Shown here piece by piece: positions 1-64,000 of a DNA stretch of 64,000 bases. The notes beneath the pieces were generated by a model. That model made no database searches. It saw nothing but the letters and a program-made list of their open reading frames with translations, and had not been told where the DNA came from. Origin of the DNA: Lentisphaerales bacterium (lineage in GTDB: Bacteria > Verrucomicrobiota > Lentisphaeria > Lentisphaerales > Lentisphaeraceae). The stretch is taken from assembly GCA_022446985.1 (NCBI GenBank), contig JAKVBD010000015.1, forward strand, positions 1-64,000, read 5' to 3'. A program made the translations under genes and the position numbers. Position 1 is the first letter of the stretch. The number at the start of each line of letters is the position of its first letter.

Positions 1-207
1 AATGTTATTGGTTTTATGAAAGGAAAAAGTGCCATTTACATTGCTCGAAATTTATTGAACCGTCAAAAAAACTTTACGGGGCAAAGTTTTTGGGCGCGAG
101 GATACTTCGTAAGTACGGTTGGTCTGAATGAAAAGACGATTCGTAAATATATTCAGAATCAAGACAAAGATGATCGAGATCAAGACGAACTTGGTTTATT
201 CAAGTAA
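1..207 (+). CDS. tnpA: IS200-type transposase, C-terminal part (partial)
   Basis: The reading frame is already open at base 1 and ends at 207, so only about the last 68 residues are present. The text FMKGKSAIYIARN, followed by FTGQSFWARGYFVSTVG and a charged tail ending in LGLF, is the typical C-terminus of the small Y1 (HUH single-strand) transposases of the IS200/IS605 family. These cut and rejoin single-stranded ends next to subterminal hairpins. Two hairpins follow directly, as expected for the right end of such an element. The catalytic tyrosine and HUH motif lie outside the window, so activity cannot be judged. Confidence 0.85.
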   Translation, partial: NVIGFMKGKSAIYIARNLLNRQKNFTGQSFWARGYFVSTVGLNEKTIRKYIQNQDKDDRDQDELGLFK

Positions 208-225
208 AGATTAGATACTAACAAT

Positions 226-270
226 CCGCTTTGAGCGGTTCCAATTCCAAGCCTCCGGTTTTACCGGAGG
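226..270 (+). repeat. Right-end hairpins of the IS200-like element
   Basis: Two short inverted repeats follow the transposase stop. The first pairs 226-230 with 234-238 (ccgct/agcgg). The second pairs 252-259 with 263-270 (cctccggt/accggagg) around a 3-base loop. IS200/IS605 transposases recognise such end hairpins, so this is probably the right end. The second hairpin could also stop transcription, but no clear U-tract follows. Confidence 0.55.
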
Positions 271-275
271 TTATT

Positions 276-389
276 GACTTGACCATCAGAAAAGCTTTCG
301 GATTTCGTTCATTTGATGTTATGGAAACTGCTCTATATCATCAACTTGGAAAACTGCCCGAGCCTGAGTTAACCCACAAATTCTGGTGA
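276..389 (+). pseudogene. ISL3-like transposase C-terminal fragment
   Basis: An open frame without its own start runs from the end of the IS200-like element to a TGA at 387-389. It encodes a text containing IRKAFGFRSFDVME, ALYHQLGKLPEPE and a final HKFW. From memory this resembles the extreme C-terminus of ISL3-type DDE transposases, which end in a GFR motif and a short helical tail. Only about 37 residues remain, so it is a remnant. The IS200-like element appears to sit in, or next to, this older gene. Confidence 0.5.
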
Positions 390-399
390 GGAGGCAAAT

Positions 400-1281
400 T
401 TATTTTCCTTTAAGTGTCTTGTTGAAGAAGTCTAGAATAACTTTGTTGACTTTTTCCGTGAGGAATTCCTTACCGCCGTGTTTAGCCCCTTTGACAATAT
501 AAAGTTGAGTCGGAGCGCCCGCCTCTTTCTGTTTGTTGTGAAGCCTTATGCTCTGTTCAACGGGTACACCAGGGTCCATATCTCCATGCATTATGAGAAA
601 AGGAGCATCATCACTGGATACATTCCAAAATGCAGAGGCTTCTTTGGCTAATTCCGGAACATCTCTCACTGTAGAACCAAGAAGTTTGGCACCGTTGCTT
701 TGGGAGACTTGTTCTAATGTACGAATTTCACTGACAACATTTGGGGGCATAGTTAATAGATCTGCTGGACCGAACCAATCGAGAACGGCTTGGACACGAC
801 TGGAGACTTTTTCATCTTTAGGAATGTCTTGAGTTCCAAGAACAGCTACAAGGTGACCTCCAGCAGAGCTACCACCAGCAGCAATTTTTGACCCATTTAG
901 ACCATACTTCCCGGCATTTTTACGCAGGAAGCGAATTGCTGCACGACAATCATTAATTTGAGCAGGCCATTGAGCTGGTATGAGTCGATAGTTGATACTG
1001 GCAACCGCAAAGCCATGTTCTACCAGCCAGAGGCATTTGACTTTTTCCTTGCTACCATTTTTCCAGCCTCCACCGTGAACCCATAGAAACACAGGAGTTT
1101 TACCGGTGTACTCTTTGGGAACATAAAGGTCAAGAAGTAGGGGCTTACCATTAGGCTTGCTGTATTCGATGTTTGTAATGGCTTTGGCATAATCAGGTAC
1201 TTTGGGCCCTTTCTTCTTTTGTTGAGCGGATAAAAAACTAAGAAGTGTAAAAGAAAGAAACAGTGTCAATAATTTAATCAT
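400..1281 (-). CDS. Secreted alpha/beta-hydrolase (esterase/lipase family)
   Basis: The 293-residue protein begins with a signal peptide (hydrophobic residues 4-18, cleavage near Ala19). The hydrolase core follows: the oxyanion-hole motif HGGGW at 69-73, the nucleophile elbow GGSSAGG with Ser139, an acid at Asp236 in HGDMDPG, and His268 in KGAKHGG. This is the usual triad of the carboxylesterase/BD-FAE group, enzymes that hydrolyse acyl or feruloyl esters, often on polysaccharides. The substrate cannot be told. It lies downstream of the DUF1552 and haem-c genes but beyond a terminator, so it is probably transcribed separately. Confidence 0.88.
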   Translation of the reverse strand: MIKLLTLFLSFTLLSFLSAQQKKKGPKVPDYAKAITNIEYSKPNGKPLLLDLYVPKEYTGKTPVFLWVHGGGWKNGSKEKVKCLWLVEHGFAVASINYRLIPAQWPAQINDCRAAIRFLRKNAGKYGLNGSKIAAGGSSAGGHLVAVLGTQDIPKDEKVSSRVQAVLDWFGPADLLTMPPNVVSEIRTLEQVSQSNGAKLLGSTVRDVPELAKEASAFWNVSSDDAPFLIMHGDMDPGVPVEQSIRLHNKQKEAGAPTQLYIVKGAKHGGKEFLTEKVNKVILDFFNKTLKGK

Positions 1282-1355
1282 AGTAGATTCAGGCCTTAGG
1301 TTTTTGAAAGTCTAAATACTAATACTTACTGAAATTACTTTAAGTGACTTCAGGC

Positions 1356-1390
1356 AAATAAAAAAGCCCTGTTACCAGAAGTTACAGGGC
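1356..1390 (-). terminator. Rho-independent terminator after the DUF1552 gene
   Basis: The stem gccctgt (1366-1372) pairs with acagggc (1384-1390) and is extended by two more pairs after one mismatch, with loop cagaa. Read on the minus strand it is followed by a T-rich tract (the A-run at 1356-1365). It lies 21 bases past the stop of the DUF1552 gene. Confidence 0.8.
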
Positions 1391-1410
1391 AGAGTGGGTG
1401 AAGAAGATGT

Positions 1411-2748
1411 TTATGCAAACATATCAGTCAGTTCAAAGTCTTTTGTACTATCAGCAAACTTCTTTGTCGGTACACCAAGTATATTGAGCATGGTCGCGTA
1501 CATGTTTGAGAGAGGAGTTTTTTCATCATATTTCAGGAAGGTTCCGCCTGCCAGTCCGAGACCTTGACCACCGGCAATTACAATCGGATAGTTACGGGCA
1601 TTGTGAGTCGTGCTACATGCACTGCCGTGCATGGCCATAGTTGAATCAAGGATAGAGCCATTTTCATCTCTTAACTTACTCAGCTTATCGATAAAATATG
1701 CATATTGCTCATTAAGAAACTGATCATAATGGCCCCAGCGTTCATAACCGCCTTTTGATTTGTCATGAGAAATACTATGGTGACCTTTGTAGCCAAAGGT
1801 AATGACCGGGAATTTATCGCCATAGCCCATGCCGTCTTCACGGGCAATCATATAAGTAGCGCAACGAGTAATATCTGCTTCGAAAGCCAGGGCAATGAGG
1901 TCATACATAGTACGTATATAATCTTTGGGGGCAGTTTGCTTGACTGAGAAATTAATATGGTCAATGTTGACCTTTTTCATTGGAATATCGAGCCACTGCT
2001 CAGTTCTTTTTATATTTCCTTCGATCTGACTTACTGAACCAAGATACTCATCGAGCTTGGTATTATCCTGTTTTCCAAGTTTTCTCGAAAGGCCTTTAGC
2101 ATCTTCCCTAATCAGGTCGACAATTTTTTTGCCTTGTCGCAGGCTTTTTCTTCGGGCTTCTTTTGATTTTGCATCATTTGAGCTGAAGTAGCGCTCAAAG
2201 ATTTCTCTTGGATTACACTCAGTAGGAATAGCTTTGCCATTTATGTCAAACGAACAGGTTGAAACGCGAGACTTGTAGCCAACTCCACCATCGCATGAAA
2301 GTAAAAGTGATTTAAAGCGAGTTTGTTTGCCGATGACATTTGCCGCCGCCTGATCTATAGATATGCTGTTCTTATAGGTTGAACCACCGATATCTCCTCC
2401 GGTTAACCAGGTATCTCCTGCAGCATGTCCAAGAAGATTGCGACTTTTGGGGTGGGATAGGCCACCGACAAAGAGGAGATTTTTTTTGAATGACTTCAGA
2501 GATTCATTGACCTTAGTGAAAGTAAAGCTTTTACCTTCGCCATGTGGAAACCAGTGCCAGTCTTTGTAAGCCGGGTTTTTACTATCCGGCATGCTAACGC
2601 CATTTGGAATGTATGAAAACACACAGCGTTTGGCTGGATTTGGGTTTTTTACAACATCTTTACCCATGCTCTCAAGAAACGGTAGAGCACAAGTAACGCC
2701 TAGACCTTTGAGAAAGGTTCTTCTTTTTAAATGCCATGATTTTTCCAT
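1411..2748 (-). CDS. DUF1552 (HXXSHH) family protein
   Basis: This 445-residue protein belongs to the DUF1552 family, which is widespread in Planctomycetes, Verrucomicrobia and Lentisphaerae. Evidence is the N-terminal RRTFLKGLG twin-arginine signal (residues 9-17), a central helical region around 190-260 and the family motif HHSISHD at 323-329. The family is related to the sulfatase/alkaline-phosphatase-like DUF1501 proteins, but its reaction is not known. The Tat signal implies folding with a cofactor before export. It follows the dihaem DUF1592-type gene with a gap of 13 bases; this pair recurs in PVC bacteria, so the two products probably act together outside the inner membrane. Confidence 0.9.
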   Translation of the reverse strand: MEKSWHLKRRTFLKGLGVTCALPFLESMGKDVVKNPNPAKRCVFSYIPNGVSMPDSKNPAYKDWHWFPHGEGKSFTFTKVNESLKSFKKNLLFVGGLSHPKSRNLLGHAAGDTWLTGGDIGGSTYKNSISIDQAAANVIGKQTRFKSLLLSCDGGVGYKSRVSTCSFDINGKAIPTECNPREIFERYFSSNDAKSKEARRKSLRQGKKIVDLIREDAKGLSRKLGKQDNTKLDEYLGSVSQIEGNIKRTEQWLDIPMKKVNIDHINFSVKQTAPKDYIRTMYDLIALAFEADITRCATYMIAREDGMGYGDKFPVITFGYKGHHSISHDKSKGGYERWGHYDQFLNEQYAYFIDKLSKLRDENGSILDSTMAMHGSACSTTHNARNYPIVIAGGQGLGLAGGTFLKYDEKTPLSNMYATMLNILGVPTKKFADSTKDFELTDMFA

Positions 2749-2761
2749 TTTGTGCTCCTGA

Positions 2762-5700
2762 TTAACGCTGGGTAAAAAGTTTACTGGTTACGATGCCTTC
2801 GATTATGGAGTGCATCTTATAACCACTGGCTTTTGATTTGTCTAAAATTTTATTGAGCTCTGAGTCATCTGTAAAGCTGAGAGACCGCCCTAAAGCATAG
2901 GCTAGAAGGTGTTTTGTTACACCGCGGTTAACGTTGTCTTGTTCATTTTCCAGAAGGTATTTTTTAAGACCGCTAATGCCTTTGATATCTGTCCCATTAT
3001 TTAAAGTAGAATTGGCATCGACAGGCATAGTCTTTCTTCTCTTAGTGATGATTTTATCCCGCAGTTGACCGATAGCGTCGTATTGCTCAAAAGGGACACC
3101 CCAAGGATCAATTTTGCGGTGACAGTCACGGCAAGAAGCATTATCACGGTGCTTCTCAAGTTGTTGTTTCTTAGTCAATTTGGCAAATTCAGGGTCCTCC
3201 GGATCCGGCACCGGTACATTTGGCGGCGGTTCAGGTGGAGGATTATCGGTTATTTTTTCGATCAGCCAAACTCCACGTTTAATAGGGTGGGAATCTTCTC
3301 CTGAGGAGTGACCAGTCAGGAAACTGCCTTGGGATAGAAGACCGCCGCGTTGTTTCGAACGGGGGACTGCAACTTTTCTAAACTCACTGCCTTTAATATC
3401 TGGAATATTATAGAATTGCGCCAGGTTTTGATTAATCATTACAAAATCAGAATCGATGAAGTTCATAACACTCATGTTTTTCGTCAGGACTTCATGAAAA
3501 AAGTGATGCGTTTCCTTCGCCATATCTTCTTTGACGTATCTTGTGAAAGTCGGATACATTGAGATATTTATGCCGATATTATCCAGTCGTTGAATATCCA
3601 GCCATTGGTCAGAATAAGCCTCTGAAAAATTGAAGGCTTTGGGGTCTTGCAGCATGCGCTTGGTTTCGGAAGTCAGGTGCTTTTTGAGTTCAGCCTTTTG
3701 GGCTAATTCAAGTAGGCGGGAGTCAGGCATGGTATTCCATAGAAAATATGAGAGTCTTGATGCCAGTTGATAGTCGTCCAGTGTTTTTTGTTCATTGCTT
3801 TCTTCTGGTTCGGCGATGTAAAGGAAATGCGGTGAGCATAATACAGCAACCAGTAATTCTTTTACACTTTCTTCATAAGAATTGAAATCTTTATGGTTAC
3901 GCTTCCAGAAAGACATAAGCCGATCAATTTCCTGTGCCTTAGCTTTTCTTCGGAAGGCTTTACTTATGAATTGCTCAAGAATTTCACGAGTGTAAATTTC
4001 TTTGTTCGACGAATTTTTTGATTCGAAGAAAATGTTTGTATGACTTTTTGGGGGCCAGTTTTTAAAATAAGGGCCTTCAAACTCTATGGATTTTATAAGA
4101 ACAGGTTCGCCTTGTTTCTTAGCGCTTGTCACAAATGAGTCATTCCAAATTCCAAATAAAGCCATGTTGGCCAGAAACGTGGTGTCATTTTTATCTATTA
4201 CAGGAAGTGGCATGTCTTCCAGTCTACCGTGAAAGTAAAGTTTTTGAGCTTGGCCAAAGAGGGCAGTTACTTTTTGTGGTTTATCGAAAGTCCTGTATTC
4301 CATACCATCGTCGAGGCGGTTACCAGCAAAAACTCTTATGTATGGATGATACTTGGCCAACTGTGGGTTTTTACCTTTTATAGTTTGCTCAAATTTTTTT
4401 TCTAATTTACTTCCAGAGTTCACAGGAGATAGAATGAAAGCGTGAATATGAGGGATAGCTCCTTTAGATTTAAAGCTGATTGAACAAAGACTATTTTCTA
4501 TTCTAAGTACTGCCTGACTGAAAATTTTAAGTTTACTCCAACTGCCAGTTTTAGTAGTCATACAGTCCTTGACGGTGATTTTATTTACTTTGATATCCAG
4601 AGGGCGACTATCCTGAGCTGCATAAACGATATCTAATTGATAAACACCAGGTTTAATTTTGATGCTGTAAGACGCTTCAGTAGGGGTTTTCTTGGTGTGA
4701 ACAAAGTATGTGTTTAAATTGAGACCTTTATATTTCGCTGGTTTACGAGCATCTATGATTTTACTGCCGGGTATAGCGGATATTTTTTGAGTTTTGGAGT
4801 CAAAGTTTGCTGCAGGTTTGGCATCTTCCAGATCGAGATATTTGGGAGCTTCTGTAATAAAAGGAGCTTTGGATGCTTCTACAGTAATTCGAAAATCACC
4901 TTCTTTGGGGAAGTCACGCATAATGACTTTCATATTTGGAGCAGGGCCTTGCCATATTTTTGCAGCCTTTTCGACATGAGGAAGAGATGACTGAAGAATT
5001 ATCCCTTCGTCAAGCATTGTGAAGCGTTTCTTGTTTGAGCCACGCATATCAACATAAAATGTATCGTAAAGACTCTTTGAACTTTCAATATCTCCTTTAG
5101 TTCCCGCAGAGTTATTGAAAGCAAATTTCGTTTTGAAACTATGTTGCCTGGCTTTAAAACTTTTTCCTTCAGGAGGAAGAGTTTCAAGGAGGTAATCAGA
5201 TTTTTGAATCGGAACTGACTGGTAGCCAAGTCCGACTTTGCCTTTTTCTTGACTGATACCTTTTCCCAAGGATGTTTTAAAGCGGTAAATTTCAGGTGCG
5301 TCGCCGGTGACTATAGCTTTATCGAGAGCTTTGCGGGCGATTTTCATGTAGTACTCCATGTGTAGAGTCGACATGGTTAAAGTTTCGCCATTGTTAGTAA
5401 AGCCTTCGTGTGAAAGACCATCATTTGGCAGGTCTTTGCCAAAGTTGATGTTTACACCCAGTAGTTCTTTGAGAGTATTCGTATACTGCTGTTTGTTGAG
5501 GCGGCGAATAATAGTTTTGACATCGCTACTTTTGATTTGGGAGGCGTAGTTGAGCTCAACGGTCAGCCAGTCGATAATTTTTCGTCTTTCAGCGTCAGTA
5601 GGTTGTGGTTCATCTTCTGGTGGCATCTCTCCGAGATTAATGACATCCAGTATGCCGTACCATTTGTCGCCATCCTCGCCTTTAACAAAGTCTGGATCGA

Positions 5701-5890
5701 GATCAGTGATCCTCACGCCGCCTTTTTTCTTTTTGGGGCCATGACAGTCAGTACAATACTTTTCAAAAATAGGCATAATGTCTTTTTTGAAATCATACTT
5801 ACTTATTTGTAGAGAAGTCTCTGCGGGGGCTATAAAGGAGAAGCTTAGTGCTGCACACATAAACAGCTCAAGGCTTTTAATTTTTAACAT
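2762..5890 (-). CDS. Large periplasmic haem-c protein (PSD/DUF1587-1592-1588-1585)
   Basis: I chose the ATG at 5888-5890 because it places a normal signal peptide (MLKIKSLELFMCAALSF) at the N-terminus; an in-frame start at 5941 would add 17 residues. The 1042-residue product carries a planctomycete-type cytochrome c motif CTDCH (Cys46, Cys49, His50), a DUF1587-like helical part after it, and a long beta-rich insert around 250-520. A DUF1592/1588-type C-terminal half follows, with the motifs RGGLLSQGSFLTG and RGVWLIEK, and a second haem motif CRDCH (Cys920, Cys923). Family members are predicted exported redox proteins, often linked to polysaccharide degradation loci, with no proven reaction. 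It precedes and is coupled to the DUF1552 gene. Confidence 0.88.
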   Translation of the reverse strand: MLKIKSLELFMCAALSFSFIAPAETSLQISKYDFKKDIMPIFEKYCTDCHGPKKKKGGVRITDLDPDFVKGEDGDKWYGILDVINLGEMPPEDEPQPTDAERRKIIDWLTVELNYASQIKSSDVKTIIRRLNKQQYTNTLKELLGVNINFGKDLPNDGLSHEGFTNNGETLTMSTLHMEYYMKIARKALDKAIVTGDAPEIYRFKTSLGKGISQEKGKVGLGYQSVPIQKSDYLLETLPPEGKSFKARQHSFKTKFAFNNSAGTKGDIESSKSLYDTFYVDMRGSNKKRFTMLDEGIILQSSLPHVEKAAKIWQGPAPNMKVIMRDFPKEGDFRITVEASKAPFITEAPKYLDLEDAKPAANFDSKTQKISAIPGSKIIDARKPAKYKGLNLNTYFVHTKKTPTEASYSIKIKPGVYQLDIVYAAQDSRPLDIKVNKITVKDCMTTKTGSWSKLKIFSQAVLRIENSLCSISFKSKGAIPHIHAFILSPVNSGSKLEKKFEQTIKGKNPQLAKYHPYIRVFAGNRLDDGMEYRTFDKPQKVTALFGQAQKLYFHGRLEDMPLPVIDKNDTTFLANMALFGIWNDSFVTSAKKQGEPVLIKSIEFEGPYFKNWPPKSHTNIFFESKNSSNKEIYTREILEQFISKAFRRKAKAQEIDRLMSFWKRNHKDFNSYEESVKELLVAVLCSPHFLYIAEPEESNEQKTLDDYQLASRLSYFLWNTMPDSRLLELAQKAELKKHLTSETKRMLQDPKAFNFSEAYSDQWLDIQRLDNIGINISMYPTFTRYVKEDMAKETHHFFHEVLTKNMSVMNFIDSDFVMINQNLAQFYNIPDIKGSEFRKVAVPRSKQRGGLLSQGSFLTGHSSGEDSHPIKRGVWLIEKITDNPPPEPPPNVPVPDPEDPEFAKLTKKQQLEKHRDNASCRDCHRKIDPWGVPFEQYDAIGQLRDKIITKRRKTMPVDANSTLNNGTDIKGISGLKKYLLENEQDNVNRGVTKHLLAYALGRSLSFTDDSELNKILDKSKASGYKMHSIIEGIVTSKLFTQR

Positions 5891-6061
5891 AACTCTCATA
5901 CACATTTTTCTGAAATAAAGATATTGGATTTTGAGATCCAAAACAAGCTTTTTTCTATTCAGTTTTACACAGAGTGTTTTTACGGAGTGACAGAAAAAGT
6001 CAAAAATATGGCAGGAATGTGATAGATGACAGGGCTAGGAATGGGTGGTAATCAGCTTTTT

Positions 6062-6682
6062 CTAAAATGGCGTATCACTTTCTGATTTTTGCTTTTTAAG
6101 AGTTTCTTTTACTTTTCGAGCAAACTGACCTGCTTTACTAAAGTTTTCTCCACTCTTTAGTTTATTTATTCTACTTACTGGAAGTAAGCCTTGAAGATCT
6201 CCAGAATCATTACTTACAGCAAAACAATATTTACCGTTTTTTACAAGGTAGTCATGTAACCAATGTACTGTATAATCTTGACCAGCATAGGAGTAGTGCA
6301 AAGTTACTCTTTCTTTAGAAATACCAAGATGTTTTGTTTCAAATGCATACAAACCATTCGTATCACTTTTAACGGCATACTTAGAACTAATCTTTGATAA
6401 TCTATCTTGACGGCTAAAGTCTTGGCCATTGGAGTAGACTTCTCCTGATGAACTACTACCACCATTACTTTCATCAAAATCAAAATCATCTTCAGTAGAT
6501 TGCTCTTCGACTATTTGCTTCTGATTTTTTTGTTCTTCATTATCGTTTTGGCGATTGTGTGCCCTTACACCCCTGACTGCGCTGCGCTTTGCCATTCCGT
6601 TAATAACTTTACCGCATGAAGAAGTACATAGCATCAGGAAAGATGCCAAAAGAATAATAATGAAATGCTTTAGTAGAATCAC
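6062..6682 (-). CDS. Putative lipoprotein, unknown function
   Basis: The product has 206 residues. A hydrophobic N-terminus ends in LCTSSCGK, a plausible lipobox with the acylated Cys at 23. Next comes a low-complexity stretch rich in Gln, Asn, Glu, Asp and Ser (about 40-90), and then a compact region (about 100-175) rich in aromatic residues and beta-like pattern, ending in a basic helix. I do not recognise a family; the folded part might be an SH3-like module, but this is a guess. It stands alone between the haem-c gene and serB. Confidence 0.6.
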   Translation of the reverse strand: MILLKHFIIILLASFLMLCTSSCGKVINGMAKRSAVRGVRAHNRQNDNEEQKNQKQIVEEQSTEDDFDFDESNGGSSSSGEVYSNGQDFSRQDRLSKISSKYAVKSDTNGLYAFETKHLGISKERVTLHYSYAGQDYTVHWLHDYLVKNGKYCFAVSNDSGDLQGLLPVSRINKLKSGENFSKAGQFARKVKETLKKQKSESDTPF

Positions 6683-6752
6683 TGACTTAGCCCCTTTAAG
6701 ATAAATAAACTACTATCGCAGAAGTTGATAATATTGCAAATAGAGAAGCTAA

Positions 6753-6774
6753 AGGCCTCTGGAGATAGAGGCCT
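6753..6774 (-). terminator. Hairpin downstream of serB
   Basis: aggcctct (6753-6760) pairs perfectly with agaggcct (6767-6774), loop 6 bases, beginning 9 bases after the serB stop on the minus strand. It is followed by ttagc rather than a long U-tract, so termination may be partial. Confidence 0.6.
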
Positions 6775-6782
6775 AAAAGGAT

Positions 6783-7703
6783 TTACTTGAACTCGCTGTC
6801 GCTGTGTCCAAGGATGTATAGAAGTCCATCAAGACCAATCGAAGAAACTGCCAGGCCAGCTTCTTCGCGAACCAGTGGTTTTGCGTGAAAAGCAACACCA
6901 AGACCGGCAGTCTTAATCATTGGTAAATCGTTAGCTCCATCACCAACAGCAACTACCTGACTTTCTTTAATACCAAGCTCTTGTGCAACGCTGACTAACT
7001 TGTCGCGCTTCTTGTCACCATTTACGACTTCGCCAGTTACTCGGCCGGTAACTTCGCCATCGACGATTTCAAGGTTATTCGCATAAACGTAGTCGATGTC
7101 GAGAAGCTTTTGCAGGTGGTTTGCAAAGAAGTAGAATCCACCAGAGAAAAGTGCTGTCTTAAAGCCCAGGCTTTTGAGGCTTTTCATCATGTACTGAACA
7201 CCTTCAGTAAGAGGAAGATTGTCCGCGATGTCCTGTAGAACTTCTTCTGAAAGACCATTTAGTAGGGCCATTCTGCGTGAAAAGCTTTCGTTGAAGTCAA
7301 TTTCACCGCGCATAGCAGATGCAGTGATTGAAGAAACCTGGTCACCAATGCCATGTCTCTTGGCTAGTTCATCTATGCATTCACACTGGACAAGAGTGGA
7401 GTCCATGTCGAATACGGCAAGTTTAATTTCGTCTTTTGCAAATTCAGCAGGTATAACACAGATGTCAGGACCGCCGGCTTCAACTACTGCGTTCATTGCA
7501 TCTCTGACGGCAGCTAAATCTTTATCGGTAGAGATAGATACTTCAAAACATGATTTTGTATTCTCAGAAGCATCATCAGAAAGTTTTTTGATGTTTGTTA
7601 TAGAAGCATATATAGATTCCAGCTTTGAAAAGATGTTGGCCAAGTCGGCAGAGCTAATGTCTCTGCTGATGACAGTAAGGACAAAATTCGGGGCAGTTTG
7701 CAT
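6783..7703 (-). CDS. serB: Phosphoserine phosphatase SerB
   Basis: The 306-residue HAD-superfamily enzyme hydrolyses O-phosphoserine to serine, the last step of serine synthesis. The N-terminal ~85 residues resemble the ACT-like domain of SerB. The catalytic motif FDMDST (Asp99 nucleophile, Asp101 general acid), the SGGF motif II and the metal-binding VGDGANDLPM motif near the C-terminus are all present. Length fits the ACT-containing SerB group. It lies alone, 81 bases downstream of dsbD on the same strand, and has its own hairpin after the stop. Confidence 0.93.
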   Translation of the reverse strand: MQTAPNFVLTVISRDISSADLANIFSKLESIYASITNIKKLSDDASENTKSCFEVSISTDKDLAAVRDAMNAVVEAGGPDICVIPAEFAKDEIKLAVFDMDSTLVQCECIDELAKRHGIGDQVSSITASAMRGEIDFNESFSRRMALLNGLSEEVLQDIADNLPLTEGVQYMMKSLKSLGFKTALFSGGFYFFANHLQKLLDIDYVYANNLEIVDGEVTGRVTGEVVNGDKKRDKLVSVAQELGIKESQVVAVGDGANDLPMIKTAGLGVAFHAKPLVREEAGLAVSSIGLDGLLYILGHSDSEFK

Positions 7704-7784
7704 TTCTTATTTGAACCTGATTTAAAGTTATTTTTGAGACAATAACCCAGTTCAGATAAGAGACAAACTGCCGCTAATTAAAAA

Positions 7785-10004
7785 TTACTTATCATCAAGC
7801 TTTTGTAGCTGCTCTTCGAGCATCCCTTTGGTAAAGGTTTCCGGGAATTTAATAGGCTTGGAATCTTTGCCATCGTAAAGCAGATTCAGGGGAACCCCCG
7901 GGCTCTCGTAAGTATCCAGCCATTTATTGATAATTGGATCGTGCTTGGTGTTGTCTCCTTTCATGAGGATAACACCTTTTTTAAGGAACATCTTGGTATT
8001 TGGGTATATGGCAATTTTCTTGTTAACCTGGCATGTGGCACACCAGGTAGCAGTAAAATCGATGAAGACTTTTTTGTCTTCTGCCAAGTACTTACTCAAT
8101 TTTGCTTCATCAAACTTTTCCCAGGTTAAAACAGTTTTTTCTTCCAGTTTGTTCGCGCCATAAGTTATAGCATAAGCTCCAAGGATAAGAGCTGAGAGTA
8201 CTCCTATGATGCGTTTATTTTTTTCTATATATGCAGGGCTGTACTTGCCATAAAGCCATAAAGCGGCACCCATTGCAGTGAACGCCCAAAGTACATTAAA
8301 GAATTTATCTTGTTCTACCATAAGAGACTGTAATGTTTCCATTAACCAGAAAACAGCCAGCATCATGAGAAATCCCATAGCCTGTTTAAAGGTTTCCATC
8401 CAGGCTCCCGGTTTTGGGATGAATTTTAAAAACTGCGGGAAGATTGCCAGGAAAAGGTATGGGGAACTTAAACCCAGAGCGATGAAGGTGAAGAAGATCA
8501 TTGCAATGGCAGGAGGTTGAGTAAAGGCAAATGCCAGGGCGGCTCCAAGCATAGGTGCCATACATGGAGTAGCGACAACTGTAGCGAGAACACCGCTCAT
8601 GAAAGAAGCAGAGAATCCGGTTTTCCCCTGAACAGATTGACCTGCAGAGGTAAGGGAAACACCAATTTCAAAAACTCCGAAAAGATTAAGTGAAAGGGCA
8701 AAAAGAATAATAATTAAACCAAACATCATATAGGGGTTTTGTAATTGGAAGCCCCAGGATGCACCTTGCTCTGCCGATTTCAGACTAAGAGTGACTCCGG
8801 CTAGAACCCAAAAGGAAACGAGAACACCAAGTGTATATATACCAGCATGCATCAAACCGTGACCTTTACCTTCTTTTGCCTGATTTACAAAGCCCATAAC
8901 TTTGATTGACAGAACCGGAAATACACATGGCATAAGGTTAAGGATGAATCCGCCAAAAAATGCCAGAATAAGGTAATGAAGAATTCCTTTATTTTTTGAT
9001 TCGATTTTAATGTTCTCGCCAGACAGGTTTCTATAGGGGAGTTCTTGAGCGTTACTGTTTTTAGGGAGCTCAACAGCTTTGTCGCTTACTTTTGTAGAGA
9101 ATTGAATGGCCTCAGTATAGCCTTCGTCATTTTTATAAGTAAAGACACCGTTTAAGTCTGTTATTTTTTGACCTTCTTCAAGGTTGAGTTCATAGACTCT
9201 TTGGAGGGTATTTGAGTCTAGCTTTGTAATTGGGTGGTCTACAGATTGGTCATGTGCACTTTCTGTAATTGGGAAAAACATAGAACTGAATTCATCCAGT
9301 TCCATTGGTGCTGAAATGGTGACTTGTACTACCGGTTTTTTAGAAGGTGCGTCGTCGTAGCGACCTTGAAAGTCTTTTGTCGTTTCAAAAGCATGTATGG
9401 CCCATCCTTCCGGAGCCATTTTAGGAAAAAATTTGTTTGCTTCAGTAAATAGAGCTTCATTTTCTGAAACTATTTTTGACTCAGCTGCGATTTCAATTTC
9501 TTTGTTGTAGAGGGTCGGGCCGGTAAATGGCTGAATACACTGGCCGCCTTTTTCACAAGCCTGCCAATTGAGTTTCATGCCGACATTTACTTTTCCCGGC
9601 TTAGCATTTTCAGCAACTTTGAAAACAGCGATATACTTTGGATTTTTAGGATTGTAAAAAGAGGCAGAATTGATGGTGTCATCAAATTTATATCTCGGGT
9701 AGGGAAATTTCATTTCGACAAAGGATATTCCATCTGGAGTCTCCCAGACGAAGTCCATTTTTTGTGAAATGCCCCCAGAAGCCTGCCAGTAGACAAACCA
9801 ATCTTCTTTCATCTTGAGATCTAGCAAGACCTCGAAAGTTACGCCGGGTTTAACGGTTGCTTTATTTACAAAAAGTGAGTCTGCGAGGCCGCGCTGGAAA
9901 ACTTTAAGTTCAAGGTTGTCTTTATTAGAACCACCAAAGTCGCCAAATTGGGCCTGGCTGGTAAATGATAAGAGAAGTAAAAAAATGTAGAGAAAGAGTT
10001 TCAC
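7785..10004 (-). CDS. dsbD: Thiol:disulfide interchange protein DsbD
   Basis: The 739-residue protein has the full DsbD plan: a signal peptide (1-18), a periplasmic immunoglobulin-like N-terminal domain to about 330, a membrane domain with about eight helices, and a C-terminal thioredoxin domain. The membrane cysteines lie in NLMPCVFPV and VATPCMAPM, and the thioredoxin site is WCATC (Cys655, Cys658). DsbD passes electrons from cytoplasmic thioredoxin to periplasmic partners such as cytochrome-c maturation and disulfide isomerase proteins. This fits the haem-c protein encoded nearby. Upstream, 153 bases separate it from the divergent protease gene. Confidence 0.93.
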   Translation of the reverse strand: MKLFLYIFLLLLSFTSQAQFGDFGGSNKDNLELKVFQRGLADSLFVNKATVKPGVTFEVLLDLKMKEDWFVYWQASGGISQKMDFVWETPDGISFVEMKFPYPRYKFDDTINSASFYNPKNPKYIAVFKVAENAKPGKVNVGMKLNWQACEKGGQCIQPFTGPTLYNKEIEIAAESKIVSENEALFTEANKFFPKMAPEGWAIHAFETTKDFQGRYDDAPSKKPVVQVTISAPMELDEFSSMFFPITESAHDQSVDHPITKLDSNTLQRVYELNLEEGQKITDLNGVFTYKNDEGYTEAIQFSTKVSDKAVELPKNSNAQELPYRNLSGENIKIESKNKGILHYLILAFFGGFILNLMPCVFPVLSIKVMGFVNQAKEGKGHGLMHAGIYTLGVLVSFWVLAGVTLSLKSAEQGASWGFQLQNPYMMFGLIIILFALSLNLFGVFEIGVSLTSAGQSVQGKTGFSASFMSGVLATVVATPCMAPMLGAALAFAFTQPPAIAMIFFTFIALGLSSPYLFLAIFPQFLKFIPKPGAWMETFKQAMGFLMMLAVFWLMETLQSLMVEQDKFFNVLWAFTAMGAALWLYGKYSPAYIEKNKRIIGVLSALILGAYAITYGANKLEEKTVLTWEKFDEAKLSKYLAEDKKVFIDFTATWCATCQVNKKIAIYPNTKMFLKKGVILMKGDNTKHDPIINKWLDTYESPGVPLNLLYDGKDSKPIKFPETFTKGMLEEQLQKLDDK

Positions 10005-10157
10005 AAAGTTAAACCTGATTATTATTTGTTTTGTGTGACATATAAAATGTTTTATTGATCCATTTGTTAGCGTTATTTTTGATTATATTCACAGTTTGGT
10101 CAATACAGTGTCACTGACGTTCATATTTTATATAATTACTCAAATGTCGGAGAATTT

Positions 10158-10970
10158 ATGAAAATTTATATATTGCTGTTTATCGTTACTTTGAGTCTCT
10201 TTGATATCTATGCCCAACTATTAATAGATGATAGTCTGCTCCGTTCAATAATCAATAAAAATCTGAATTTGTATGAAAAGGAAAAAGCGTTTCCTCACCG
10301 TGAAGAGTTGTTTAAAGAGGGCCTCAAAGAGGTCATTTTAGACTCAGGTAAGGCTTTGGGAAAGGACTATGAAAGTCAGGTAAATGGAACTTTGATCTTA
10401 GTTAGAGCCTATAAAAGCAGGATTTTGCCGGATTGGCAATTGAGTATTGGGGCGGCTGTACCTGTAGGGAAAAATAGAGTCCTAACTAATTTTCACATGG
10501 TCGATCCCAAGAAGCGTGCTGATGTTTTTATGTTGATGAATTTTAAAGGGAATTGCTTCCCTGTGTTAAAGGTGAGAAAATCGTCAAAAGAAAACGACCT
10601 GGCTCTTTTGGAGTGTGACACTCAAAGTTTCCAAGGATTGAAACTTTCAGAGGAAAATAAAACTGGTAGTGAGGTGTCGATTGTTTCACACCCGGATGGA
10701 AGCTTTTATTCCTATTCTAAAGGTCATGTAACCCGCCATTTTTTAGAAGTTGAAAATGGCAAAAAAGTCCAGCGCATGAGTGTTTCTGCAGGTTTTGCCA
10801 AAGGATCCAGTGGTAGTCCTGTTTTAAACTCAAAAGGTGAGGTTGTAGGCATTGTCAGTTTAACTAGAAGTATTTACTACAATAAAGAGAATGGCATTGA
10901 TAAAAGCCTGCAAATGGTTGAGCGGGTTTGTATTCCCACTCAGGTCATATTGAATTTTTTAAAAGATTAA
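10158..10970 (+). CDS. Exported trypsin-like serine protease
   Basis: The 270-residue protein has a signal peptide ending near Ala19 and a trypsin-like (S1/S46-type) fold. The triad is visible: His113 in LTNFHMVD, Asp147 in ENDLALLECD, and Ser218 in the GSSGSP motif (normally GNSGGP). A GEVVGIVSL strand follows, as in HtrA/DegP-type proteases. No PDZ domain follows, unlike DegP. It is divergent from dsbD, and its stop overlaps the stop of the convergent PHP gene by 4 bases. Substrates are unknown; a role in periplasmic protein turnover is inferred. Confidence 0.85.
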   Translation: MKIYILLFIVTLSLFDIYAQLLIDDSLLRSIINKNLNLYEKEKAFPHREELFKEGLKEVILDSGKALGKDYESQVNGTLILVRAYKSRILPDWQLSIGAAVPVGKNRVLTNFHMVDPKKRADVFMLMNFKGNCFPVLKVRKSSKENDLALLECDTQSFQGLKLSEENKTGSEVSIVSHPDGSFYSYSKGHVTRHFLEVENGKKVQRMSVSAGFAKGSSGSPVLNSKGEVVGIVSLTRSIYYNKENGIDKSLQMVERVCIPTQVILNFLKD

Positions 10971-12094
10971 TGACCGTGCCCGTGTCCATGAGGATACAGG
11001 TAGTCGTGTTGGTACACTCTTAGTTTTTTCTCACGACCATCTTTGAATATCGGTTGGCACCAGGCGTAAAAGCCTTCTTTACCTCGTTCTGGATGATTTT
11101 GAACATATGATACTTTAACTCTGAAATAAGCACTTTTAGGGAGCTTTGTTAAATCAAATTCAGCCCAGCTACTATTGGCGGTTTTTATGAGTTTACCTTT
11201 CTGGCCAATGAGTTCTATTTTAAAACCAGTTTTCTGGCCAGGAACTGATTTTCCCCTGCGGACAATCTGCTTTTCAAGTTCTTTGATAGTTTCACTTCTA
11301 CTTGCAGTAACGATAATTTTATTTTTAGTTACTTTGTATTCGCTTAGGTGAACGCCTGTACTGGTGTAAAAATCACCATGAAACATAGCTCGGGTAATGC
11401 TGTCTGCATCAAGCTTTTCTGAGCGAACCATTACCCAGCCACGACCAGGATTAGACTTTTTTAAGCCGTATTTTTTAAAGTCGTGAGCATCATCTGAACC
11501 AACGCCATACATGATCATGCCTTCGCTCAGTAGACGATCCCACCAGACTTCTTCAGAAGGATGATCTTCATGATATTCGGAGTAATTGCTTTCAAACCAG
11601 GAGTTATTGAAGACTTCAAACATATAAAGCTTTTCTACAGGGAAAACGTCTTTTGGAGTTAATGAGGTTTTGTAATTTGGGTGATTAAGGATGGTGACGC
11701 CACCTTTTTTTTCAATTTCGTCTACCTGACGCTGAAGGACTTTGTCGCGGCTTTTGGGTAGGTCGCCCCAGGGCGTAAGGCTTTTTATATTCATCGCAGT
11801 TGTGTGAATATTTTTTATGCCAGTAACCTCCTGTCCTGGGATAAGTATAAAGTCTTTTTTGAGAGGGGTGGGCATTTTGACTTTGGAGGGGTCGATGAAG
11901 ATGTTGTGTTCACTGAGTATAAGGAAGTTGTAATCATGATCATGATACCACTTAGTAACAGCTTCAGGTGAGCTATCGGCATGACCGCAAAGAATGGTGT
12001 GAACGTGAGTGTTGCCTTTGTACCACTTAGCGCTTGAGCAGCCAACGGAAAACAGGGCAGTTAGAAGGGCTAGAAGAGCTAGAAGAGTTTTCAT
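10967..12094 (-). CDS. PHP-domain metal-dependent phosphoesterase lipoprotein
   Basis: The 375-residue protein starts with a lipobox-like signal (LFSVGCSS, acylated Cys19), so it is predicted to be lipid-anchored. The PHP domain follows with its metal-binding motifs in order: GNTHVHT, a His-Asp-rich segment with ILSEHN, ILNHPNYK, and VGSDDAHD near residue 200. PHP enzymes hydrolyse phosphoesters with two or three metal ions. The C-terminal third has a beta-rich part, and the chain ends in alternating His-Gly (PHGHGHGH), a possible metal-binding tail. Its start codon lies in the stem of a strong hairpin. Confidence 0.85.
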   Translation of the reverse strand: MKTLLALLALLTALFSVGCSSAKWYKGNTHVHTILCGHADSSPEAVTKWYHDHDYNFLILSEHNIFIDPSKVKMPTPLKKDFILIPGQEVTGIKNIHTTAMNIKSLTPWGDLPKSRDKVLQRQVDEIEKKGGVTILNHPNYKTSLTPKDVFPVEKLYMFEVFNNSWFESNYSEYHEDHPSEEVWWDRLLSEGMIMYGVGSDDAHDFKKYGLKKSNPGRGWVMVRSEKLDADSITRAMFHGDFYTSTGVHLSEYKVTKNKIIVTASRSETIKELEKQIVRRGKSVPGQKTGFKIELIGQKGKLIKTANSSWAEFDLTKLPKSAYFRVKVSYVQNHPERGKEGFYAWCQPIFKDGREKKLRVYQHDYLYPHGHGHGH

Positions 12095-12133
12095 AAAATC
12101 CTGCAGAATTTAAAAATTTCTACAGGATTTTAT
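12093..12133 (-). terminator. Long hairpin between thrC and the PHP gene
   Basis: ataaaatcctg (12093-12103) pairs perfectly with caggattttat (12123-12133). The stem continues inwards with two mismatches and a 3-base loop, about 17 pairs in total. It lies 32 bases after the thrC stop. On the minus strand it ends in an AT-rich stem with no separate U-tract, and it contains two bases of the PHP gene start codon (12092-12094). It could end thrC transcription and also hide the PHP start in longer transcripts. Confidence 0.6.
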
Positions 12134-12164
12134 GGGGTTAACTTTAAGAAATCAAGGTCTGTTA

Positions 12165-13541
12165 TTAAGACAGAGCGTTTTCTGCTAAGTATGACTGAAT
12201 TTCTTTAAGATCGCCAGCAGCTTTGTGGCATCTTGTTTCTGCACCTTTTAGAGCTTCAAGAGTTGGGTGCTTAGCCAGATCTTCACCAGTTGCCTCTTGG
12301 ATAGCATCGGGGAATTTTGCCGGGTGAGCTGTAGAGAGACAAACTATCTTAGATGAAAGGTTAAGACTCTCTGCAACATCGACACCTACTGCAGTGTGTG
12401 GATCGAGAAGATAATTTTCTTCATTCCAGTACTTTTTGATAGTAGCCAACGTTTTTTCAGTGTTGGATGAAGATGCCATAAAGCAGTCGTTGTTATTCAT
12501 GAATTCATCTTCAATGACGACTTTACCTGTAGACTTGAATTGCTCCATAGCCTCACGGATCTTTTCAGGATTCTTATTCACCAGGAAGTAAAGGTAGCGC
12601 TCGAAGTTAGAGGCAATCTGAATGTCCATAGCTGGACTAATTGTAAAGTTAACATCGCCTCTTTCGTAAACACCAGAGTTAAAGAAACGAGAAAGGATAT
12701 CGTTTTCATTGGCAGCAAGAACTAATTTATCGATTGGCAGTCCCATGCTTTTGGCGATATAACCGGCAAAGATGTCACCAAAGTTACCTGTAGGTACGGC
12801 GAAGCTTACTTTCTCGCCATTTTCAGCAACCTGATTGTAGGCGTGGAAGTAGTAGACTGTCTGAGCCAGGATACGAGCCCAGTTGACTGAGTTTACAGCA
12901 CCGAGATTGAACTTGTTTTTAAAGTCGAGGTCTGCGAAAGTTTCTTTCATAATGCCCTGACAATCATCAAAGCTACCTTCAACAGCGATGTTGAAAACGT
13001 TCTTTTCGAGAACGCTGGTCATCTGCAATGCCTGTAGAGGGCTTGTTTTGCCATCCGGGTGCATAATGAAGATATTTATGTTGTCCTTACCTCTTACTCC
13101 CTGAATAGCAGCACTGCCGGTATCACCGGAAGTTGCACCAAGGATATTTAACTGACCATTTCTTTCGTTTAGGATGTACTCAAAAAGGTTACCAAGGAAT
13201 TGTAGAGCAACATCTTTAAATGCCAGTGTAGGTCCGTGGAAAAGTTCAAGTATCCCAAGTTTTGAAAGTTTAGTAACCGGAGTCACCAGTTCATGGTCGA
13301 AGGTCGAGTAACTTTTCTCAACAAGATTTTTCAGGGCATCTGCCGGTATATCGTCGATGTATAGAGAGAAAATTTTAAAAGCGATTTCCTGAAAACTCAG
13401 GTCTTTCCAAGAAGCAATTTGGTCTGCTACGTTCGGAAAGCTTTCAGGAATAAGTAATCCGCCATCTGATGCCATACCCATCATGACTGCATCTTTAAAA
13501 GCGATAGGCTCAACCTGGCCGCGAGTACTGATATATTTCAT
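12165..13541 (-). CDS. thrC: Threonine synthase
   Basis: The 458-residue PLP enzyme converts O-phosphohomoserine to threonine. The start MKYISTRG is typical of bacterial/fungal-type ThrC. The PLP lysine is Lys109 in FHGPTLAFKD, the glycine-rich phosphate loop is GATSGDTGSAA, and NSVNWARI and VPTGNFGD are further family motifs. Length fits the long ThrC class. It is the third gene of an asnB-dehydrogenase-thrC run, 9 bases behind the dehydrogenase, so probably co-transcribed. Confidence 0.95.
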   Translation of the reverse strand: MKYISTRGQVEPIAFKDAVMMGMASDGGLLIPESFPNVADQIASWKDLSFQEIAFKIFSLYIDDIPADALKNLVEKSYSTFDHELVTPVTKLSKLGILELFHGPTLAFKDVALQFLGNLFEYILNERNGQLNILGATSGDTGSAAIQGVRGKDNINIFIMHPDGKTSPLQALQMTSVLEKNVFNIAVEGSFDDCQGIMKETFADLDFKNKFNLGAVNSVNWARILAQTVYYFHAYNQVAENGEKVSFAVPTGNFGDIFAGYIAKSMGLPIDKLVLAANENDILSRFFNSGVYERGDVNFTISPAMDIQIASNFERYLYFLVNKNPEKIREAMEQFKSTGKVVIEDEFMNNNDCFMASSSNTEKTLATIKKYWNEENYLLDPHTAVGVDVAESLNLSSKIVCLSTAHPAKFPDAIQEATGEDLAKHPTLEALKGAETRCHKAAGDLKEIQSYLAENALS

Positions 13542-13550
13542 ACTAAACCA

Positions 13551-14597
13551 TTATTTATTTAAATTCAGAGGCAGTTCGACTTTTTTGCCTTGACGGCAGC
13601 TAATAGCAACGGCCTCAGTAAATTCCATATAACGCACGCCTTCTTGGTAGGTCGTGAATTTTGTTTTTTCCTGTCCTCGAATAGCACCGATAAACTCTTC
13701 TTCAACCCGCCATTTGTTATATTTGTGTTCTAGGGGCTTTATTTCCTGCATTTTCTGAGAGTTTTTGTCGCCCACTCTCAAAACATTTGTTTGCAGGTTT
13801 AGATGAAGAGTTCCTTCACTACCATAGAGCCATATTTCCTGACTGTTTTCCGCTAAGCCGGTGACTGCACTGAATTGCATTTGTGCTAAAGCTCCACAAT
13901 GCATATTGGCGATTATGTTCAGGTGCTCAGGAATCTCAATGGCTTTTATTTCACCTTCGAAAGTTTTTGTACAGTTGCAAATTTTACCTTGAGCCATGAC
14001 TGATTTAGCATGTCCGAGCCAACGTGTCATGCTTTCGTAGACAATGCCCATAAGCATAGTGTTGAGGCCTGAGAGTTCTATATTCTCACGCCAGGTCATT
14101 TCCTGAGATGTATTGAGGAAAGTAGATGAATTAAATTTTACATTCACAGCCAGAAGCTTTCCAAGTTGGCCAGATGAGATAATCTTTTGAATTTCCTGAT
14201 CGAAAGGAAAGGTGAAAGGTGCAGGGACAATTTGAGCTACCAGGTGAGGGTAACAGCGCGATACTCTCAACATTTCATGTGCTTCTGCAGCATTCATGGC
14301 CATGCGAGCTTCACAGAGGACATGTTTACCTTCCATAAGAGCTGCATTTGAAATAATTTCATGCATGTATGGCCAGGTCCCAATGACTATGGCGTCAATT
14401 TCTTCATCTTCGACCAGCTCCTGCCAGTTAATGAAAACTCTGCGAATGCCGAACTCTCTGGCTACTTTTTCGGAAGATGCTTCAGATCTATTACAGATTG
14501 CATTTATAGAGACTCCAGGGATTTCCTGAAGTTTTGGAATGTGCATTAACTTTGTGTTGGTTCCGGCACCGATGATGCCGACTCTAATTTCTTGCAT
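13551..14597 (-). CDS. Gfo/Idh/MocA family NAD(P)-dependent dehydrogenase
   Basis: I placed the start at the ATG 14595-14597 (MQEIRVGIIGAG), which begins directly with the Rossmann strand. A longer in-frame start at 14651 would overlap asnB by 46 bases. The 348-residue product has the GxGxxT-like loop (GAGTNT), the conserved EARMAMNAAEA segment equivalent to the EKP motif (Lys replaced by Arg in this text), and the beta-sheet substrate domain after 130. These enzymes oxidise or reduce sugars and similar hydroxyl compounds. Substrate is unknown. It lies between asnB and thrC. Confidence 0.82.
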   Translation of the reverse strand: MQEIRVGIIGAGTNTKLMHIPKLQEIPGVSINAICNRSEASSEKVAREFGIRRVFINWQELVEDEEIDAIVIGTWPYMHEIISNAALMEGKHVLCEARMAMNAAEAHEMLRVSRCYPHLVAQIVPAPFTFPFDQEIQKIISSGQLGKLLAVNVKFNSSTFLNTSQEMTWRENIELSGLNTMLMGIVYESMTRWLGHAKSVMAQGKICNCTKTFEGEIKAIEIPEHLNIIANMHCGALAQMQFSAVTGLAENSQEIWLYGSEGTLHLNLQTNVLRVGDKNSQKMQEIKPLEHKYNKWRVEEEFIGAIRGQEKTKFTTYQEGVRYMEFTEAVAISCRQGKKVELPLNLNK

Positions 14598-14605
14598 AGA
14601 AAACC

Positions 14606-16543
14606 TTAGGTATTTTTGTCGAGCCAGTCCTGCATCATGAGGAAGCCCCACAGAATTTCTTGATTATTTTTACGGCCGCTTTGGTGAGCCTTCCAGACTT
14701 CATGAATAGATTCAGGAATAAAGATGTCCTGCTTTTGAAGTCTTTCTTTGCTCATGAGGTCAGATGCCCACTCTTTGAGAGGGCCATTCAGCCAATCACG
14801 GATAGGAACTCCAAAGCCCATTTTGGGTTTATTGATCAGTTCATCAGGGACATACTTAGAAAGAATTTTTCTCAGTGGATTTTTGCCTTTTTTCTTTTCG
14901 ATATTCATCGAATTTGAAAATCTCCAGGAAGTTTCAACAACGTTATGGTCGAGCAATGGAACTCTGACTTCAAGGGCGTTTGCCATGCTTGCTCTGTCTA
15001 CTTTATGCAGTAGGTCATCTGGAAGGTAGAGTAATTGATCGATGAACTGCATTTGTTTACGATAATCATCTCCAGAAAGCCAATTCTCTTCGTCAGTCAA
15101 GACAGTGAGAGGCTCTGAGTTTTTCTTCATGATGTCTTCTGGGTAATTCCACTGTGAGCACATGGCTCGGTACATGTTGTACTTGTGAGCAGCTGGTAGA
15201 ATATTTGCTAGTTTATGAATCTTTTCTCCTATTCGCTTTTTTTGGAGAGCCGGTAGAAAGAAAAAGACTTTTGCAAAGACATCCCAAAAAGAAGGAGGAA
15301 AGAGTTTTATGAAGTCTGATATTAAGCACCGACTAACTGGAGAGAAGCTCTTATACCATTTTAGAGTGTAAAGACCCCAGTTGTACCTATCATAGCCGCT
15401 GAAGAGTTCGTCTCCTCCATCTCCGGACAAACAGACAGTGACGTGTTCTCTCGCCATTTTCGAAACGAGGAAGGTTGGCAGTTGAGAAGAGTCTCCAAAC
15501 GGCTGATCATAGATAGTTTGCAGAGAAGGGATAATATCCAAGGCATCTTTATCAGATAAGTAGAGTTCGTGATGGTTTGTTTCAAGGCGTTGGGCGATCT
15601 TCTTGGCATCTTCAGCTTCGTTATATTGAGCATGATCAAAGCCAATAGTAAATGTTTTTACTTTCTCTATGCTATTTTTCTGCATGAGTGAAATAATAAG
15701 GGAAGAATCAATTCCACCGGACAGAAAAGCTCCATAGGGAACGTCGGCCTGCATGCGCAGTTTTACAGATTCTTCCAACTGATTCTCTAAGGTATTTTGA
15801 GCATTTTCAAAAGACTTAAATGCATGTTGAATACCTGTTCTGGCAACGTCTGTTAAGTCCCAATAATGTTTCAGTCTGGTTATTTCAAAGCGTTTAGCAG
15901 AGAAACGAATGTAGCAACCTGCACGAAGTTGAAAGACTCGCTCATATATACTCCATGGAGCAGGGATAGTATTGTGTCTCATGTAGAGAGCCATACTCTC
16001 TAAATTAAGTGAATTTTTAAAGTCAGGGTGCTGTTTTAGAGCTTTAAGTTCAGAGCCGAAAACGAAATTTTTACCACAGAAGCCATAGTATAGAGGCTTG
16101 ATCCCCATACGGTCTCTTGCCAGGAAAAGGTTTTTTTCTTGATTGTCCCAGAAGACGAAAGCAAACATGCCGTTAAGTTTTTCAAGTGTAGGTTCTATTC
16201 CCCAATTACTAAGTGCAATCAATAGGGCTTCGGAATCGGAATTGCCGTGAAATGTTTCGCCCTCAGAAATGAGACGCTCTTTGATTTCAAGGTGGTTATA
16301 TATTTCACCATTGAAAACAAGTGTGTAGCGCTTGCAGGGAGAAAGCATTGGTTGATTGCCTGCAGGAGATAGGTCAATAATAGCAAGCCTTCTGTGACCA
16401 AACGCTGCTTTAGATTCAGGGAATATTTTAGTGTCTTGAAAGTCCGGTCCACGGGTTTCGAGAACAGAGGTCATCTTATTAATGGTTTTTTCAGCACTGT
16501 CATTAAAATCATGCCTACTTAGAAAACCGGCAATTCCGCACAT
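14606..16543 (-). CDS. asnB: Asparagine synthase (glutamine-hydrolysing)
   Basis: The 645-residue protein starts MCGIAG, so Cys2 is the class II glutaminase nucleophile. The N-terminal amidotransferase part (to about 210, with GHRRLAIIDLS and FNGEIYNH) feeds ammonia to a C-terminal synthetase with the PP-loop SGGIDSSL. CLSGDGGDELF and KVDRASMANALEVRVPLLDH follow. The length and the last segment fit the AsnB subgroup often found in surface-polysaccharide loci, so it may modify a sugar or peptide rather than make free asparagine. First gene of the asnB-dehydrogenase-thrC operon. Confidence 0.92.
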   Translation of the reverse strand: MCGIAGFLSRHDFNDSAEKTINKMTSVLETRGPDFQDTKIFPESKAAFGHRRLAIIDLSPAGNQPMLSPCKRYTLVFNGEIYNHLEIKERLISEGETFHGNSDSEALLIALSNWGIEPTLEKLNGMFAFVFWDNQEKNLFLARDRMGIKPLYYGFCGKNFVFGSELKALKQHPDFKNSLNLESMALYMRHNTIPAPWSIYERVFQLRAGCYIRFSAKRFEITRLKHYWDLTDVARTGIQHAFKSFENAQNTLENQLEESVKLRMQADVPYGAFLSGGIDSSLIISLMQKNSIEKVKTFTIGFDHAQYNEAEDAKKIAQRLETNHHELYLSDKDALDIIPSLQTIYDQPFGDSSQLPTFLVSKMAREHVTVCLSGDGGDELFSGYDRYNWGLYTLKWYKSFSPVSRCLISDFIKLFPPSFWDVFAKVFFFLPALQKKRIGEKIHKLANILPAAHKYNMYRAMCSQWNYPEDIMKKNSEPLTVLTDEENWLSGDDYRKQMQFIDQLLYLPDDLLHKVDRASMANALEVRVPLLDHNVVETSWRFSNSMNIEKKKGKNPLRKILSKYVPDELINKPKMGFGVPIRDWLNGPLKEWASDLMSKERLQKQDIFIPESIHEVWKAHQSGRKNNQEILWGFLMMQDWLDKNT

Positions 16544-16600
16544 ATTTGTCCCAATTTGTTTCTGAAACTTAGCAGTGCGAGAACTAAGATCAAGCAGGGC

Positions 16601-18272
16601 TTATGCGTGACTGCCAAATTCCTCAATTTTGCGAATAAGCAAATTTTTATTAACCGGTTATACAATGTAATCATTGATCACCGAAGCGAGGTATTTTTCC
16701 GATCATTCTCTAAATTGTTTGCGGTCAATGCAAGAATTGGAATCTTGATGTTGAAGGTTCGAATTTCTCTTGTGGCTTCATATCCATTTTTAAGCGGCAT
16801 GAGTAAAAACTGTAAGGATGAGATGAAAGTTTTCATTCTTAAGTATATCAACAGCTTCCTGGCCATTGTTAGCAAACTTAAAGTCATATTTATCTTTAAG
16901 GATCTTTTTTAGTAGAAATTGGTTACTTTTATTATCTTCAGCAATAAGAATTTTTGTTTTGCTCATGTTTATGACATCGAACTCATTCACGGAAGTGATA
17001 ACCTTAGTATTGATTTTAGCTGTCAAAACAGCATGGAGGTGCTTGTGTGAAAATGGTGAAGAAAGGTGGTGATGGAACCGGGTTACCCAGTTTAACCGTT
17101 AATTGGACTAAGAATTCAGTTCATTTGCCTAACTCACTTTTGACAGAAATATTTCCACCCATTAGTTCAGTGAGTTCTTTGCAGAGTGAAAGTCCCAGTC
17201 AAGTTCCACCAAATTTTCTTGCAGTTGAGTCGTCTACCTGAACAAAGTTGTCAATAACTTTCTCACAGTTTTCTTCAGAAATACCTATACCTGTGTTTGC
17301 TACAGTGATGTATAGGTTTTGATTTTATTCTGAAAGTTTTATGTTTAGCAGAATTTCCCCTTTTTCTGTAAATTTTGCAGAGTTTCCCAGTAGGTTTGTA
17401 AGAATTTGTTTATACGAGTTACATCTGCGATTATTGATTTGTTGAGAACAGGGCAATTACAGACAAGGTTGAGATCTTTGGCAAATGCTCTTGAGGCTAT
17501 GACCTTGAATATATCGATGAGAATTGGTTCGAGTTGAAACTCAACTTCTTCAAAGATAAGTTTCTGGGCTGCTATTTTGGCTAAGTCTAATATGTCATTG
17601 ACAAGCTCTATTAAGCTGGATGAACTAACGTTGATTGCATTTAGCATTTCTTATTAAGATTTAGAAAAAGTTTCGGAGTCATCGATTAGCAGTTCAGTAA
17701 TCTCTAAAATAGAATTCATCGGCGTACGTATTTCATGACTCATGTTCACTAAAAACTCAGATTTATACATGATGGTGTTTTCAAGAATGCGATTTTTTTC
17801 TTCCAGTTCTTTTTGGATTCTGGCTAATTGATCATTTTATGAAGAGAGTTCATAGTATTATGTGATTTTGATTTCTTCTAGAAAGCGTTCGGTATGATCT
17901 TCAATTTGAATCAGGTAGTAACTGGGACTGTGACTTTTATTGACTGCTACGCCATGAGTAAGTTGTAGCATCATTTCTATTCCTTCTTTTCGGAAAAGAG
18001 AAGGGTTTTTAATAGGGATTAAATATTTGTGCAAGAGTGGAGAAAGTACTAAAGATTTTTTTTGAAGAATAGCTCTTCTAAGCTGTTTACATGACAAGCG
18101 GGTTTTAATTTCGGGAAAGAGGTCAGTGAGCTTTTTACCAATTATGTCATTTGCAGGAATGAAGATCCTGGATTCCAGCCATTGATTCCAGCCATTGATT
18201 CCAGCTTAAGATACTCAGGTTTTTGTCGAGAGAGAAGACTACTCGTTCAATATAATGAATAAGATCTTTCAT
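16601..18272 (-). pseudogene. Broken hybrid sensor histidine kinase (PAS-HisKA-HATPase-REC)
   Basis: Minus-strand pieces in several frames line up as one former gene. In order: an ATG at 18272 and a PAS-like part ending in YLIQIEDHTERFLEEIKI; a linker and phosphoacceptor region with [18 protein letters not shown] (about 17720-17760); HATPase remnants (SSLIELVNDILDLAKIAA and after); and a receiver domain starting KILIAEDNKSNQFLL (about 16950), ending in LLIRKIEEFGSHA before the TAA at 16601. Frameshifts and more than six stops break it. One lesion is a tandem 13-base repeat (18171-18205). It lies 3 bases downstream of the CheC-like gene, so both were probably one operon. Confidence 0.85.
18171..18205. 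repeat. 13-base tandem repeat causing a frameshift
   Basis: gattccagccatt occurs at 18171-18183 and again at 18184-18196, followed by gattccagc (18197-18205). Removing one unit joins the PAS-encoding start at 18272 to the frame read further down (SWNQWLESRIFIPAND). This points to slipped-strand duplication. Confidence 0.85.
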
Positions 18273-18275
18273 AAT

Positions 18276-18893
18276 TTAGTAATTTATAAACTTCTCGATG
18301 GATTTAATAAAGAACGGAATGAAGCCTTCTTTAAGTGTTAGAAAGAGGTCGGTTGATATAGCTTTGCCTTTGGCTTTTAAGGTTGTTGTGATAATCATAC
18401 CAAAATGTTGGCTTTGATCGCGGTCTAACATGTCATCCAATAGCTCACTGGTAATACGATTAATCATATGAGGGATGGAAAAGTGACATTCAACTTCCAT
18501 TAAATTTGAAATATTACCTATACATCCATTTATGATGATGTTGCCAATTTCAAGCAGGAAGTCATTTTGCATGTCGGAGGTTAATTCAATTTCATGGCCA
18601 AACTGATTTGCGCTTATAAGGCTGGCCCAGCCAGTCGCCGATTCTTCACTGAAGATGAGGACGGCATTGCCACTGAATTTGGACATAAATTCAAGTAAAA
18701 CACAGCTGTGCCATTTTTGGCAGTGTCCATCCAGATGTTCTCGTACAGAGTTTAGCTTAACTGTTTGTATAGATGGAATTTCTAATTCTATAGCTTCGCC
18801 AACTAGTTCGGATAGAACTGAGGCGGCTTGGCTAACGCCAATATTGATACATTCACAGAGAACATCAGTTTGAAAATCTGTGAGTTCAGTCAT
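18276..18893 (-). CDS. CheC-like phosphatase domain protein
   Basis: The 205-residue protein has two copies of the CheC/CheX/FliY active-site pattern, Glu-x2-Asn: Glu14-Asn17 in ECINIGVSQAA and Glu115-Asn118 in EIGNIIINGC. Such proteins dephosphorylate CheY-type receivers; the two-site layout and length resemble CheC. No CheD or CheY gene is near. It directly precedes a hybrid kinase gene with a receiver domain, so it may have controlled that receiver. The partner is broken while this gene is intact, so it either has another target or has been orphaned recently. Confidence 0.82.
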   Translation of the reverse strand: MTELTDFQTDVLCECINIGVSQAASVLSELVGEAIELEIPSIQTVKLNSVREHLDGHCQKWHSCVLLEFMSKFSGNAVLIFSEESATGWASLISANQFGHEIELTSDMQNDFLLEIGNIIINGCIGNISNLMEVECHFSIPHMINRITSELLDDMLDRDQSQHFGMIITTTLKAKGKAISTDLFLTLKEGFIPFFIKSIEKFINY

Positions 18894-19031
18894 TTTTCCT
18901 ATTCCAGACCTATATTGCTGTCGTAATTATCGACCCGCGAGATTAAAAAGTTGTTGTTTTTATTCAGGTTCAGGAAGTCTGCGCACTAATTGTGCCGTTG
19001 GGATGAATTTGAAGAAAGGAGAGGGAGAAGA

Positions 19032-19051
19032 GGGCTGTACGGTGGCAGCCC
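19032..19051 (-). terminator. Hairpin after the 19060 gene
   Basis: gggctg (19032-19037) pairs with cagccc (19046-19051), 8 bases beyond the stop on the minus strand. A pyrimidine-rich, T-containing stretch follows (minus strand of 19012-19031). Confidence 0.5.
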
Positions 19052-19059
19052 GAAAAAAA

Positions 19060-20103
19060 TTACTTAGACCAAGTGTCTTCGGCATCTTTTAGATTTGAGC
19101 CGCCAATGATTTTATCTTTGTAGACGACACATAGGTAAGAGTTAGAAGCGACGGAAACAGCATTGCTCATGCAGCGTAGAGCCCAAAAGCGACGAACACC
19201 ATCGATAACCTGGAATCTGAATTCTTGCGAAGTCTTCACAAAGCTTTGAGGTACATACATATAAAATACCGAAGCTTTGCCTTGTTGCTTTGCATGACAT
19301 TTTTCAATATCAGCGAATTCTATGCCATCTCTTTTCTTTGAAATTCGACTTTGGTTGGCAAGGTAGTTTTTGACTTCGAGAGCGGCATGTGCTAAGCGTT
19401 TAGAGGAATCTGTGACAGTAGTGTCAAATTTACTGAAGCTGGAAGATGCCATGGGCTTCGCTGTACCGGTAGTTGTAGTAACACTCTCTTCGACAACTTC
19501 GACAATTTTATTTTGCTCCCTAAGGAACTCTTCGAGCTTTTTATTCGCGTATGAGTTTGCTGCTTTTTCCGGGAAGAAATACGTCCTGGCTTTTGGTGTC
19601 AGCTGTGAGTAGTGAATGTTTGTTTTAGCATTGTAAGGTTTAACTTTAATGAGGTAAACTTTGTACTTATCCATTTTCTCAAGCTCACCATCGCGAGTTG
19701 CATTAGTCAGAGTAGGAATTTTATACCTTTTGCCTATTTCAGGTTTATTGGCTTTTGCGAGGTATTCGTCGATGAACTTTTTGTGCATCTTTTCGATTTC
19801 ACTGGATGGGCCAGTTTTTTCTTCTGGCTTAGGCTCAACCTCAGGTTTAACTTCCTTAGTCTCTTTTTTGACTACTTTTTTACTTTCCTCTACAGGCTCT
19901 TTTTTTGTTTCTTTTTCAGCTTCAGCGTTTTGGGCAGTTTCCTGCAAGCCAGCATCTGATGCTGGGACTTCACGTCCACTGTTGATTGCTTTAGTTAGCC
20001 AACCTTTAGAAGGACCAACAAAGTTAGAGCCGACTACACCAGCTATGATAAGGATAAGTATAATAGGAAACGGACTACCGCTTTTTTTCTTTCTTTTGCT
20101 CAT
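19060..20103 (-). CDS. Membrane-anchored protein with charged linker, unknown function
   Basis: I prefer the ATG at 20101-20103 (MSKRKKK) over the one 9 bases upstream; both are possible. The product has about 347 residues: a basic start, one membrane helix (about 11-28, PIILILIIAGVVGSNF), a long Lys/Glu/Pro/Val linker (about 55-110), and a C-terminal region of mixed helix and strand without a motif I recognise. The topology suggests an inner-membrane anchor with a periplasmic part. A terminator separates it from the phosphoesterase gene upstream. Confidence 0.65.
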   Translation of the reverse strand: MSKRKKKSGSPFPIILILIIAGVVGSNFVGPSKGWLTKAINSGREVPASDAGLQETAQNAEAEKETKKEPVEESKKVVKKETKEVKPEVEPKPEEKTGPSSEIEKMHKKFIDEYLAKANKPEIGKRYKIPTLTNATRDGELEKMDKYKVYLIKVKPYNAKTNIHYSQLTPKARTYFFPEKAANSYANKKLEEFLREQNKIVEVVEESVTTTTGTAKPMASSSFSKFDTTVTDSSKRLAHAALEVKNYLANQSRISKKRDGIEFADIEKCHAKQQGKASVFYMYVPQSFVKTSQEFRFQVIDGVRRFWALRCMSNAVSVASNSYLCVVYKDKIIGGSNLKDAEDTWSK

Positions 20104-20133
20104 TTTCCGCACACAATTTAATTGTTTTTGGGA

Positions 20134-20162
20134 TAAAAAAAGTCCACACTCTTAAAGAGTGT
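20134..20162 (-). terminator. Rho-independent terminator after the phosphoesterase gene
   Basis: acactctt (20146-20153) pairs with aagagtgt (20155-20162). On the minus strand it is followed by gga and a run of T (the A-run at 20134-20141), typical of an intrinsic terminator. Confidence 0.8.
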
Positions 20163-20191
20163 AGATTTGAAATTGGTATTTTCTAGTGGAA

Positions 20192-20935
20192 TTAACGTCC
20201 AACTTGTAGACGAAGCGCAAGTTTTTCAGGTAAACCTGCATTTAGAATCTTTTGTTGAGCAGTTTGTATATCATACTCAATTCTATGAAGTCTAACGACG
20301 CGTTCTTCTGTGTCGAAAGTAGCGAATGAAGCTCGACAATCACCATCACGTGGTTGCCCAACACTACCTACATTTATCAGGTATTTATGATTTGGATTGA
20401 GGTGGATTTCCTCAAAACGGCCAGCTTGGATGATTCCTTTCATACCACCAATCTGTTCGTAGGCAAATGGTACGTGTGAGTGGCCAATAAAGCAGTATGG
20501 AAGTCTCTGGTAGGAGAAACTGTTTTCAGCATAATATTTGTCGAATATGTAGCCCCAAGCTTCAGGACTGTCCAAAGTTGAGTGTACAATGGTAGTTTTG
20601 AGCTGCCATAAATTTTTAGTGAGGCCAAGGCTGGCTAACCAACGTCTGTCGTCGTCGCTGAGCTGATCTCTAGTCCACTTGACTGCGTGAGCCGCTTGCA
20701 TATTAAAGCCAACCAGTTCTTCTTCTTGAGAAACATATTCGTCATGGTTGCCTTTGATGACGGCTACTGGCTTAAGGTCTCTTAGACGGTCAATTACCTC
20801 TTTGGGATTGGCATTATAGCCAACAACGTCGCCAAGACATATGTATTTTTGGACACCGATGCTTTCAGCGTACTCAAGTACTGCGTCAAAGGCTTCCAAA
20901 TTCGAATGAAGATCTGATATTATGCCGTATAGCAT
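20192..20935 (-). CDS. Metallophosphoesterase (YfcE/MPP-like)
   Basis: The 247-residue cytoplasmic protein has the calcineurin-like dimetal motifs in order: SDLHSN (Asp8, His10), LGDVVGYNANP (from about 34), KGNHDEY (from 61), and GHSHVPF near 150. The GYNANP text is typical of the MPP/YfcE-like subgroup often annotated as a diadenosine-tetraphosphatase or phosphodiesterase. The true substrate cannot be told. Single gene with its own terminator. Confidence 0.88.
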   Translation of the reverse strand: MLYGIISDLHSNLEAFDAVLEYAESIGVQKYICLGDVVGYNANPKEVIDRLRDLKPVAVIKGNHDEYVSQEEELVGFNMQAAHAVKWTRDQLSDDDRRWLASLGLTKNLWQLKTTIVHSTLDSPEAWGYIFDKYYAENSFSYQRLPYCFIGHSHVPFAYEQIGGMKGIIQAGRFEEIHLNPNHKYLINVGSVGQPRDGDCRASFATFDTEERVVRLHRIEYDIQTAQQKILNAGLPEKLALRLQVGR

Positions 20936-21032
20936 TTAGACAATCCCTTTTGGATTTTTAAACTGTTTCTCATTTATTATAACATAAAACTTAAAAGAGA
21001 TTATTCAACTAAGCTTTTGATTCGTAGTCAAA

Positions 21033-21518
21033 TCAATCACTGGAATTAAGGGAATAGTCGCTTAATTTCCCGTCCGTGTACTTAAATTTACCTAAAAAAG
21101 TACTGCCTGACAATACTAGAGGTAGAAAATATTTGTCACCTTCCCATAAATTTAGTTCTAATATTTTGTTTTTCGCTATCCAATGCAGCTCCCCTTCAGG
21201 AGGGTTTTTGAGTATTTCTCCTTGAAAATCATCGGAGCTGAAGACGAAGACAGACCAGTCATTTCCCTGCTTGTCGAATCCAGGAAAGAAGAGGTGACCA
21301 CAAAAATTAATGGAGTCTACAGTTAGCCCACTTTCCTCGTAAACTTCTCTTTTAGCGCATTCCTCTGGAGATTCACCAGGCTCCATTTTGCCGCCAAGGC
21401 CATTCCACTTATTTTTGTGTATATCGCCCTTTTTCTTAATTCTGTGCAACATGAGGTAATTGTCATTTTGAGAAAGGTAGACAAGAGTGGCTTCTATTGT
21501 TTTCAAAGTTACTTCCAA
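21033..21518 (-). CDS. Nudix hydrolase, MutT-like
   Basis: The 161-residue protein contains a full Nudix box: GKMEPGE, then SPEECAK and REVYEESGL, matching Gx5Ex7REUxEExGU. The context LMLHRIKKKGDIHKNKWNGLGG upstream resembles 8-oxo-dGTP diphosphatase (MutT/MTH1-like) enzymes that clear oxidised nucleotides. It is a single gene, divergent from the interrupted bcp gene about 100 bases away. Confidence 0.85.
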   Translation of the reverse strand: MEVTLKTIEATLVYLSQNDNYLMLHRIKKKGDIHKNKWNGLGGKMEPGESPEECAKREVYEESGLTVDSINFCGHLFFPGFDKQGNDWSVFVFSSDDFQGEILKNPPEGELHWIAKNKILELNLWEGDKYFLPLVLSGSTFLGKFKYTDGKLSDYSLNSSD

Positions 21519-21618
21519 TCAGCTATTGATTTGTTTGTTGAGGCAAGAACGTTATAGTGACTACGTTCAGTAGATAATTTTATTCGTTAATATTTGAATG
21601 CAACCTAAAGGATACCAA

Positions 21619-22086
21619 ATGGCGATAATAGAAGGCGAAAAAGCCCCAGATTTTAAGCGTTTAGATCAAAATGACAAAGAGCATTCTCTGGCTGATTATG
21701 CAGGAAAATATCTGGTCATCTATTTTTAACCAAAAGATAATACACCGGGGTGTACAAAAGAGTCTTGCACCTTCCGCGATAATATTGCTGCTTTTACAGA
21801 TAAGAGTTGTGCTGTATTAGGCGTTAGTAAAGATAGTGCTAAAGCCCACACAAACTTTATTTCCAAGTATGAATTGCCTTTCGATTTGTTGGTTGATAAA
21901 GAAGCAGAGATGATTGAAGCGTATGACGCATGGGGTGAAAAGAAGAATTACGGCAAAACTTATATGGGTATTATACGTTCTACTGTGTTGATTGGGCCTG
22001 ATGGCAATGTAGTTAAACACTGGGCAACGGTTAAGAAAGCTGAAACACATCCTTTGGAAGTTTTAGAAGCTTTACAAGCTCTATAA
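21619..22086 (+). pseudogene. bcp: Bcp/PrxQ peroxiredoxin interrupted by an in-frame TAA
   Basis: From the ATG at 21619 a 156-codon frame reads as a complete Bcp-type peroxiredoxin (GEKAPDF, DYAGKYLVIYF, PKDNTPGCTKESC, and so on to LEALQAL) except for one TAA at 21727-21729. The family has Tyr there (YFYPKDNTPGC), so a TAT/TAC-to-TAA change is likely. The peroxidatic Cys46 and resolving Cys51 lie after the stop, so the truncated product would be inactive. Bcp reduces hydrogen and organic peroxides. The rest of the frame is undamaged, so the lesion is very recent or a sequencing error. Confidence 0.9.
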
Positions 22087-22096
22087 AGTCTTTCGA

Positions 22097-22118
22097 ATAA
22101 GGGGCGATGGCCCCTTAT
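22097..22118. terminator. Bidirectional hairpin between bcp and lptB
   Basis: ataagggg (22097-22104) pairs perfectly with ccccttat (22111-22118), extended by one more C-G pair. It lies between the convergent bcp and lptB genes and contains the lptB stop codon. There is no long U-tract on either side. Confidence 0.6.
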
Positions 22119-22846
22119 GCATCTTCAAAAGTATTCCAAAGATACTTCTCTTTTGCAACCTTATCGTTCTTCAAGAACTCAGGTGTCCCTTGTCGCAATA
22201 CTTCACCTTCAACCATTATGTATGCATAGTCAGTAATAGCCAGCGTCTGTCTGACATTATGGTCTGTTATTAGAATTCCGAGGCCTTTGTCCTTTAGTTG
22301 ATAGATGATCTGCTGCACATCGTGAACTGCTATAGGATCTACTCCACTGAATGGCTCATCCAGCATGACGAATTTTGGGTTAGTGACTAATGCCCGAGCA
22401 ATTTCAAGTCTTCTTCTTTCTCCACCACTCAAAGTAATTGCTTTTTGACCAGAGACCTTATGAAGTCCAAGTTCATCGAGAAGGTCATTCAGCCTTTGTT
22501 GTTTTTGAGTAGAGTTCAGATTGAGCGTTTCTAGAATAGCCATGATGTTATCTTTTACAGTAAGTCTTCTGAAAATAGAAGGCTCTTGTGAAAGGTAGCC
22601 CATGCCTAAACGGGCTCTTTGATACATGGGGATTTTAGAAATATCTTGATCTTCAAAATGGACGGATCCACTGTTGGGGGGAACAAGTCCTGCAATCATG
22701 TAGAAGCTAGTCGTTTTACCAGCTCCATTTGGGCCGAGAAGACCGACGATTTGACCAGGTTTAATTTTAATGGAAACGCCTTTTACGACAGTGCGGCCTT
22801 TGTAAGATTTTACTAAGTTTTCAGCAGAACAGAGATCTTGTGGCAT
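22115..22846 (-). CDS. lptB: LPS export ABC transporter ATPase LptB
   Basis: The 243-residue ATPase has Walker A GPNGAGKTT (38-46), Q-loop YLSQEPSIF, signature LSGGERRRLEIARAL, Walker B VMLDEPFSGVDP and switch ITDHNVRQTL. This text is close to LptB, which powers extraction of lipopolysaccharide from the inner membrane with LptF/LptG (not in the window). It is the last gene of kdsB-kdsA-lptC-lptA-lptB, 3 bases behind lptA. Confidence 0.95.
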   Translation of the reverse strand: MPQDLCSAENLVKSYKGRTVVKGVSIKIKPGQIVGLLGPNGAGKTTSFYMIAGLVPPNSGSVHFEDQDISKIPMYQRARLGMGYLSQEPSIFRRLTVKDNIMAILETLNLNSTQKQQRLNDLLDELGLHKVSGQKAITLSGGERRRLEIARALVTNPKFVMLDEPFSGVDPIAVHDVQQIIYQLKDKGLGILITDHNVRQTLAITDYAYIMVEGEVLRQGTPEFLKNDKVAKEKYLWNTFEDA

Positions 22847-22849
22847 AAA

Positions 22850-23356
22850 TTATTTCTTTTCTTTTTCTTCTGTTTTTTTCGGAGGGGCGCCAAACTCAAC
22901 TGTGCCGCCATAGGTAACTATCTCATTATTACTTCTGAAGAAATCAATTTTTTTTCCTGTAAATGTCTGCTTTTCACCTTTGGTATTAACGGAAACAACT
23001 TTTGGTGATCCTGTTAATGTTACTTTCTCTTCTGGGACATAGTATTCGGCGCGGTCCGAGTGTGAAGTTGAGTTTTGTTTGCGAATGACAACATTTTTTT
23101 CGCAGATAATCTTTACTGGATTTCTGGTTTTGTCTAAATTTACGGTCATGAAATCACAATTAAGTTTCATTTCTCCATCGTCAACATTTACGTTACCGGT
23201 AAAAAAGACGATAAAACCATTTTCGTGATACTTCATTTTATCGGAAGTGATTCTAATTGGTATTTTCTTTTCTTCTTTTTTATCAGCTTCATCAGCAATT
23301 AGAGGTGTAGCAGTTCCGAATATAAATATTAAAAATGTTAAAAAAATTTGTGTCAT
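22850..23356 (-). CDS. lptA: LptA-like periplasmic LPS bridge protein
   Basis: The 168-residue protein has a signal peptide (1-21) and an OstA/LptA-type beta-jellyroll pattern (RITSDKMKYHENGFIVFFTGNV, VNVDDGEMKLNCD, HSDRAEYYVPEEKVTLTGSP). LptA forms the periplasmic bridge that carries LPS to LptD. The C-terminus ends in a Lys/Glu-rich tail. Its start overlaps the lptC stop by 4 bases, so the two are translationally coupled. Confidence 0.88.
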   Translation of the reverse strand: MTQIFLTFLIFIFGTATPLIADEADKKEEKKIPIRITSDKMKYHENGFIVFFTGNVNVDDGEMKLNCDFMTVNLDKTRNPVKIICEKNVVIRKQNSTSHSDRAEYYVPEEKVTLTGSPKVVSVNTKGEKQTFTGKKIDFFRSNNEIVTYGGTVEFGAPPKKTEEKEKK

Positions 23357-23772
23357 TTTGTATCCTTAGAACTTTTTGTGTCCTTTTGGGCAGGCTGCTT
23401 CCAAACTACTTTAACTTTACTTCTGATGAAGATCTTTTTTGATTGATTATCAATGTCAAATCCAACACCGGTAATTTTTACACCGTCTCCTACAACCTTG
23501 ACTGGCTCTTTGCTGGAACACATCTTAGTCTCGAAATTATAAGTGCATTTTGGCGTTGTTAGGTCCATTTTGGAGTCCTTGTTGAAGATTTCGAAGTGGA
23601 CTCCATTTATATTCGCTTCTTTTCCAAATCTTGATCCATTATTACCCCTAAGGATACTGCTAAGTTTTCCTTCTTTGTTATACTCAACGACTTTAAAGCC
23701 TTTAGCGGAGAATGAACTATCCTGAGCTGAAATTGTAAAAATAAAAAGAAGAAAAATTAGGATCTTATTCAT
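23353..23772 (-). CDS. lptC: LptC-like membrane-anchored LPS export protein
   Basis: The 139-residue protein has an N-terminal hydrophobic segment (1-16) and a single beta-jellyroll-like region with LptC/OstA features (FKVVEYNKEGKLSSILRG, CTYNFETKMCSS, VKITGVGFDI). LptC joins the LptBFG complex to LptA. Its length is shorter than E. coli LptC (191), but position between kdsA and lptA supports the call. It overlaps kdsA by 8 bases. Confidence 0.78.
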   Translation of the reverse strand: MNKILIFLLFIFTISAQDSSFSAKGFKVVEYNKEGKLSSILRGNNGSRFGKEANINGVHFEIFNKDSKMDLTTPKCTYNFETKMCSSKEPVKVVGDGVKITGVGFDIDNQSKKIFIRSKVKVVWKQPAQKDTKSSKDTK

Positions 23773-24598
23773 GGCCTAGAGCTCTACGGATTTTCAAAAC
23801 CTTTTCAAGGTTTTCTTTAACTTGACTCAGGTTAAGAGAGTTAGCACCATCTGACAATGCTTTGGAAGGTTCTGGGTGAACTTCCATGAAAAGGCCATTT
23901 ATACCGGCTGCTGCTGCTGCTCTTGATAGTGGCGGAATAAACTCAGGCTGTCCACCTGATTTTGTTCCTTGACCGCCAGGTAGCTGGACAGAGTGAGTGG
24001 CATCGAAAACAACTGGACAACCAAGCTCTTGCATGATTTGTAGAGAGCGCATGTCAACGACTAAATTATGATAGCCGAAAGTTGTACCTCTTTCACAGAG
24101 TGAGACTTTTTCATTTCCAGTAGAGTAAATTTTACCAATGACACTTTTCATGTCGCCAGGAGCAAGGAACTGGCCTTTTTTGACATTGATAGCTTTACCG
24201 GATTCACCAGCGGCAACGAGAAGATCTGTTTGACGGCATAGGAAAGCTGGTATTTGTAGGTAATCGATAACCTGAGCAGCTTTTTCAACTTGTCCTGCAT
24301 CGTGGATGTCGCTGACAACAGGTACATTAAACTTTTCTTTGATGGCGTTCAGTTTTTCAAGCCCTTTCTCTAAGCCTGGCCCGCGGTGAGAAGTGACGCT
24401 GGTTCTATTTGCTTTGTCGAATGAAGCTTTGAATATGTATTGCGCGCCAAGTTCTGCACAAATTTCCTGCATTGTCTCAGCAATCTGAAAGCATATATCT
24501 TCAGCTTCCAGTACACAAGGGCCAGCAAGGACGGTTAGTGGTTGTCCTGGTCCAATTGTGACGCCTTTACCTATTTCAAAAGTTTTAATATCTGACAT
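23765..24598 (-). CDS. kdsA: 2-dehydro-3-deoxyphosphooctonate aldolase KdsA
   Basis: The 277-residue TIM-barrel enzyme condenses phosphoenolpyruvate with arabinose 5-phosphate to Kdo-8-phosphate. Family motifs are LAGPCVLE, FKASFDKANRTS, GLEKL, PVVSDIH, IPAFLCRQTDLL, ERGTTFGYHNLVVDMRS, FDATHSVQLPGG and MEVHPEP. Length is standard. The gene follows kdsB with one base between the presumed original kdsB stop (24600-24602) and this ATG. Confidence 0.96.
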   Translation of the reverse strand: MSDIKTFEIGKGVTIGPGQPLTVLAGPCVLEAEDICFQIAETMQEICAELGAQYIFKASFDKANRTSVTSHRGPGLEKGLEKLNAIKEKFNVPVVSDIHDAGQVEKAAQVIDYLQIPAFLCRQTDLLVAAGESGKAINVKKGQFLAPGDMKSVIGKIYSTGNEKVSLCERGTTFGYHNLVVDMRSLQIMQELGCPVVFDATHSVQLPGGQGTKSGGQPEFIPPLSRAAAAAGINGLFMEVHPEPSKALSDGANSLNLSQVKENLEKVLKIRRALGHE

Positions 24599-24632
24599 TT
24601 TATTTAACCTGTTTTAAGAATTCTTCTACTTT

Positions 24633-25334
24633 TCAGATGTCTTCAGGAGTATCGACTCCAATTGCTTTTTCCTGAGCTATTATTAACTGAATAGAAGCAC
24701 CATTTTCTAAAGCTCGCAACTGTTCGAGGGATTCTATTTTTTCTAATTTGCTTTGTGGCCACTTAATATACTGCTCTAAAAAATCTCTTCTGTAGGCATA
24801 AATTCCCCAGTGGAAAAGGCATTCGGCCTTTTCTGGTTTATTTCTAAAATATGGTAGTGGTGAGCGAGAAAAGTAAAGAGCTTGATTTTTGATGTTTTTA
24901 ACGACTTTTACCGTGTTTGGGTCAGAGTATTCTTCTGAGTCGATATCTCCAGGTACTACAACTGTTCCCATTTTTAGACTCTTGTCAGAGAGCATCGCAT
25001 CTATGAGCTCGTCGATGATTTTAGAAGGTAGCATAGGCTCATCACCTTGTAGGTTGATGATGAGGTCTGCATCTATGTTTTGAATGGCTTCAGCAATACG
25101 GTCAGTGCCAGATTGATGATTCTCGGAGGTCATGACAGCTTGGTAGCCGAAACTTTCAACAGCTTCTTTGATGCGGAGGTCATCTGTTGCGACAACGACA
25201 AGATCAGCTTTGGATGCCGCAGCTTTTTCACAGGTCCATTGAATCATGGCTTTTCCGGCAATTTTAGCAAGGGGCTTGCCAGGGAATCTTGTACTAGCGT
25301 ATCTAGCAGGAATAACTGCTGCAGTTTTTAACAT
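24633..25334 (-). CDS. kdsB: CMP-Kdo synthetase KdsB, C-terminus cut short
   Basis: KdsB activates Kdo as CMP-Kdo for the LPS inner core. The 233 residues include PARYASTRFPGKPLA, VVATDD, SGTDRIAEA and NLQGDEPM near the usual positions. It stops at TGA (24633-24635) directly after GVDTPEDI, where family members continue with a short helix. Ten more in-frame codons (KVEEFLKQVK) run to a TAA at 24600-24602. That tail and the one-base gap to kdsA suggest the TGA is a new nonsense change, for example from CGA. The active site is intact, so the shortened enzyme may still work. Confidence 0.9.
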   Translation of the reverse strand: MLKTAAVIPARYASTRFPGKPLAKIAGKAMIQWTCEKAAASKADLVVVATDDLRIKEAVESFGYQAVMTSENHQSGTDRIAEAIQNIDADLIINLQGDEPMLPSKIIDELIDAMLSDKSLKMGTVVVPGDIDSEEYSDPNTVKVVKNIKNQALYFSRSPLPYFRNKPEKAECLFHWGIYAYRRDFLEQYIKWPQSKLEKIESLEQLRALENGASIQLIIAQEKAIGVDTPEDI

Positions 25335-25492
25335 TTAAATCTAACCTTTATCTACTATGAAACCTGTGCCCAATTTAGGGCATGTCAGGAAAAAATCACT
25401 TGCCTTTTAGGGCTTTCCGTGCAAATTATGGCCGTTGATCATAAAGGCAGGAAGGTCAGGCCTTTAGTTACTCTTTAATTAAGGAAAAATTG

Positions 25493-26032
25493 ATGCCAAT
25501 AGCCTTAACGGCTGCTCTGTTTATTTTGAGTATACTTCTAGTAGCAGCCATTTTTAAACTTTCCAGTCAGGAAAAGTACAGCTCTTTGAAGAAGATTCAT
25601 AGGGAGAAAAAACTTGGGAGTTTGATTAGTGCAATCGCTCTGAGTTGGGGTGGTATTCAAGGTTATGAGTTACTGGGACAGGACTTTCCCAGTGTCGCTG
25701 GTATAATCCCAATTCTTACGCCTACTTTGATCATTGGTGTTTACTTTCTCATGGATTATATTTTCACAAGAGCCTTTGGTGGTTTAATAATTATGCTTGT
25801 TTGTGAGTTATTTTATCGTTCACAAGATTTTGAGATGCCTGTGCGTTTTGTATTTTCTTTTATTGGTTATGCTTTTGCAATAGCAGCCATGTATATGGTC
25901 GGGCAGCCCTGGAGATTCAGAGATTATCTTTTTAAGTCAGCCGTCAATGAGCAGTTTGGCTCTAAGTTGGCAGGTGCGATAACAGTTGCTCTAGTCGTTA
26001 TGTTTATTCCTTTTGTAATTGCCTATGTTTAA
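25493..26032 (+). CDS. Small polytopic membrane protein, unknown function
   Basis: I start at ATG 25493; a TTG 3 bases earlier is also in frame. The 179-residue protein has about five or six membrane helices (around 4-22, 45-60, 68-90, 95-112, 118-138, 158-178) separated by short loops and a basic loop near 25-42. No family motif is recognised. It overlaps the rsmG start by 8 bases, so translation is coupled, but this does not define its job. Confidence 0.7.
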   Translation: MPIALTAALFILSILLVAAIFKLSSQEKYSSLKKIHREKKLGSLISAIALSWGGIQGYELLGQDFPSVAGIIPILTPTLIIGVYFLMDYIFTRAFGGLIIMLVCELFYRSQDFEMPVRFVFSFIGYAFAIAAMYMVGQPWRFRDYLFKSAVNEQFGSKLAGAITVALVVMFIPFVIAYV

Positions 26033-26702
26033 TAATTTTTACGAGAAGTTTTCGGAAATCCTGGAGGCTACATGTGCTTTGTCTCAAGCTGAGTTTGTTG
26101 AAAAGGCAGAACAGCTTTTTGCAGAGCATACAGCGATCAATGAGATTCACAATTTGACTCGAATTGTTACTCCTGAGGAATTCTTCGAGAAGCATATAGT
26201 TGATTCTTTGATTATTAATTTGGTGAAACCTGAGTTAAAAACAGAACCGTTTAAAATTGCTGATATTGGCAGTGGAGGAGGTTTCCCTTGTTTGCCATTA
26301 GGCATGATTAATTCTTTGCTAGATATAACAGGTATAGAGTCACTCGGGAAAAAGGTTTCAGCGGTAAATACGGTAGCAGAAAAATGTTCCATCAAAAACG
26401 TAAAAGTAGAAAAGTATCGAGCCAGGGAAGCAGCTCGAGAAGAGCGTTTTGGTAAGCAGTTTGATGTAGTGACGGCAAGGGCTGTAGCGTCAGTCGAGAT
26501 ATTGATTAAAGAATGCAGAAACCTTCTTAAAGATGATGGCGTGATGCTTTTTTATAAAACTCCAGATGCAATTGAGAAAGAAATGCCGTTGGCGCTTCGA
26601 GATTCAAAAAAGTTCAAGTTTTCGCTTTCTGTGTCAGAAAAATTTACTCTCAGTGAAGAATCTGGGCAGCGCCAGTTTTTTATACTAACAAAAAATTTAT
26701 AA
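26025..26702 (+). CDS. rsmG: 16S rRNA (guanine-N7) methyltransferase RsmG
   Basis: The ATG at 26025 (MFNNFYEKF) is a better start than the TTG at 26019. The 225-residue protein has the SAM-binding loop IADIGSGGGFP, the HNLTRI and HIVDSL text of the GidB/RsmG family, and VTARAVASVEILIKECRNLL. RsmG methylates G527 of 16S rRNA; loss gives low-level streptomycin resistance in other bacteria. It is coupled by overlap to the membrane-protein gene before it. Confidence 0.93.
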   Translation: MFNNFYEKFSEILEATCALSQAEFVEKAEQLFAEHTAINEIHNLTRIVTPEEFFEKHIVDSLIINLVKPELKTEPFKIADIGSGGGFPCLPLGMINSLLDITGIESLGKKVSAVNTVAEKCSIKNVKVEKYRAREAAREERFGKQFDVVTARAVASVEILIKECRNLLKDDGVMLFYKTPDAIEKEMPLALRDSKKFKFSLSVSEKFTLSEESGQRQFFILTKNL

Positions 26703-26714
26703 GGAGTCATACTG

Positions 26715-27107
26715 ATGATTCTTAAGAAAATGGTCATATTAATGGCTGTGGCATTGTTGTGCTCGTGTTCTGTAGTAAATGAGGAAAAGGCTCAGAAAAG
26801 AGTTAATCATGTAGTTCTTTGTTGGTTGAAGGATGCAGGCAATGAAGCTCAACGTCAAAAGTTGATTGAGACTTCACTTAAGTTTAAGGAAATTCCAGGA
26901 GTGCTTGAGGTAAGAGCTGGAGAAGTAGTGAAGAGTGATCGTCCGATTGTAGATAGCAGCTTTGATGTGGCAATATTTTTATCCTATGACTCTGTAGGAG
27001 AGATGAATGCATATATCATTCACCCAGATCACAAAAAAGCTGTTCAAGAAGTTTTAAAGCCTCTAGTTAAAAAAGTGTTGGTTTACGATTTTATCGAAAC
27101 TCCTTAA
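26715..27107 (+). CDS. Dabb-domain lipoprotein
   Basis: The 130-residue protein begins with a hydrophobic leader and lipobox-like LLCSC (Cys18). It continues as a stress-responsive A/B-barrel (Dabb, PF07876-type) domain: RVNHVVLCWLKD, IPGVLEVRAGE, DVAIFLSYDS and IHPDHKKAVQEVLKPLV. Dabb proteins are small dimeric barrels with varied or unknown roles. It follows rsmG by 12 bases and ends with a strong terminator. Confidence 0.8.
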   Translation: MILKKMVILMAVALLCSCSVVNEEKAQKRVNHVVLCWLKDAGNEAQRQKLIETSLKFKEIPGVLEVRAGEVVKSDRPIVDSSFDVAIFLSYDSVGEMNAYIIHPDHKKAVQEVLKPLVKKVLVYDFIETP

Positions 27108-27112
27108 AAACG

Positions 27113-27142
27113 AAAGCACCTTACCGAAGCAAGGTGCTTTTT
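27113..27142. terminator. Strong bidirectional terminator
   Basis: aaagcacctt (27113-27122) pairs perfectly with aaggtgcttt (27131-27140), loop accgaagc. T-runs follow on both strands, so it can end both the Dabb gene and the convergent porin gene. Confidence 0.9.
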
Positions 27143-27164
27143 ACTTAAATACTAGGCTCTAAAA

Positions 27165-28421
27165 TTAGAACTTGTATTTGAAGTCAAGCTGGAATAGATC
27201 CTCTTCCCTATCATCGCTTTGTCTTTCAGCCATACGGTAGAAAGTGCCAATCGAGAAGTTCTTAGTTACTTTATAACCAAGCTTGAAAGTGTGGCCTTTT
27301 GTCCCAAGACCACCAAAGTCACCATCAACCAGGTAGGCTGGAGCAGAGTCTGCTTCAGTGTCGTGGTATCTGTATGAAACTTTGAAGTCAGAAATACCCA
27401 CTTCTGCACCAAGTACAATAGCAGAGTCTTCGTCTTCAGGATCTATAGAATCGCCACCGCCTTGTGAAGTTCCAGATTTATCAGCACCCATATTTACGAA
27501 ATATTCTGCAAATAGAGCATATTTGAAACTATCAGTTTTACCTGCGTATTCAGCGTAAGCATGGACAATGTTGAAGTCAGTTTCGCCAAGCTCATCAGAA
27601 TCATCATAGCCATCTTCTAGATCGCCAAGATCAACGGAAGCTGAGGAATTGTAGTGGAAGTAACCAAGAGCAGCCGTAAAGCCACCAGCTTCCATACCAA
27701 CCTGTAGTGCACCCATTTTAGCAGAATCTTCTGTGTCTTTGGAGTAGTTCCAAACTTCATATAGACCAGTTGTAGCGAAGAATCCATCAGCTGCATATGC
27801 GACAGTAGCACCAACAGGGCGTGCATCTGAGTCAAACATGATGTCAGAGTTTACGTAAGGATTTTTGTGCTGACCTAAAGTTAGGCTAACACCGCCGTCA
27901 AATTTATGTTTGGCGTATGCGTAATCAAGATTGATGTCACCAGTTTCAAACGCACCTTTTTCAGAGTAAGTGTCATTTGTAGAAGTCGCAGAGTCATAAC
28001 CAGTACCACCAGTAGCAAGACCAGCACCGATTTCCCAACCTTCGTTAGTCTTCCATACCATACCTAGACGGAAGCGCTGGCGCCAACGGTTACGCTCGTC
28101 ATCACTGGTGTCTCTGTCTCTGTTTTCAAATCTAACTCTTAAATCACCTTTGATAGTTAGGTTTTCAACGTTGCTTCCAAGAGTAAGAAGACTACCGCTG
28201 CTGTCCGCAAGAGCTCTGTCTACTTCGTTTTTAATATAGTGAGTAAGAGCTTCGTTATGAACAGTTTCTTGTTTCTCAAGCTTCTGGCTAAGAGCTTCGA
28301 TCTGAGCCTGTTGCTTTTCAAGCATAGCTTTTAGGTTTGCTGTTTCATTAGCTACAGCAGGTGTAGAGAATGTGCAAAAACCGGCAACAGCCGCAATTGC
28401 GCTAAGTTTTTTGATGAGCAT
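27165..28421 (-). CDS. Outer-membrane porin with N-terminal coiled coil
   Basis: The 418-residue protein has a signal peptide (1-24), then a coiled-coil stretch (about 28-70, KAMLEKQQAQIEALSQKLEKQ). A beta-barrel with alternating polar/aromatic strands starts around 88 (TIKGDLRVRFENRDRD) and ends in Phe (FKYKF), the usual outer-membrane signal. It resembles the putative porin family of Verrucomicrobia/Lentisphaerae. Acidic loops (DPEDEDS and others) suggest a cation-tolerant pore. A strong Shine-Dalgarno (gaggt) lies 5 bases upstream of the ATG, and a LacI/cre-like operator lies further upstream. Confidence 0.88.
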   Translation of the reverse strand: MLIKKLSAIAAVAGFCTFSTPAVANETANLKAMLEKQQAQIEALSQKLEKQETVHNEALTHYIKNEVDRALADSSGSLLTLGSNVENLTIKGDLRVRFENRDRDTSDDERNRWRQRFRLGMVWKTNEGWEIGAGLATGGTGYDSATSTNDTYSEKGAFETGDINLDYAYAKHKFDGGVSLTLGQHKNPYVNSDIMFDSDARPVGATVAYAADGFFATTGLYEVWNYSKDTEDSAKMGALQVGMEAGGFTAALGYFHYNSSASVDLGDLEDGYDDSDELGETDFNIVHAYAEYAGKTDSFKYALFAEYFVNMGADKSGTSQGGGDSIDPEDEDSAIVLGAEVGISDFKVSYRYHDTEADSAPAYLVDGDFGGLGTKGHTFKLGYKVTKNFSIGTFYRMAERQSDDREEDLFQLDFKYKF

Positions 28422-28794
28422 TTTTACCTCATTATAGTTTTTCTTAGATTGAGTTACCTACTCGGAAACGCTTTCACCTTATAGGACTCGGTTTAATCTC
28501 CTATTCAGAGTCAGTTAAAAAGAAATTAAATTGAGGGGAGTTTTGTTAAGTCTTATTAAGTCTTGTGTGGTTGGTTTATTTTTATGTAAGTATTTTAAAT
28601 TCAAAGTTTAATGGTGTTTTTATTAGCCATTATGGAGTCTTTTTTGGATTAAGAGAGGGAGCTTGTGTTTGGAATGAGTTAAGCTGGGGGCTGTGTGGAG
28701 TGAGTAGAAAAAGAATTTTATGCAGGTTGTTTTATGGACAGAATAGGGAGTAATTAATAGTATGTTTATACGAAAAGGATTCTGGAGCTTTTGA
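28422..28794. other. Intergenic region between porin and pseudopilin-LamG gene
   Basis: This 373-base divergent region holds the porin leader with its operator-like site (28464-28476). On the plus side it has a GGAG Shine-Dalgarno (28784-28787) 7 bases before the ATG at 28795. The rest is AT-rich. A 62-codon frame at 28565-28753 has no support. I see no RNA gene or repeat. Confidence 0.5.
28464..28476 (-). promoter_or_regulatory. LacI/cre-like operator upstream of the porin gene
   Basis: On the minus strand the text tgaaagcgtttcc is a near-palindrome that matches the LacI/GalR/CcpA-type operator pattern with central CG. It lies 43-55 bases upstream of the porin ATG, directly downstream of a TATAAG box (28478-28483) that could be a -10 element. 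This suggests repression of the porin gene by a LacI-family regulator. No such regulator gene is in the window. Confidence 0.45.
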
Positions 28795-29628
28795 ATGATG
28801 AGCTTGATAGTCGGTCGATATTGTCGCAAAATGGGTATGCGTAAATTTAGCTTTGCTTTGGTTGAGTTAATGCTAACAGCTGCAGTTTTGGCAATAATTG
28901 CTGTTTTAGTCATCCCTTTTTTCAGTAGGGCGAATCAAAAAGGGCGTTATACTACTTGGGTTAATCAAAAGAATAGAATTTTAAGTGATGGTGATTTGAG
29001 AGTTTATTATGATTTTGCCGATGGAGAAGGGAGTATTGTTAGAAATTCTGCCCGCGGTTTTCATCAGCAAGATTATGATCCCATTGTAAATGATGCGCGG
29101 ATTGTTAAAGGGGCGACTTGGTCAAATGGGCGTTGGCAAATGAAGCCTTCTTTGGAGTTCGATGGCTCTTCAGGGTATATGTCGGCAAATGCAGATATAA
29201 CAAATAAGTCAGCAACTTATATTTTGTGGGTGAAGTTACAAGAGGCGAGTGGTGGATTGATGATGACAGCTAAGACTCGAAAAAAAGATAGTCCTTCGAT
29301 GCTCAAGATAAATATTCAAAAAGGCTTTGTTAGAGCAGCAATTAAGCGCAAAGCAGTTATTTCTAAAGAGGCGTGTAAATTGTCGCAATGGCATATGGTG
29401 GCTGTGACGGTTGGCGAAAAGAACAACTCATTGAAATTGTTTCTTGATGGTAAGTCACAAGGGGAAGTTAATAATGTGCCTTTAAAGGGCTTGGAGCAAA
29501 ACAGCTTTTTACTTGCTTATTGTTCAGGTAGTGGCTACTTCAAAGGCCGTATCGGAGAGTTTATGGCTTTTTCTAGAGAGTTAAATGCAGAAGAAGTTCA
29601 AAAAATCTATCAAGAAACACATCCTTAA
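28795..29628 (+). CDS. Pseudopilin-type leader fused to a LamG domain
   Basis: The 277-residue protein has a class III signal-like segment, MRKFSFALVELMLTAAVLAIIAVL in parts (Glu5 after the presumed Ser|Phe cut), at about 15-38. This is the type II/IV pilin helix. After a linker it has a LamG/concanavalin-like jellyroll (about 65-275: DLRVYYDFADGEG, SLEFDGSSGYM, WHMVAVTVG, LFLDGKSQGEV, GRIGEFMAFSRELNAEEV). The SD supports the ATG at 28795, which gives a 19-residue leader. Likely a minor pseudopilin that displays a sugar-binding domain. Confidence 0.8.
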   Translation: MMSLIVGRYCRKMGMRKFSFALVELMLTAAVLAIIAVLVIPFFSRANQKGRYTTWVNQKNRILSDGDLRVYYDFADGEGSIVRNSARGFHQQDYDPIVNDARIVKGATWSNGRWQMKPSLEFDGSSGYMSANADITNKSATYILWVKLQEASGGLMMTAKTRKKDSPSMLKINIQKGFVRAAIKRKAVISKEACKLSQWHMVAVTVGEKNNSLKLFLDGKSQGEVNNVPLKGLEQNSFLLAYCSGSGYFKGRIGEFMAFSRELNAEEVQKIYQETHP

Positions 29629-29636
29629 CAGTTTAA

Positions 29637-29657
29637 GGGACCTGAAGATCAGGCCCC
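29637..29657. terminator. Hairpin between convergent genes
   Basis: On the minus strand ggggcctga pairs with tcaggtccc (9 pairs, one G-U, loop tct). It lies in the 40-base gap between the LamG gene and the PQQ-propeller gene and is followed on the minus strand by ttaaa. Probably a shared terminator. Confidence 0.5.
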
Positions 29658-29668
29658 TATACAGAAGC

Positions 29669-30922
29669 TTAATATACTTTTAGACACTTCATTTCGTTTT
29701 GGTCACGAATGACCAGCATGCCATTTGAGTAGGCCATCGGCGCCCAGATATTTTTACCTTTACCAGTTAATACTTTATGTTTTGATATCTGTTTAAAGCC
29801 TTTTGGAGAAGCTTTGGAAAGGTATAGGTCGCCAGTGTCTCCATCCATGATCACCAGATTATCATTAATAAGAATAACGTTGCCCCGGTTTAAATTTGGC
29901 TTATCACTGGTTTTCCACTTAGTTTTACCTTTTAAATCTAAGCAAGTTAATCCTTGTCTTTCAACTCGTTTCTTTAGATTTGAGTTTTCATTGCAGTTTG
30001 CATAGATGTAGCCGTCGTGAACGATTGGGGCATGAATGTGGGCGCCGGTATCTTTCAGTCTAAAGACTTCTTTGACTGAAATTTTTGAGCCTGATTTCTT
30101 TAATTCAATCATTACAGAACCTGCATCGTAGCCACCCGTAAGAAAAAGTGTTTTGTCATTTACTTTAACGGGTGCTGGAATAGCCCATTTGACTTTGTAG
30201 CCGCCCCAGGAAAAAATTTCTTTTCCAGTTTCTGGGTCGAGTCCCGTGATAGTGTCACTAGATTGTTGAATTAACATTTCTTTTCCTAGAAGAGACATGA
30301 GTATTGGGGAGGCATAGCCGTCTTTTGAGCCTACATCACTGGTTTTCCATATTTGCTTTCCAGTTGATTTATCTAGAGCAATAACTCCAGCTTTTTCACT
30401 TAGTGGGGCGAAGATGACGGTGTTTTTATAGATAATCGGTGATTGACCGAAACCCCAGTTCTCAGGTTCAGAACCCCAATCCTTGATAAGATTTTTATGC
30501 CAGACGGTTTTGCCCGTTTTGCGATCGGTACAGACAACATCCCCCATGCAGCCAATAGAGAATACGTGATTGTCATCTACTGCTGGTATTGAACGAGATC
30601 CATTAAAGCCAAAGCGTCCTGGGTTTTCGTATGAGTTTTGCCATTTTAGTTTCCCGGTCTTAATGTCAAAGCATTTAATAATGTCTAATTCGTCTTCCTG
30701 GCGATCAAGGATAAACACTTCGTTTTTACTGATTGATGCACCACCGAAGCCTTGGCCTACAGAGATTTTCCATAATTCTTTCGGCTCTTTGCCAAAAGAT
30801 CCCTTAAAATTCTTATCAATTACTTTCCCAGTTCTATCCGGACCGAGGAATTGTGGCCAGTCATTTGCAGATAGATTAAGGCTAATGCTCATGCATAAAG
30901 CTGTTAGTAATTTTGCTTTCAT
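29669..30922 (-). CDS. Exported PQQ-like beta-propeller protein
   Basis: The 417-residue protein has a signal peptide (1-19), the DWPQFLGPDRTG opening typical of planctomycete-type exported propellers, and repeated blades with the motif GKxxW (TGKLKWQN, TGKTVWHK, TGKQIWKT, KGKTKWKT). It is a PQQ-repeat (PF13360-type) propeller; no PQQ-dehydrogenase active-site residues are evident, so it is more likely a binding or scaffold protein. It is the second of two tandem paralogues, 16 bases after the other. Confidence 0.85.
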   Translation of the reverse strand: MKAKLLTALCMSISLNLSANDWPQFLGPDRTGKVIDKNFKGSFGKEPKELWKISVGQGFGGASISKNEVFILDRQEDELDIIKCFDIKTGKLKWQNSYENPGRFGFNGSRSIPAVDDNHVFSIGCMGDVVCTDRKTGKTVWHKNLIKDWGSEPENWGFGQSPIIYKNTVIFAPLSEKAGVIALDKSTGKQIWKTSDVGSKDGYASPILMSLLGKEMLIQQSSDTITGLDPETGKEIFSWGGYKVKWAIPAPVKVNDKTLFLTGGYDAGSVMIELKKSGSKISVKEVFRLKDTGAHIHAPIVHDGYIYANCNENSNLKKRVERQGLTCLDLKGKTKWKTSDKPNLNRGNVILINDNLVIMDGDTGDLYLSKASPKGFKQISKHKVLTGKGKNIWAPMAYSNGMLVIRDQNEMKCLKVY

Positions 30923-30938
30923 CTTTTACACTCCACTT

Positions 30939-32192
30939 TTAGTAAACTTTGAGGCATTTTAGGGATCTTAGGTCTCTTAAGACGAGATGGCCTTGATAGT
31001 AGGCCATCGGCGCCCAGATTTTATCGCCATTTTGGCCAAAAACTTTTTGGCGGAAAATTTCCTTGTATGATTCTGGTTGGGCTTCAATCAAAATAAGTTC
31101 TCCAGTTTTGCCATCTAAGGCCAAGAGGTGATTGTTAATCATGATGACGCTGCCTCTATCGAGATTGGGCTTTTCGCCAGTTTTCCAAAGCATTTTGCCG
31201 TTTAAGTCAAAGCAGGTTAGGCCTTGCTTTTGAGATCTTTTTTTGAGGTTGTCATTTTCATTGAAATTGCCATAGAGGTAATCATTCTTAAGGATTGGGG
31301 CGTGAATCTGGCTGCCTATTTCCTTTATCCGAAAATCTTCTTTGATGCTTACTTTGTCGCTTTGTTTTTTCAGTGTTAGCATGACTGATCCTTGTTGGTA
31401 GCCTCCAGTAATAAAGACCTTATTGTCCGATATTTTAATGGGGGCCGGAATGGCTCTTTTTACACTGTAACCTGACCAATTAAAGATATTTTTTCCATTG
31501 TCGGGGTTTACTGCAGTGAGTTGATCCCCTGCCATTTGCAAAAGCATTTTTTCATTTAAAAGATTATGAATTATAGGCGAAGAGTAACCTGGATTACTGC
31601 CAATAGCTTCAGATTCCCAAACAGTTTCACCTGTTTTTTTATTTAGGGCAGCAAGACCTACCTCGCCTAGAGGAGCAACGATGCAAAAATCTTTATAGAG
31701 AAGCGGGGAGCTGCCAAAACCCCATGGAGGAGAAGGTGCAGACCAGTCTTTTAGTAGATTTCTTTCCCATAATTTCTTTCCAGTTCGGCGGTTGACGCAA
31801 AGAATGTTTCCCATACAACCAATTGTGTAAACTGCTTCATTGTCAACTGCAGGAACAGATCGAGTGCCATTAAAGCCAAAACGTCCCTCGCTTTTGTACT
31901 TACATGTCCACTTTGTTTTGCCACTTTCTAAATCAAAACATTTTATTAAGTCCAACTCGTCTTCCTGGCGATCAAGGATGAAAACTTCAGCTTTGTCGAT
32001 AATTGCCCCTCCAAAACCTTCTCCTAAAGGAAGGGACCATTGTTCTTTTAGAGGTTGATTCCATGGGATGAATTTTTTGTCTGTAACCTGGCCCGAGCGG
32101 TCGGGACCGAGAAATTGTGCCCAGCTTGTTTCAGCAAGAGATATTGTGCATAGGCTTAGGCATAAGAAAATGATAGATTTGTACATTGGCAT
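30939..32192 (-). CDS. Exported PQQ-like beta-propeller protein, paralogue
   Basis: This is also 417 residues and aligns along its whole length with the next gene: SWAQFLGPDRSG, EVFILDRQEDELD, GRFGFNGTRSVPAVD, AVYTIGCMGNILC, RGSVIMINNHLL, and IWAPMAYYQGHLVLRD. A signal peptide (1-20) is present. Identity by eye is roughly half to two thirds. It is the first gene of the pair, divergent from the SPFH operon. The two probably arose by tandem duplication and act outside the inner membrane. Confidence 0.85.
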   Translation of the reverse strand: MPMYKSIIFLCLSLCTISLAETSWAQFLGPDRSGQVTDKKFIPWNQPLKEQWSLPLGEGFGGAIIDKAEVFILDRQEDELDLIKCFDLESGKTKWTCKYKSEGRFGFNGTRSVPAVDNEAVYTIGCMGNILCVNRRTGKKLWERNLLKDWSAPSPPWGFGSSPLLYKDFCIVAPLGEVGLAALNKKTGETVWESEAIGSNPGYSSPIIHNLLNEKMLLQMAGDQLTAVNPDNGKNIFNWSGYSVKRAIPAPIKISDNKVFITGGYQQGSVMLTLKKQSDKVSIKEDFRIKEIGSQIHAPILKNDYLYGNFNENDNLKKRSQKQGLTCFDLNGKMLWKTGEKPNLDRGSVIMINNHLLALDGKTGELILIEAQPESYKEIFRQKVFGQNGDKIWAPMAYYQGHLVLRDLRSLKCLKVY

Positions 32193-32370
32193 TTTAAGAA
32201 ACTGTATAGTTTTTCAGTATTAGAAGCTGTGCTTTTTAAGATTCTAACACTGATTTAAATAATAAGTTCCACAATAGTCAAGTGTTATTTTTCCTATTGT
32301 GATCTTACTTAAACAGCCTTCTGGAATGATCGGCTTAATTGTAAAGCTGGAAGATATCTTAATAGAAGAC

Positions 32371-32399
32371 TTGCTTGAAAGTGTTTGATAGTATATGAT
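32371..32399 (+). promoter_or_regulatory. Candidate sigma-70 promoter for the SPFH/ATPase operon
   Basis: TTGCTT (32371-32376), a 17-base spacer and TATGAT (32394-32399) lie about 60 bases upstream of the ATG at 32460. The -10 matches five of six positions, the -35 three. Other AT-rich arrangements are possible in this 267-base region. Confidence 0.35.
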
Positions 32400-32459
32400 A
32401 GTTGATATTTTGACTAAGAAATATTAAGATAATGCCGAATTAGAAAATGAAGTTTATTA

Positions 32460-33401
32460 ATGTGGCTTAAACAGTTTAAAGCAGTGTATAAAAATTCCTT
32501 TAAGGTAAGTACATCAGATCCATTTTATCTGGTGATAAATTTGGCAGTTATCTTACTGATGGTTACTGCTGCCTCCATGCCTAGTTTAGGAGAAGATGAG
32601 CACTTGCGTTTGGTGCGAGACCAGACACACTCTATTTTGTTCATTTGTGCTTCATTAGCTGGTGTATTTGGATTGATACGTGTGGTGACAGATGATTTGA
32701 GGAGAGGTGCAGGTTCAATATTAATGAGCCGGCCACTAGGAAGTTTTACTTTGATCTCTGGTAAATTGCTGGGGGTTGTCTCTTGTGTGGGGATTTTATT
32801 CATAACAGGAGCCGCATCTTACCTTTGGGTTTCAGAAATCACTCATAGCAATCAAAGCATAGATTCTCTAAGTTTAACTTTTTATATTGGAGTCATTGTT
32901 GTGGCTTTGATAGCAGGCGGGGCCCGACAATATTTGTTTGGAAGTAATTTTATTTTATCATCAAGTGTTTGTTTATGTATGCTGATGATTTTAGGAGTTG
33001 CTTTGAGGATAGCTTTTGTTAATAATGCAAAATTTGATTTTATAGGGTTACAAAGCCTCGCCTTATTGTTTTTAGCGGTTGCAGCATTTTGTTCGACCGT
33101 TTTGACTTTTGCCGTAGTTGCTGATTCTGCGATAGTTTTGGGAGTCGGAATTGTCACTTTCTTTTTTGGCCTGATTTCTCCTTATCTAAGTCTGAGTCTA
33201 TTGGGAGGATCTGTTGGGCAGATAGCTACATTTGTATTGCCAAACTGGCAGATTTATTGGGTCTTAGAAGCTTTAGGACAGGGGAAGGTTGTTCCTATAG
33301 CTTACTTTGGTCAAATTTTTATACAGACATCCTTTTACATGGGAATGTATATAGCTCTTTCAACAATGCTCTTTGAGCGAATCGAAATCAAAGGTAATTG
33401 A
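32460..33401 (+). CDS. ABC-2-like membrane permease (first gene of the operon)
   Basis: The 313-residue protein has about six membrane helices (around 22-42, 62-78, 95-118, 140-155, 165-185, 195-275). The conserved cytoplasmic-side text RRGAGSILMSRPLGSFTLISGKLLG before helix 3 matches the ABC-2 type permease pattern, as in gliding and Nos-type exporters. It lacks its own ATPase next to it; the operon's only ABC ATPase is six genes downstream. Its TGA overlaps the ATG of the next gene by one base. Confidence 0.75.
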   Translation: MWLKQFKAVYKNSFKVSTSDPFYLVINLAVILLMVTAASMPSLGEDEHLRLVRDQTHSILFICASLAGVFGLIRVVTDDLRRGAGSILMSRPLGSFTLISGKLLGVVSCVGILFITGAASYLWVSEITHSNQSIDSLSLTFYIGVIVVALIAGGARQYLFGSNFILSSSVCLCMLMILGVALRIAFVNNAKFDFIGLQSLALLFLAVAAFCSTVLTFAVVADSAIVLGVGIVTFFFGLISPYLSLSLLGGSVGQIATFVLPNWQIYWVLEALGQGKVVPIAYFGQIFIQTSFYMGMYIALSTMLFERIEIKGN

Positions 33402-35236
33402 TGACTACGGAAAAACAGCAAAAATATAGTTTAATGGCAGCAGTGTTTCAGCTGTTTATGGGAGCTTTTGTAGCGGGCTTATGGTTGAAGTATGAAGGCT
33501 TTTTACCGGTAGAGTTTTTAATTCAGGCAGGAAATACATTAGTCATTGGTTTCTTAATAAGCGTTCTTGCATGGCGCCATAATGCTATGGCCTGGAAAGC
33601 TTCAATTGAAAAAAGAGACAGAGGCTTAGCCACTGAGCAAGAAAAGATTTTTTCTGATGATGACGAATATTTTGGTCGATTTGAAAAGTCATTTTTACAG
33701 TTCAATAAAGTGCTGCTCCCATTTATACTGGTCGCTATAAGTGTAATAGAGATAGGCCTGAGTTTAAGAGTTTACTTACTGGAAGCCAGTGAACTGTCAA
33801 AGAATTCACAGACATTACTCATTCCAGTAACATTGATGCTTTCATTTTCTTTAATTTCTTTTCTTGTTGGAAAGTTCTTTTCGGGTTTGGCTCATAGAGA
33901 AGCTTATGTTTTTTTAAGACCTGTTTGTGGCTATCTTCTATATAACTCTTTTACAATGTTTTTAGCAGGTATTGCTGCTTTAAATTATCACTTTGGCGTC
34001 ATGCAGCCTCTAGTATGGTTTGTTAATTTCTCTATAGGTTTAAGTTGCTTGATTGCAATTGAAAGATTATTCCTTTGGATCGTGGATATGTATCGTCCAA
34101 AGAGTAAAAATGAAGGTTATTTACCAATATATGAGAGTCGCATACTGGCATTGTTTAGTCAACCTAAAGGAGTGCTGGGTAATTTAGCCGCTATGCTGGA
34201 GTATCAGTTCGGCATTAAAGTTTCAGAATCTCTATTTGCGTCATTTTCAAAGAAGGTGTTGCTACCATATGTCAGCCTTCAGCTTCTAAGCCTTTTTGCT
34301 TTATCTTCCGTTACTTATATCAAGCCAAGTGAAAAGGCTTTGAAAATGTCCTGGGGAGATAAAGATTTTACAATTTTAGAGCCGGGAATTTATTTTGGCG
34401 CTCCTTGGCCTATGAGCAGTATTGAGCGTTTAGATGTGCATAGAGTAACAGAGGTTGATTTAACAGAAAATGCTGAGTTTGAAAAGAAGCTATCTGAAGC
34501 GAGAATCAAACCTTTGGTAGATAATTGGGATCAAGAAGAGTACAATGAATTGCTTAATTTAGCTGCACAAATTAATCAGGATGGACAATTTTCGCAAAAT
34601 CTGGTGGCGCTGAATGTGAAGCTATCATACAGAATTCAGGATGTCCTAAAGTTTAGAGGTGCTTATGAAAATACAGAAGCCGCCTTGATCATGACTGGAC
34701 GTAAGATTTTAACCAGAACTCTGTTGGAGAGTAACTTCAACGAAACCATTAAGTCGGGTTTAAAGGATTTTCATACCAAGCTAAAGGCGAGTTTAGTGGA
34801 TGTGTGTGCAGAAGAGTTTGGTGTTGAGGTGATTGATGTGTCAGTTATTAACTTTCAGCCTCCACCAGAAGTCGTAGAAGCTTACAGATCTGTTCATATT
34901 GCTCTGGAGGAAAGAGAGCGTTTAGCCATTAAGGCTGATAAATACAGTAATTCTCGACATAATCTGGCAGAACTTGATGTTGACCTTTTGCTTAAAAAAG
35001 CTACACAGGAGACTGTGTTAAGAAAGCTTTTGTTGGATAAGGAATTGCAAGCATTTAACGATCAAAAAGAAGTATATGAGAAGTTGCCGGTTCTATATAA
35101 AGCAATTGCTTTAATGACTACTTATGAAGCTGTTTTGAAAGATGTTAGAAAAGTTGTGAACCTGACAGGCACTCAAAATGAAATTATTACCTTGGAATTA
35201 AAGAAATCTACACCGGATTTATTGGAGTTGGAGTAA
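33401..35236 (+). CDS. Polytopic SPFH/band-7 protein (HflK-like C-terminus)
   Basis: I start at ATG 33401 (611 residues). The N-terminal half has about six or seven hydrophobic helices (near 12-30, 36-57, 103-125, 140-160, 175-195, 205-228, 285-305). A short extracytoplasmic-type SPFH domain follows (from about 310: GDKDFTILEPGIYFGAPWPM, LNVKLSYRIQDVLKF). After it come a helical coiled-coil region with VIDVSVINFQPPPEVVEAYRSV and a Lys/Leu-rich end. HflK, by contrast, has one membrane helix. SPFH proteins form large ring cages around membrane enzymes. Confidence 0.85.
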   Translation: MTTEKQQKYSLMAAVFQLFMGAFVAGLWLKYEGFLPVEFLIQAGNTLVIGFLISVLAWRHNAMAWKASIEKRDRGLATEQEKIFSDDDEYFGRFEKSFLQFNKVLLPFILVAISVIEIGLSLRVYLLEASELSKNSQTLLIPVTLMLSFSLISFLVGKFFSGLAHREAYVFLRPVCGYLLYNSFTMFLAGIAALNYHFGVMQPLVWFVNFSIGLSCLIAIERLFLWIVDMYRPKSKNEGYLPIYESRILALFSQPKGVLGNLAAMLEYQFGIKVSESLFASFSKKVLLPYVSLQLLSLFALSSVTYIKPSEKALKMSWGDKDFTILEPGIYFGAPWPMSSIERLDVHRVTEVDLTENAEFEKKLSEARIKPLVDNWDQEEYNELLNLAAQINQDGQFSQNLVALNVKLSYRIQDVLKFRGAYENTEAALIMTGRKILTRTLLESNFNETIKSGLKDFHTKLKASLVDVCAEEFGVEVIDVSVINFQPPPEVVEAYRSVHIALEERERLAIKADKYSNSRHNLAELDVDLLLKKATQETVLRKLLLDKELQAFNDQKEVYEKLPVLYKAIALMTTYEAVLKDVRKVVNLTGTQNEIITLELKKSTPDLLELE

Positions 35237-35239
35237 GCT

Positions 35240-36145
35240 ATGAAGAATAATAAACTGACTATAATAATTAGCAGCTTGACGTTACTTTTAGTCGTTACGG
35301 TTATGTGTACCTTTCAAATGAAGGTCGGTGAAATGGCGATTGTTACGACCTTTGGTGATGCCAAAGAACTCAAGCAACCGGGTTTATATTTTAGATGGCC
35401 ATGGCCAGTGCAAAAGTTGGTACGTTTAGATGCCCGTAAGCAATTATTTGAAGGACGAGAAAGAGAGATTCTCACTAACGACAATATCAATATTATATTG
35501 AAGCTTGTTGTCGCTTGGTCAATAGACAAAGAAAAATCTCTAGACTTTTATAAATCACTTGGCCAGAATGCTCGTGCAGCGGAAGATAGGCTTGAAACCT
35601 TAGTTTCAAGTACACCGCAGAGTGTTATACGAAATTATGAATTAAAAGATTTTTTTAATTCAGAAGGCGGATCAAAGATTCAACAAATAGAAAACGAGTT
35701 AACAGCAGCCTTAAATGAAGTGACTTATGGAAAGTATGGAATTGTAATCCATAAAGCAGCTTTAACTAAGATTAGTCTTCATGAAAAGAACAGCGAAAGT
35801 GTTCTGGCAAAAATGCAAGAAGAGCAGAGCCGTATAGCTGCTGAGATTTTATCAAAAGCCGAGACCGCAGCTAAGTTGAAAGAAAATGCGGCAGATAATA
35901 TTCGAGCTGAAAAAATAGCCCAGGCACAAGCAGAGTCGAAAAAAATTCGGGACGAAGTCAGAGTGAAGTCTACAGAATTATTTTCGAAATATCAAAAGAA
36001 TCAAGAGTTTGCAGCTTTTTTAAGACAGCTGGATGGCTTAAAGGAAATTATGAAAACTCAGACTACAGCTTTTTTGAGCCCGAATATACCTCCGTTTGAT
36101 TTGTTTAAAGAAGCTATTCAGTCTGAGGATAAAAACAAAAAATGA
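35240..36145 (+). CDS. SPFH/band-7 protein, HflC-like
   Basis: The 301-residue protein has one N-terminal membrane helix (about 5-25) and an SPFH domain starting VGEMAIVTTFGDAKELKQPGLY, as in HflC. A long helix follows, rich in Ala/Glu/Lys (QEEQSRIAAEILSKAETAAKL), typical of the coiled-coil stalk, then a C-terminal loop with FLSPNIPPFDLF. In E. coli HflC and HflK form a cage around FtsH; no ftsH is in this window. It starts 3 bases after the previous gene, and its TGA overlaps the next ATG. Confidence 0.85.
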   Translation: MKNNKLTIIISSLTLLLVVTVMCTFQMKVGEMAIVTTFGDAKELKQPGLYFRWPWPVQKLVRLDARKQLFEGREREILTNDNINIILKLVVAWSIDKEKSLDFYKSLGQNARAAEDRLETLVSSTPQSVIRNYELKDFFNSEGGSKIQQIENELTAALNEVTYGKYGIVIHKAALTKISLHEKNSESVLAKMQEEQSRIAAEILSKAETAAKLKENAADNIRAEKIAQAQAESKKIRDEVRVKSTELFSKYQKNQEFAAFLRQLDGLKEIMKTQTTAFLSPNIPPFDLFKEAIQSEDKNKK

Positions 36146-37170
36146 GCTCAGAGTTAAAAGATAAACAGGAGAGTGGTGGGTTAAAGGCTCTAAAAGATGC
36201 CTTAAATACAACTTCTATTTTATTAAGAATAGCCATGGTTCTTCTTGTTTTCGCTTTTTTGTTCAGTGGAATGAAAAACCTTGAGCAATATGAGGAAGCT
36301 GTAGTATTGCGGTTTGGTGCAGACTCCGGTGCTGTTCGGCAAAAGGCTGGAATGCAGTTTGCCTTTCCGTATCCAGTTGATCAAGTGATTGTGGTTCCTG
36401 TAGGTAGAACACAATCGCTCAGTTCTCCTTCCTTTATGTATAAAGACATGCAGATGAAGGAAGTTGCCCCATATTTAAAACCTGGAGTCGACGGTTACTT
36501 GTTGACTGCAGATCGAAATATCTTGCACTGTGAATCGACTCTGAAGTATGAAGTTGAAGATATAAAAAGCTATTTATTCAGTCTGAATAAAGAGCAAAGG
36601 GATGAGATTATCCGCAATTTATTGGATAATTCAATTTTGAAGTCTGTAGCTAAACTGACTTTGGAAGAAGCCCTCAATAAAAAGCAATTAATTGCTGATA
36701 CTAAACTAACTTTACAAGCACAATTAGAAGAATTAGGCGCGGGTGTGCACGTTGATCTGTTAGATATTCGTTTGACCGTGCCTAGGCAGGTTGAGGAAAA
36801 TCGCCGGGAAGTCGTTAAGGCTAGGAATCAGGCAGATACACGATTAGCTGAAGCAAGTAAGTATACTCGTCAAACAGCTGATAGGACAGAAAACGATATC
36901 ATCAAAATTAAGTACGGTGCTGGGATTTGGAAGAAGAGAATGATGGAGCGCGCCAAGGGTGATTTAGAAATATTTGAAAAGCTGCTGTCTGAATATGAGA
37001 AGAACCCAGAGCAAGTAAAAATCATGCTTTTACGAGATGCCATGTCAGAAGTAAGTGGCAAGTTGGAAGAGGTTTTTGTTTTCGATAGCAATGAAGAGCG
37101 AGAGTTAAGAATTCAAATGGCGAGGCAGCCGATAAACAAAAAGACGAAGTCTGATGAAGAAGATAAGTAA
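36142..37170 (+). CDS. Third SPFH/band-7 protein (HflK-like)
   Basis: The 342-residue protein has a cytoplasmic N-terminus, one membrane helix (about 28-48) and an SPFH domain (from about 50: EQYEEAVVLRFGADSG, QKAGMQFAFPYP). The text YLLTADRNILHCESTLKYEVEDIKSYL resembles HflK (VLTGDENIV-type). A helical region follows with EENRREVVKARNQADTRLAEASK. Its ATG overlaps the HflC-like gene by 4 bases and its end overlaps the ATPase gene by 17 bases. The three SPFH proteins probably assemble together. Confidence 0.85.
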   Translation: MSSELKDKQESGGLKALKDALNTTSILLRIAMVLLVFAFLFSGMKNLEQYEEAVVLRFGADSGAVRQKAGMQFAFPYPVDQVIVVPVGRTQSLSSPSFMYKDMQMKEVAPYLKPGVDGYLLTADRNILHCESTLKYEVEDIKSYLFSLNKEQRDEIIRNLLDNSILKSVAKLTLEEALNKKQLIADTKLTLQAQLEELGAGVHVDLLDIRLTVPRQVEENRREVVKARNQADTRLAEASKYTRQTADRTENDIIKIKYGAGIWKKRMMERAKGDLEIFEKLLSEYEKNPEQVKIMLLRDAMSEVSGKLEEVFVFDSNEERELRIQMARQPINKKTKSDEEDK

Positions 37171-39061
37171 GGAAAATATGCATTTATGGGCCTTTGCCGG
37201 GCTGATATTTATTATCAATTCCTTTGTCTTTTTAAAAACAGTAGATGATGGCCTGTTTTTAGCTTCTGTATCAGCAGGAATTGCTGTTGCTATTTTATTG
37301 ATCCCAATGTTAAGGACCCTTTTCGAGGATTTTCGTGAGAAGCAGATGAAGATGCATGAGCTGGTCATATTGGCTGTACTGGCCAGTTGCAGCCAGGGCG
37401 ACTTAATTACTTCCTCTTGTATAGCTTTCTTTATGCTTTTGTCGATGATTATTGAGTCAAAGACAGCAAGTGGGGTCCAGTCATCTCTTGAGGCTTTAGC
37501 AAAGATTACACCAGGTAAGGCGAACCGAGTAAAAGAGGACGGGGCACTCGAAGATGTTGAAGGTAAAGATCTTTTGCCTGGAGATATTATACGAGTTAGT
37601 CCAGGCGAAAATATATTGGCAGATGGCGAAATCATTAAAGGACGAAGTTCTATAAATGAAGCAAATATTACCGGAGAATCTTTACCTGTAGACAAAGGTG
37701 AGACGTCTAAAGTTTTTGCCGGCACAACTAATCTTACAGGTGTTGTTGAAGTTAAAGTTTTAAAAGCAGGTGAAGATACAGCCATTGGTAGAGTTAGAGA
37801 GCTAATTTTGCAGGCAGAAGGCAGTAAGTTGCCATTTGTACGATTAATTGATGAGTATGTGAAGTACTATACGCCGTTAGTTGTTATGATTGCAGCAATT
37901 GTGCTATTTTTTAACAAAGACACAGATGGCGTGAATAGAGTCGTTGCTATCTTAGTTGCCACTTGTCCCATTGCACTTATCTTAGCGACTCCAACAGCTG
38001 TAGTTGCGTCTTTATCCGCTGCCGCCCGTTTAGGTGTCTTAATCAAGGATGTAAATGACATAGAAGCGATGGCGAGGATAGAAGCGTTTATTTTTGATAA
38101 AACGGGTACTTTGACGAGTGGAGTTCTTCAGGTAGCCTGTTTGAAACCTGTACCAGGAGTCAAGAATGCAGATTTACTACGAGCTGCAGTTATAGCGGAG
38201 TCTGACAGTAAGCACCCTGTCGCCAAAGCTATAATGCAATTGGCAGATAAAGCCAGAATGAAAGTTCGTCATGCCGATTCACTTCATGAAGAGCCTGGAC
38301 GCGGGGTAAAAGCTTCTTTTAAAGATCAAACGATTTTGGCAGGTAATTTAGCATGGATGGAAGATAATCGCTTTAAGGCGGAACAGTTTAATTTTTCTAC
38401 GAAAAAAGATGGCGTCGGCATGAGTTTATTATTCATTTGTCGAGATGGTAAGCCATTAGGTTGGATCGGGCTTTCAGATCAGCCTAGGCCGGAAGTTGCT
38501 GAGAGTTTAGTTGATCTTCAGGGTTCTGGGATTTCTTACTCTGCAATTGTTTCGGGTGACCGCACATCGGTTGTAGATGCTGTTTCAAAAGACTTACCAG
38601 TGCATGAAGCTTTTGGTGATTGTACTCCAGATATGAAAGTGGATAAAGTTAAATATGTTAAGGATAAGGGTTATAGAGTCGCATTTGTTGGTGATGGAGT
38701 AAATGATGGTCCTGCATTGGCTACCAGTGATATCGGTATTGCTATGGGAGCTGCGGGAAGTGATGTCGCAATAGAGAGTTCAACAATTGCACTGATGAAT
38801 AATGAGTTAGATCGTTTACCATTTTTGGTCACATTATCAAGAAAGATGCGAATGACCGTTATTCAGAATTTTTTACTTGGTGGTATCTTTATAATCGGTG
38901 GAATCAGTCTTGGAGCTCTTGGAAGTTTAAGTCCTGTCATTGCCGCAGTTCTTCAGGTGATTGGAGCTCTCGGTGTTGTTTTGAATAGTGCGAGACTTAT
39001 CCGACAAGGTGAGGAAATTCAAGCTTTTGATCAACCTTTAGGAGAAGTTAATGAAGGGTAA
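37154..39061 (+). CDS. P1B-type ATPase with unusual metal site
   Basis: The 635-residue protein has all core P-type motifs: TGES (173-176), phosphorylation site DKTGT (Asp315), the P1B-specific HP (His354-Pro355) and GDGVND (513-518). The transport motif of TM6 is CPI (Cys271-Pro272-Ile273) instead of CPC. The last helix pair (PVIAAVLQVIGALGVVLNSARL) lacks the Asp of Zn/Cd pumps and the Tyr-Asn of Cu pumps. No N-terminal HMA domain is present. It is related to ZntA/CopA-type pumps, but its ion cannot be inferred. It overlaps the genes on both sides by 17 and 11 bases. Confidence 0.88.
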   Translation: MKKISKENMHLWAFAGLIFIINSFVFLKTVDDGLFLASVSAGIAVAILLIPMLRTLFEDFREKQMKMHELVILAVLASCSQGDLITSSCIAFFMLLSMIIESKTASGVQSSLEALAKITPGKANRVKEDGALEDVEGKDLLPGDIIRVSPGENILADGEIIKGRSSINEANITGESLPVDKGETSKVFAGTTNLTGVVEVKVLKAGEDTAIGRVRELILQAEGSKLPFVRLIDEYVKYYTPLVVMIAAIVLFFNKDTDGVNRVVAILVATCPIALILATPTAVVASLSAAARLGVLIKDVNDIEAMARIEAFIFDKTGTLTSGVLQVACLKPVPGVKNADLLRAAVIAESDSKHPVAKAIMQLADKARMKVRHADSLHEEPGRGVKASFKDQTILAGNLAWMEDNRFKAEQFNFSTKKDGVGMSLLFICRDGKPLGWIGLSDQPRPEVAESLVDLQGSGISYSAIVSGDRTSVVDAVSKDLPVHEAFGDCTPDMKVDKVKYVKDKGYRVAFVGDGVNDGPALATSDIGIAMGAAGSDVAIESSTIALMNNELDRLPFLVTLSRKMRMTVIQNFLLGGIFIIGGISLGALGSLSPVIAAVLQVIGALGVVLNSARLIRQGEEIQAFDQPLGEVNEG

Positions 39062-40475
39062 TGTTGAAGCCGTTGTTAAGGGGGAAGCACTCGTAAAGAC
39101 TTTTAAAGACTTTTGGGGTAGAGATAAAGTCAAAGCTTTGAAAGGTGTTGATATTGTTATCCCCAAAGGCTCGGTTTTTGGTTTACTAGGACCAAATGGT
39201 GCAGGTAAATCGACTCTTATCAAATTAATTCTTGGTCACCTTCATCCAACCTCTGGCAGGGTTGCCGTATTGGGGAAAAGTCCTAAAGATGTTGAAGCGA
39301 AGTATAAGATAGGTTATCTGCCAGAAAGGTCTTACCTCTATAAAAACCTTACAGCAGAAGAAACGTTGTATTATTTTGGTGAAATTTTAAACTTAAGTAA
39401 AGAGCAGATTAAAAGTCGTAGTGACCAACTTCTTGAAATGGTAGGGTTGCAGAATGCTGTAAAGCGCTACGTCGGCGAATTTTCTCATGGTATGACTCGC
39501 CGAATGGGGTTAGCTCAAGCTTTACTTAATGATCCAGACTTTATCATTTTAGATGAACCTACAGCTGGTTTAGACCCGGTTGGTTGCCGCGAAGTCAAAG
39601 ACTTAATTATTACTCTTGGCAAAAGAGGTAAGACAGTTTTGCTAACCAGTCATTTATTGGCAGATGTTGAGGATACCTGTGATGAGTTGTTGATGATGTA
39701 TGGAGGAACAGTTCAGTCTAAAGGCAAAATTGATGACCTCTTAGCAGATACTAATAGAATCAAACTTGAGTTTCCTGCTGATAAAGGAATCGATTTAACT
39801 ACATTAGAAAAAGAGTTAAAACAAAAAAGTTCAGGTGATTTCAGTATATCATCACCCAGGCAGTCATTGGAACAATATTTTTTAAATATTGTAAATAAAG
39901 GCCGTCAGTTTAAGGAAACGTCAGGTGCCCAAAAAGGAAAAGGTGTTGCTGCTTACCTTCAAGCTGGTGTTGAGCAAGAAAAAGTAAGTTCAGTTGAAAA
40001 GAAAGAGTCCGAAGTTCCAGAAGTGGCAATAAGAAAAGCTACTGTTGAGATTCAAAAAAAAGAAAGTGTCGCAGAGGAAACTTCTGAAAGTGCAGGAACT
40101 TCAGAAGTGTCTGGAAATGTTAAGCCTGTTGAATCTATACCGGAGGCAGAATCTATACCGGAGGCAGAATCTATACCAGAGGCAGAATCCAAGCTTGAGT
40201 CAGTAGAGGTTTTAGATGAAACTCCTAAAATGGTAGAAGCAGTAGAAGTCGCAGACGATGTCATTATGTCCTCAAGTAAGAACGTTGAACCTGAGGTGGG
40301 ATTTAACTCGGAAGACGCAGTTATAGATAGTCTTCCTGAAGAACTCTCTGAATTTAGTGATTTAAAGGCTTCATCGTCAACTGAATCGACTATTGATTCA
40401 GAGCTAATTGATTTCAGTGAGGATGAAGAAGATTCTGATTTAGACGAGAAGCTTTTGGATGATTTGACAATTTAA
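39051..40475 (+). CDS. ABC transporter ATPase with long acidic C-terminal tail
   Basis: The 474-residue protein has a normal ABC domain to about 235: Walker A GPNGAGKST (47-55), signature FSHGMTRRMGLAQAL, Walker B FIILDEPTAGLDP and switch LTSHLLADVEDT. The DrrA/YhaQ-like family usually ends near 300. Here about 170 further residues follow, rich in Ser, Glu, Val and Asp, with a threefold SIPEAE repeat, likely disordered. Together with the adjacent permease it forms the operon's ABC-2 exporter; it may also energise the first permease (32460). Confidence 0.88.
   Translation: MKGNVEAVVKGEALVKTFKDFWGRDKVKALKGVDIVIPKGSVFGLLGPNGAGKSTLIKLILGHLHPTSGRVAVLGKSPKDVEAKYKIGYLPERSYLYKNLTAEETLYYFGEILNLSKEQIKSRSDQLLEMVGLQNAVKRYVGEFSHGMTRRMGLAQALLNDPDFIILDEPTAGLDPVGCREVKDLIITLGKRGKTVLLTSHLLADVEDTCDELLMMYGGTVQSKGKIDDLLADTNRIKLEFPADKGIDLTTLEKELKQKSSGDFSISSPRQSLEQYFLNIVNKGRQFKETSGAQKGKGVAAYLQAGVEQEKVSSVEKKESEVPEVAIRKATVEIQKKESVAEETSESAGTSEVSGNVKPVESIPEAESIPEAESIPEAESKLESVEVLDETPKMVEAVEVADDVIMSSSKNVEPEVGFNSEDAVIDSLPEELSEFSDLKASSSTESTIDSELIDFSEDEEDSDLDEKLLDDLTI
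40131..40184 (+). repeat. Three 18-base tandem repeats in the ATPase tail
   Basis: Copies begin at 40131, 40149 and 40167 (gaatctataccggaggca; the third differs by one base). They keep the frame and encode SIPEAE-type units. Confidence 0.9.
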
Positions 40476-40476
40476 G

Positions 40477-41799
40477 ATGAATCAGGTTTTTAATATAGCA
40501 AAAATGACGGTGCTTATGTCTCTTCGACGAGGCACATTACCTGCAATTTTAATAGTAGTAGTAGTCATGTCTACTCTTATTTTTAATGTTGCACGTAGTG
40601 ATGGTGATTTGATTAATGAACTCGATATTCGGTTACTATATAGCTATGGATTTACATATAGTGCATTGAGCTTGATTGCTATCTCTATCGCTTGCTTTAC
40701 AGTCCGCTCTCAGCTAGATGCTAAAAATATCCACATGTTAACCAGTTATCCGGTATCGAGAAAGGTGATCTTCTTCGGTCAGGGTTTGGGGGTGGCGTTG
40801 ATTCTGCTGCTATCGGAACTTGTTCTTTTGGTGTCGATTGTTGCCAATGCTTGGTTGTACTCACAAGAGGCCAGTCAAGAATCCCAAGATTTGGCAGCGA
40901 ATAAGTATTTAAATAGTAGAAAGCTTGTTTATCCAAATTATAAATCTAAAAGAGACTTGACGCTGGAGTTTGCCAAAGAATATGACTTGAAGGTTGAGAA
41001 GTTGAATGAGATCTTGTGGGATGATTTAGCGGAGCAGGCCATTTTTAAAGATCAGAATATCAAAGCTAATGAATCTAAGATTTGGTTCTTTGATACAGGA
41101 GGTATTTCAGAACAAGCTGAAGAAATAGTTGTTAAATTTAATTTCAGGCAGGGTGATAGACTTCAGAAAATCAAAGGAGCTCTTGAACTTAACGGTGTTA
41201 ACTCTCCAACTTATTTTAAAGCGAATGTTGAAGCCCACCAGTTTCAAGAATATAAAATAAAAATACCTTTCGCGAGCGTGCCAGAAGACGGAATATTCAC
41301 TTTAACATTTACGAACTTGGGGACGTATTCAACTGTTGTAACTAGATCTGGATTAACGCTGGAGTTTGTAGATGGGAATTTTTATGGAAACTTTTTTAAA
41401 GTCATTTTGTCACAATTTATACATGCTTTTGTAATGATTGTGGTAGGAATGTGCGCCGGGTTAGGTTTGTCATTTTCTGTAGCTAATTTTTTGGTTATGA
41501 TGCTTTATCTGATGTCAGTTGCAGAAGGCGTCGTGAGTGTAGTTATTGAGGAAATGGGTTTTAAAGCAGTTGTTAGTATTTGGGATACTTTAGTGGTCAA
41601 TTTACTAAAGGCAGCAATATGGGTAACAAAGGGGCTTCAACCCCCGGATGTAATAGGTAAAGTCTGTAGCGGAGTAAGTGTCGACAGTTCATATATATTT
41701 TATGAGTGGTTACCTGCAACTTCAATTTATGGGTTGATTGCACTGCTCATAGCATTAAAAGTTTTCGACAATAAAGAACTAGACAGGCTTCAGGTATGA
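40477..41799 (+). CDS. ABC-2-like permease with large extracytoplasmic insert
   Basis: The 440-residue protein has helices near 18-35, 55-75, 100-125 and four or five in the last 130 residues (about 310-435). In the first cytoplasmic loop VRSQLDAKNIHMLTSYPVSRKVIFFGQ is typical of ABC-2 permeases. Between about 130 and 300 it carries a soluble beta-rich insert (GGISEQAEEIVVKFNF, FTLTFTNLGTYSTVV) that should lie outside the membrane. It starts 1 base after the ATPase gene and overlaps the next gene by 4 bases. Confidence 0.8.
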   Translation: MNQVFNIAKMTVLMSLRRGTLPAILIVVVVMSTLIFNVARSDGDLINELDIRLLYSYGFTYSALSLIAISIACFTVRSQLDAKNIHMLTSYPVSRKVIFFGQGLGVALILLLSELVLLVSIVANAWLYSQEASQESQDLAANKYLNSRKLVYPNYKSKRDLTLEFAKEYDLKVEKLNEILWDDLAEQAIFKDQNIKANESKIWFFDTGGISEQAEEIVVKFNFRQGDRLQKIKGALELNGVNSPTYFKANVEAHQFQEYKIKIPFASVPEDGIFTLTFTNLGTYSTVVTRSGLTLEFVDGNFYGNFFKVILSQFIHAFVMIVVGMCAGLGLSFSVANFLVMMLYLMSVAEGVVSVVIEEMGFKAVVSIWDTLVVNLLKAAIWVTKGLQPPDVIGKVCSGVSVDSSYIFYEWLPATSIYGLIALLIALKVFDNKELDRLQV

Positions 41800-43430
41800 G
41801 TAATAAGCTTATTGCAAAAATACTACTGTTTTTGATGTGCTTTCTGATTGTGGTTTTCAATGGTCGCACACTTAAGAGTTATGAATTTAATAAGCAGAAC
41901 TCTAAGCTGTTAGAAGAACTTCCCCCCTCTCTTCAGGTAACATCTGTAGCATTAGGGCCTATGAAAGGGTTGTTGGCAGATGTTGTTTGGTGGCGAGCTG
42001 AGCGAATGTTAGAGAATAAAGAGTTTTTTGAATCAATCCAATTAGCTGATTGGTTGACTGGTTTACAGCCGACATATCCATCTGTCTGGGTTTATCAGGG
42101 ATTTAATCTGGCTTTTAATATTTCTTACAATTTTTCTAATGTAGAAGAGCGCTGGAAATGGATTCACGAGGGTATTAAGCTACTAAGAGATAAGGGGTTG
42201 AGGAGTATTCCGGATTGGGAGCTTAACAGAAAAATACGCTTTGAAATAGTTGATATTTATTCTCGTAAGCTTTCGGGAGTTTCAGATGTTGAAGCAAGAA
42301 GGTTTCAGGATTTTTGGACTTTGGAGATGTTAAAATATTTTGATCAAGGTTCACTCTCTGAATTGGAGAAAATTGCGAAAGCTCCTAAAACGTTCGTTGA
42401 GTTAATGCAGGATAAAAACGTCGTTGAATTTTTTGATGTATTACAGGTATCTGAAAGTAAATTTGAGACAATGCTTATCATGCAACCGCCAAGCCTTAAG
42501 CTTTTGAAGGCAAACACACCAGAAAATAAGACTTACAATTCAACATTTATGAAAGTCTATAGGTATTCTCAAAGAAAGCGCTTAAAAGCTGAACTCAATA
42601 TGGATATTGAGCGTATTATACAGGTTGATAATGAGTATGGGCCATTAGATTGGAGAACACATGAAGCTCAAATTATTTATTGGGGTATGGAAGAGGATCA
42701 TAGTAAGTTCAAGAGTGGGGGTATGCAGTATTCTCATTACATAAGGGACGCTTTACTCTCATCTTTATACAGAGGCAGAATCCTTTTCTCAGAGGAAAAA
42801 GACTATTTTATGAGAACCCAAAACCTTGAGATGGTAATTAGGCTCCATGAATATTTTAATAAAGCTTTGAGTGAACTGGAATATGGCACGGTTGACTTTG
42901 CCAGGGCTGATAAAATGAATCGAGACTTTTTACAACGTGCTTCGGTAATTTGCTACAACTACAATCAAATCAGTGCAGCGAAAGATCTTTTTAATCATTA
43001 TGCAGATTACCTAAAGGAAGATGGAAAAGAGATGACTTTTGAGCAGTTTATTGTTCAAAGTATGGAAACTTCGCTTAAAAGAGAGAACTATAAGTCTCGT
43101 GGGTCTTTTCTGGAATCTGTTATTACTAAAGCGTTAGAAGATGCCGCATTGGGCGAATGGGATCGTTATCATGGGTACACGAGGCTTGTGAAGATGATTT
43201 ATAAAATGCACCAGAAAAAACACGCTGATGCACCGGCCCGTTTACTGCCACCTCTAAAAGATATCGTTGCTTCGGCTAAAAAGTCTTATGCAAAAAATAA
43301 AAATAAAAACGACGATGAACTATCTAAACTGGAACAAGAAGCAGATAAATATGCAGAACCTGAAGTTGAACTTCTGAAATCTTTTCATTGTAAAGACGAA
43401 GGTAACGAGCTTAATTCGTCCCAGAAATAA
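41796..43430 (+). CDS. Membrane-anchored helical protein, unknown function (last gene of operon)
   Basis: The 544-residue protein has one N-terminal membrane helix (about 6-22) and a soluble, mostly helical body. Its most striking text is LGPMKGLLADVVWWRAERML followed by QLADWLTGLQPTYPSVWVYQGFNLAFNISYNF, a TPR-like helix pair pattern. I recall similar proteins (LLADxxWWRA) in PVC genomes but cannot name a function. The C-terminus is Lys/Glu-rich. Its ATG overlaps the permease gene by 4 bases, so it belongs to the machine and may be its scaffold. Confidence 0.75.
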   Translation: MSNKLIAKILLFLMCFLIVVFNGRTLKSYEFNKQNSKLLEELPPSLQVTSVALGPMKGLLADVVWWRAERMLENKEFFESIQLADWLTGLQPTYPSVWVYQGFNLAFNISYNFSNVEERWKWIHEGIKLLRDKGLRSIPDWELNRKIRFEIVDIYSRKLSGVSDVEARRFQDFWTLEMLKYFDQGSLSELEKIAKAPKTFVELMQDKNVVEFFDVLQVSESKFETMLIMQPPSLKLLKANTPENKTYNSTFMKVYRYSQRKRLKAELNMDIERIIQVDNEYGPLDWRTHEAQIIYWGMEEDHSKFKSGGMQYSHYIRDALLSSLYRGRILFSEEKDYFMRTQNLEMVIRLHEYFNKALSELEYGTVDFARADKMNRDFLQRASVICYNYNQISAAKDLFNHYADYLKEDGKEMTFEQFIVQSMETSLKRENYKSRGSFLESVITKALEDAALGEWDRYHGYTRLVKMIYKMHQKKHADAPARLLPPLKDIVASAKKSYAKNKNKNDDELSKLEQEADKYAEPEVELLKSFHCKDEGNELNSSQK

Positions 43431-43515
43431 TTTCATTCATAGAATAGTCTGAGCTTTTCTCCATTTGTGCTTAGCAAAGCTGAGTTTATCTTTGGTAAAA
43501 ATCAGCACTTAGCTT

Positions 43516-44709
43516 ATGTTATTCAAAAATTTCAAATTTCAGCTGGAGTGTATTTTGAAAAGCAAGTACGATTTTACAGATACGTCACTGACTCATGAAG
43601 AGCGATTTGCGTATTTGACGTCAGAAGTAAATGGCAGGGCACATATTCTTGATCACCTTATTAAAAATTTGAGCGGCTATCTCGATCAGTTAGAAGCTGA
43701 GGTTGATGGTAACCCTGCAGCAGAAAATTACTTAGATCAATGCATTAAAGAATTGGGTAAGTCAGCGACAGTTATCTCAGAAGTTGCGAAATTGCAAAAG
43801 ATGGATCAACAAGAGAATCAGTTGATGAATCTAGTTGATATTTTAAAGGACGTTAAAGATCGTGCAGAAACTATTTCTGAAGTTGAGTTAACTCTGAACC
43901 TTAATGGGCATGAAGAATGTTTGACTAGTGGAAATAGGGATCAATTCACTGCAGCATTTATTTTCCTTGTTAATTATCTTTCCCTTAAAGGAGAAGGAAA
44001 TGTTAGTATTTCTCTAGAGGTTAAAGAATTGGATTCATCTTGTGTTTCACTCAGTAAGACTGAGCTGCCACACAAAAAATACTGGTTTATCTCTTTGGGA
44101 GAAGAGTCATATTCCCTAGATGAATATAAGCCTGCTTTACACTCAAAGAACTCTTCCTTCAAAAATAAACTTTTTCATAGAGATGGAACTCTTTGTTATG
44201 GGACCTTTAGAAGAAGTTTGGGGGACATAGTCGCTTATGATCATGACTCAGGTGCACTATCTCTTGGGGTTATGTTACCGGTGATTGAGTCAGGAGCGGT
44301 CACAGGCGCTTTAGACGAGATTCTTGAAGAAGATGCTTGGCGTGGTGACGAAACTGTACTGGTCGTTGATGATGAAGATATGATTTGGGAAATTCTTATC
44401 GAAAACCTCCAGGAGCTCGGTTATACCGTTATTCTCGCAGAGCATGGAGAAGATGCTGTACAAATTTTTCAAGAAAATCCAGGTTTTATCGATGTTGTAA
44501 TTCTGGATATGGTTATGCCGAAAATGAATGGCCGAGAAGCATTTGGTGAATTGAAGAAAATCGACGAGAATGTAAAAGTGCTTCTCTCAAGTGGTTATAT
44601 GGCTGAAGGTGAGGCAGGAGATCTGCTAGAAAACGGCGCAAAAGGTTTTTTAAGAAAGCCATACAAAATGATCGATCTGGCAAAAATGATTCGAAAAATT
44701 TTAGATTAA
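43516..44709 (+). CDS. Degenerate histidine-kinase-like protein fused to a receiver domain
   Basis: The 397-residue protein ends in a good CheY-like receiver (about 281-397): acidic pair Asp285-Asp286, phosphoacceptor Asp331 in VVILDMVMPKMNG, and the RKPY lysine. The first 275 residues follow the size and helix pattern of a kinase dimerisation/ATPase module (helical to about 130, then mixed), but I see no phosphoacceptor His and no N, G1 or G2 box. It is probably an inactive kinase core that keeps a working receiver. It lies 85 bases after the big operon. Confidence 0.7.
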   Translation: MLFKNFKFQLECILKSKYDFTDTSLTHEERFAYLTSEVNGRAHILDHLIKNLSGYLDQLEAEVDGNPAAENYLDQCIKELGKSATVISEVAKLQKMDQQENQLMNLVDILKDVKDRAETISEVELTLNLNGHEECLTSGNRDQFTAAFIFLVNYLSLKGEGNVSISLEVKELDSSCVSLSKTELPHKKYWFISLGEESYSLDEYKPALHSKNSSFKNKLFHRDGTLCYGTFRRSLGDIVAYDHDSGALSLGVMLPVIESGAVTGALDEILEEDAWRGDETVLVVDDEDMIWEILIENLQELGYTVILAEHGEDAVQIFQENPGFIDVVILDMVMPKMNGREAFGELKKIDENVKVLLSSGYMAEGEAGDLLENGAKGFLRKPYKMIDLAKMIRKILD

Positions 44710-44796
44710 TGTTCTAATTTTATTTGTGTGTTATTGGGGGGTATTTATTCTCTATAAGTTTTGTTCGGTTGTTTAGTGAAAGTGGAAGGAAGTGGC

Positions 44797-44816
44797 TTGT
44801 GGGTGTGTGCCCACAA
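44797..44816 (+). promoter_or_regulatory. Hairpin in the leader of the pseudokinase gene
   Basis: ttgtggg (44797-44803) pairs with cccacaa (44810-44816), loop 6 bases. An AT-rich second small hairpin (agct/agct, 44817-44830) and the Shine-Dalgarno aagga (44831-44835) follow, before ATG 44845. There is no U-tract, so this is a leader structure more than a terminator. Role unknown. Confidence 0.35.
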
Positions 44817-44844
44817 AGCTAAAAATAGCTAAGGATACGTTTTA

Positions 44845-47800
44845 ATGCTGAAAGCGGTACAGTGTACAGCCTGTGGGCATGCCATGACAGTGGAAAAGCT
44901 TGGTTATGAGCAACAAGTGGCCTGCCCAAGTTGTAAGACTTTAATAACTGTTCAGTCGGCAGGTATTGATAAAAATACTATCGTTGGTGAGCGTTATCAG
45001 GTTAAACAGGTTGTTTCAGAAAATGGAATAAGCGTTGTTTATCTTGCTACTGACCTTGAGATCGCAGACTACGTATTGATCCGAGTCTATTCCTGGAATT
45101 TTAGTGAATCGCTAAGTTACCGGGAAGATTTCTTGCAGATGATTTCTTCAGTGAGCCATTTGGCTGAACCAGCTCATGTCAGAATTATAGATTATGGTAC
45201 AGATGATAGCCTGATTTATACAGTCTGGTCCTATGAAGATATGGAGCCAATTCAAGCTATTGTAAATAGAAATGGACCGCTTTCTTCAGCAATGGCTCTG
45301 TCGATTTGTAAAGACTTGGCTCTGTCACTGGATAAAGCTTATTACTCATCTGGCGTTGGTCATTTTAATTTAACTCCTGAGTGTATATACTTGAATTCTC
45401 AGGGAGTTGTGAAATACAGTGACTTTGGTATTTCTGCCCAACTAAGTAATGATGCCCGCTTTATGCAAGCAGGTGTATCTTACTGGAATATGAGCTTTAT
45501 GAGTCCTGAAATGGCTTTGGGCTGGAACTATCCAGACATTAAGAGTGATATGTACTCTTTAGCAACCGTTTTTTATTACTTACTTACAGGTTTGGAGCCT
45601 CATGGCGGGGTGAAGAATTGTCATGAAATTAATTATGATGGTCTGTCTTTTCCTCCTCAGTTGGAAGCGACTCTTGATCGTAAACTTTTAGGTATGTTCT
45701 ACAGCATGACCGCGAGGAATCCGGCTCAGCGTTACGTGAGTTGGTCTGAAGTCGTTTCAAAAATGGATCAACTTCTTTACGAAGAGAAGATGAAAAAGAG
45801 TTCTTATTCTCAGCGGCACAGAGCGACTTTAACGCGTTCTTTCAGTAAGGACATTTTTGAGAACATTGAAAATGCTCCAAAGCTGCCCAATAAAAAGCGC
45901 CCGAAAAAACGCGGAAATGTATCCCAGAAAAGAATGAGTGCTGAAGACGTAAGAAAGCGTTTATCGCATAAAGAAGCGGATAAGCCGGTTACTTTTGCTA
46001 AAGGAGGCGCTTCACAGTCCTCTTCGTCTAGACCTTCAGTTAAACGTCGTGGTACGAGTGGAGGCCGTAAGCAGTTATCAAAAACAACGACAAATAGTAA
46101 TATTCCCAGAAGAAACTCGGAGCCACCTGCTAGAAAGCATCAAGTAGAAGCAGAGTCAGAAAAGTCAAAACTAAATATAGTTATGGTTCTTTTTGGGATC
46201 TTATTTGGTGTGGCAATTATCTTTTTTGTGATGAAAGCAGCTCTAGGGAGCGATAAGAAAGTTCGTTTAGCTAATGAAGTTCAGAAGGAAGAGAAAGAGA
46301 TATCTAAACAAGACTGGAGAGGTAAACTTCCTCCATTAGCAGAGCCGGTTAAAGAGCCTGAAAAGCCAGTTGAAGAAGAAAAGGCCGCAGTCGTTGAAGA
46401 AGAAGCAACAGAGCCTGTAAAATCTCAAATGACAGAGAAAGAAAAAAGTAGTCGTTTGAGAGAGTTGATTAAAAAGCTTTTCAAATCAGTCTCAGATAGA
46501 GAATCAGATCTCGCACAAGTGGAAAACGATTTGACAGAAGCTGAGGAGTTAGCACAAGGTAACGATACTATTCACCAGACAATCAAAAAGCTCAAAGAAG
46601 AGTTTACGACAAGAAAGCAATTAGCTGTCAGAATGGCTCTAAGTGATTTAACTCAAGATGTAAGAAACTTACAGCTTAGAGGAGATCATGAAGCAGCTCT
46701 TAAGACAATAGAAGATTACAATGGTCCTTATAAAGGTGCGCTTAGTGGTGATATCCAGAAGTTAAAGAATTCTGTTCTTAAAAATAAAGAAAGGGACTCA
46801 GGTGCTGCTCAAAATGACCAGCCTAAAGTGATCGAGCCTGGAGCCAATATGAAACAGCAGCCAGTAGAAGGCGCTGCCATTGAGAGTAATGCAACAAAGA
46901 CAGGTGTTGTTAAGAAAATTTCTATGGGTATGGCGGAAGCAGCATCTTTAATGATTTCACAATTGCCTGAGGCAGAAAAAGACGGAGTCAATTTTGCCGC
47001 CTTAAATACACTATTGGAGAAATCCTCACCACAAGGAATTTTGGCGGAGCTTACTAAAGGTTATCAAAAAGAGCAGCAGTCACAAATAGCGATACGTCAT
47101 AAAGGCCAGACTCTTACCGGTAACTTGGTCTATGTTGATGATGAAGTGAGTAGCCTAAGAATGGCTGTAGTCATAAACAAAAGAGAGATTTTTAGAATAG
47201 CAGATATCAAAGACATTTTCCCAGACGATAATTTAACTCGATTGAAAGGTGTAGATTCTTCAGAAACTGCATTTTTACAAATGATTTATTTACGCCGTGC
47301 AGGACGTGTAAGCGATGCAATAAAGGCTTTTTTACCATACAATGGGCCACTGAAAGCTGAAATAAGTCAAGCACTTAAGGAAGAGATCGATAGAGCCGCG
47401 ACTGAAGGTGTAAAAGAAGTTACGTCTCTTGTAAGTCTACCGGATTTTTCTTCTGAAGTTTTTATCACAACTTTAAATCAAATTAAGAGTACTCCTGAAG
47501 ATGCCTGGTTAGCCATGTATAAGCTTAAGGAATTTACGAAAAAGTATGGTGCAACCGACTTTTACAAAAACAACCAAAGAAAATTCCTTACCTTATCAAA
47601 GGCACTTTCTCAAATGACAAGCAGAGTCGCTAAAGCGAGTGTTGTTGTATCAGAAGATGGTCGTTCAGGAACCAAGACTTTAGAAGCTGCACTTAGAGAA
47701 GCGAAAGCCGGAGAAGTCATTAGAGTTCTTCCAGGTAATTATGACGGGACTTTTGATATCCGTCAAAAATCTGTTCAACTCTTAGGTAGTACAGGAACAG

Positions 47801-48438
47801 TTTTAGTTTCCGCTTTGAGAATTTCAGAAAAGGGTGCAGTAGTTAAAGGCCTCGTTCAGAGTAATGGTGACCTTACAATAGGCTCAGAAGTGGATAACGT
47901 ACAGATTGTAAATTGCTTGTTTTCAAAAGGCGGTATAAAAATGGCCGGAAATAATAGCAGTATCATCATTAATAATACTTTGATGCATGGGCTGACTCTT
48001 GGCTCAAATAAGAGGCTTTCTATACAAAACTCGACGATTATTGATAACAAGATTGATAAAAATAAAGATCGCCATTTTTGTGTTAAGGGTTTTATCAAAG
48101 GTGAAGTTAATAACAGCGTGATTTACAGTGAAGCTAACTATGGGATTAGTTTTAAGAAGAGTGAAAAAAGTTCAACCAGTTTTAAAAACTCTATTGTATT
48201 TGGTTCTAATTCTATAGCCTATGCGACGGATTCTAAAGAAGCTTTTAATAGTGAAAAAGATTTCAAGAAGAATGTCGGACGAGTGAACAATGTCTTGTTT
48301 GAGAGACCTAGTTTAGAAAATCCTGTAAAAGGTGATTTTAGGATTAAAGAATTTACACCAGGGCATCTCCAGGGCGAGAACAAAAAGTCTATGGGGATTC
48401 AAATGGATGCCAACCTAAAATTTTTGAATGTCGAATAA
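44845..48438 (+). CDS. Transmembrane pseudokinase with zinc ribbon and beta-helix domain
   Basis: The 1197-residue protein starts with a zinc ribbon (Cys7, Cys10, Cys27, Cys30) and a Ser/Thr-kinase-like domain (about 48-312). Key catalytic residues are changed: the VAIK lysine is Arg80, and HRDLKPEN reads HFNLTPEC (Asn175 for the catalytic Asp, Thr for Lys). DFG (193-195), the APE-like SPE (220-222), Asp235 and Arg296 remain. A basic linker, one membrane helix (about 442-464), a Glu/Lys coiled-coil-rich part and a right-handed beta-helix (about 931-1180) follow. It is probably a sensor or scaffold without phosphotransfer. Its end overlaps the SNF2 gene by 11 bases. Confidence 0.85.
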   Translation: MLKAVQCTACGHAMTVEKLGYEQQVACPSCKTLITVQSAGIDKNTIVGERYQVKQVVSENGISVVYLATDLEIADYVLIRVYSWNFSESLSYREDFLQMISSVSHLAEPAHVRIIDYGTDDSLIYTVWSYEDMEPIQAIVNRNGPLSSAMALSICKDLALSLDKAYYSSGVGHFNLTPECIYLNSQGVVKYSDFGISAQLSNDARFMQAGVSYWNMSFMSPEMALGWNYPDIKSDMYSLATVFYYLLTGLEPHGGVKNCHEINYDGLSFPPQLEATLDRKLLGMFYSMTARNPAQRYVSWSEVVSKMDQLLYEEKMKKSSYSQRHRATLTRSFSKDIFENIENAPKLPNKKRPKKRGNVSQKRMSAEDVRKRLSHKEADKPVTFAKGGASQSSSSRPSVKRRGTSGGRKQLSKTTTNSNIPRRNSEPPARKHQVEAESEKSKLNIVMVLFGILFGVAIIFFVMKAALGSDKKVRLANEVQKEEKEISKQDWRGKLPPLAEPVKEPEKPVEEEKAAVVEEEATEPVKSQMTEKEKSSRLRELIKKLFKSVSDRESDLAQVENDLTEAEELAQGNDTIHQTIKKLKEEFTTRKQLAVRMALSDLTQDVRNLQLRGDHEAALKTIEDYNGPYKGALSGDIQKLKNSVLKNKERDSGAAQNDQPKVIEPGANMKQQPVEGAAIESNATKTGVVKKISMGMAEAASLMISQLPEAEKDGVNFAALNTLLEKSSPQGILAELTKGYQKEQQSQIAIRHKGQTLTGNLVYVDDEVSSLRMAVVINKREIFRIADIKDIFPDDNLTRLKGVDSSETAFLQMIYLRRAGRVSDAIKAFLPYNGPLKAEISQALKEEIDRAATEGVKEVTSLVSLPDFSSEVFITTLNQIKSTPEDAWLAMYKLKEFTKKYGATDFYKNNQRKFLTLSKALSQMTSRVAKASVVVSEDGRSGTKTLEAALREAKAGEVIRVLPGNYDGTFDIRQKSVQLLGSTGTVLVSALRISEKGAVVKGLVQSNGDLTIGSEVDNVQIVNCLFSKGGIKMAGNNSSIIINNTLMHGLTLGSNKRLSIQNSTIIDNKIDKNKDRHFCVKGFIKGEVNNSVIYSEANYGISFKKSEKSSTSFKNSIVFGSNSIAYATDSKEAFNSEKDFKKNVGRVNNVLFERPSLENPVKGDFRIKEFTPGHLQGENKKSMGIQMDANLKFLNVE

Positions 48439-51400
48439 ATTAGTTCCTGTCCAGTTTTCTCTTACTCATTGTATAAATACGCTGACCTCACCTTTAAATC
48501 CTGTTATTCTTGAGCAGAATGAAATTGAGGAGAAATTCTCATTTCTTTTTAGGAATATTTGCTTGTTTCAAGGAAAGGATAAACCTGATTTCCTCAAGCT
48601 TATTTCAGCTTTTAAAGAAGCTGAAATTTTAGTTTCATTACGAGAGTGTATTCACTCGATCTTTTCAATTTCAAAAATGTCTCACTATGATCAAGAAGTG
48701 CAGGAGTATGATTTACTGTTAGCAATTTTTGATTCAGACTCAAAGTATTATAAATTGCGGTTAGCAGCTATATGCAAAAGACTGCGATTTACTCCTGAGA
48801 AGCTACTTATGAAATTGTTTTTTCGTTATGAATCTGAAAAGCTTTTCCCTCTCTTACCTGTTGAAATAGGTCGAGTCTTAGCAAGGCCGGAACTCCAGCA
48901 AAAAATATTCGAAGTGAATTTTGATCCTGTAAAGATTCGTTTTTTGGCAGACCATGGTGCGAGTGATGATAAATCCTTGGCAGCATTTGTTTTGGGTGAT
49001 TGTCAATTGGTGAATAGGGAGAAAGGCATTGTCGGGAGTGTTGTCACTTCATGGCTTAAGCAGGACTATGCATCGGTTTGTACAAGTTTGGAAGGTGTCG
49101 AGAAGTTAATTGATGCAGGGAAAATTAAGAAAAGCCGTTTCAATTATTTACTTGTTCTATTTCACATTCTTTCACTTTTAAAAGAGACAGATGTTGCTGT
49201 AGCTCGTAAGTATTTATTGCTTTATCAAAACTTTTTGGGAATAAATACTTTACTGAGAGTACTGGATATTTGTTTGGATTTCCAAGCTGGAAATTTGAAG
49301 AGAACGAAAGCGAAATTGAAACAATTAGCTTTTGGCCTCAAAGGAGAACGCTCTGAGATATTTTTTAGGAATTTAGCCTATTTTTGGGTAAACGATAAAT
49401 TTACCGACAAGGAGATTTTTCAATTACGGCAGTTACGTGAAGAGGCTGCGGAATCTGCGAATAAATTCATTTTTTCAGAAATAGATGCTTTACTCAAAAA
49501 AAGCCTTAAAGCAGATGCTCTCATAAAAGAAGATTCGACTTTTGCAAATATGAAGCTTTGTGAGTTGTTTGATTCAACGGAGTCTTGGGATGATCTTCTC
49601 AATAGTTTGGTTAAGGAGAAGACACATAGGCTCGTCTGGCTTGTTAGGTTGGATAGTAGTAGTGAGCTCCAAGAAGCTTATTGTGAAATTGAACCGGCAT
49701 TAGCTGAGGAAAAAGCAAAGGGTAAGTTAGGGACTCCAAAGATTACTGCTTGGAAAGATTTGTTAAGTGATCAAACAGGTTTTGAGCTGACGGACCAGGA
49801 TGAGCGGCTTTTTAGTTTGGTGAAAGAGACAGATGATGAGGACAGGCTTTCTTACAGTTTCCCAGAAGTAAGAGCTTTACCCTACCTTCATAAAGCGGAG
49901 AATGTATATCTTCTGGACGATCCATTACAAAAAATTAAAATATTAAAGAAAAGTCCTGAAATAGAAGTGAGCAGTTACGAGAAAAATTTTCAGGTCGAAT
50001 GGCTCTTTCCTAAAGATAATGGGGCTCTTTACATTCATGAAAGAAATGATTTTGAGTATGAGGTTTGCAGCCTCAATGAAAATCAGTTCTTTTTAAGAGA
50101 TAAAGTTGGCTCTGGCTTATCTTTGCCTAAAGATTTTAAAAAGCTTTCAGAGTTTCTTGAGTCTATAAAGTCAAATATCATCATTACTGGTGAAGAGTTC
50201 CTAAAGAAAAAGGTGGCAGGCGCTACTGAAGGTAGTAGGACAAAAATTATATGTCGGTTCAATCCCTCAGGAGTTGAGTATAAACTTGAGATAATGGCCA
50301 GGTCTGACTGGGGCTACGAAACGGTGCCAGGCTATGGGAAGTGTTATATATCAGAAAAACTGCAAGGGAAGTTTTTTGAATGGCATCGAGATTTAAAGGC
50401 TGAAAAAGCAATTTTGGATCATGTTTTAGAACGAATAGATTTTGAAAGTAACTCAGACTGTGAATTTGAAATTTATGATCGCCTTCATCTACTTGAGATT
50501 CTTGAAAAATTATACGGACTGCAAGAAGTTAACATAGAATGGCCTAAAGATTTAAAAGTGTCGGCTCATAAGTATTCTTCGGGAGTATTGTCGGTAAATG
50601 CGACAGAAAATAAAGATTGGTTTCAAGTAGAGGGTAAATTAAAATTTGGTGAGGTTGTGGTCAAAATCGCAACTTTACTAGAAAAGCTGAACAAGAAATC
50701 CCGTTTTATTGAAATTTCAGATAATCAGTATGTGATTTTGACCAATGAGATTCGTGATCAACTTGCAGATGTGAGTCAACTGGTTGACCAAAGAGATGAG
50801 TGTTTGTTGCTCCACACAGCTTTGGCAGAACAGTTTAATTCGCAACTAAGCGGTGTGCCTGTCGATTTGGAAGAAGATATTCTTTTTAAGGATGCGATAA
50901 CTAGAGCACTTTATTCTAAAAATGCAGAAGTTTACTTACCTGAAAGTTTTTGTGCTGAGCTGCGGCCCTACCAAAGTGTCGGCTTTGAATGGATGGCGAA
51001 GATGTCCTCACAAAGTATTGGTGTTTGTCTTGCAGATGATATGGGACTGGGTAAAACTATTCAGACTTTAGCGCTTTTATCGTCAAAAGCTTTAGAAGGC
51101 CCGTCTATTGTAATAGCGCCGACCTCTTTATGTATAAATTGGTGCTCTGAAGGTAAAAGGTTCGCTCCAAATTTAAACTTAATAAACTATTCAGGTCAAG
51201 ATAGACAAGAATATCTGCAAAAAGCGAAGGCAGGTGATGTTTTTGTCATCAGTTACCATATTCTTATCTATGATTGTGATTTATTTTGTGAAACGAACTG
51301 GAATACTTTGGTGTTAGATGAAGCCCAAATGATTAAAAACTCTGGAACTCTTCGTTCAAAATCAATTCGCTTGATTCCAAGTAAACACCGCATTGCTTTA

Positions 51401-52333
51401 AGCGGTACTCCTTTGGAAAATCACACAGGAGAGTTGTGGAATATATTTGATATCTTAAATCCAGGTTTGTTAGGAACAAGAACGTCGTTCAATAAAAACT
51501 TTGCATTGCCTATTGAGCGTGGCGATAAACAGACTTTGAAAAAGTTAAGGTCGAGAGTAAAGCCATTTTTACTAAGAAGACTGAGGAAAGATGTTTTAGA
51601 TGATCTTCCGGAAAGTCAGGAAAGTGTGATTCAAATTGATCTTACTGAAGATGAAAAAAATCTGTATGATGCTCATCGCTATAAAGCGATTAAGAGTTTG
51701 AAGAAGTTCCGCAAGCAAAATCAGAATAAGCCACAAAAACGCATTGATATACTGGCGGAAATTACCCGGTTAAGAGTAGCCGCGGCTAATCCACAGATAG
51801 TGGATCCTCATTTGGGTATTTCTTCTAAAAGTTCAGCCTTGATTAGCAAGCTCATTAATCTTTCTGAAAACAATCATAAAACGCTGATTTTTTCACAATT
51901 TGTCAACCATCTGGATGTTATTCAAAATTTACTTGAAAAAGAAGGCCTGTCGTTTAGTAGGCTGGATGGTAGTATGAATCAAAAAAAACGGCAGGCATCT
52001 ATAGATTCTTTTACGGAAGGCAGTGTCTCTTGTATGCTTATCAGTCTGAAAGCTGGAGGTGTTGGATTGAACTTGACCACTGCAGATCATGTTATTCATA
52101 TGGATCCCTGGTGGAACCCGGCAGTTGAAGATCAAGCGATTGCCAGGGCGGTGCGTATGGGCCAGAAAAATAAAGTGAATGTTATTCGCTTTATAGCTAA
52201 AGGAACCATTGAAGAAGATATCATTAAACTTCATGAGAGTAAGAGGGGGCTTGCAGATGAATTACTTAAAGGTACACATGCTGCCTCAAAATTGAGTATA
52301 GAAGATTTAGTGAACTTGATCGAAAAGCCATAG
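48428..52333 (+). CDS. SNF2/SWI2-family helicase-like ATPase
   Basis: The 1301-residue protein has a C-terminal SNF2 core: Walker A DDMGLGKT (about 869-876), DEAQ motif II (about 963), SGTPLEN, LLRRLRKDVLDDLP, the C-lobe SQFVNHLDVI, and motif VI with RAVRMGQKNKVNVIRF. It is similar to the bacterial HepA/RapA-like SNF2 group that translocate along DNA. The N-terminal ~840 residues are mainly helical with no zinc-finger SWIM motif visible, so the targeting part is unknown. Its ATG is inside the pseudokinase gene (overlap 11 bases). Confidence 0.9.
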   Translation: MSNKLVPVQFSLTHCINTLTSPLNPVILEQNEIEEKFSFLFRNICLFQGKDKPDFLKLISAFKEAEILVSLRECIHSIFSISKMSHYDQEVQEYDLLLAIFDSDSKYYKLRLAAICKRLRFTPEKLLMKLFFRYESEKLFPLLPVEIGRVLARPELQQKIFEVNFDPVKIRFLADHGASDDKSLAAFVLGDCQLVNREKGIVGSVVTSWLKQDYASVCTSLEGVEKLIDAGKIKKSRFNYLLVLFHILSLLKETDVAVARKYLLLYQNFLGINTLLRVLDICLDFQAGNLKRTKAKLKQLAFGLKGERSEIFFRNLAYFWVNDKFTDKEIFQLRQLREEAAESANKFIFSEIDALLKKSLKADALIKEDSTFANMKLCELFDSTESWDDLLNSLVKEKTHRLVWLVRLDSSSELQEAYCEIEPALAEEKAKGKLGTPKITAWKDLLSDQTGFELTDQDERLFSLVKETDDEDRLSYSFPEVRALPYLHKAENVYLLDDPLQKIKILKKSPEIEVSSYEKNFQVEWLFPKDNGALYIHERNDFEYEVCSLNENQFFLRDKVGSGLSLPKDFKKLSEFLESIKSNIIITGEEFLKKKVAGATEGSRTKIICRFNPSGVEYKLEIMARSDWGYETVPGYGKCYISEKLQGKFFEWHRDLKAEKAILDHVLERIDFESNSDCEFEIYDRLHLLEILEKLYGLQEVNIEWPKDLKVSAHKYSSGVLSVNATENKDWFQVEGKLKFGEVVVKIATLLEKLNKKSRFIEISDNQYVILTNEIRDQLADVSQLVDQRDECLLLHTALAEQFNSQLSGVPVDLEEDILFKDAITRALYSKNAEVYLPESFCAELRPYQSVGFEWMAKMSSQSIGVCLADDMGLGKTIQTLALLSSKALEGPSIVIAPTSLCINWCSEGKRFAPNLNLINYSGQDRQEYLQKAKAGDVFVISYHILIYDCDLFCETNWNTLVLDEAQMIKNSGTLRSKSIRLIPSKHRIALSGTPLENHTGELWNIFDILNPGLLGTRTSFNKNFALPIERGDKQTLKKLRSRVKPFLLRRLRKDVLDDLPESQESVIQIDLTEDEKNLYDAHRYKAIKSLKKFRKQNQNKPQKRIDILAEITRLRVAAANPQIVDPHLGISSKSSALISKLINLSENNHKTLIFSQFVNHLDVIQNLLEKEGLSFSRLDGSMNQKKRQASIDSFTEGSVSCMLISLKAGGVGLNLTTADHVIHMDPWWNPAVEDQAIARAVRMGQKNKVNVIRFIAKGTIEEDIIKLHESKRGLADELLKGTHAASKLSIEDLVNLIEKP

Positions 52334-52360
52334 CGAAGCAAATTCATAATTCTGTTTGGT

Positions 52361-52389
52361 TTGAACTGGAAAGTTTTTTATACTATTAA
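52361..52389 (+). promoter_or_regulatory. Sigma-70-type promoter upstream of comM
   Basis: TTGAAC (52361-52366), a 17-base spacer and TATTAA (52384-52389) lie 39 bases upstream of the comM ATG at 52429. Spacing is ideal and both boxes are close to consensus. Confidence 0.55.
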
Positions 52390-52428
52390 GTAATCGTTTT
52401 TTAAGGGCAATAATAAAAGGGTCGATTT

Positions 52429-53961
52429 ATGCTGACAAAGGTATGGAGCTCGGCATTGAATGGTATTTCACCGTTTACTGTTGAAGTTGAAGTGAGCAAT
52501 AACGCACAAGGGAATGAAAACTATGTTAGCATCGGTGGTTTACCGGATGCATCTGTACGAGAGAGCAGGGAGCGAATTCGTTCGGCAGTTTATACATCTG
52601 GATTAAAGTTTCCTGAAGGAGCTTCGACTGTAGCACTTGCTCCAGCAGATATCAAAAAGTCCGGAGCAGCCTTAGACTTACCAATTGCTCTTGGCTTGGT
52701 AGGAATAACGAATGGTATTCCCAAAAATATTTTTGATCATACAATCATTATTGGTGAACTTGCTCTTGATGGTCGAGTAAGGCCTGTCAAAGGTAGTTTG
52801 GCTATGGCCATATATGCCAGAGAGAAGGGTTTTAAACGCATGCTAGTTCCAGCAGAAAATGCATTTGAGGCATCTGTAGCAGAAGGAGTTGAAGTATATG
52901 CGATCGAGAACTTAAGGCAAGCGTTTGATTTCTTAATTGGAGAATTACCTTTGGGGGCGGTTAACTGTGATCTAACAGCTTTATTTAATAAAAGCCAAAG
53001 TTACGAATATGATTTCGCTCATGTTAAGGGGCAACATGCAGTTAAGCGAGGCTTGGAAATCGCCGCTGCTGGAGCACACAATATTCTCCTCATTGGCCCA
53101 CCAGGCTGTGGTAAAAGCCTTTTAGCCAGAAGCTATGCTTCGATTTTGCCTGAATTAAATATCGATGAAGCTTTGAAGGTAACACAAATTCATAGTATCG
53201 CTGGAGAGCTTCCAAATGATGAACCATTGTTGACACGTCGCCCGTTTAGGTCCCCACACCATACAGTTTCGGATTCGGGCCTTTTGGGTGGAACATCGAA
53301 TCCACGGCCAGGCGAAGTTAGTCTTGCTCATAAAGAAGTGCTGTTTCTCGATGAGTTGCCTGAGTATAAAAGGTCAACTTTGGAAGTCATGCGGCAACCC
53401 ATGGAGGCTGGAGAAGTGACCATTTCACGTGCTGCGGGTACAGCGACATTCCCAGCAGACTTCATGTTGCTGGCAGCGATGAATCCATGTCCATGCGGGC
53501 ACTATGGTTCAATACAACGCCAATGTCGTTGCAGTTCAGCGCAGATAACTCGTTATCGATCGAAAATAAGCGGGCCTTTGTTGGATAGAATAGATATTCA
53601 TCTTGAGGTAACTCCTGTTACCGAAGAAGAGTTATTGAATAAAGCAGTAGGGGAACCTTCGGAGGAAATTCGGGAGAGGGTTAACAGTGCAAGAGAAAAA
53701 CAGCGTCTGAGATTTGGCAATGGCATAACCACTAACTCAAGTATGAAGCCAAATGATGTACAAGACCATTGTACAACAGATGCTTCTGGACGAGCATTGT
53801 TGAAGACTGCAATCAATGATTTAAATTTATCAGCCAGAACTTACGATAGAATTTTACGACTAGCGAGAACTATCGCAGATCTGGAAGGTTTTGAACAAAT
53901 ACAGGCTCAACATATCGCAGAGGCCGTTCAATATAGAACTTTGGATCGCAAACTCTGGTAA
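52429..53961 (+). CDS. comM: ComM/YifB family AAA+ ATPase
   Basis: The 510-residue protein has the Lon-like N-terminal domain of the family (YVSIGGLPDASVRESRERI, LAPADIKKSGAALDLPIAL), an AAA+ core with Walker A IGPPGCGKSLLA, PFRSPHHTVSDSGLLGG, Walker B LFLDELPEY and AMNPCPCGH, and the C-terminal Mg-chelatase-like part ending in TLDRKLW. In transformable bacteria ComM is a helicase promoting branch migration of incoming DNA. It is a single gene after the SNF2 gene. Confidence 0.94.
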   Translation: MLTKVWSSALNGISPFTVEVEVSNNAQGNENYVSIGGLPDASVRESRERIRSAVYTSGLKFPEGASTVALAPADIKKSGAALDLPIALGLVGITNGIPKNIFDHTIIIGELALDGRVRPVKGSLAMAIYAREKGFKRMLVPAENAFEASVAEGVEVYAIENLRQAFDFLIGELPLGAVNCDLTALFNKSQSYEYDFAHVKGQHAVKRGLEIAAAGAHNILLIGPPGCGKSLLARSYASILPELNIDEALKVTQIHSIAGELPNDEPLLTRRPFRSPHHTVSDSGLLGGTSNPRPGEVSLAHKEVLFLDELPEYKRSTLEVMRQPMEAGEVTISRAAGTATFPADFMLLAAMNPCPCGHYGSIQRQCRCSSAQITRYRSKISGPLLDRIDIHLEVTPVTEEELLNKAVGEPSEEIRERVNSAREKQRLRFGNGITTNSSMKPNDVQDHCTTDASGRALLKTAINDLNLSARTYDRILRLARTIADLEGFEQIQAQHIAEAVQYRTLDRKLW

Positions 53962-53963
53962 TT

Positions 53964-54603
53964 TTACTTCACTTCAAAGTGGTAGTTGAAAGCCGTTAAG
54001 TCATTCATGTATTTAACATGATCATCAACGAAAAGGAAGTTCCTGTAGTTTGCTTTGTCATGGACGGCATTTCCCCAAACACCTGGATCATTCCATAAAT
54101 CCGTGCAGTTACCACTACCTAATTTATTACCATTTGAGTATCGTTCACTGATTGTTACGGTTTCTGAGGGATGAGGGACTTGAGCATAAGTTATTGAACT
54201 ACCGTTATTAGGACTGGATATACCATTATTATGGTTAGTTCCTATGTTCATTGAGTAACTTCTACCGGCTTTATTGCCATTATCAGTTTCGTCATCGGGC
54301 ATTCAAAGATAGGTGAACGTAAAGTGGATTTATCGATGTCGTTAGCAATAGAGGGTCTATCATAGATATTAATTAAATCATCATAGCTGACATTTTCTCC
54401 CCAGCCATTTTTGACAACTGGAAAGTTTTCGTAGTCAGTTGAATAGTTAGCGAAGCCCAGGCCAATTTGTTTTTGGTTTGCAATGCATACTGCTTGCCTG
54501 GCTTTTTTCTAGCTTTGCTTAATTCTGGCATGAGCAAGGTCATTAAAATGCCAAGGATGGCAATAACAACCATAAGTTCAATAAGTGTGAATTTTCTATT
54601 CAT
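53964..54603 (-). pseudogene. Pseudopilin (DUF1559-like) gene with two frameshifts
   Basis: The start MNRKFTLIELMVVIAILGIL (ATG 54601-54603) is a type II pseudopilin leader. The frame then breaks in the A-run of AGAAAAAAGCC (about 54505-54515) and again near TGCCCGATG (about 54294-54303). Adding one base at each place restores a protein that continues with ARQAVCIANQKQIGLGFANY, then CPDDETDNGNKAGRSYSMN and ends in FNYHFEVK, like its intact neighbour at 54691. Both breaks are one-base losses in homopolymers, so this may be decay or base-calling error. Confidence 0.8.
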
Positions 54604-54690
54604 CTCTCTTCCTCTTAAGAGTTCCTCCATAAGAGAGAATAGCAATGAGCCTTGAACAGTTGACTGTATTATTAAAAAAACAGTAAAGAA

Positions 54691-55395
54691 CTACCTCCAG
54701 TTAATTTTATCCCCGTACCAATAGTAATTGACTTGAGCTTGTGAGCCTGCTTCTAAAAAAGTTGCTTTCTTTTTAGAGGCATGGCCATCTGCCCATGAGA
54801 TAGCTAATCCATTTGAGTGTCTTCTTGAGAGACCAAAGTTCCAGCTTGGTGGTAATATCCTGCAATGTATTTGGTCATCGGGATAGTCTCCTGTAACTAC
54901 GGTTTCAGTAGGGTGAGTCAATTGATCTAACTTTCTTGGCTTCCAGTTAGCATAACCACCTCTTCTATCTCTATTGAACCAGTCAGTCATCAAGCCCCGG
55001 TCATTGTAGCCGTATCCACCACTTCGGTAATCATCTCCATTTATACTGTTTGAGGTCGGGCATTTGAAGGCTCCTTGGCTCATAGCCTCTACGCCGTCGG
55101 GGTCATTATTTTTATTATAGTTACCTGGAGGCATAGGGTAATCCATATAAGCAATTATTTCCCGTTTCCAGCCAGAGACATGTCTAAGAGAGTTAAGGCT
55201 TCCAGATGGGTAATTGTAATTATTTGAATTGAGCAGTAATTGAAAGCCGATGCCTTGTTGCTTTAAGTTATTTAAACAGACGGTTTCTTCTGCTTTTTTT
55301 CTGGCCTTGCTTAATGCTGGCATGAGTAAAGTCATTAAAATGCCAATGATAGCGATCACAACTAATAATTCAATTAATGTAAATTTTTTGTTCAT
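54691..55395 (-). CDS. Type II secretion-type pseudopilin
   Basis: The 234-residue protein begins [20 protein letters not shown], with the prepilin cut before Phe and Glu5 conserved. A PVC-type body follows: [19 protein letters not shown], then Tyr/Asn/Gly-rich loops, YGYNDRG, TVVTGD and [16 protein letters not shown] near the end. These short-lived family members (related to DUF1559) occur in dozens per genome in Lentisphaerae and Planctomycetes; function is unknown. It is a paralogue of the broken gene 87 bases away. Confidence 0.85.
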
Positions 55396-55579
55396 TTTTC
55401 ATTTCTTAAGTGTTCTTATATTTGATGTAAATAGCAATGAGAATATGAAGGTTGACACGGCTTATCATAATTTTTGAACCTTTGGAGGTACTTGGTTGAG
55501 TCATTTATTTCAAGCCTATATCGAATAGACTTCTTCTTTGACAGAGTTAGATTCAAAAAAGAAATTCTTTTGGATGTTT

Positions 55580-56035
55580 ATGCATATATATATAGATGCG
55601 GATGCCTGCCCGCAGGTGATAAAAGACATAGTGTTTAAGACTGCTCGTCGTTTAAATTTAAAAGTGACATTGGTGGCCAACCAGTATATGAAGGTTCCCA
55701 ACTGTGAACTGTTTCATTTTATTCAGGTTGCAGATGGACCTGATGTTGCAGATATGAAGATAGCTGAGCTCTCTGTTGAGGGGGACCTTGTAGTAACTCA
55801 GGATATTCCTTTAGCCGATCAAATTGTCACTAAAAAAGCTTTTGCGATAAGTCCCAGAGGCAAGTTGTTTACGGAGTCAAACGTAAAAGAACGTTTATCG
55901 GTAAGGGACTTTATGACGGAGTTAAGAAGTTATGGAGTCGAGACTGGTGGCCCACCGCCATTTTCAGATAAAGATCGGCAGAATTTTAACAATCAATTAG
56001 ATCGCTTTCTTACCAGGCAGTTAAAGAAAAAATGA
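55580..56035 (+). CDS. YaiI/YqxD (DUF188) family protein
   Basis: I start at ATG 55580 (MHIYIDADACPQVIKD); an ATG at 55574 is 2 codons earlier. The ~151-residue protein matches the family through DADACP, VANQYMKVP, VVTQDIPLADQIV and ISPRGKLFT. The family has a PIN-like nuclease fold with conserved Asp residues but no proven role. Its end overlaps the dehydrogenase gene by 4 bases. Confidence 0.85.
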   Translation: MHIYIDADACPQVIKDIVFKTARRLNLKVTLVANQYMKVPNCELFHFIQVADGPDVADMKIAELSVEGDLVVTQDIPLADQIVTKKAFAISPRGKLFTESNVKERLSVRDFMTELRSYGVETGGPPPFSDKDRQNFNNQLDRFLTRQLKKK

Positions 56036-56931
56036 AAGTTTTAGTAGATCTCAATAGTAAAGTTAATAGTTTCCAGATCACCGAAACTCATAAGAAAAGA
56101 TTAGTGGATGAGTTTCCCGAACACGAGTTCATTTTCACGAGTTCTTATAAAGAGTTTAAGGAGCGCCTTGTAGAGGCTGAAGCCGCTTTGGTTTGGCTTT
56201 TCCCAGAGCGTTTGTTTGAAAATGCCGAGAATTTAACTGCACTTTATACTCCAGCTGCTGGAAAGGACTGGGTGGCAGAAGATCCTACTGGAAAAGTTAA
56301 GACGTACTTCTCCAGTTTTCATGGAGATATTATCGTAGAGTCGTTTTTGAGTATGCTGCTTTATTTTAATAATCAGTTGGGGACGGCAGTAAAGAATCAA
56401 AGCTCTAAAACATGGAACCGCAATGCTTTCTCTGGAAGAAGGCTGTTAAAGAGCCAAAACTTATTGATTTTAGGTTATGGAAGTATTGGAGAGAAATGTG
56501 CCTCTTTAGCAAGGGCTTACGGGATGGCCCTTGCCGGAGTTTCGAGAAGCAAAGAATCTACTACTGAGGTGTCTATTGTCCGTCCAGAGGAGTTATATGG
56601 TGTAATTGGTACATATGATCATGTGTTAAATTTACTTCCTGGAAATGAGTCTACTTTGAAGTGGGTAGGTAAAAAATTGATTTCTTCTATGAAAGAAGGA
56701 GTTTGTTTTTATAATTTTGGCAGAGGGGCAACAGTGGATGAAGATTCGTTGATTGTAGCTTTGAAAAGTGGACGTATAGCTTTTGCCGGCTTGGATGTTA
56801 CAGATGTTGAGCCCTTAGATGAAAGTTCACCTTTGTGGAACTTACCAAATGTATTGTTGACTCCTCATTCTTCCTGCTGCTATGAAGATTATCTTCATTT
56901 GTTTATAGATGAACTTCATAGAAAGCTTTAA
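56032..56931 (+). CDS. D-isomer-specific 2-hydroxyacid dehydrogenase
   Basis: The 299-residue protein has the NAD-binding fold (LLILGYGSIGEKCASLARAYG, about 140-160). The family text FNFGRGATVDEDSLIVAL, GLDVTDVEPLDESSPLWNLPN and TPHSS near 285 (His of the Glu-His pair) is present. Family members reduce 2-keto acids or oxidise D-hydroxyacids; this one resembles the GhrA-like group. It is coupled by ATGA overlap to YaiI and by TAATG to the next gene. Confidence 0.85.
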   Translation: MKVLVDLNSKVNSFQITETHKKRLVDEFPEHEFIFTSSYKEFKERLVEAEAALVWLFPERLFENAENLTALYTPAAGKDWVAEDPTGKVKTYFSSFHGDIIVESFLSMLLYFNNQLGTAVKNQSSKTWNRNAFSGRRLLKSQNLLILGYGSIGEKCASLARAYGMALAGVSRSKESTTEVSIVRPEELYGVIGTYDHVLNLLPGNESTLKWVGKKLISSMKEGVCFYNFGRGATVDEDSLIVALKSGRIAFAGLDVTDVEPLDESSPLWNLPNVLLTPHSSCCYEDYLHLFIDELHRKL

Positions 56932-57440
56932 TGACACTCGTTAAAACAGTCTTCAATAAATCATGGATTCCTTATGAAAACAGGGTTGATTTTTACTTGG
57001 GATCTAAAGTCGAATTTGATGCACCTGTAACTACGGTGCATGGATTTTTTTTCAATGAAAAGAATAAGTTGCTACTCGTAGAACATTGTCGTCGTGGCTG
57101 GGAAATTCCTGGAGGACATATTGATACCGGAGAAGGTTATGAAGCCGCGATGAGAAGAGAGTTGTTTGAAGAAGCTCAGATGGAAGCAGGGGAGCTTATT
57201 TTATTAGGTCATTTAGAGAAAAGTGCTTTAGAAGCTAAGCCACATGACTGTAAGTACCCTTACCCATTAAGTTATTGTCTTTTTTACAGTGGTAGAATTG
57301 CTTCTCGAGAAGAGTTTTGCGGAGATGAAAGTATCGTTAATTTCAAATTTATAGACATCAAGGAATCCAGGGAGAATGCCTGGATACAATCCTATGAGGT
57401 CTATCTAGATGAAGCGTTAAAGCTTCTTATTGATCTTTAG
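56931..57440 (+). CDS. Nudix hydrolase
   Basis: The 169-residue protein has the Nudix box GHIDTGEGYEAAM followed by RRELFEEAQM. It matches Gx5Ex7REUxEExGU except that the last Gly is Gln. Substrate is unknown. Its start overlaps the previous stop by one base, and its last 14 bases overlap the end of the convergent csrA gene. Confidence 0.82.
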   Translation: MTLVKTVFNKSWIPYENRVDFYLGSKVEFDAPVTTVHGFFFNEKNKLLLVEHCRRGWEIPGGHIDTGEGYEAAMRRELFEEAQMEAGELILLGHLEKSALEAKPHDCKYPYPLSYCLFYSGRIASREEFCGDESIVNFKFIDIKESRENAWIQSYEVYLDEALKLLIDL

Positions 57441-57693
57441 ACTTTTTCTTATCGAGAATATTTTTGAATTTAGCCAGGCTATTGCCAAGGGATTCTATGT
57501 TTGTTGCGGTGTTTTGAACAGCATTTTTATTTTCATTCATGACTTGTTCAAAAAGCTCATGACGGTAGACTGCAACATTTTTAGGAGCGACTATTCCAAG
57601 GTGCACTTGAGACCCTGAGACTTTGACAACTTTGACTTCTATGTCGTTGCCAATCATTATACTTTCGTCAAGTTTTCTAGTTAGTATAAGCAT
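57427..57693 (-). CDS. csrA: Translational regulator CsrA
   Basis: The 88-residue protein starts MLILTRKLDESIMIGNDIEV, the CsrA RNA-binding strand, with GSQVHLGIVAPKNVAVYRHEL of the second strand and loop. CsrA dimers bind GGA motifs in mRNA leaders and block translation. The family usually has 60-75 residues; here about 25 extra residues form an Asn/Lys-rich tail. It follows fliW with 8 bases between. In other bacteria FliW binds CsrA and frees flagellin mRNA. Confidence 0.93.
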   Translation of the reverse strand: MLILTRKLDESIMIGNDIEVKVVKVSGSQVHLGIVAPKNVAVYRHELFEQVMNENKNAVQNTATNIESLGNSLAKFKNILDKKKSKDQ

Positions 57694-57701
57694 AATTTAC
57701 C

Positions 57702-58172
57702 TCACTCATCCCCCATTGCATCCAGGCTTTCCCAGATATTCAGTCGCACTGGGTAATTATCCAGTATAATTTGTCGGCCAGTTCTGTTTTGCAGGTTTAC
57801 TACTATTGGTGCCAGTAGATTAGCGGTGTTATCTTTTGGGTCTTCTTTGACGGTTACAAAGCAGAAGACTAAAGCATCTTTTGGATCTTTGAGCCCAAGA
57901 TGTGCTAGATCCGCTGCGGTGATTTTTACCAAATAGTCTTTTTGTATGAGAAAAGGATCAATACAGACAAAACCGAGCTCGTCTATTTCTAAAGATTTTA
58001 AATAGAGAAATGGCTTTATCTCGTCTGTTGTTACTAGTGTGAAGCTTTTAGCATCTTCAAAAGCAGGTACACCCTCAGGGAAACTAATGACGGCTTCTTT
58101 TTCGAGTGATTGAAGCATTTCACCCTGATATGGAGTTAGCCCCAGAATAACATTATTTTTCTTTTTACTCAC
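57702..58172 (-). CDS. fliW: Flagellar assembly factor FliW
   Basis: The 156-residue protein has the FliW pattern: ISFPEGVPAFEDAKSFTLV, FLYLKSLEIDELGFVCIDPF, and the end-region LAPIVVNLQNRTGRQIIL. FliW is an allosteric antagonist of CsrA and a partner of flagellin. The neighbouring csrA gene confirms the call. It sits 9 bases after rpoN in the flagellar control operon. Confidence 0.93.
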   Translation of the reverse strand: MSKKKNNVILGLTPYQGEMLQSLEKEAVISFPEGVPAFEDAKSFTLVTTDEIKPFLYLKSLEIDELGFVCIDPFLIQKDYLVKITAADLAHLGLKDPKDALVFCFVTVKEDPKDNTANLLAPIVVNLQNRTGRQIILDNYPVRLNIWESLDAMGDE

Positions 58173-58181
58173 TTTAGGCCC

Positions 58182-59591
58182 TTAGTATTGGCGTCTTAAA
58201 TTACTTGGCAGTATAGAAAGGCTTTCGCGATATTTGGCCACTGTTCTTCTAGCAACTTTAAGACCCTGGTCTTTTAAGAGGTTGGCCAATTGAGAGTCAG
58301 AAAGTGGTTTACGTGGATCTTCTTTTGAAATAAGTTCTTTGATGGCTGTTTTAACAGTAGCATTTGAAATTTCTTCGCCGCTGGAAGAGGTGTATCCAGG
58401 GGTAAAAAAGTATCTTAGTGGGAAAAGTCCATATTTGCATTTGAGGTATTTGCCGGCTACAGCACGACTGACTGTTGTTTCATGAACTTCAGAGAGTTCT
58501 GCGACTTGTGACATGGTCAAAGGTCTGAGGTGATTGAGTCCCTCTCTAAAAAAGGATTCTTGTTGACTTAGTATAGCGTTTGTTATCTTGTGAATCGTAG
58601 ATTGTCTTTGCATTAAGCTATTTATGAGGAAAACGCCACCATTAATTTTACTTTTAATATAGTCTTTAGCATCTTTTGCTAATTCAGGATTCTTTAACAT
58701 TTTCTTGTAATAAGGGCTGATTTTCAGAGATGGGACTCTGCCATCATTTATTTTGACTTTCAGCTCGCCATGTTCTTCGATAATTTCGACTTCTTCTTCA
58801 ACGTAGTTTTGCGGAAGTATTGGAAGTGTGTCTTTAAGGTGTGGAGTTAAGGCTTGAATCTCACTGATGATTTGCTGTAGTTCAGTCATGGTGATCTGCA
58901 TAGTCTTGGCTACTTTAGGTAGTCGATTGGCAGCGATGTCGTCGAGATAGAGGTCAATTGCTGAAAATGTCAGAGTCTCTTCTTTTCCTTCGCTTTTGAG
59001 CTGGAGCAGTAATCTTTCTCGTAAATTTCTGGCACCGACACCAGCAGGCTCTAAAGTTTGAATAATTTCTATGGCTTCATTTAGGTCTTCTACTTTTTCA
59101 CCGGTGACCATAGATAAGTCCGCTGGATGACTTGTAAGGTAACCGTCATCATCTAAGCCAGAAATGACTGTTTCACAGCATGAGCGAATTTGTTCTTCAA
59201 GGCCCATGAACATAAGTTGTTCTATAAGGTGGTCATGGAGAGTCTTAGTTGTTGTTAAGGAGTCTAAAAAGTGACGTCTTTCTTCGCTCTCTGTTTTAAT
59301 AGGAGAGCTAACGCGATTGAAGGCTGTCTTATTTTCCAACTGAAGAATTTTTTCGACCCATTCATCGCTGTCGATTTTATTGTTGACTTCTTCATTATTG
59401 ACGTCTTCTATTTCTAGCTTTTCGTAGGACTCGGCCTCAACTTCCAAAACAGGATTCTTTTCAACTTCTCCGGATATGATACTCGAAAGTTCCATCACAG
59501 GTGCGAATAACATTTCCAGAGCTTGAATCTGGTGATGCGTCATCGTCTGTTCTTGACGCATACTCTGTTGTTGGACTAACTCCGTGGCCAT
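58182..59591 (-). CDS. rpoN: RNA polymerase sigma-54 factor RpoN
   Basis: The 469-residue protein starts with a Gln-rich activator-binding region (QQQSMRQEQTMTHHQIQALEML), continues with the core-binding region (about 120-290) and has the DNA-binding part with helix-turn-helix text (LTMSQVAELSEVHETTVSRA). The RpoN box appears in ARRTVAKYRE near the end. Sigma-54 needs AAA+ activators to open promoters; none is in the window. Its place in a flagellar operon suggests that it drives flagellar or pilus genes. Confidence 0.95.
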   Translation of the reverse strand: MATELVQQQSMRQEQTMTHHQIQALEMLFAPVMELSSIISGEVEKNPVLEVEAESYEKLEIEDVNNEEVNNKIDSDEWVEKILQLENKTAFNRVSSPIKTESEERRHFLDSLTTTKTLHDHLIEQLMFMGLEEQIRSCCETVISGLDDDGYLTSHPADLSMVTGEKVEDLNEAIEIIQTLEPAGVGARNLRERLLLQLKSEGKEETLTFSAIDLYLDDIAANRLPKVAKTMQITMTELQQIISEIQALTPHLKDTLPILPQNYVEEEVEIIEEHGELKVKINDGRVPSLKISPYYKKMLKNPELAKDAKDYIKSKINGGVFLINSLMQRQSTIHKITNAILSQQESFFREGLNHLRPLTMSQVAELSEVHETTVSRAVAGKYLKCKYGLFPLRYFFTPGYTSSSGEEISNATVKTAIKELISKEDPRKPLSDSQLANLLKDQGLKVARRTVAKYRESLSILPSNLRRQY

Positions 59592-59601
59592 TGTAAACTC
59601 C

Positions 59602-60198
59602 TTATCTTCTCAAAAGGTCATAAATTCTTGCTTGATGCATAAAAACAAATCCCAGGCGTCCTATCGTTATAAATTCACAGTCGCTTAAAACCTGCGATTG
59701 ATTTGTCGTGAGAAGCTTTCCCGCAACAAGCGTGCCATTTGTTGATCCTAAGTCAGTAATATGATATTTATTATTTTCTAAACGTATGGCTGCGTGCTTT
59801 TTAGAAATTGTAAAATCTGGAATGATTAGGTCATTGGGGATGACTCTGCCAATGGTAAATACATTGGGAGATGATGTCGCATCACGGTTTTTTCTAAGTG
59901 CATATATCGATTGATTAAAATTTTCATCGTCATTTAGACCGTGAAATGTTTCTTCTGGAGATTGTTGCTCTTCTTGTTTTCTGAGAGATTCACGGATTTC
60001 TTTTACGCTGAAAACCATGGTGTTTTTACTGTCGCCGACTTTTTGAAGTTGTCCTTCATAAAGTTTTCTTGAAACTAGTACTGGATGAGTCATGCTGGCA
60101 ATAAATTTTTCTTTTGAAATGCCGTTTAAATAACTTATGAACTTTGTGTTATTTATGCGGCCAGTATTACCAACAAAATCAAGGATAGTTATGCTCAT
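59602..60198 (-). CDS. FHA-domain protein
   Basis: The 198-residue protein has a C-terminal forkhead-associated domain (about 110-195): FTIGRVIPNDLIIPD, ISKKHAAIRLEN, ITDLGSTNGTLVAGK. This domain reads phosphothreonine. The first 100 residues show no motif I know, though the text TKFISYLNGISKEKFI may be a degenerate type IV/III chaperone-like helix. Its start overlaps the small upstream gene by 4 bases. It probably links a phosphorylation signal to flagellar control. Confidence 0.85.
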   Translation of the reverse strand: MSITILDFVGNTGRINNTKFISYLNGISKEKFIASMTHPVLVSRKLYEGQLQKVGDSKNTMVFSVKEIRESLRKQEEQQSPEETFHGLNDDENFNQSIYALRKNRDATSSPNVFTIGRVIPNDLIIPDFTISKKHAAIRLENNKYHITDLGSTNGTLVAGKLLTTNQSQVLSDCEFITIGRLGFVFMHQARIYDLLRR

Positions 60199-60479
60199 TC
60201 TCGATCCTGATTCCTATTAAATTCTTCTTTTAGACGCCGTTGTTTTTCGATTTCTTTTTCCGCCTCTGGAGATAGATTCAGCTTAACTGACTTTTCTTCA
60301 TTATAGACATTCTTTTTTTGAGATGCATCGGTGTCTTTTTTTTTCTTACGTGATCGTCCAAAAAAATTAAAGCGATAGCCTTCGCTATCTTCGATATTAT
60401 CTGTTTGAGCGAGTGGTTTTTCGTCTTTGTCGTTTGGCGGTTTGTCGGGAATATGGCCAGGACTTACAGGTTCCAGCAT
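60195..60479 (-). CDS. Small charged protein, unknown function
   Basis: The 94-residue product is rich in Lys, Glu and Asp (RSRKKKKDTDASQKK, ending EIEKQRRLKEEFNRNQDRE), with a likely helical C-terminus and no membrane segment. No family is recognised. It is kept as a gene because it lies between fliA and the FHA gene with proper spacing (21 bases after fliA, 4-base overlap with the FHA gene). Confidence 0.6.
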   Translation of the reverse strand: MLEPVSPGHIPDKPPNDKDEKPLAQTDNIEDSEGYRFNFFGRSRKKKKDTDASQKKNVYNEEKSVKLNLSPEAEKEIEKQRRLKEEFNRNQDRE

Positions 60480-60500
60480 GGTCGCACCTCATACACTGCT

Positions 60501-61274
60501 TCATTCCAGTTTCATTATAGATCTCATTTTTACGAGGATTTCCTTATACATTTGAGAGACTCGTCCTTCACTAATATACATTACTTCTGCAATTTCTTTA
60601 ACTTTTAGATCTTTATAATGTCGAAGATAAAGTAATTGTTGGTCTCTTTCGGGTAAGAATTTAAAGGCTTCGCGCATGGATTCTATAGAGAGTTGTTTAT
60701 CGGCTTTTTCCCATGGAGAATTATTTTTTGTGTCTTCAATAACTTCGGCATAGGCTACGCCCTGAGTGTTTTTAGAATCGAGACTTAAGGCATTGCTAGC
60801 CATGCCAATGCATTCTGAAACTTCGTTTTCGGATAAGCCGACTTTTTGAGAGATTTCAGGCATTGTTGGACAACGACCAAGGTCTACACTCATTTGGTGT
60901 ATATTTTGACAGATATTTTTATATGTTTTGCGCTGATTGCGGGTTAAGTGATCCTGTTTGCGAAGCTCGTCAAGTAGGGCTCCTTTTATACGTAAGTTTG
61001 CAAAAGTCGAGAATTTAAATCCTTTAGAAGGGTCGAAGTTTAGAGCAGCATTATGCAGGCCTATGACTCCCGCACCAATAAGATCATCAGCTTCCATGTT
61101 TTGGTGAACGCGAATAGAAAGTCTCTCAACTTCTTTAAAAACGAGAGGGAGGTACTTCTCGACGATTTTTTCGTGAAGCTCTTTGGAACGATTAATCAGA
61201 TAAGCTTCCCAAAGCTGCTTTTCATCGCTGTAATCAATTTTCTTATTTTTCTTATATGCTTTAAGACTATTCAT
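60501..61274 (-). CDS. fliA: Flagellar sigma factor FliA (sigma-28)
   Basis: The 257-residue sigma-70-family protein has region 2 (YLPLVFKEVERLSIRVHQN, DDLIGAGVIGLHNAALNFDPSKG, FSTFANLRIKGALLDELR), region 3 and region 4 (LPERDQQLLYLRHYKDLKVKEIAEVMYISEGRVSQM). The FDPSKGFKFSTFANLRIKGA text and the FliA/WhiG length identify sigma-28, which transcribes late flagellar and chemotaxis genes. It lies 2 bases after the 110-residue membrane gene. Confidence 0.93.
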   Translation of the reverse strand: MNSLKAYKKNKKIDYSDEKQLWEAYLINRSKELHEKIVEKYLPLVFKEVERLSIRVHQNMEADDLIGAGVIGLHNAALNFDPSKGFKFSTFANLRIKGALLDELRKQDHLTRNQRKTYKNICQNIHQMSVDLGRCPTMPEISQKVGLSENEVSECIGMASNALSLDSKNTQGVAYAEVIEDTKNNSPWEKADKQLSIESMREAFKFLPERDQQLLYLRHYKDLKVKEIAEVMYISEGRVSQMYKEILVKMRSIMKLE

Positions 61275-61276
61275 TA

Positions 61277-61609
61277 TTAGCTTAATTGGTCAAATTTTTC
61301 ATTTAGTTGCCCTTCAAGAGATTCTCGTTTTTCTTTCAGTTCTTGAAGCCTTTTCTTTGCTTCTTCCCTTTTTCGCTTTTTCTCTTCAGCTTCGGCTTCT
61401 TTTTTCATCTGAACAAGGTATGTCGTCAGTATGTTTCCTATACCATTGAAGCAGAGCAGTAGGAGTAAGGATGAAACCACGAGTATGATTAAGGCCATAT
61501 AGGAAGAGTAGAGTAAACCGTGACCCCGTGAGATGTTCAAAAGCAGTACTATGATACTGATGATGAAGCCTCCGGCGGCTGAGATTTTTTTTACTTCATT
61601 CCAAAACAT
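61277..61609 (-). CDS. Small membrane protein with coiled coil, unknown function
   Basis: The 110-residue protein has two membrane helices (about 8-24 and 32-52) and a C-terminal Lys/Glu-rich coiled coil (about 70-108). No named family is recognised, though genes of this shape often occur between flhG and fliA. It starts 7 bases after flhG and ends 2 bases before fliA, so it belongs to the operon. Confidence 0.65.
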   Translation of the reverse strand: MFWNEVKKISAAGGFIISIIVLLLNISRGHGLLYSSYMALIILVVSSLLLLLCFNGIGNILTTYLVQMKKEAEAEEKKRKREEAKKRLQELKEKRESLEGQLNEKFDQLS

Positions 61610-61616
61610 AATTGAC

Positions 61617-62507
61617 CTAGATATTCATAATTCCTTTTAAAATTGCCTCTGCGTTAAAGTCATTTATGTTGACTGCCGGGTCACCCATGATTCTACCGGC
61701 TATCTGCTTTAATCTTGTCGCAACTTCTCCTTTTGAATCGAGGGCAAAAAGTGGCTTCCTGTTCAGAACAGCCTTGTGAACTAAAGGCGAATAAGGGATG
61801 ATTCCTAAAAGGTTGACTGGACTGTATAAATAGTTTTGTGAAATCTTTGTCAGGTTTTTGAAAACTTTATGTCCTTGCTCATCTGAGCGAACCATGTTTA
61901 AGACAACGCTTATATTTTCTGAAAGCTTGTCTTGTCTGGCGACTTTCATGAGGGCGTAGGCGTCCATAATGGACGTTGGTTCCATAGTCATGACAATCAG
62001 AGTTTGAGGCGCCGCGGCAATAAATGATGTTACGCTCTTGTTTATTCCTGCTCCACAGTCAAACATAAGTATGTCATAGTCGGCGGCATAGGCCATAAGT
62101 TCTTGGACTACATTTGTTAATCTGGCTGAGCCTATATTTAACATATCTCTTTCGCCTGAGCTGGCAGGCAGGAAATCGACGCCGAACTCTGTCTTACAGA
62201 CTATGTCTTTTATGGGGGTCCCATGAAAGATTGCATCGTGTAGCGTATGTTCCGGGTTTTTACCCATGAGTATATCGACATTTGCCAAGCCCAGATCGGC
62301 ATCTATCAGTAAAACTTTATTGCCAAGACTGGCTAGAGCCATGGCTGTATTGACACTGACAAAAGTCTTGCCAACACCACCTTTACCGCTGGCTATTGCG
62401 ATACACCGGAGGGCTTTTTTGTTTTTTAAATGCCCAGGTGAGGATGCGGCCGCATTTCTGAGTCCATCCGCCTGATTTTTTGGTGCCAGCATTTTATTTC
62501 TCTCCAT
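61617..62507 (-). CDS. flhG: Flagellar number regulator FlhG (MinD-like)
   Basis: The 296-residue P-loop ATPase has the deviant Walker A ASGKGGVGKTF and the MinD/ParA text LIDADLGLANVDILMG, VDFLPASSGERDML, MFDCGAGINKSVTSFIAAA and MTMEPTSIMDAY. With FlhF it sets number and place of flagella. It follows flhF with 16 bases between them. The N-terminal motif that stimulates FlhF (DQAxxLR) appears as NQADGLRNAA at residues 11-20. Confidence 0.92.
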   Translation of the reverse strand: MERNKMLAPKNQADGLRNAAASSPGHLKNKKALRCIAIASGKGGVGKTFVSVNTAMALASLGNKVLLIDADLGLANVDILMGKNPEHTLHDAIFHGTPIKDIVCKTEFGVDFLPASSGERDMLNIGSARLTNVVQELMAYAADYDILMFDCGAGINKSVTSFIAAAPQTLIVMTMEPTSIMDAYALMKVARQDKLSENISVVLNMVRSDEQGHKVFKNLTKISQNYLYSPVNLLGIIPYSPLVHKAVLNRKPLFALDSKGEVATRLKQIAGRIMGDPAVNINDFNAEAILKGIMNI

Positions 62508-62523
62508 TAGTCAAAAATTTATA

Positions 62524-63627
62524 TTACCCATTATCTGGTATTAACATCGCAGTAATCAGGCCTGATGATGCGGGTTTTATGTCTTCTGGAACTCTTTGTC
62601 CATTTGTTACGTAGACTACAGGGATATCGGCAAGTTCAAATAATGTGGAAATGCCGTCATAGCATGAAGTTTCATCTTTTTTTGTAAGGATGATACAGCT
62701 TGGATCTAGGCAACTAAAACTGTTGAAAATCGATACAGCGTCTTGCTTACGGAGCCCGGCAGGGACGGTCAAAACAACATTTATTTCTGGAACTGAACTA
62801 AAAACTTGCTGAATGGCTTCAATGCCTTCCAGATCGTGAGGACCTCTTCCTTGGCTGTCAATTAAGATCACATCTTTATCTTGAAAGGCATCGATTTGTT
62901 TTTTCATTTCTTTTTCGGTAAAGACAACTGATAACTCGACGCCTAGTAGATTAGCATATTCTCGAAGTTGATCTACTGCAGCAACTCTGAAGGTATCGAT
63001 AGTGATGAGTCCGACATTTAGTTTATTTTTTAGAACTGCTTGAGCACAGAGTTTTGCAAGTGTTGTTGTTTTACCAACTCCAGTGGGGCCAGCCAGTGCA
63101 TAAATATCCGGTGCTGTACCAGTTGTCGGACGAAAGTAAATGCCACCTGCAGTCAAAAGGGATTCACTGAGTGCTTTGCGGTAATCTTCGACTTCAGGGT
63201 TATTGATTTTTCTTAGTCGACTCAAAACTTTTTTATGCCAACCTTCATGGATGAATTGCAGTTCATCAGGACTGTCACTTTGAGTTTTTATTTGCTTTTC
63301 TTTATTGACTAGGTCTTCAAATCTGGAGTCCAGTGCGGCAAGTTTGTCATCCAGCATTTTCATAGAGCGCCGTATTCCCATGTACTGCGATTTCTGACTG
63401 TTGAGGATTTCTTCCGTGGGAATGTTTGTTCCGCTGTTTGCAGAACCTTCTTTGAGTGGCTCTTCAACTGCAGCGATCACTTCGTATTGACCGCCTTTAA
63501 GTTTTCCAACCAATCCTGCATCATTGATTTTTTGGTTGTGGATAATAACTGCAGCACTACCCATTTCTTTAACAACAGTTTCGCGTAGAGCCTCAAGAGT
63601 TTTACCTCTATATCTTCTAATCATCAT
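62524..63627 (-). CDS. flhF: Flagellar SRP-type GTPase FlhF
   Basis: The 367-residue protein has the basic B domain at the N-terminus (MMIRRYRGKTLEALRETVV), a linker and the NG domain: Walker A LAGPTGVGKTTTLAKL, LITIDTFRVAAVDQLR, DSQGRGPHD, VLTVPAGLRKQD, ILTKKDET. FlhF is the SRP-related GTPase that places the flagellum. Its start overlaps flhA by 4 bases. Confidence 0.94.
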   Translation of the reverse strand: MMIRRYRGKTLEALRETVVKEMGSAAVIIHNQKINDAGLVGKLKGGQYEVIAAVEEPLKEGSANSGTNIPTEEILNSQKSQYMGIRRSMKMLDDKLAALDSRFEDLVNKEKQIKTQSDSPDELQFIHEGWHKKVLSRLRKINNPEVEDYRKALSESLLTAGGIYFRPTTGTAPDIYALAGPTGVGKTTTLAKLCAQAVLKNKLNVGLITIDTFRVAAVDQLREYANLLGVELSVVFTEKEMKKQIDAFQDKDVILIDSQGRGPHDLEGIEAIQQVFSSVPEINVVLTVPAGLRKQDAVSIFNSFSCLDPSCIILTKKDETSCYDGISTLFELADIPVVYVTNGQRVPEDIKPASSGLITAMLIPDNG

Positions 63628-64000
63628 GCGGCAATACCTCCTTTAGGTGGTGTTACGGATGCGACGATCTCAACAGGGAGATCGTCCGAAATTTCAGAGT
63701 ACGACAATACCGAAAGTTCAGGTACTTTGCGGCTGGTTAATTGACTTATGTGGTAGCGAATGATTGGCGATACCAGTAAGGCAATTTCTGTGTCGTAAGA
63801 TTCTTTAAGGTTTTCAAAAATTTCACAGATTTGCTGTATGATTGCATTAGCAGTTTCCGGCGGCATACTCATGATTCCCATGCCCTGGTTGCCTTCGATA
63901 CTTTCGCCGATCATGTTTTCTAGCTCTGGCTGAAGTGTTATGGCATAAAGAGTATTATTCTCAGAGAGTAATTGTCCTGTTATGTGGCCTTTAAGGGCCT
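63624..64000 (-). CDS. flhA: Flagellar export protein FlhA, C-terminal part (partial)
   Basis: The gene runs off the right edge of the window; about 125 C-terminal residues are visible. The text YAITLQPELENMI, LLVSPIIRYHISQLTSR and LSVLSYSEISDDLPVEIV is the C-terminal cytoplasmic domain of FlhA (usual LVLSYNEI). This domain is the docking ring of the flagellar type III export gate. The order flhA-flhF-flhG-fliA is common in polar-flagellate bacteria. Confidence 0.93.
   Translation of the reverse strand, partial: ALKGHITGQLLSENNTLYAITLQPELENMIGESIEGNQGMGIMSMPPETANAIIQQICEIFENLKESYDTEIALLVSPIIRYHISQLTSRKVPELSVLSYSEISDDLPVEIVASVTPPKGGIAA

Follow-up and report, generated by a model that had tools for sequence, protein, structure and literature searches.

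The window analysed here, a 64,000-nucleotide stretch of DNA from a Lentisphaerales bacterium, holds an intact open reading frame with an ATG start that encodes a protein of 1197 residues (Table 1). A zinc ribbon and a kinase fold are predicted to lie on one side of a membrane helix, with TPR-like helices, a β-barrel and a β-helix on the other. This order of zinc ribbon, kinase, membrane helix and β-helix, proposed in a first-pass annotation, is real and conserved. In Pfam, the kinase domain is the sole domain type above the cut-off for the 1197-residue protein.

The N-terminal zinc ribbon is confirmed by its four cysteines, which are invariant in 24 of 24 family members and in all 19 active kinases compared. 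A hydrophobic helix (residues ∼445–463) occurs exactly once in each of the 12 full-length relatives, and Lys and Arg are usually more numerous on its kinase side. The protein appears to be the founder of a family that extends across several bacterial families of the class holding the genus Lentisphaera.

Table 1. Features of the pseudokinase gene, in window coordinates
Feature	Residues	Position	Strand	Basis
Whole gene: zinc ribbon, pseudokinase, transmembrane helix, TPR-like/β-barrel, β-helix		44845..48438	+	Open reading frame; full-length relatives in same family
Zinc ribbon, N-terminal (Cys7/Cys10/Cys27/Cys30)	5–36	44857..44952	+	Cys invariance
Pseudokinase domain	45–315	44977..45789	+	Pfam Pkinase; structure model; Foldseek
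Arg replacing β3 (VAIK) Lys	80	45082..45084	+	Arg 13/13 in own family (f1), 7/11 outside; Lys 19/19 active kinases
Asn replacing HRD Asp	175	45367..45369	+	Asn 21, Ser 2, Ala 1, Asp 0 of 24
DFG, intact here	193–195	45421..45429	+	Asp in only 12/24 family members
SPE, APE-type motif	220–222	45502..45510	+	P221 and E222 in 23/24
Cytoplasmic linker, basic, low-complexity	316–443	45790..46173	+	50% identity to nearest orthologue
Thr right behind kinase fold	330	45832..45834	+	Invariant column, f1 alignment
Transmembrane helix, single	444–466	46174..46242	+	Hydropathy; one per protein in 12/12
Outside helical section	530–930	46432..47634	+	Structure model; profile common to other transmembrane kinases of phylum
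Right-handed β-helix (predicted)	933–1167	47641..48345	+	Model; Foldseek; weak Pfam Beta_helix
C-terminal tail, conserved	1168–1197	48346..48435	+	80% identity to nearest orthologue; pLDDT <50

The kinase domain and its motifs

The domain search and structure prediction that the first-pass annotation had suggested returned a eukaryotic-like Ser/Thr kinase fold and, in the model, the β-helix. Pfam Pkinase (PF00069) matches residues 53–297 above its curated cut-off (E = 9e-18), a sequence search of the PDB ranked the kinase domains of StkP and PknB highest, and the model of the inside part (pLDDT 84) was matched by Foldseek to Stk1, PknA and PknB with E values of about 1e-15. The residues of an active Ser/Thr kinase are missing from this fold. 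The protein reads VLIR at the VAIK site and HFNLTPEC at the catalytic loop, with Arg80, Met99 and Asn175 in place of the VAIK Lys, the αC Glu and the HRD Asp, and with Cys180 in place of the catalytic-loop Asn. Arg for the ATP-binding Lys, HFN for HRD and an APE-like motif (SPE) had been called correctly, and residues that maintain the fold (H173, P221, E222, D235 and R296) are retained. The degeneracy had been understated, as the glycine loop, the αC Glu and the HRDxxK Lys are gone too. The DFG motif that had been described as kept is present in this protein but is not a family-wide feature.

Searching the proteins of 60 related genomes turned up full-length matches within the window's own bacterial family (f1): a same-genus relative at 58% over the whole length and most other members at 23–30%, with Lentisphaera marina IMCC 11369, a Lentisphaeraceae MAG and a MAG labelled Lentisphaera araneosa among the named relatives. 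Alignment of 12 full-length members showed Arg80, the four zinc-ribbon cysteines, H173, P221, E222, D235 and R296 to be invariant. When the pseudokinase profile was run against the class and phylum, strong matches were confined to families f1, f17 and f19, weaker members came from f9 and f64, and active kinases surfaced only past a score gap, at ∼1e-60 and weaker.

Motifs were counted in 24 pseudokinases from five bacterial families of one class (13 from f1 and 11 from outside it) and in 19 active zinc-ribbon kinases from the same phylum. The catalytic Asp and the αC Glu are present in all 19 active kinases and in none of the 24 pseudokinases; the β3 Lys, the HRDxxK Lys and the DFG Asp, again found in 19/19 active kinases, remain in 2/24, 3/24 and 12/24 pseudokinases, respectively, and the DFG position reads QGF, IGF, YEF or MNL in many relatives. 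Arg occupies the β3 position in 20/24 (13/13 within f1 and 7/11 outside) and Asn the HRD position in 21/24, answering the call for a conservation check of these two residues, while R296, the structural partner of the SPE motif, is kept in 23/24. Outside f1, LLRIP replaces VAIK and HQN replaces HRD, and the activation segment FNIWDxxYMSPE resembles the FNIFDIYYSSPE of f1; active kinases read GTPxYMSPE at this site. No orthologue with VAIK and HRD, which had been named as evidence against a pseudokinase, was found among the 24 relatives, and throughout the searched family, class and phylum every family member whose motifs were read lacks the catalytic Asp. The degeneracy is thus conserved (catalytic Asp in 0/24), which upholds the pseudokinase assignment; a sequencing error or a pseudogene was ruled out by the same substitutions in independent genomes and by intact reading frames. 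The invariant column of Thr330 includes one active kinase (L034:2708-5038), and this residue is a possible phosphosite.

That the protein might be an unusual but active kinase, its lost residues supplied from elsewhere, is very improbable. Relocation of the Lys is common in the same genome, where 62 kinases carry a glycine-loop Lys, but these retain the catalytic Asp and a recognizable glycine loop and the pseudokinase family retains neither; nor did the list of residues contrasting pseudokinases with active kinases contain a compensating conserved Lys or Asp. Somewhat less remote, although still improbable, is binding of a nucleotide via Arg80, in a nucleotide-gated switch or a non-phosphorylating enzyme of the kind represented by SelO and SidJ. 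Against the GxGxxG loop being found in 0/24 members, the absence of an αC Glu to pair with Arg80, the loss of the DFG Asp in 12/24 and the loss of the catalytic-loop Asn in the window protein can be set the fixed Arg at the β3 Lys site in all 13 own-family sequences and AlphaFold3 models that put ATP in K-to-R pseudokinases (PMC12599244).

Comparison of the window protein with its nearest orthologue (the two nearest species) gave identities of 80% for the zinc ribbon, 77% for the pseudokinase, 50% for the inside linker, 41–48% for the outside helical parts, 61% for the β-helix and 80% for the C-terminal tail. The pseudokinase is therefore the most conserved large domain (77% versus 41–61% for the large outside segments), and nonsynonymous differences per site follow the same order (0.11 for the zinc ribbon, 0.14 for the kinase domain and 0.26–0.42 for the large outside domains), synonymous sites being near saturation. 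Since the linker and outside values are lower, these identities argue that a domain that has lost catalysis is under strong purifying selection; with the zinc ribbon and the kinase domain conserved best, strong selection would act on contacts made inside the cell. On these grounds it is scarcely credible that the protein is the decaying remnant of a kinase receptor that was once active. Some relatives do look damaged or split (L032/L044 and the second copy in L034), but intact reading frames occur in several bacterial families and the strongest constraint falls on the pseudokinase domain itself.

The outer half

The model of the outside part (mean pLDDT 81, pTM 0.61) comprises helices, a small β-barrel (∼747–787) and the β-helix (933–1167), with the C-terminal 29 residues placed with low confidence. 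Two 'Y-x-G-P' helix-turn repeats (∼602–660 and ∼806–845) lie within the helical section, whose profile also occurs in other transmembrane kinases of the phylum. At 933–1167 the model shows short strands one after another, and Foldseek matched this region to pectin methylesterase and PL6 alginate lyase (E values of 2.7e-4 to 5e-4); the Pfam Beta_helix match is weak and below the cut-off (E = 0.0079). Model and Foldseek thus agree with the C-terminal pectin-lyase-like β-helix of the first-pass annotation, and the Foldseek and Pfam matches suggest that it is right-handed. By sequence, the outer half found one weak tail-spike match in the PDB (E = 0.012) and nothing else.

The likeness to pectin methylesterases and PL6 alginate lyases is one of fold; identity is ∼12–16%, no conserved catalytic set is apparent in the family alignments, and here the β-helix hangs on a pseudokinase. 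The β-helix columns of the family alignments (A2/A3) have no invariant Asp/Glu/Lys pattern except for R960 and a near-invariant D1164, and the outside domains show no invariant set of acidic or basic catalytic residues from which a ligand could be named. A profile search with the outer half traced this layout to further families of the class. Overall, the layout with the β-helix occurs in genomes G000–G005, G250, G257, G162, G236, G222 and G262; the f64 member L229 has it and the f9 member L228 does not.

Origin and comparison with known systems

A quick tree built from 54 kinase domains places all of the pseudokinases to one side of a single branch. The same question was put to a more careful tree in which the columns of the glycine loop, β3, αC, catalytic loop, DFG and activation segment were masked; here one change is needed, and one branch with moderate support (90/82, 88% of bootstrap trees) separates the pseudokinases from the 19 active zinc-ribbon kinases. 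Two subclades are formed by f1 with f64 (100/96) and by f9, f17 and f19 (99/98); without the long-branched L190, support for the branch that joins them drops to 83/48. As the separation persists with the motif columns masked, the family likely has one origin, although this is not proved. L190 (G000:C195:54819-55535) and L193 (G000:C240:5693-6412) are two more Arg/Asn pseudokinases with a zinc ribbon and long branches; both probably fall outside the family.

The closest kinase domains by sequence and fold are those of PknB, StkP, Stk1 and PknA, which, like the window protein, have an N-terminal kinase inside, one transmembrane helix and an outer sensor half. They differ in having the VAIK Lys and HRD Asp and no zinc ribbon, and they carry PASTA domains where the window protein has TPR-like helices and a β-helix; the PASTA kinase model NF033483 scores 137.7 bits against a cut-off of 450 and Pfam gave no PASTA match. 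Active zinc-ribbon transmembrane kinases of the phylum (among them L009, L069, L071, L072 and L076) share the zinc ribbon and some of the outer TPR-like section with the window protein, but they keep GxGxxG, VALK and HRDIKPxN and have no match to the β-helix part of the profile. MviN of mycobacteria, a multi-pass flippase, is likewise a bacterial membrane-linked pseudokinase. Its pseudokinase region (ActPs3, residues 710–942) has the motifs VALT/Lsidhpsr/Y-- (PMC12599244, Table 1), whereas the window protein has VLIR/HFNLTPEC in an N-terminal pseudokinase ahead of a single transmembrane helix.

The same two substitutions, Arg for the β3 Lys and Asn for the HRD Asp, are known from the ActPs2 pseudokinases, a predominantly actinobacterial group within the Act2 family in which most members have a DFG deletion and for which no zinc ribbon or β-helix is reported (PMC12599244). 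The window protein shares both substitutions (Arg80 and Asn175) but has an intact DFG, its relatives lack the DFG deletion, and its nearest named relatives, Lentisphaera marina and Lentisphaeraceae MAGs, set it apart by taxon; the likeness is probably convergent. The first-pass annotation knew of no described family with this layout. This stands insofar as Pfam and NCBIfam give only generic kinase matches and a literature search for a kinase joined to a β-helix found no paper with this layout, but the combination of K-to-R and HRD D-to-N substitutions had already been described in ActPs2 (PMC12599244). Single features are shared with ActPs2, MviN, EssB/YukC and PASTA kinases, the defining features of which (taxon and DFG deletion for ActPs2) the family lacks, and it belongs among the bacterial transmembrane pseudokinases, a kind already known from MviN, EssB/YukC and ActPs2.

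Possible role and gene neighbourhood

Conservation of a dead kinase in at least five related bacterial families makes it probable that it is a working signalling or scaffolding part. To the reading that we prefer we give an even chance: a conserved non-catalytic transmembrane pseudokinase, receptor or scaffold, that acts on the cell's active kinases, with its β-helix binding outside. The β-helix would bind a polymer or an envelope component, and inside, active zinc-ribbon Ser/Thr kinases, or the products that they phosphorylate, would have the pseudokinase and zinc ribbon as a docking or allosteric partner, so that a signal could pass by binding, clustering or shape change without phosphate transfer. 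With 134 Pkinase matches in the genome, more than 100 other kinase domains could be partners. A more specific proposal, that these are class-wide receptor pseudokinases of single origin in which the β-helix senses a polysaccharide outside the cell and one or more of the many active zinc-ribbon kinases are under allosteric control by the dead kinase, is rather unlikely; if true, this receptor would be a bacterial counterpart of the eukaryotic receptor pseudokinases.

Doubtful, but to be weighed seriously, is a structural envelope scaffold or tether in which the pseudokinase anchors a cytoplasmic assembly at the membrane with no ligand signal. EssB/YukC of type VIIb secretion is such a single-pass pseudokinase with a large outer part and a scaffolding role (PMC12599244), and its glycine loop is degraded like that of the window protein; the lack of conserved catalytic residues for the β-helix in the family alignments and TPR-like repeats suited to protein contacts agree with this. 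EssB/YukC differs, however, in its secretion operon, its shortened activation loop and its lack of a zinc ribbon and β-helix. Type VII secretion genes are not among the neighbours of the window gene, and no conserved secretion or envelope machinery adjoins it: around it lie an ABC transporter, a response regulator, an SNF2 helicase and a ComM-like gene. The order of ABC transporter parts, response regulator, pseudokinase and SNF2 is the same in the sister species, and the SNF2 gene starts 11 bases before the pseudokinase gene ends. The response-regulator protein (43516-44709), the N-terminal half of which is uncharacterized, is encoded upstream of the pseudokinase gene in conserved synteny in the two genus members.

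Bacterial pseudokinases are largely unexplored by experiment, and the present family comes from a lineage absent from the 2025 review of them (PMC12599244). It has a defined outer domain and an inner domain conserved beyond the outer half, and the existence of a cultured member, Lentisphaera marina, leaves receptor-type signalling by a dead bacterial kinase open to direct test.

A defence role was considered and rejected: PADLOC matches were to generic kinase models (PD-T4-6) and SNF2 models and formed no system. A mobile or plasmid origin was also rejected, a full-length plasmid match being absent. Three Lentisphaera genomes (L034, L036 and L038) each carry two pseudokinase genes close to a divergent active zinc-ribbon kinase gene, which overlaps a gene for a glgE-type maltosyltransferase. 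Such pairing with a neighbouring active kinase was not accepted as a general rule, as it was seen only in these three genomes and no active kinase adjoins the pseudokinase gene in the window's genome.

Frame breaks interrupt one copy in L034 and one in L044, and in L036/L043 a transposase sits between the two pseudokinase genes. A second pseudokinase in L031 is split into a kinase-half reading frame (12098-13219, plus strand) and an outer-half reading frame (13277-14254, plus strand) and adjoins the own-genome paralogue (L031:7251-10436); the sister species has a similar split copy (L032:9148-10680 and 10707-11351). Between the paralogous pseudokinase genes lies a conserved secreted NHL/six-bladed β-propeller protein (L031:10699-11727 and L032:7043-8068).

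Relocation of the Lys to the glycine loop is of a kind known in WNK kinases, and a literature search on relocated-Lys (GxGGMK) kinases found no paper. This relocation is hugely expanded in the window's own genome, in which 62 of 120 distinct kinase domains are without the β3 Lys (VAMA) and place a Lys where the glycine loop has its third glycine (GxGGMK), with HLD for HRD and DWG for DFG. These proteins are mostly ∼650–700 residues in length; examples are L111 (G000:C55:3700-5900), L114, L117, L137, L144 and L160.
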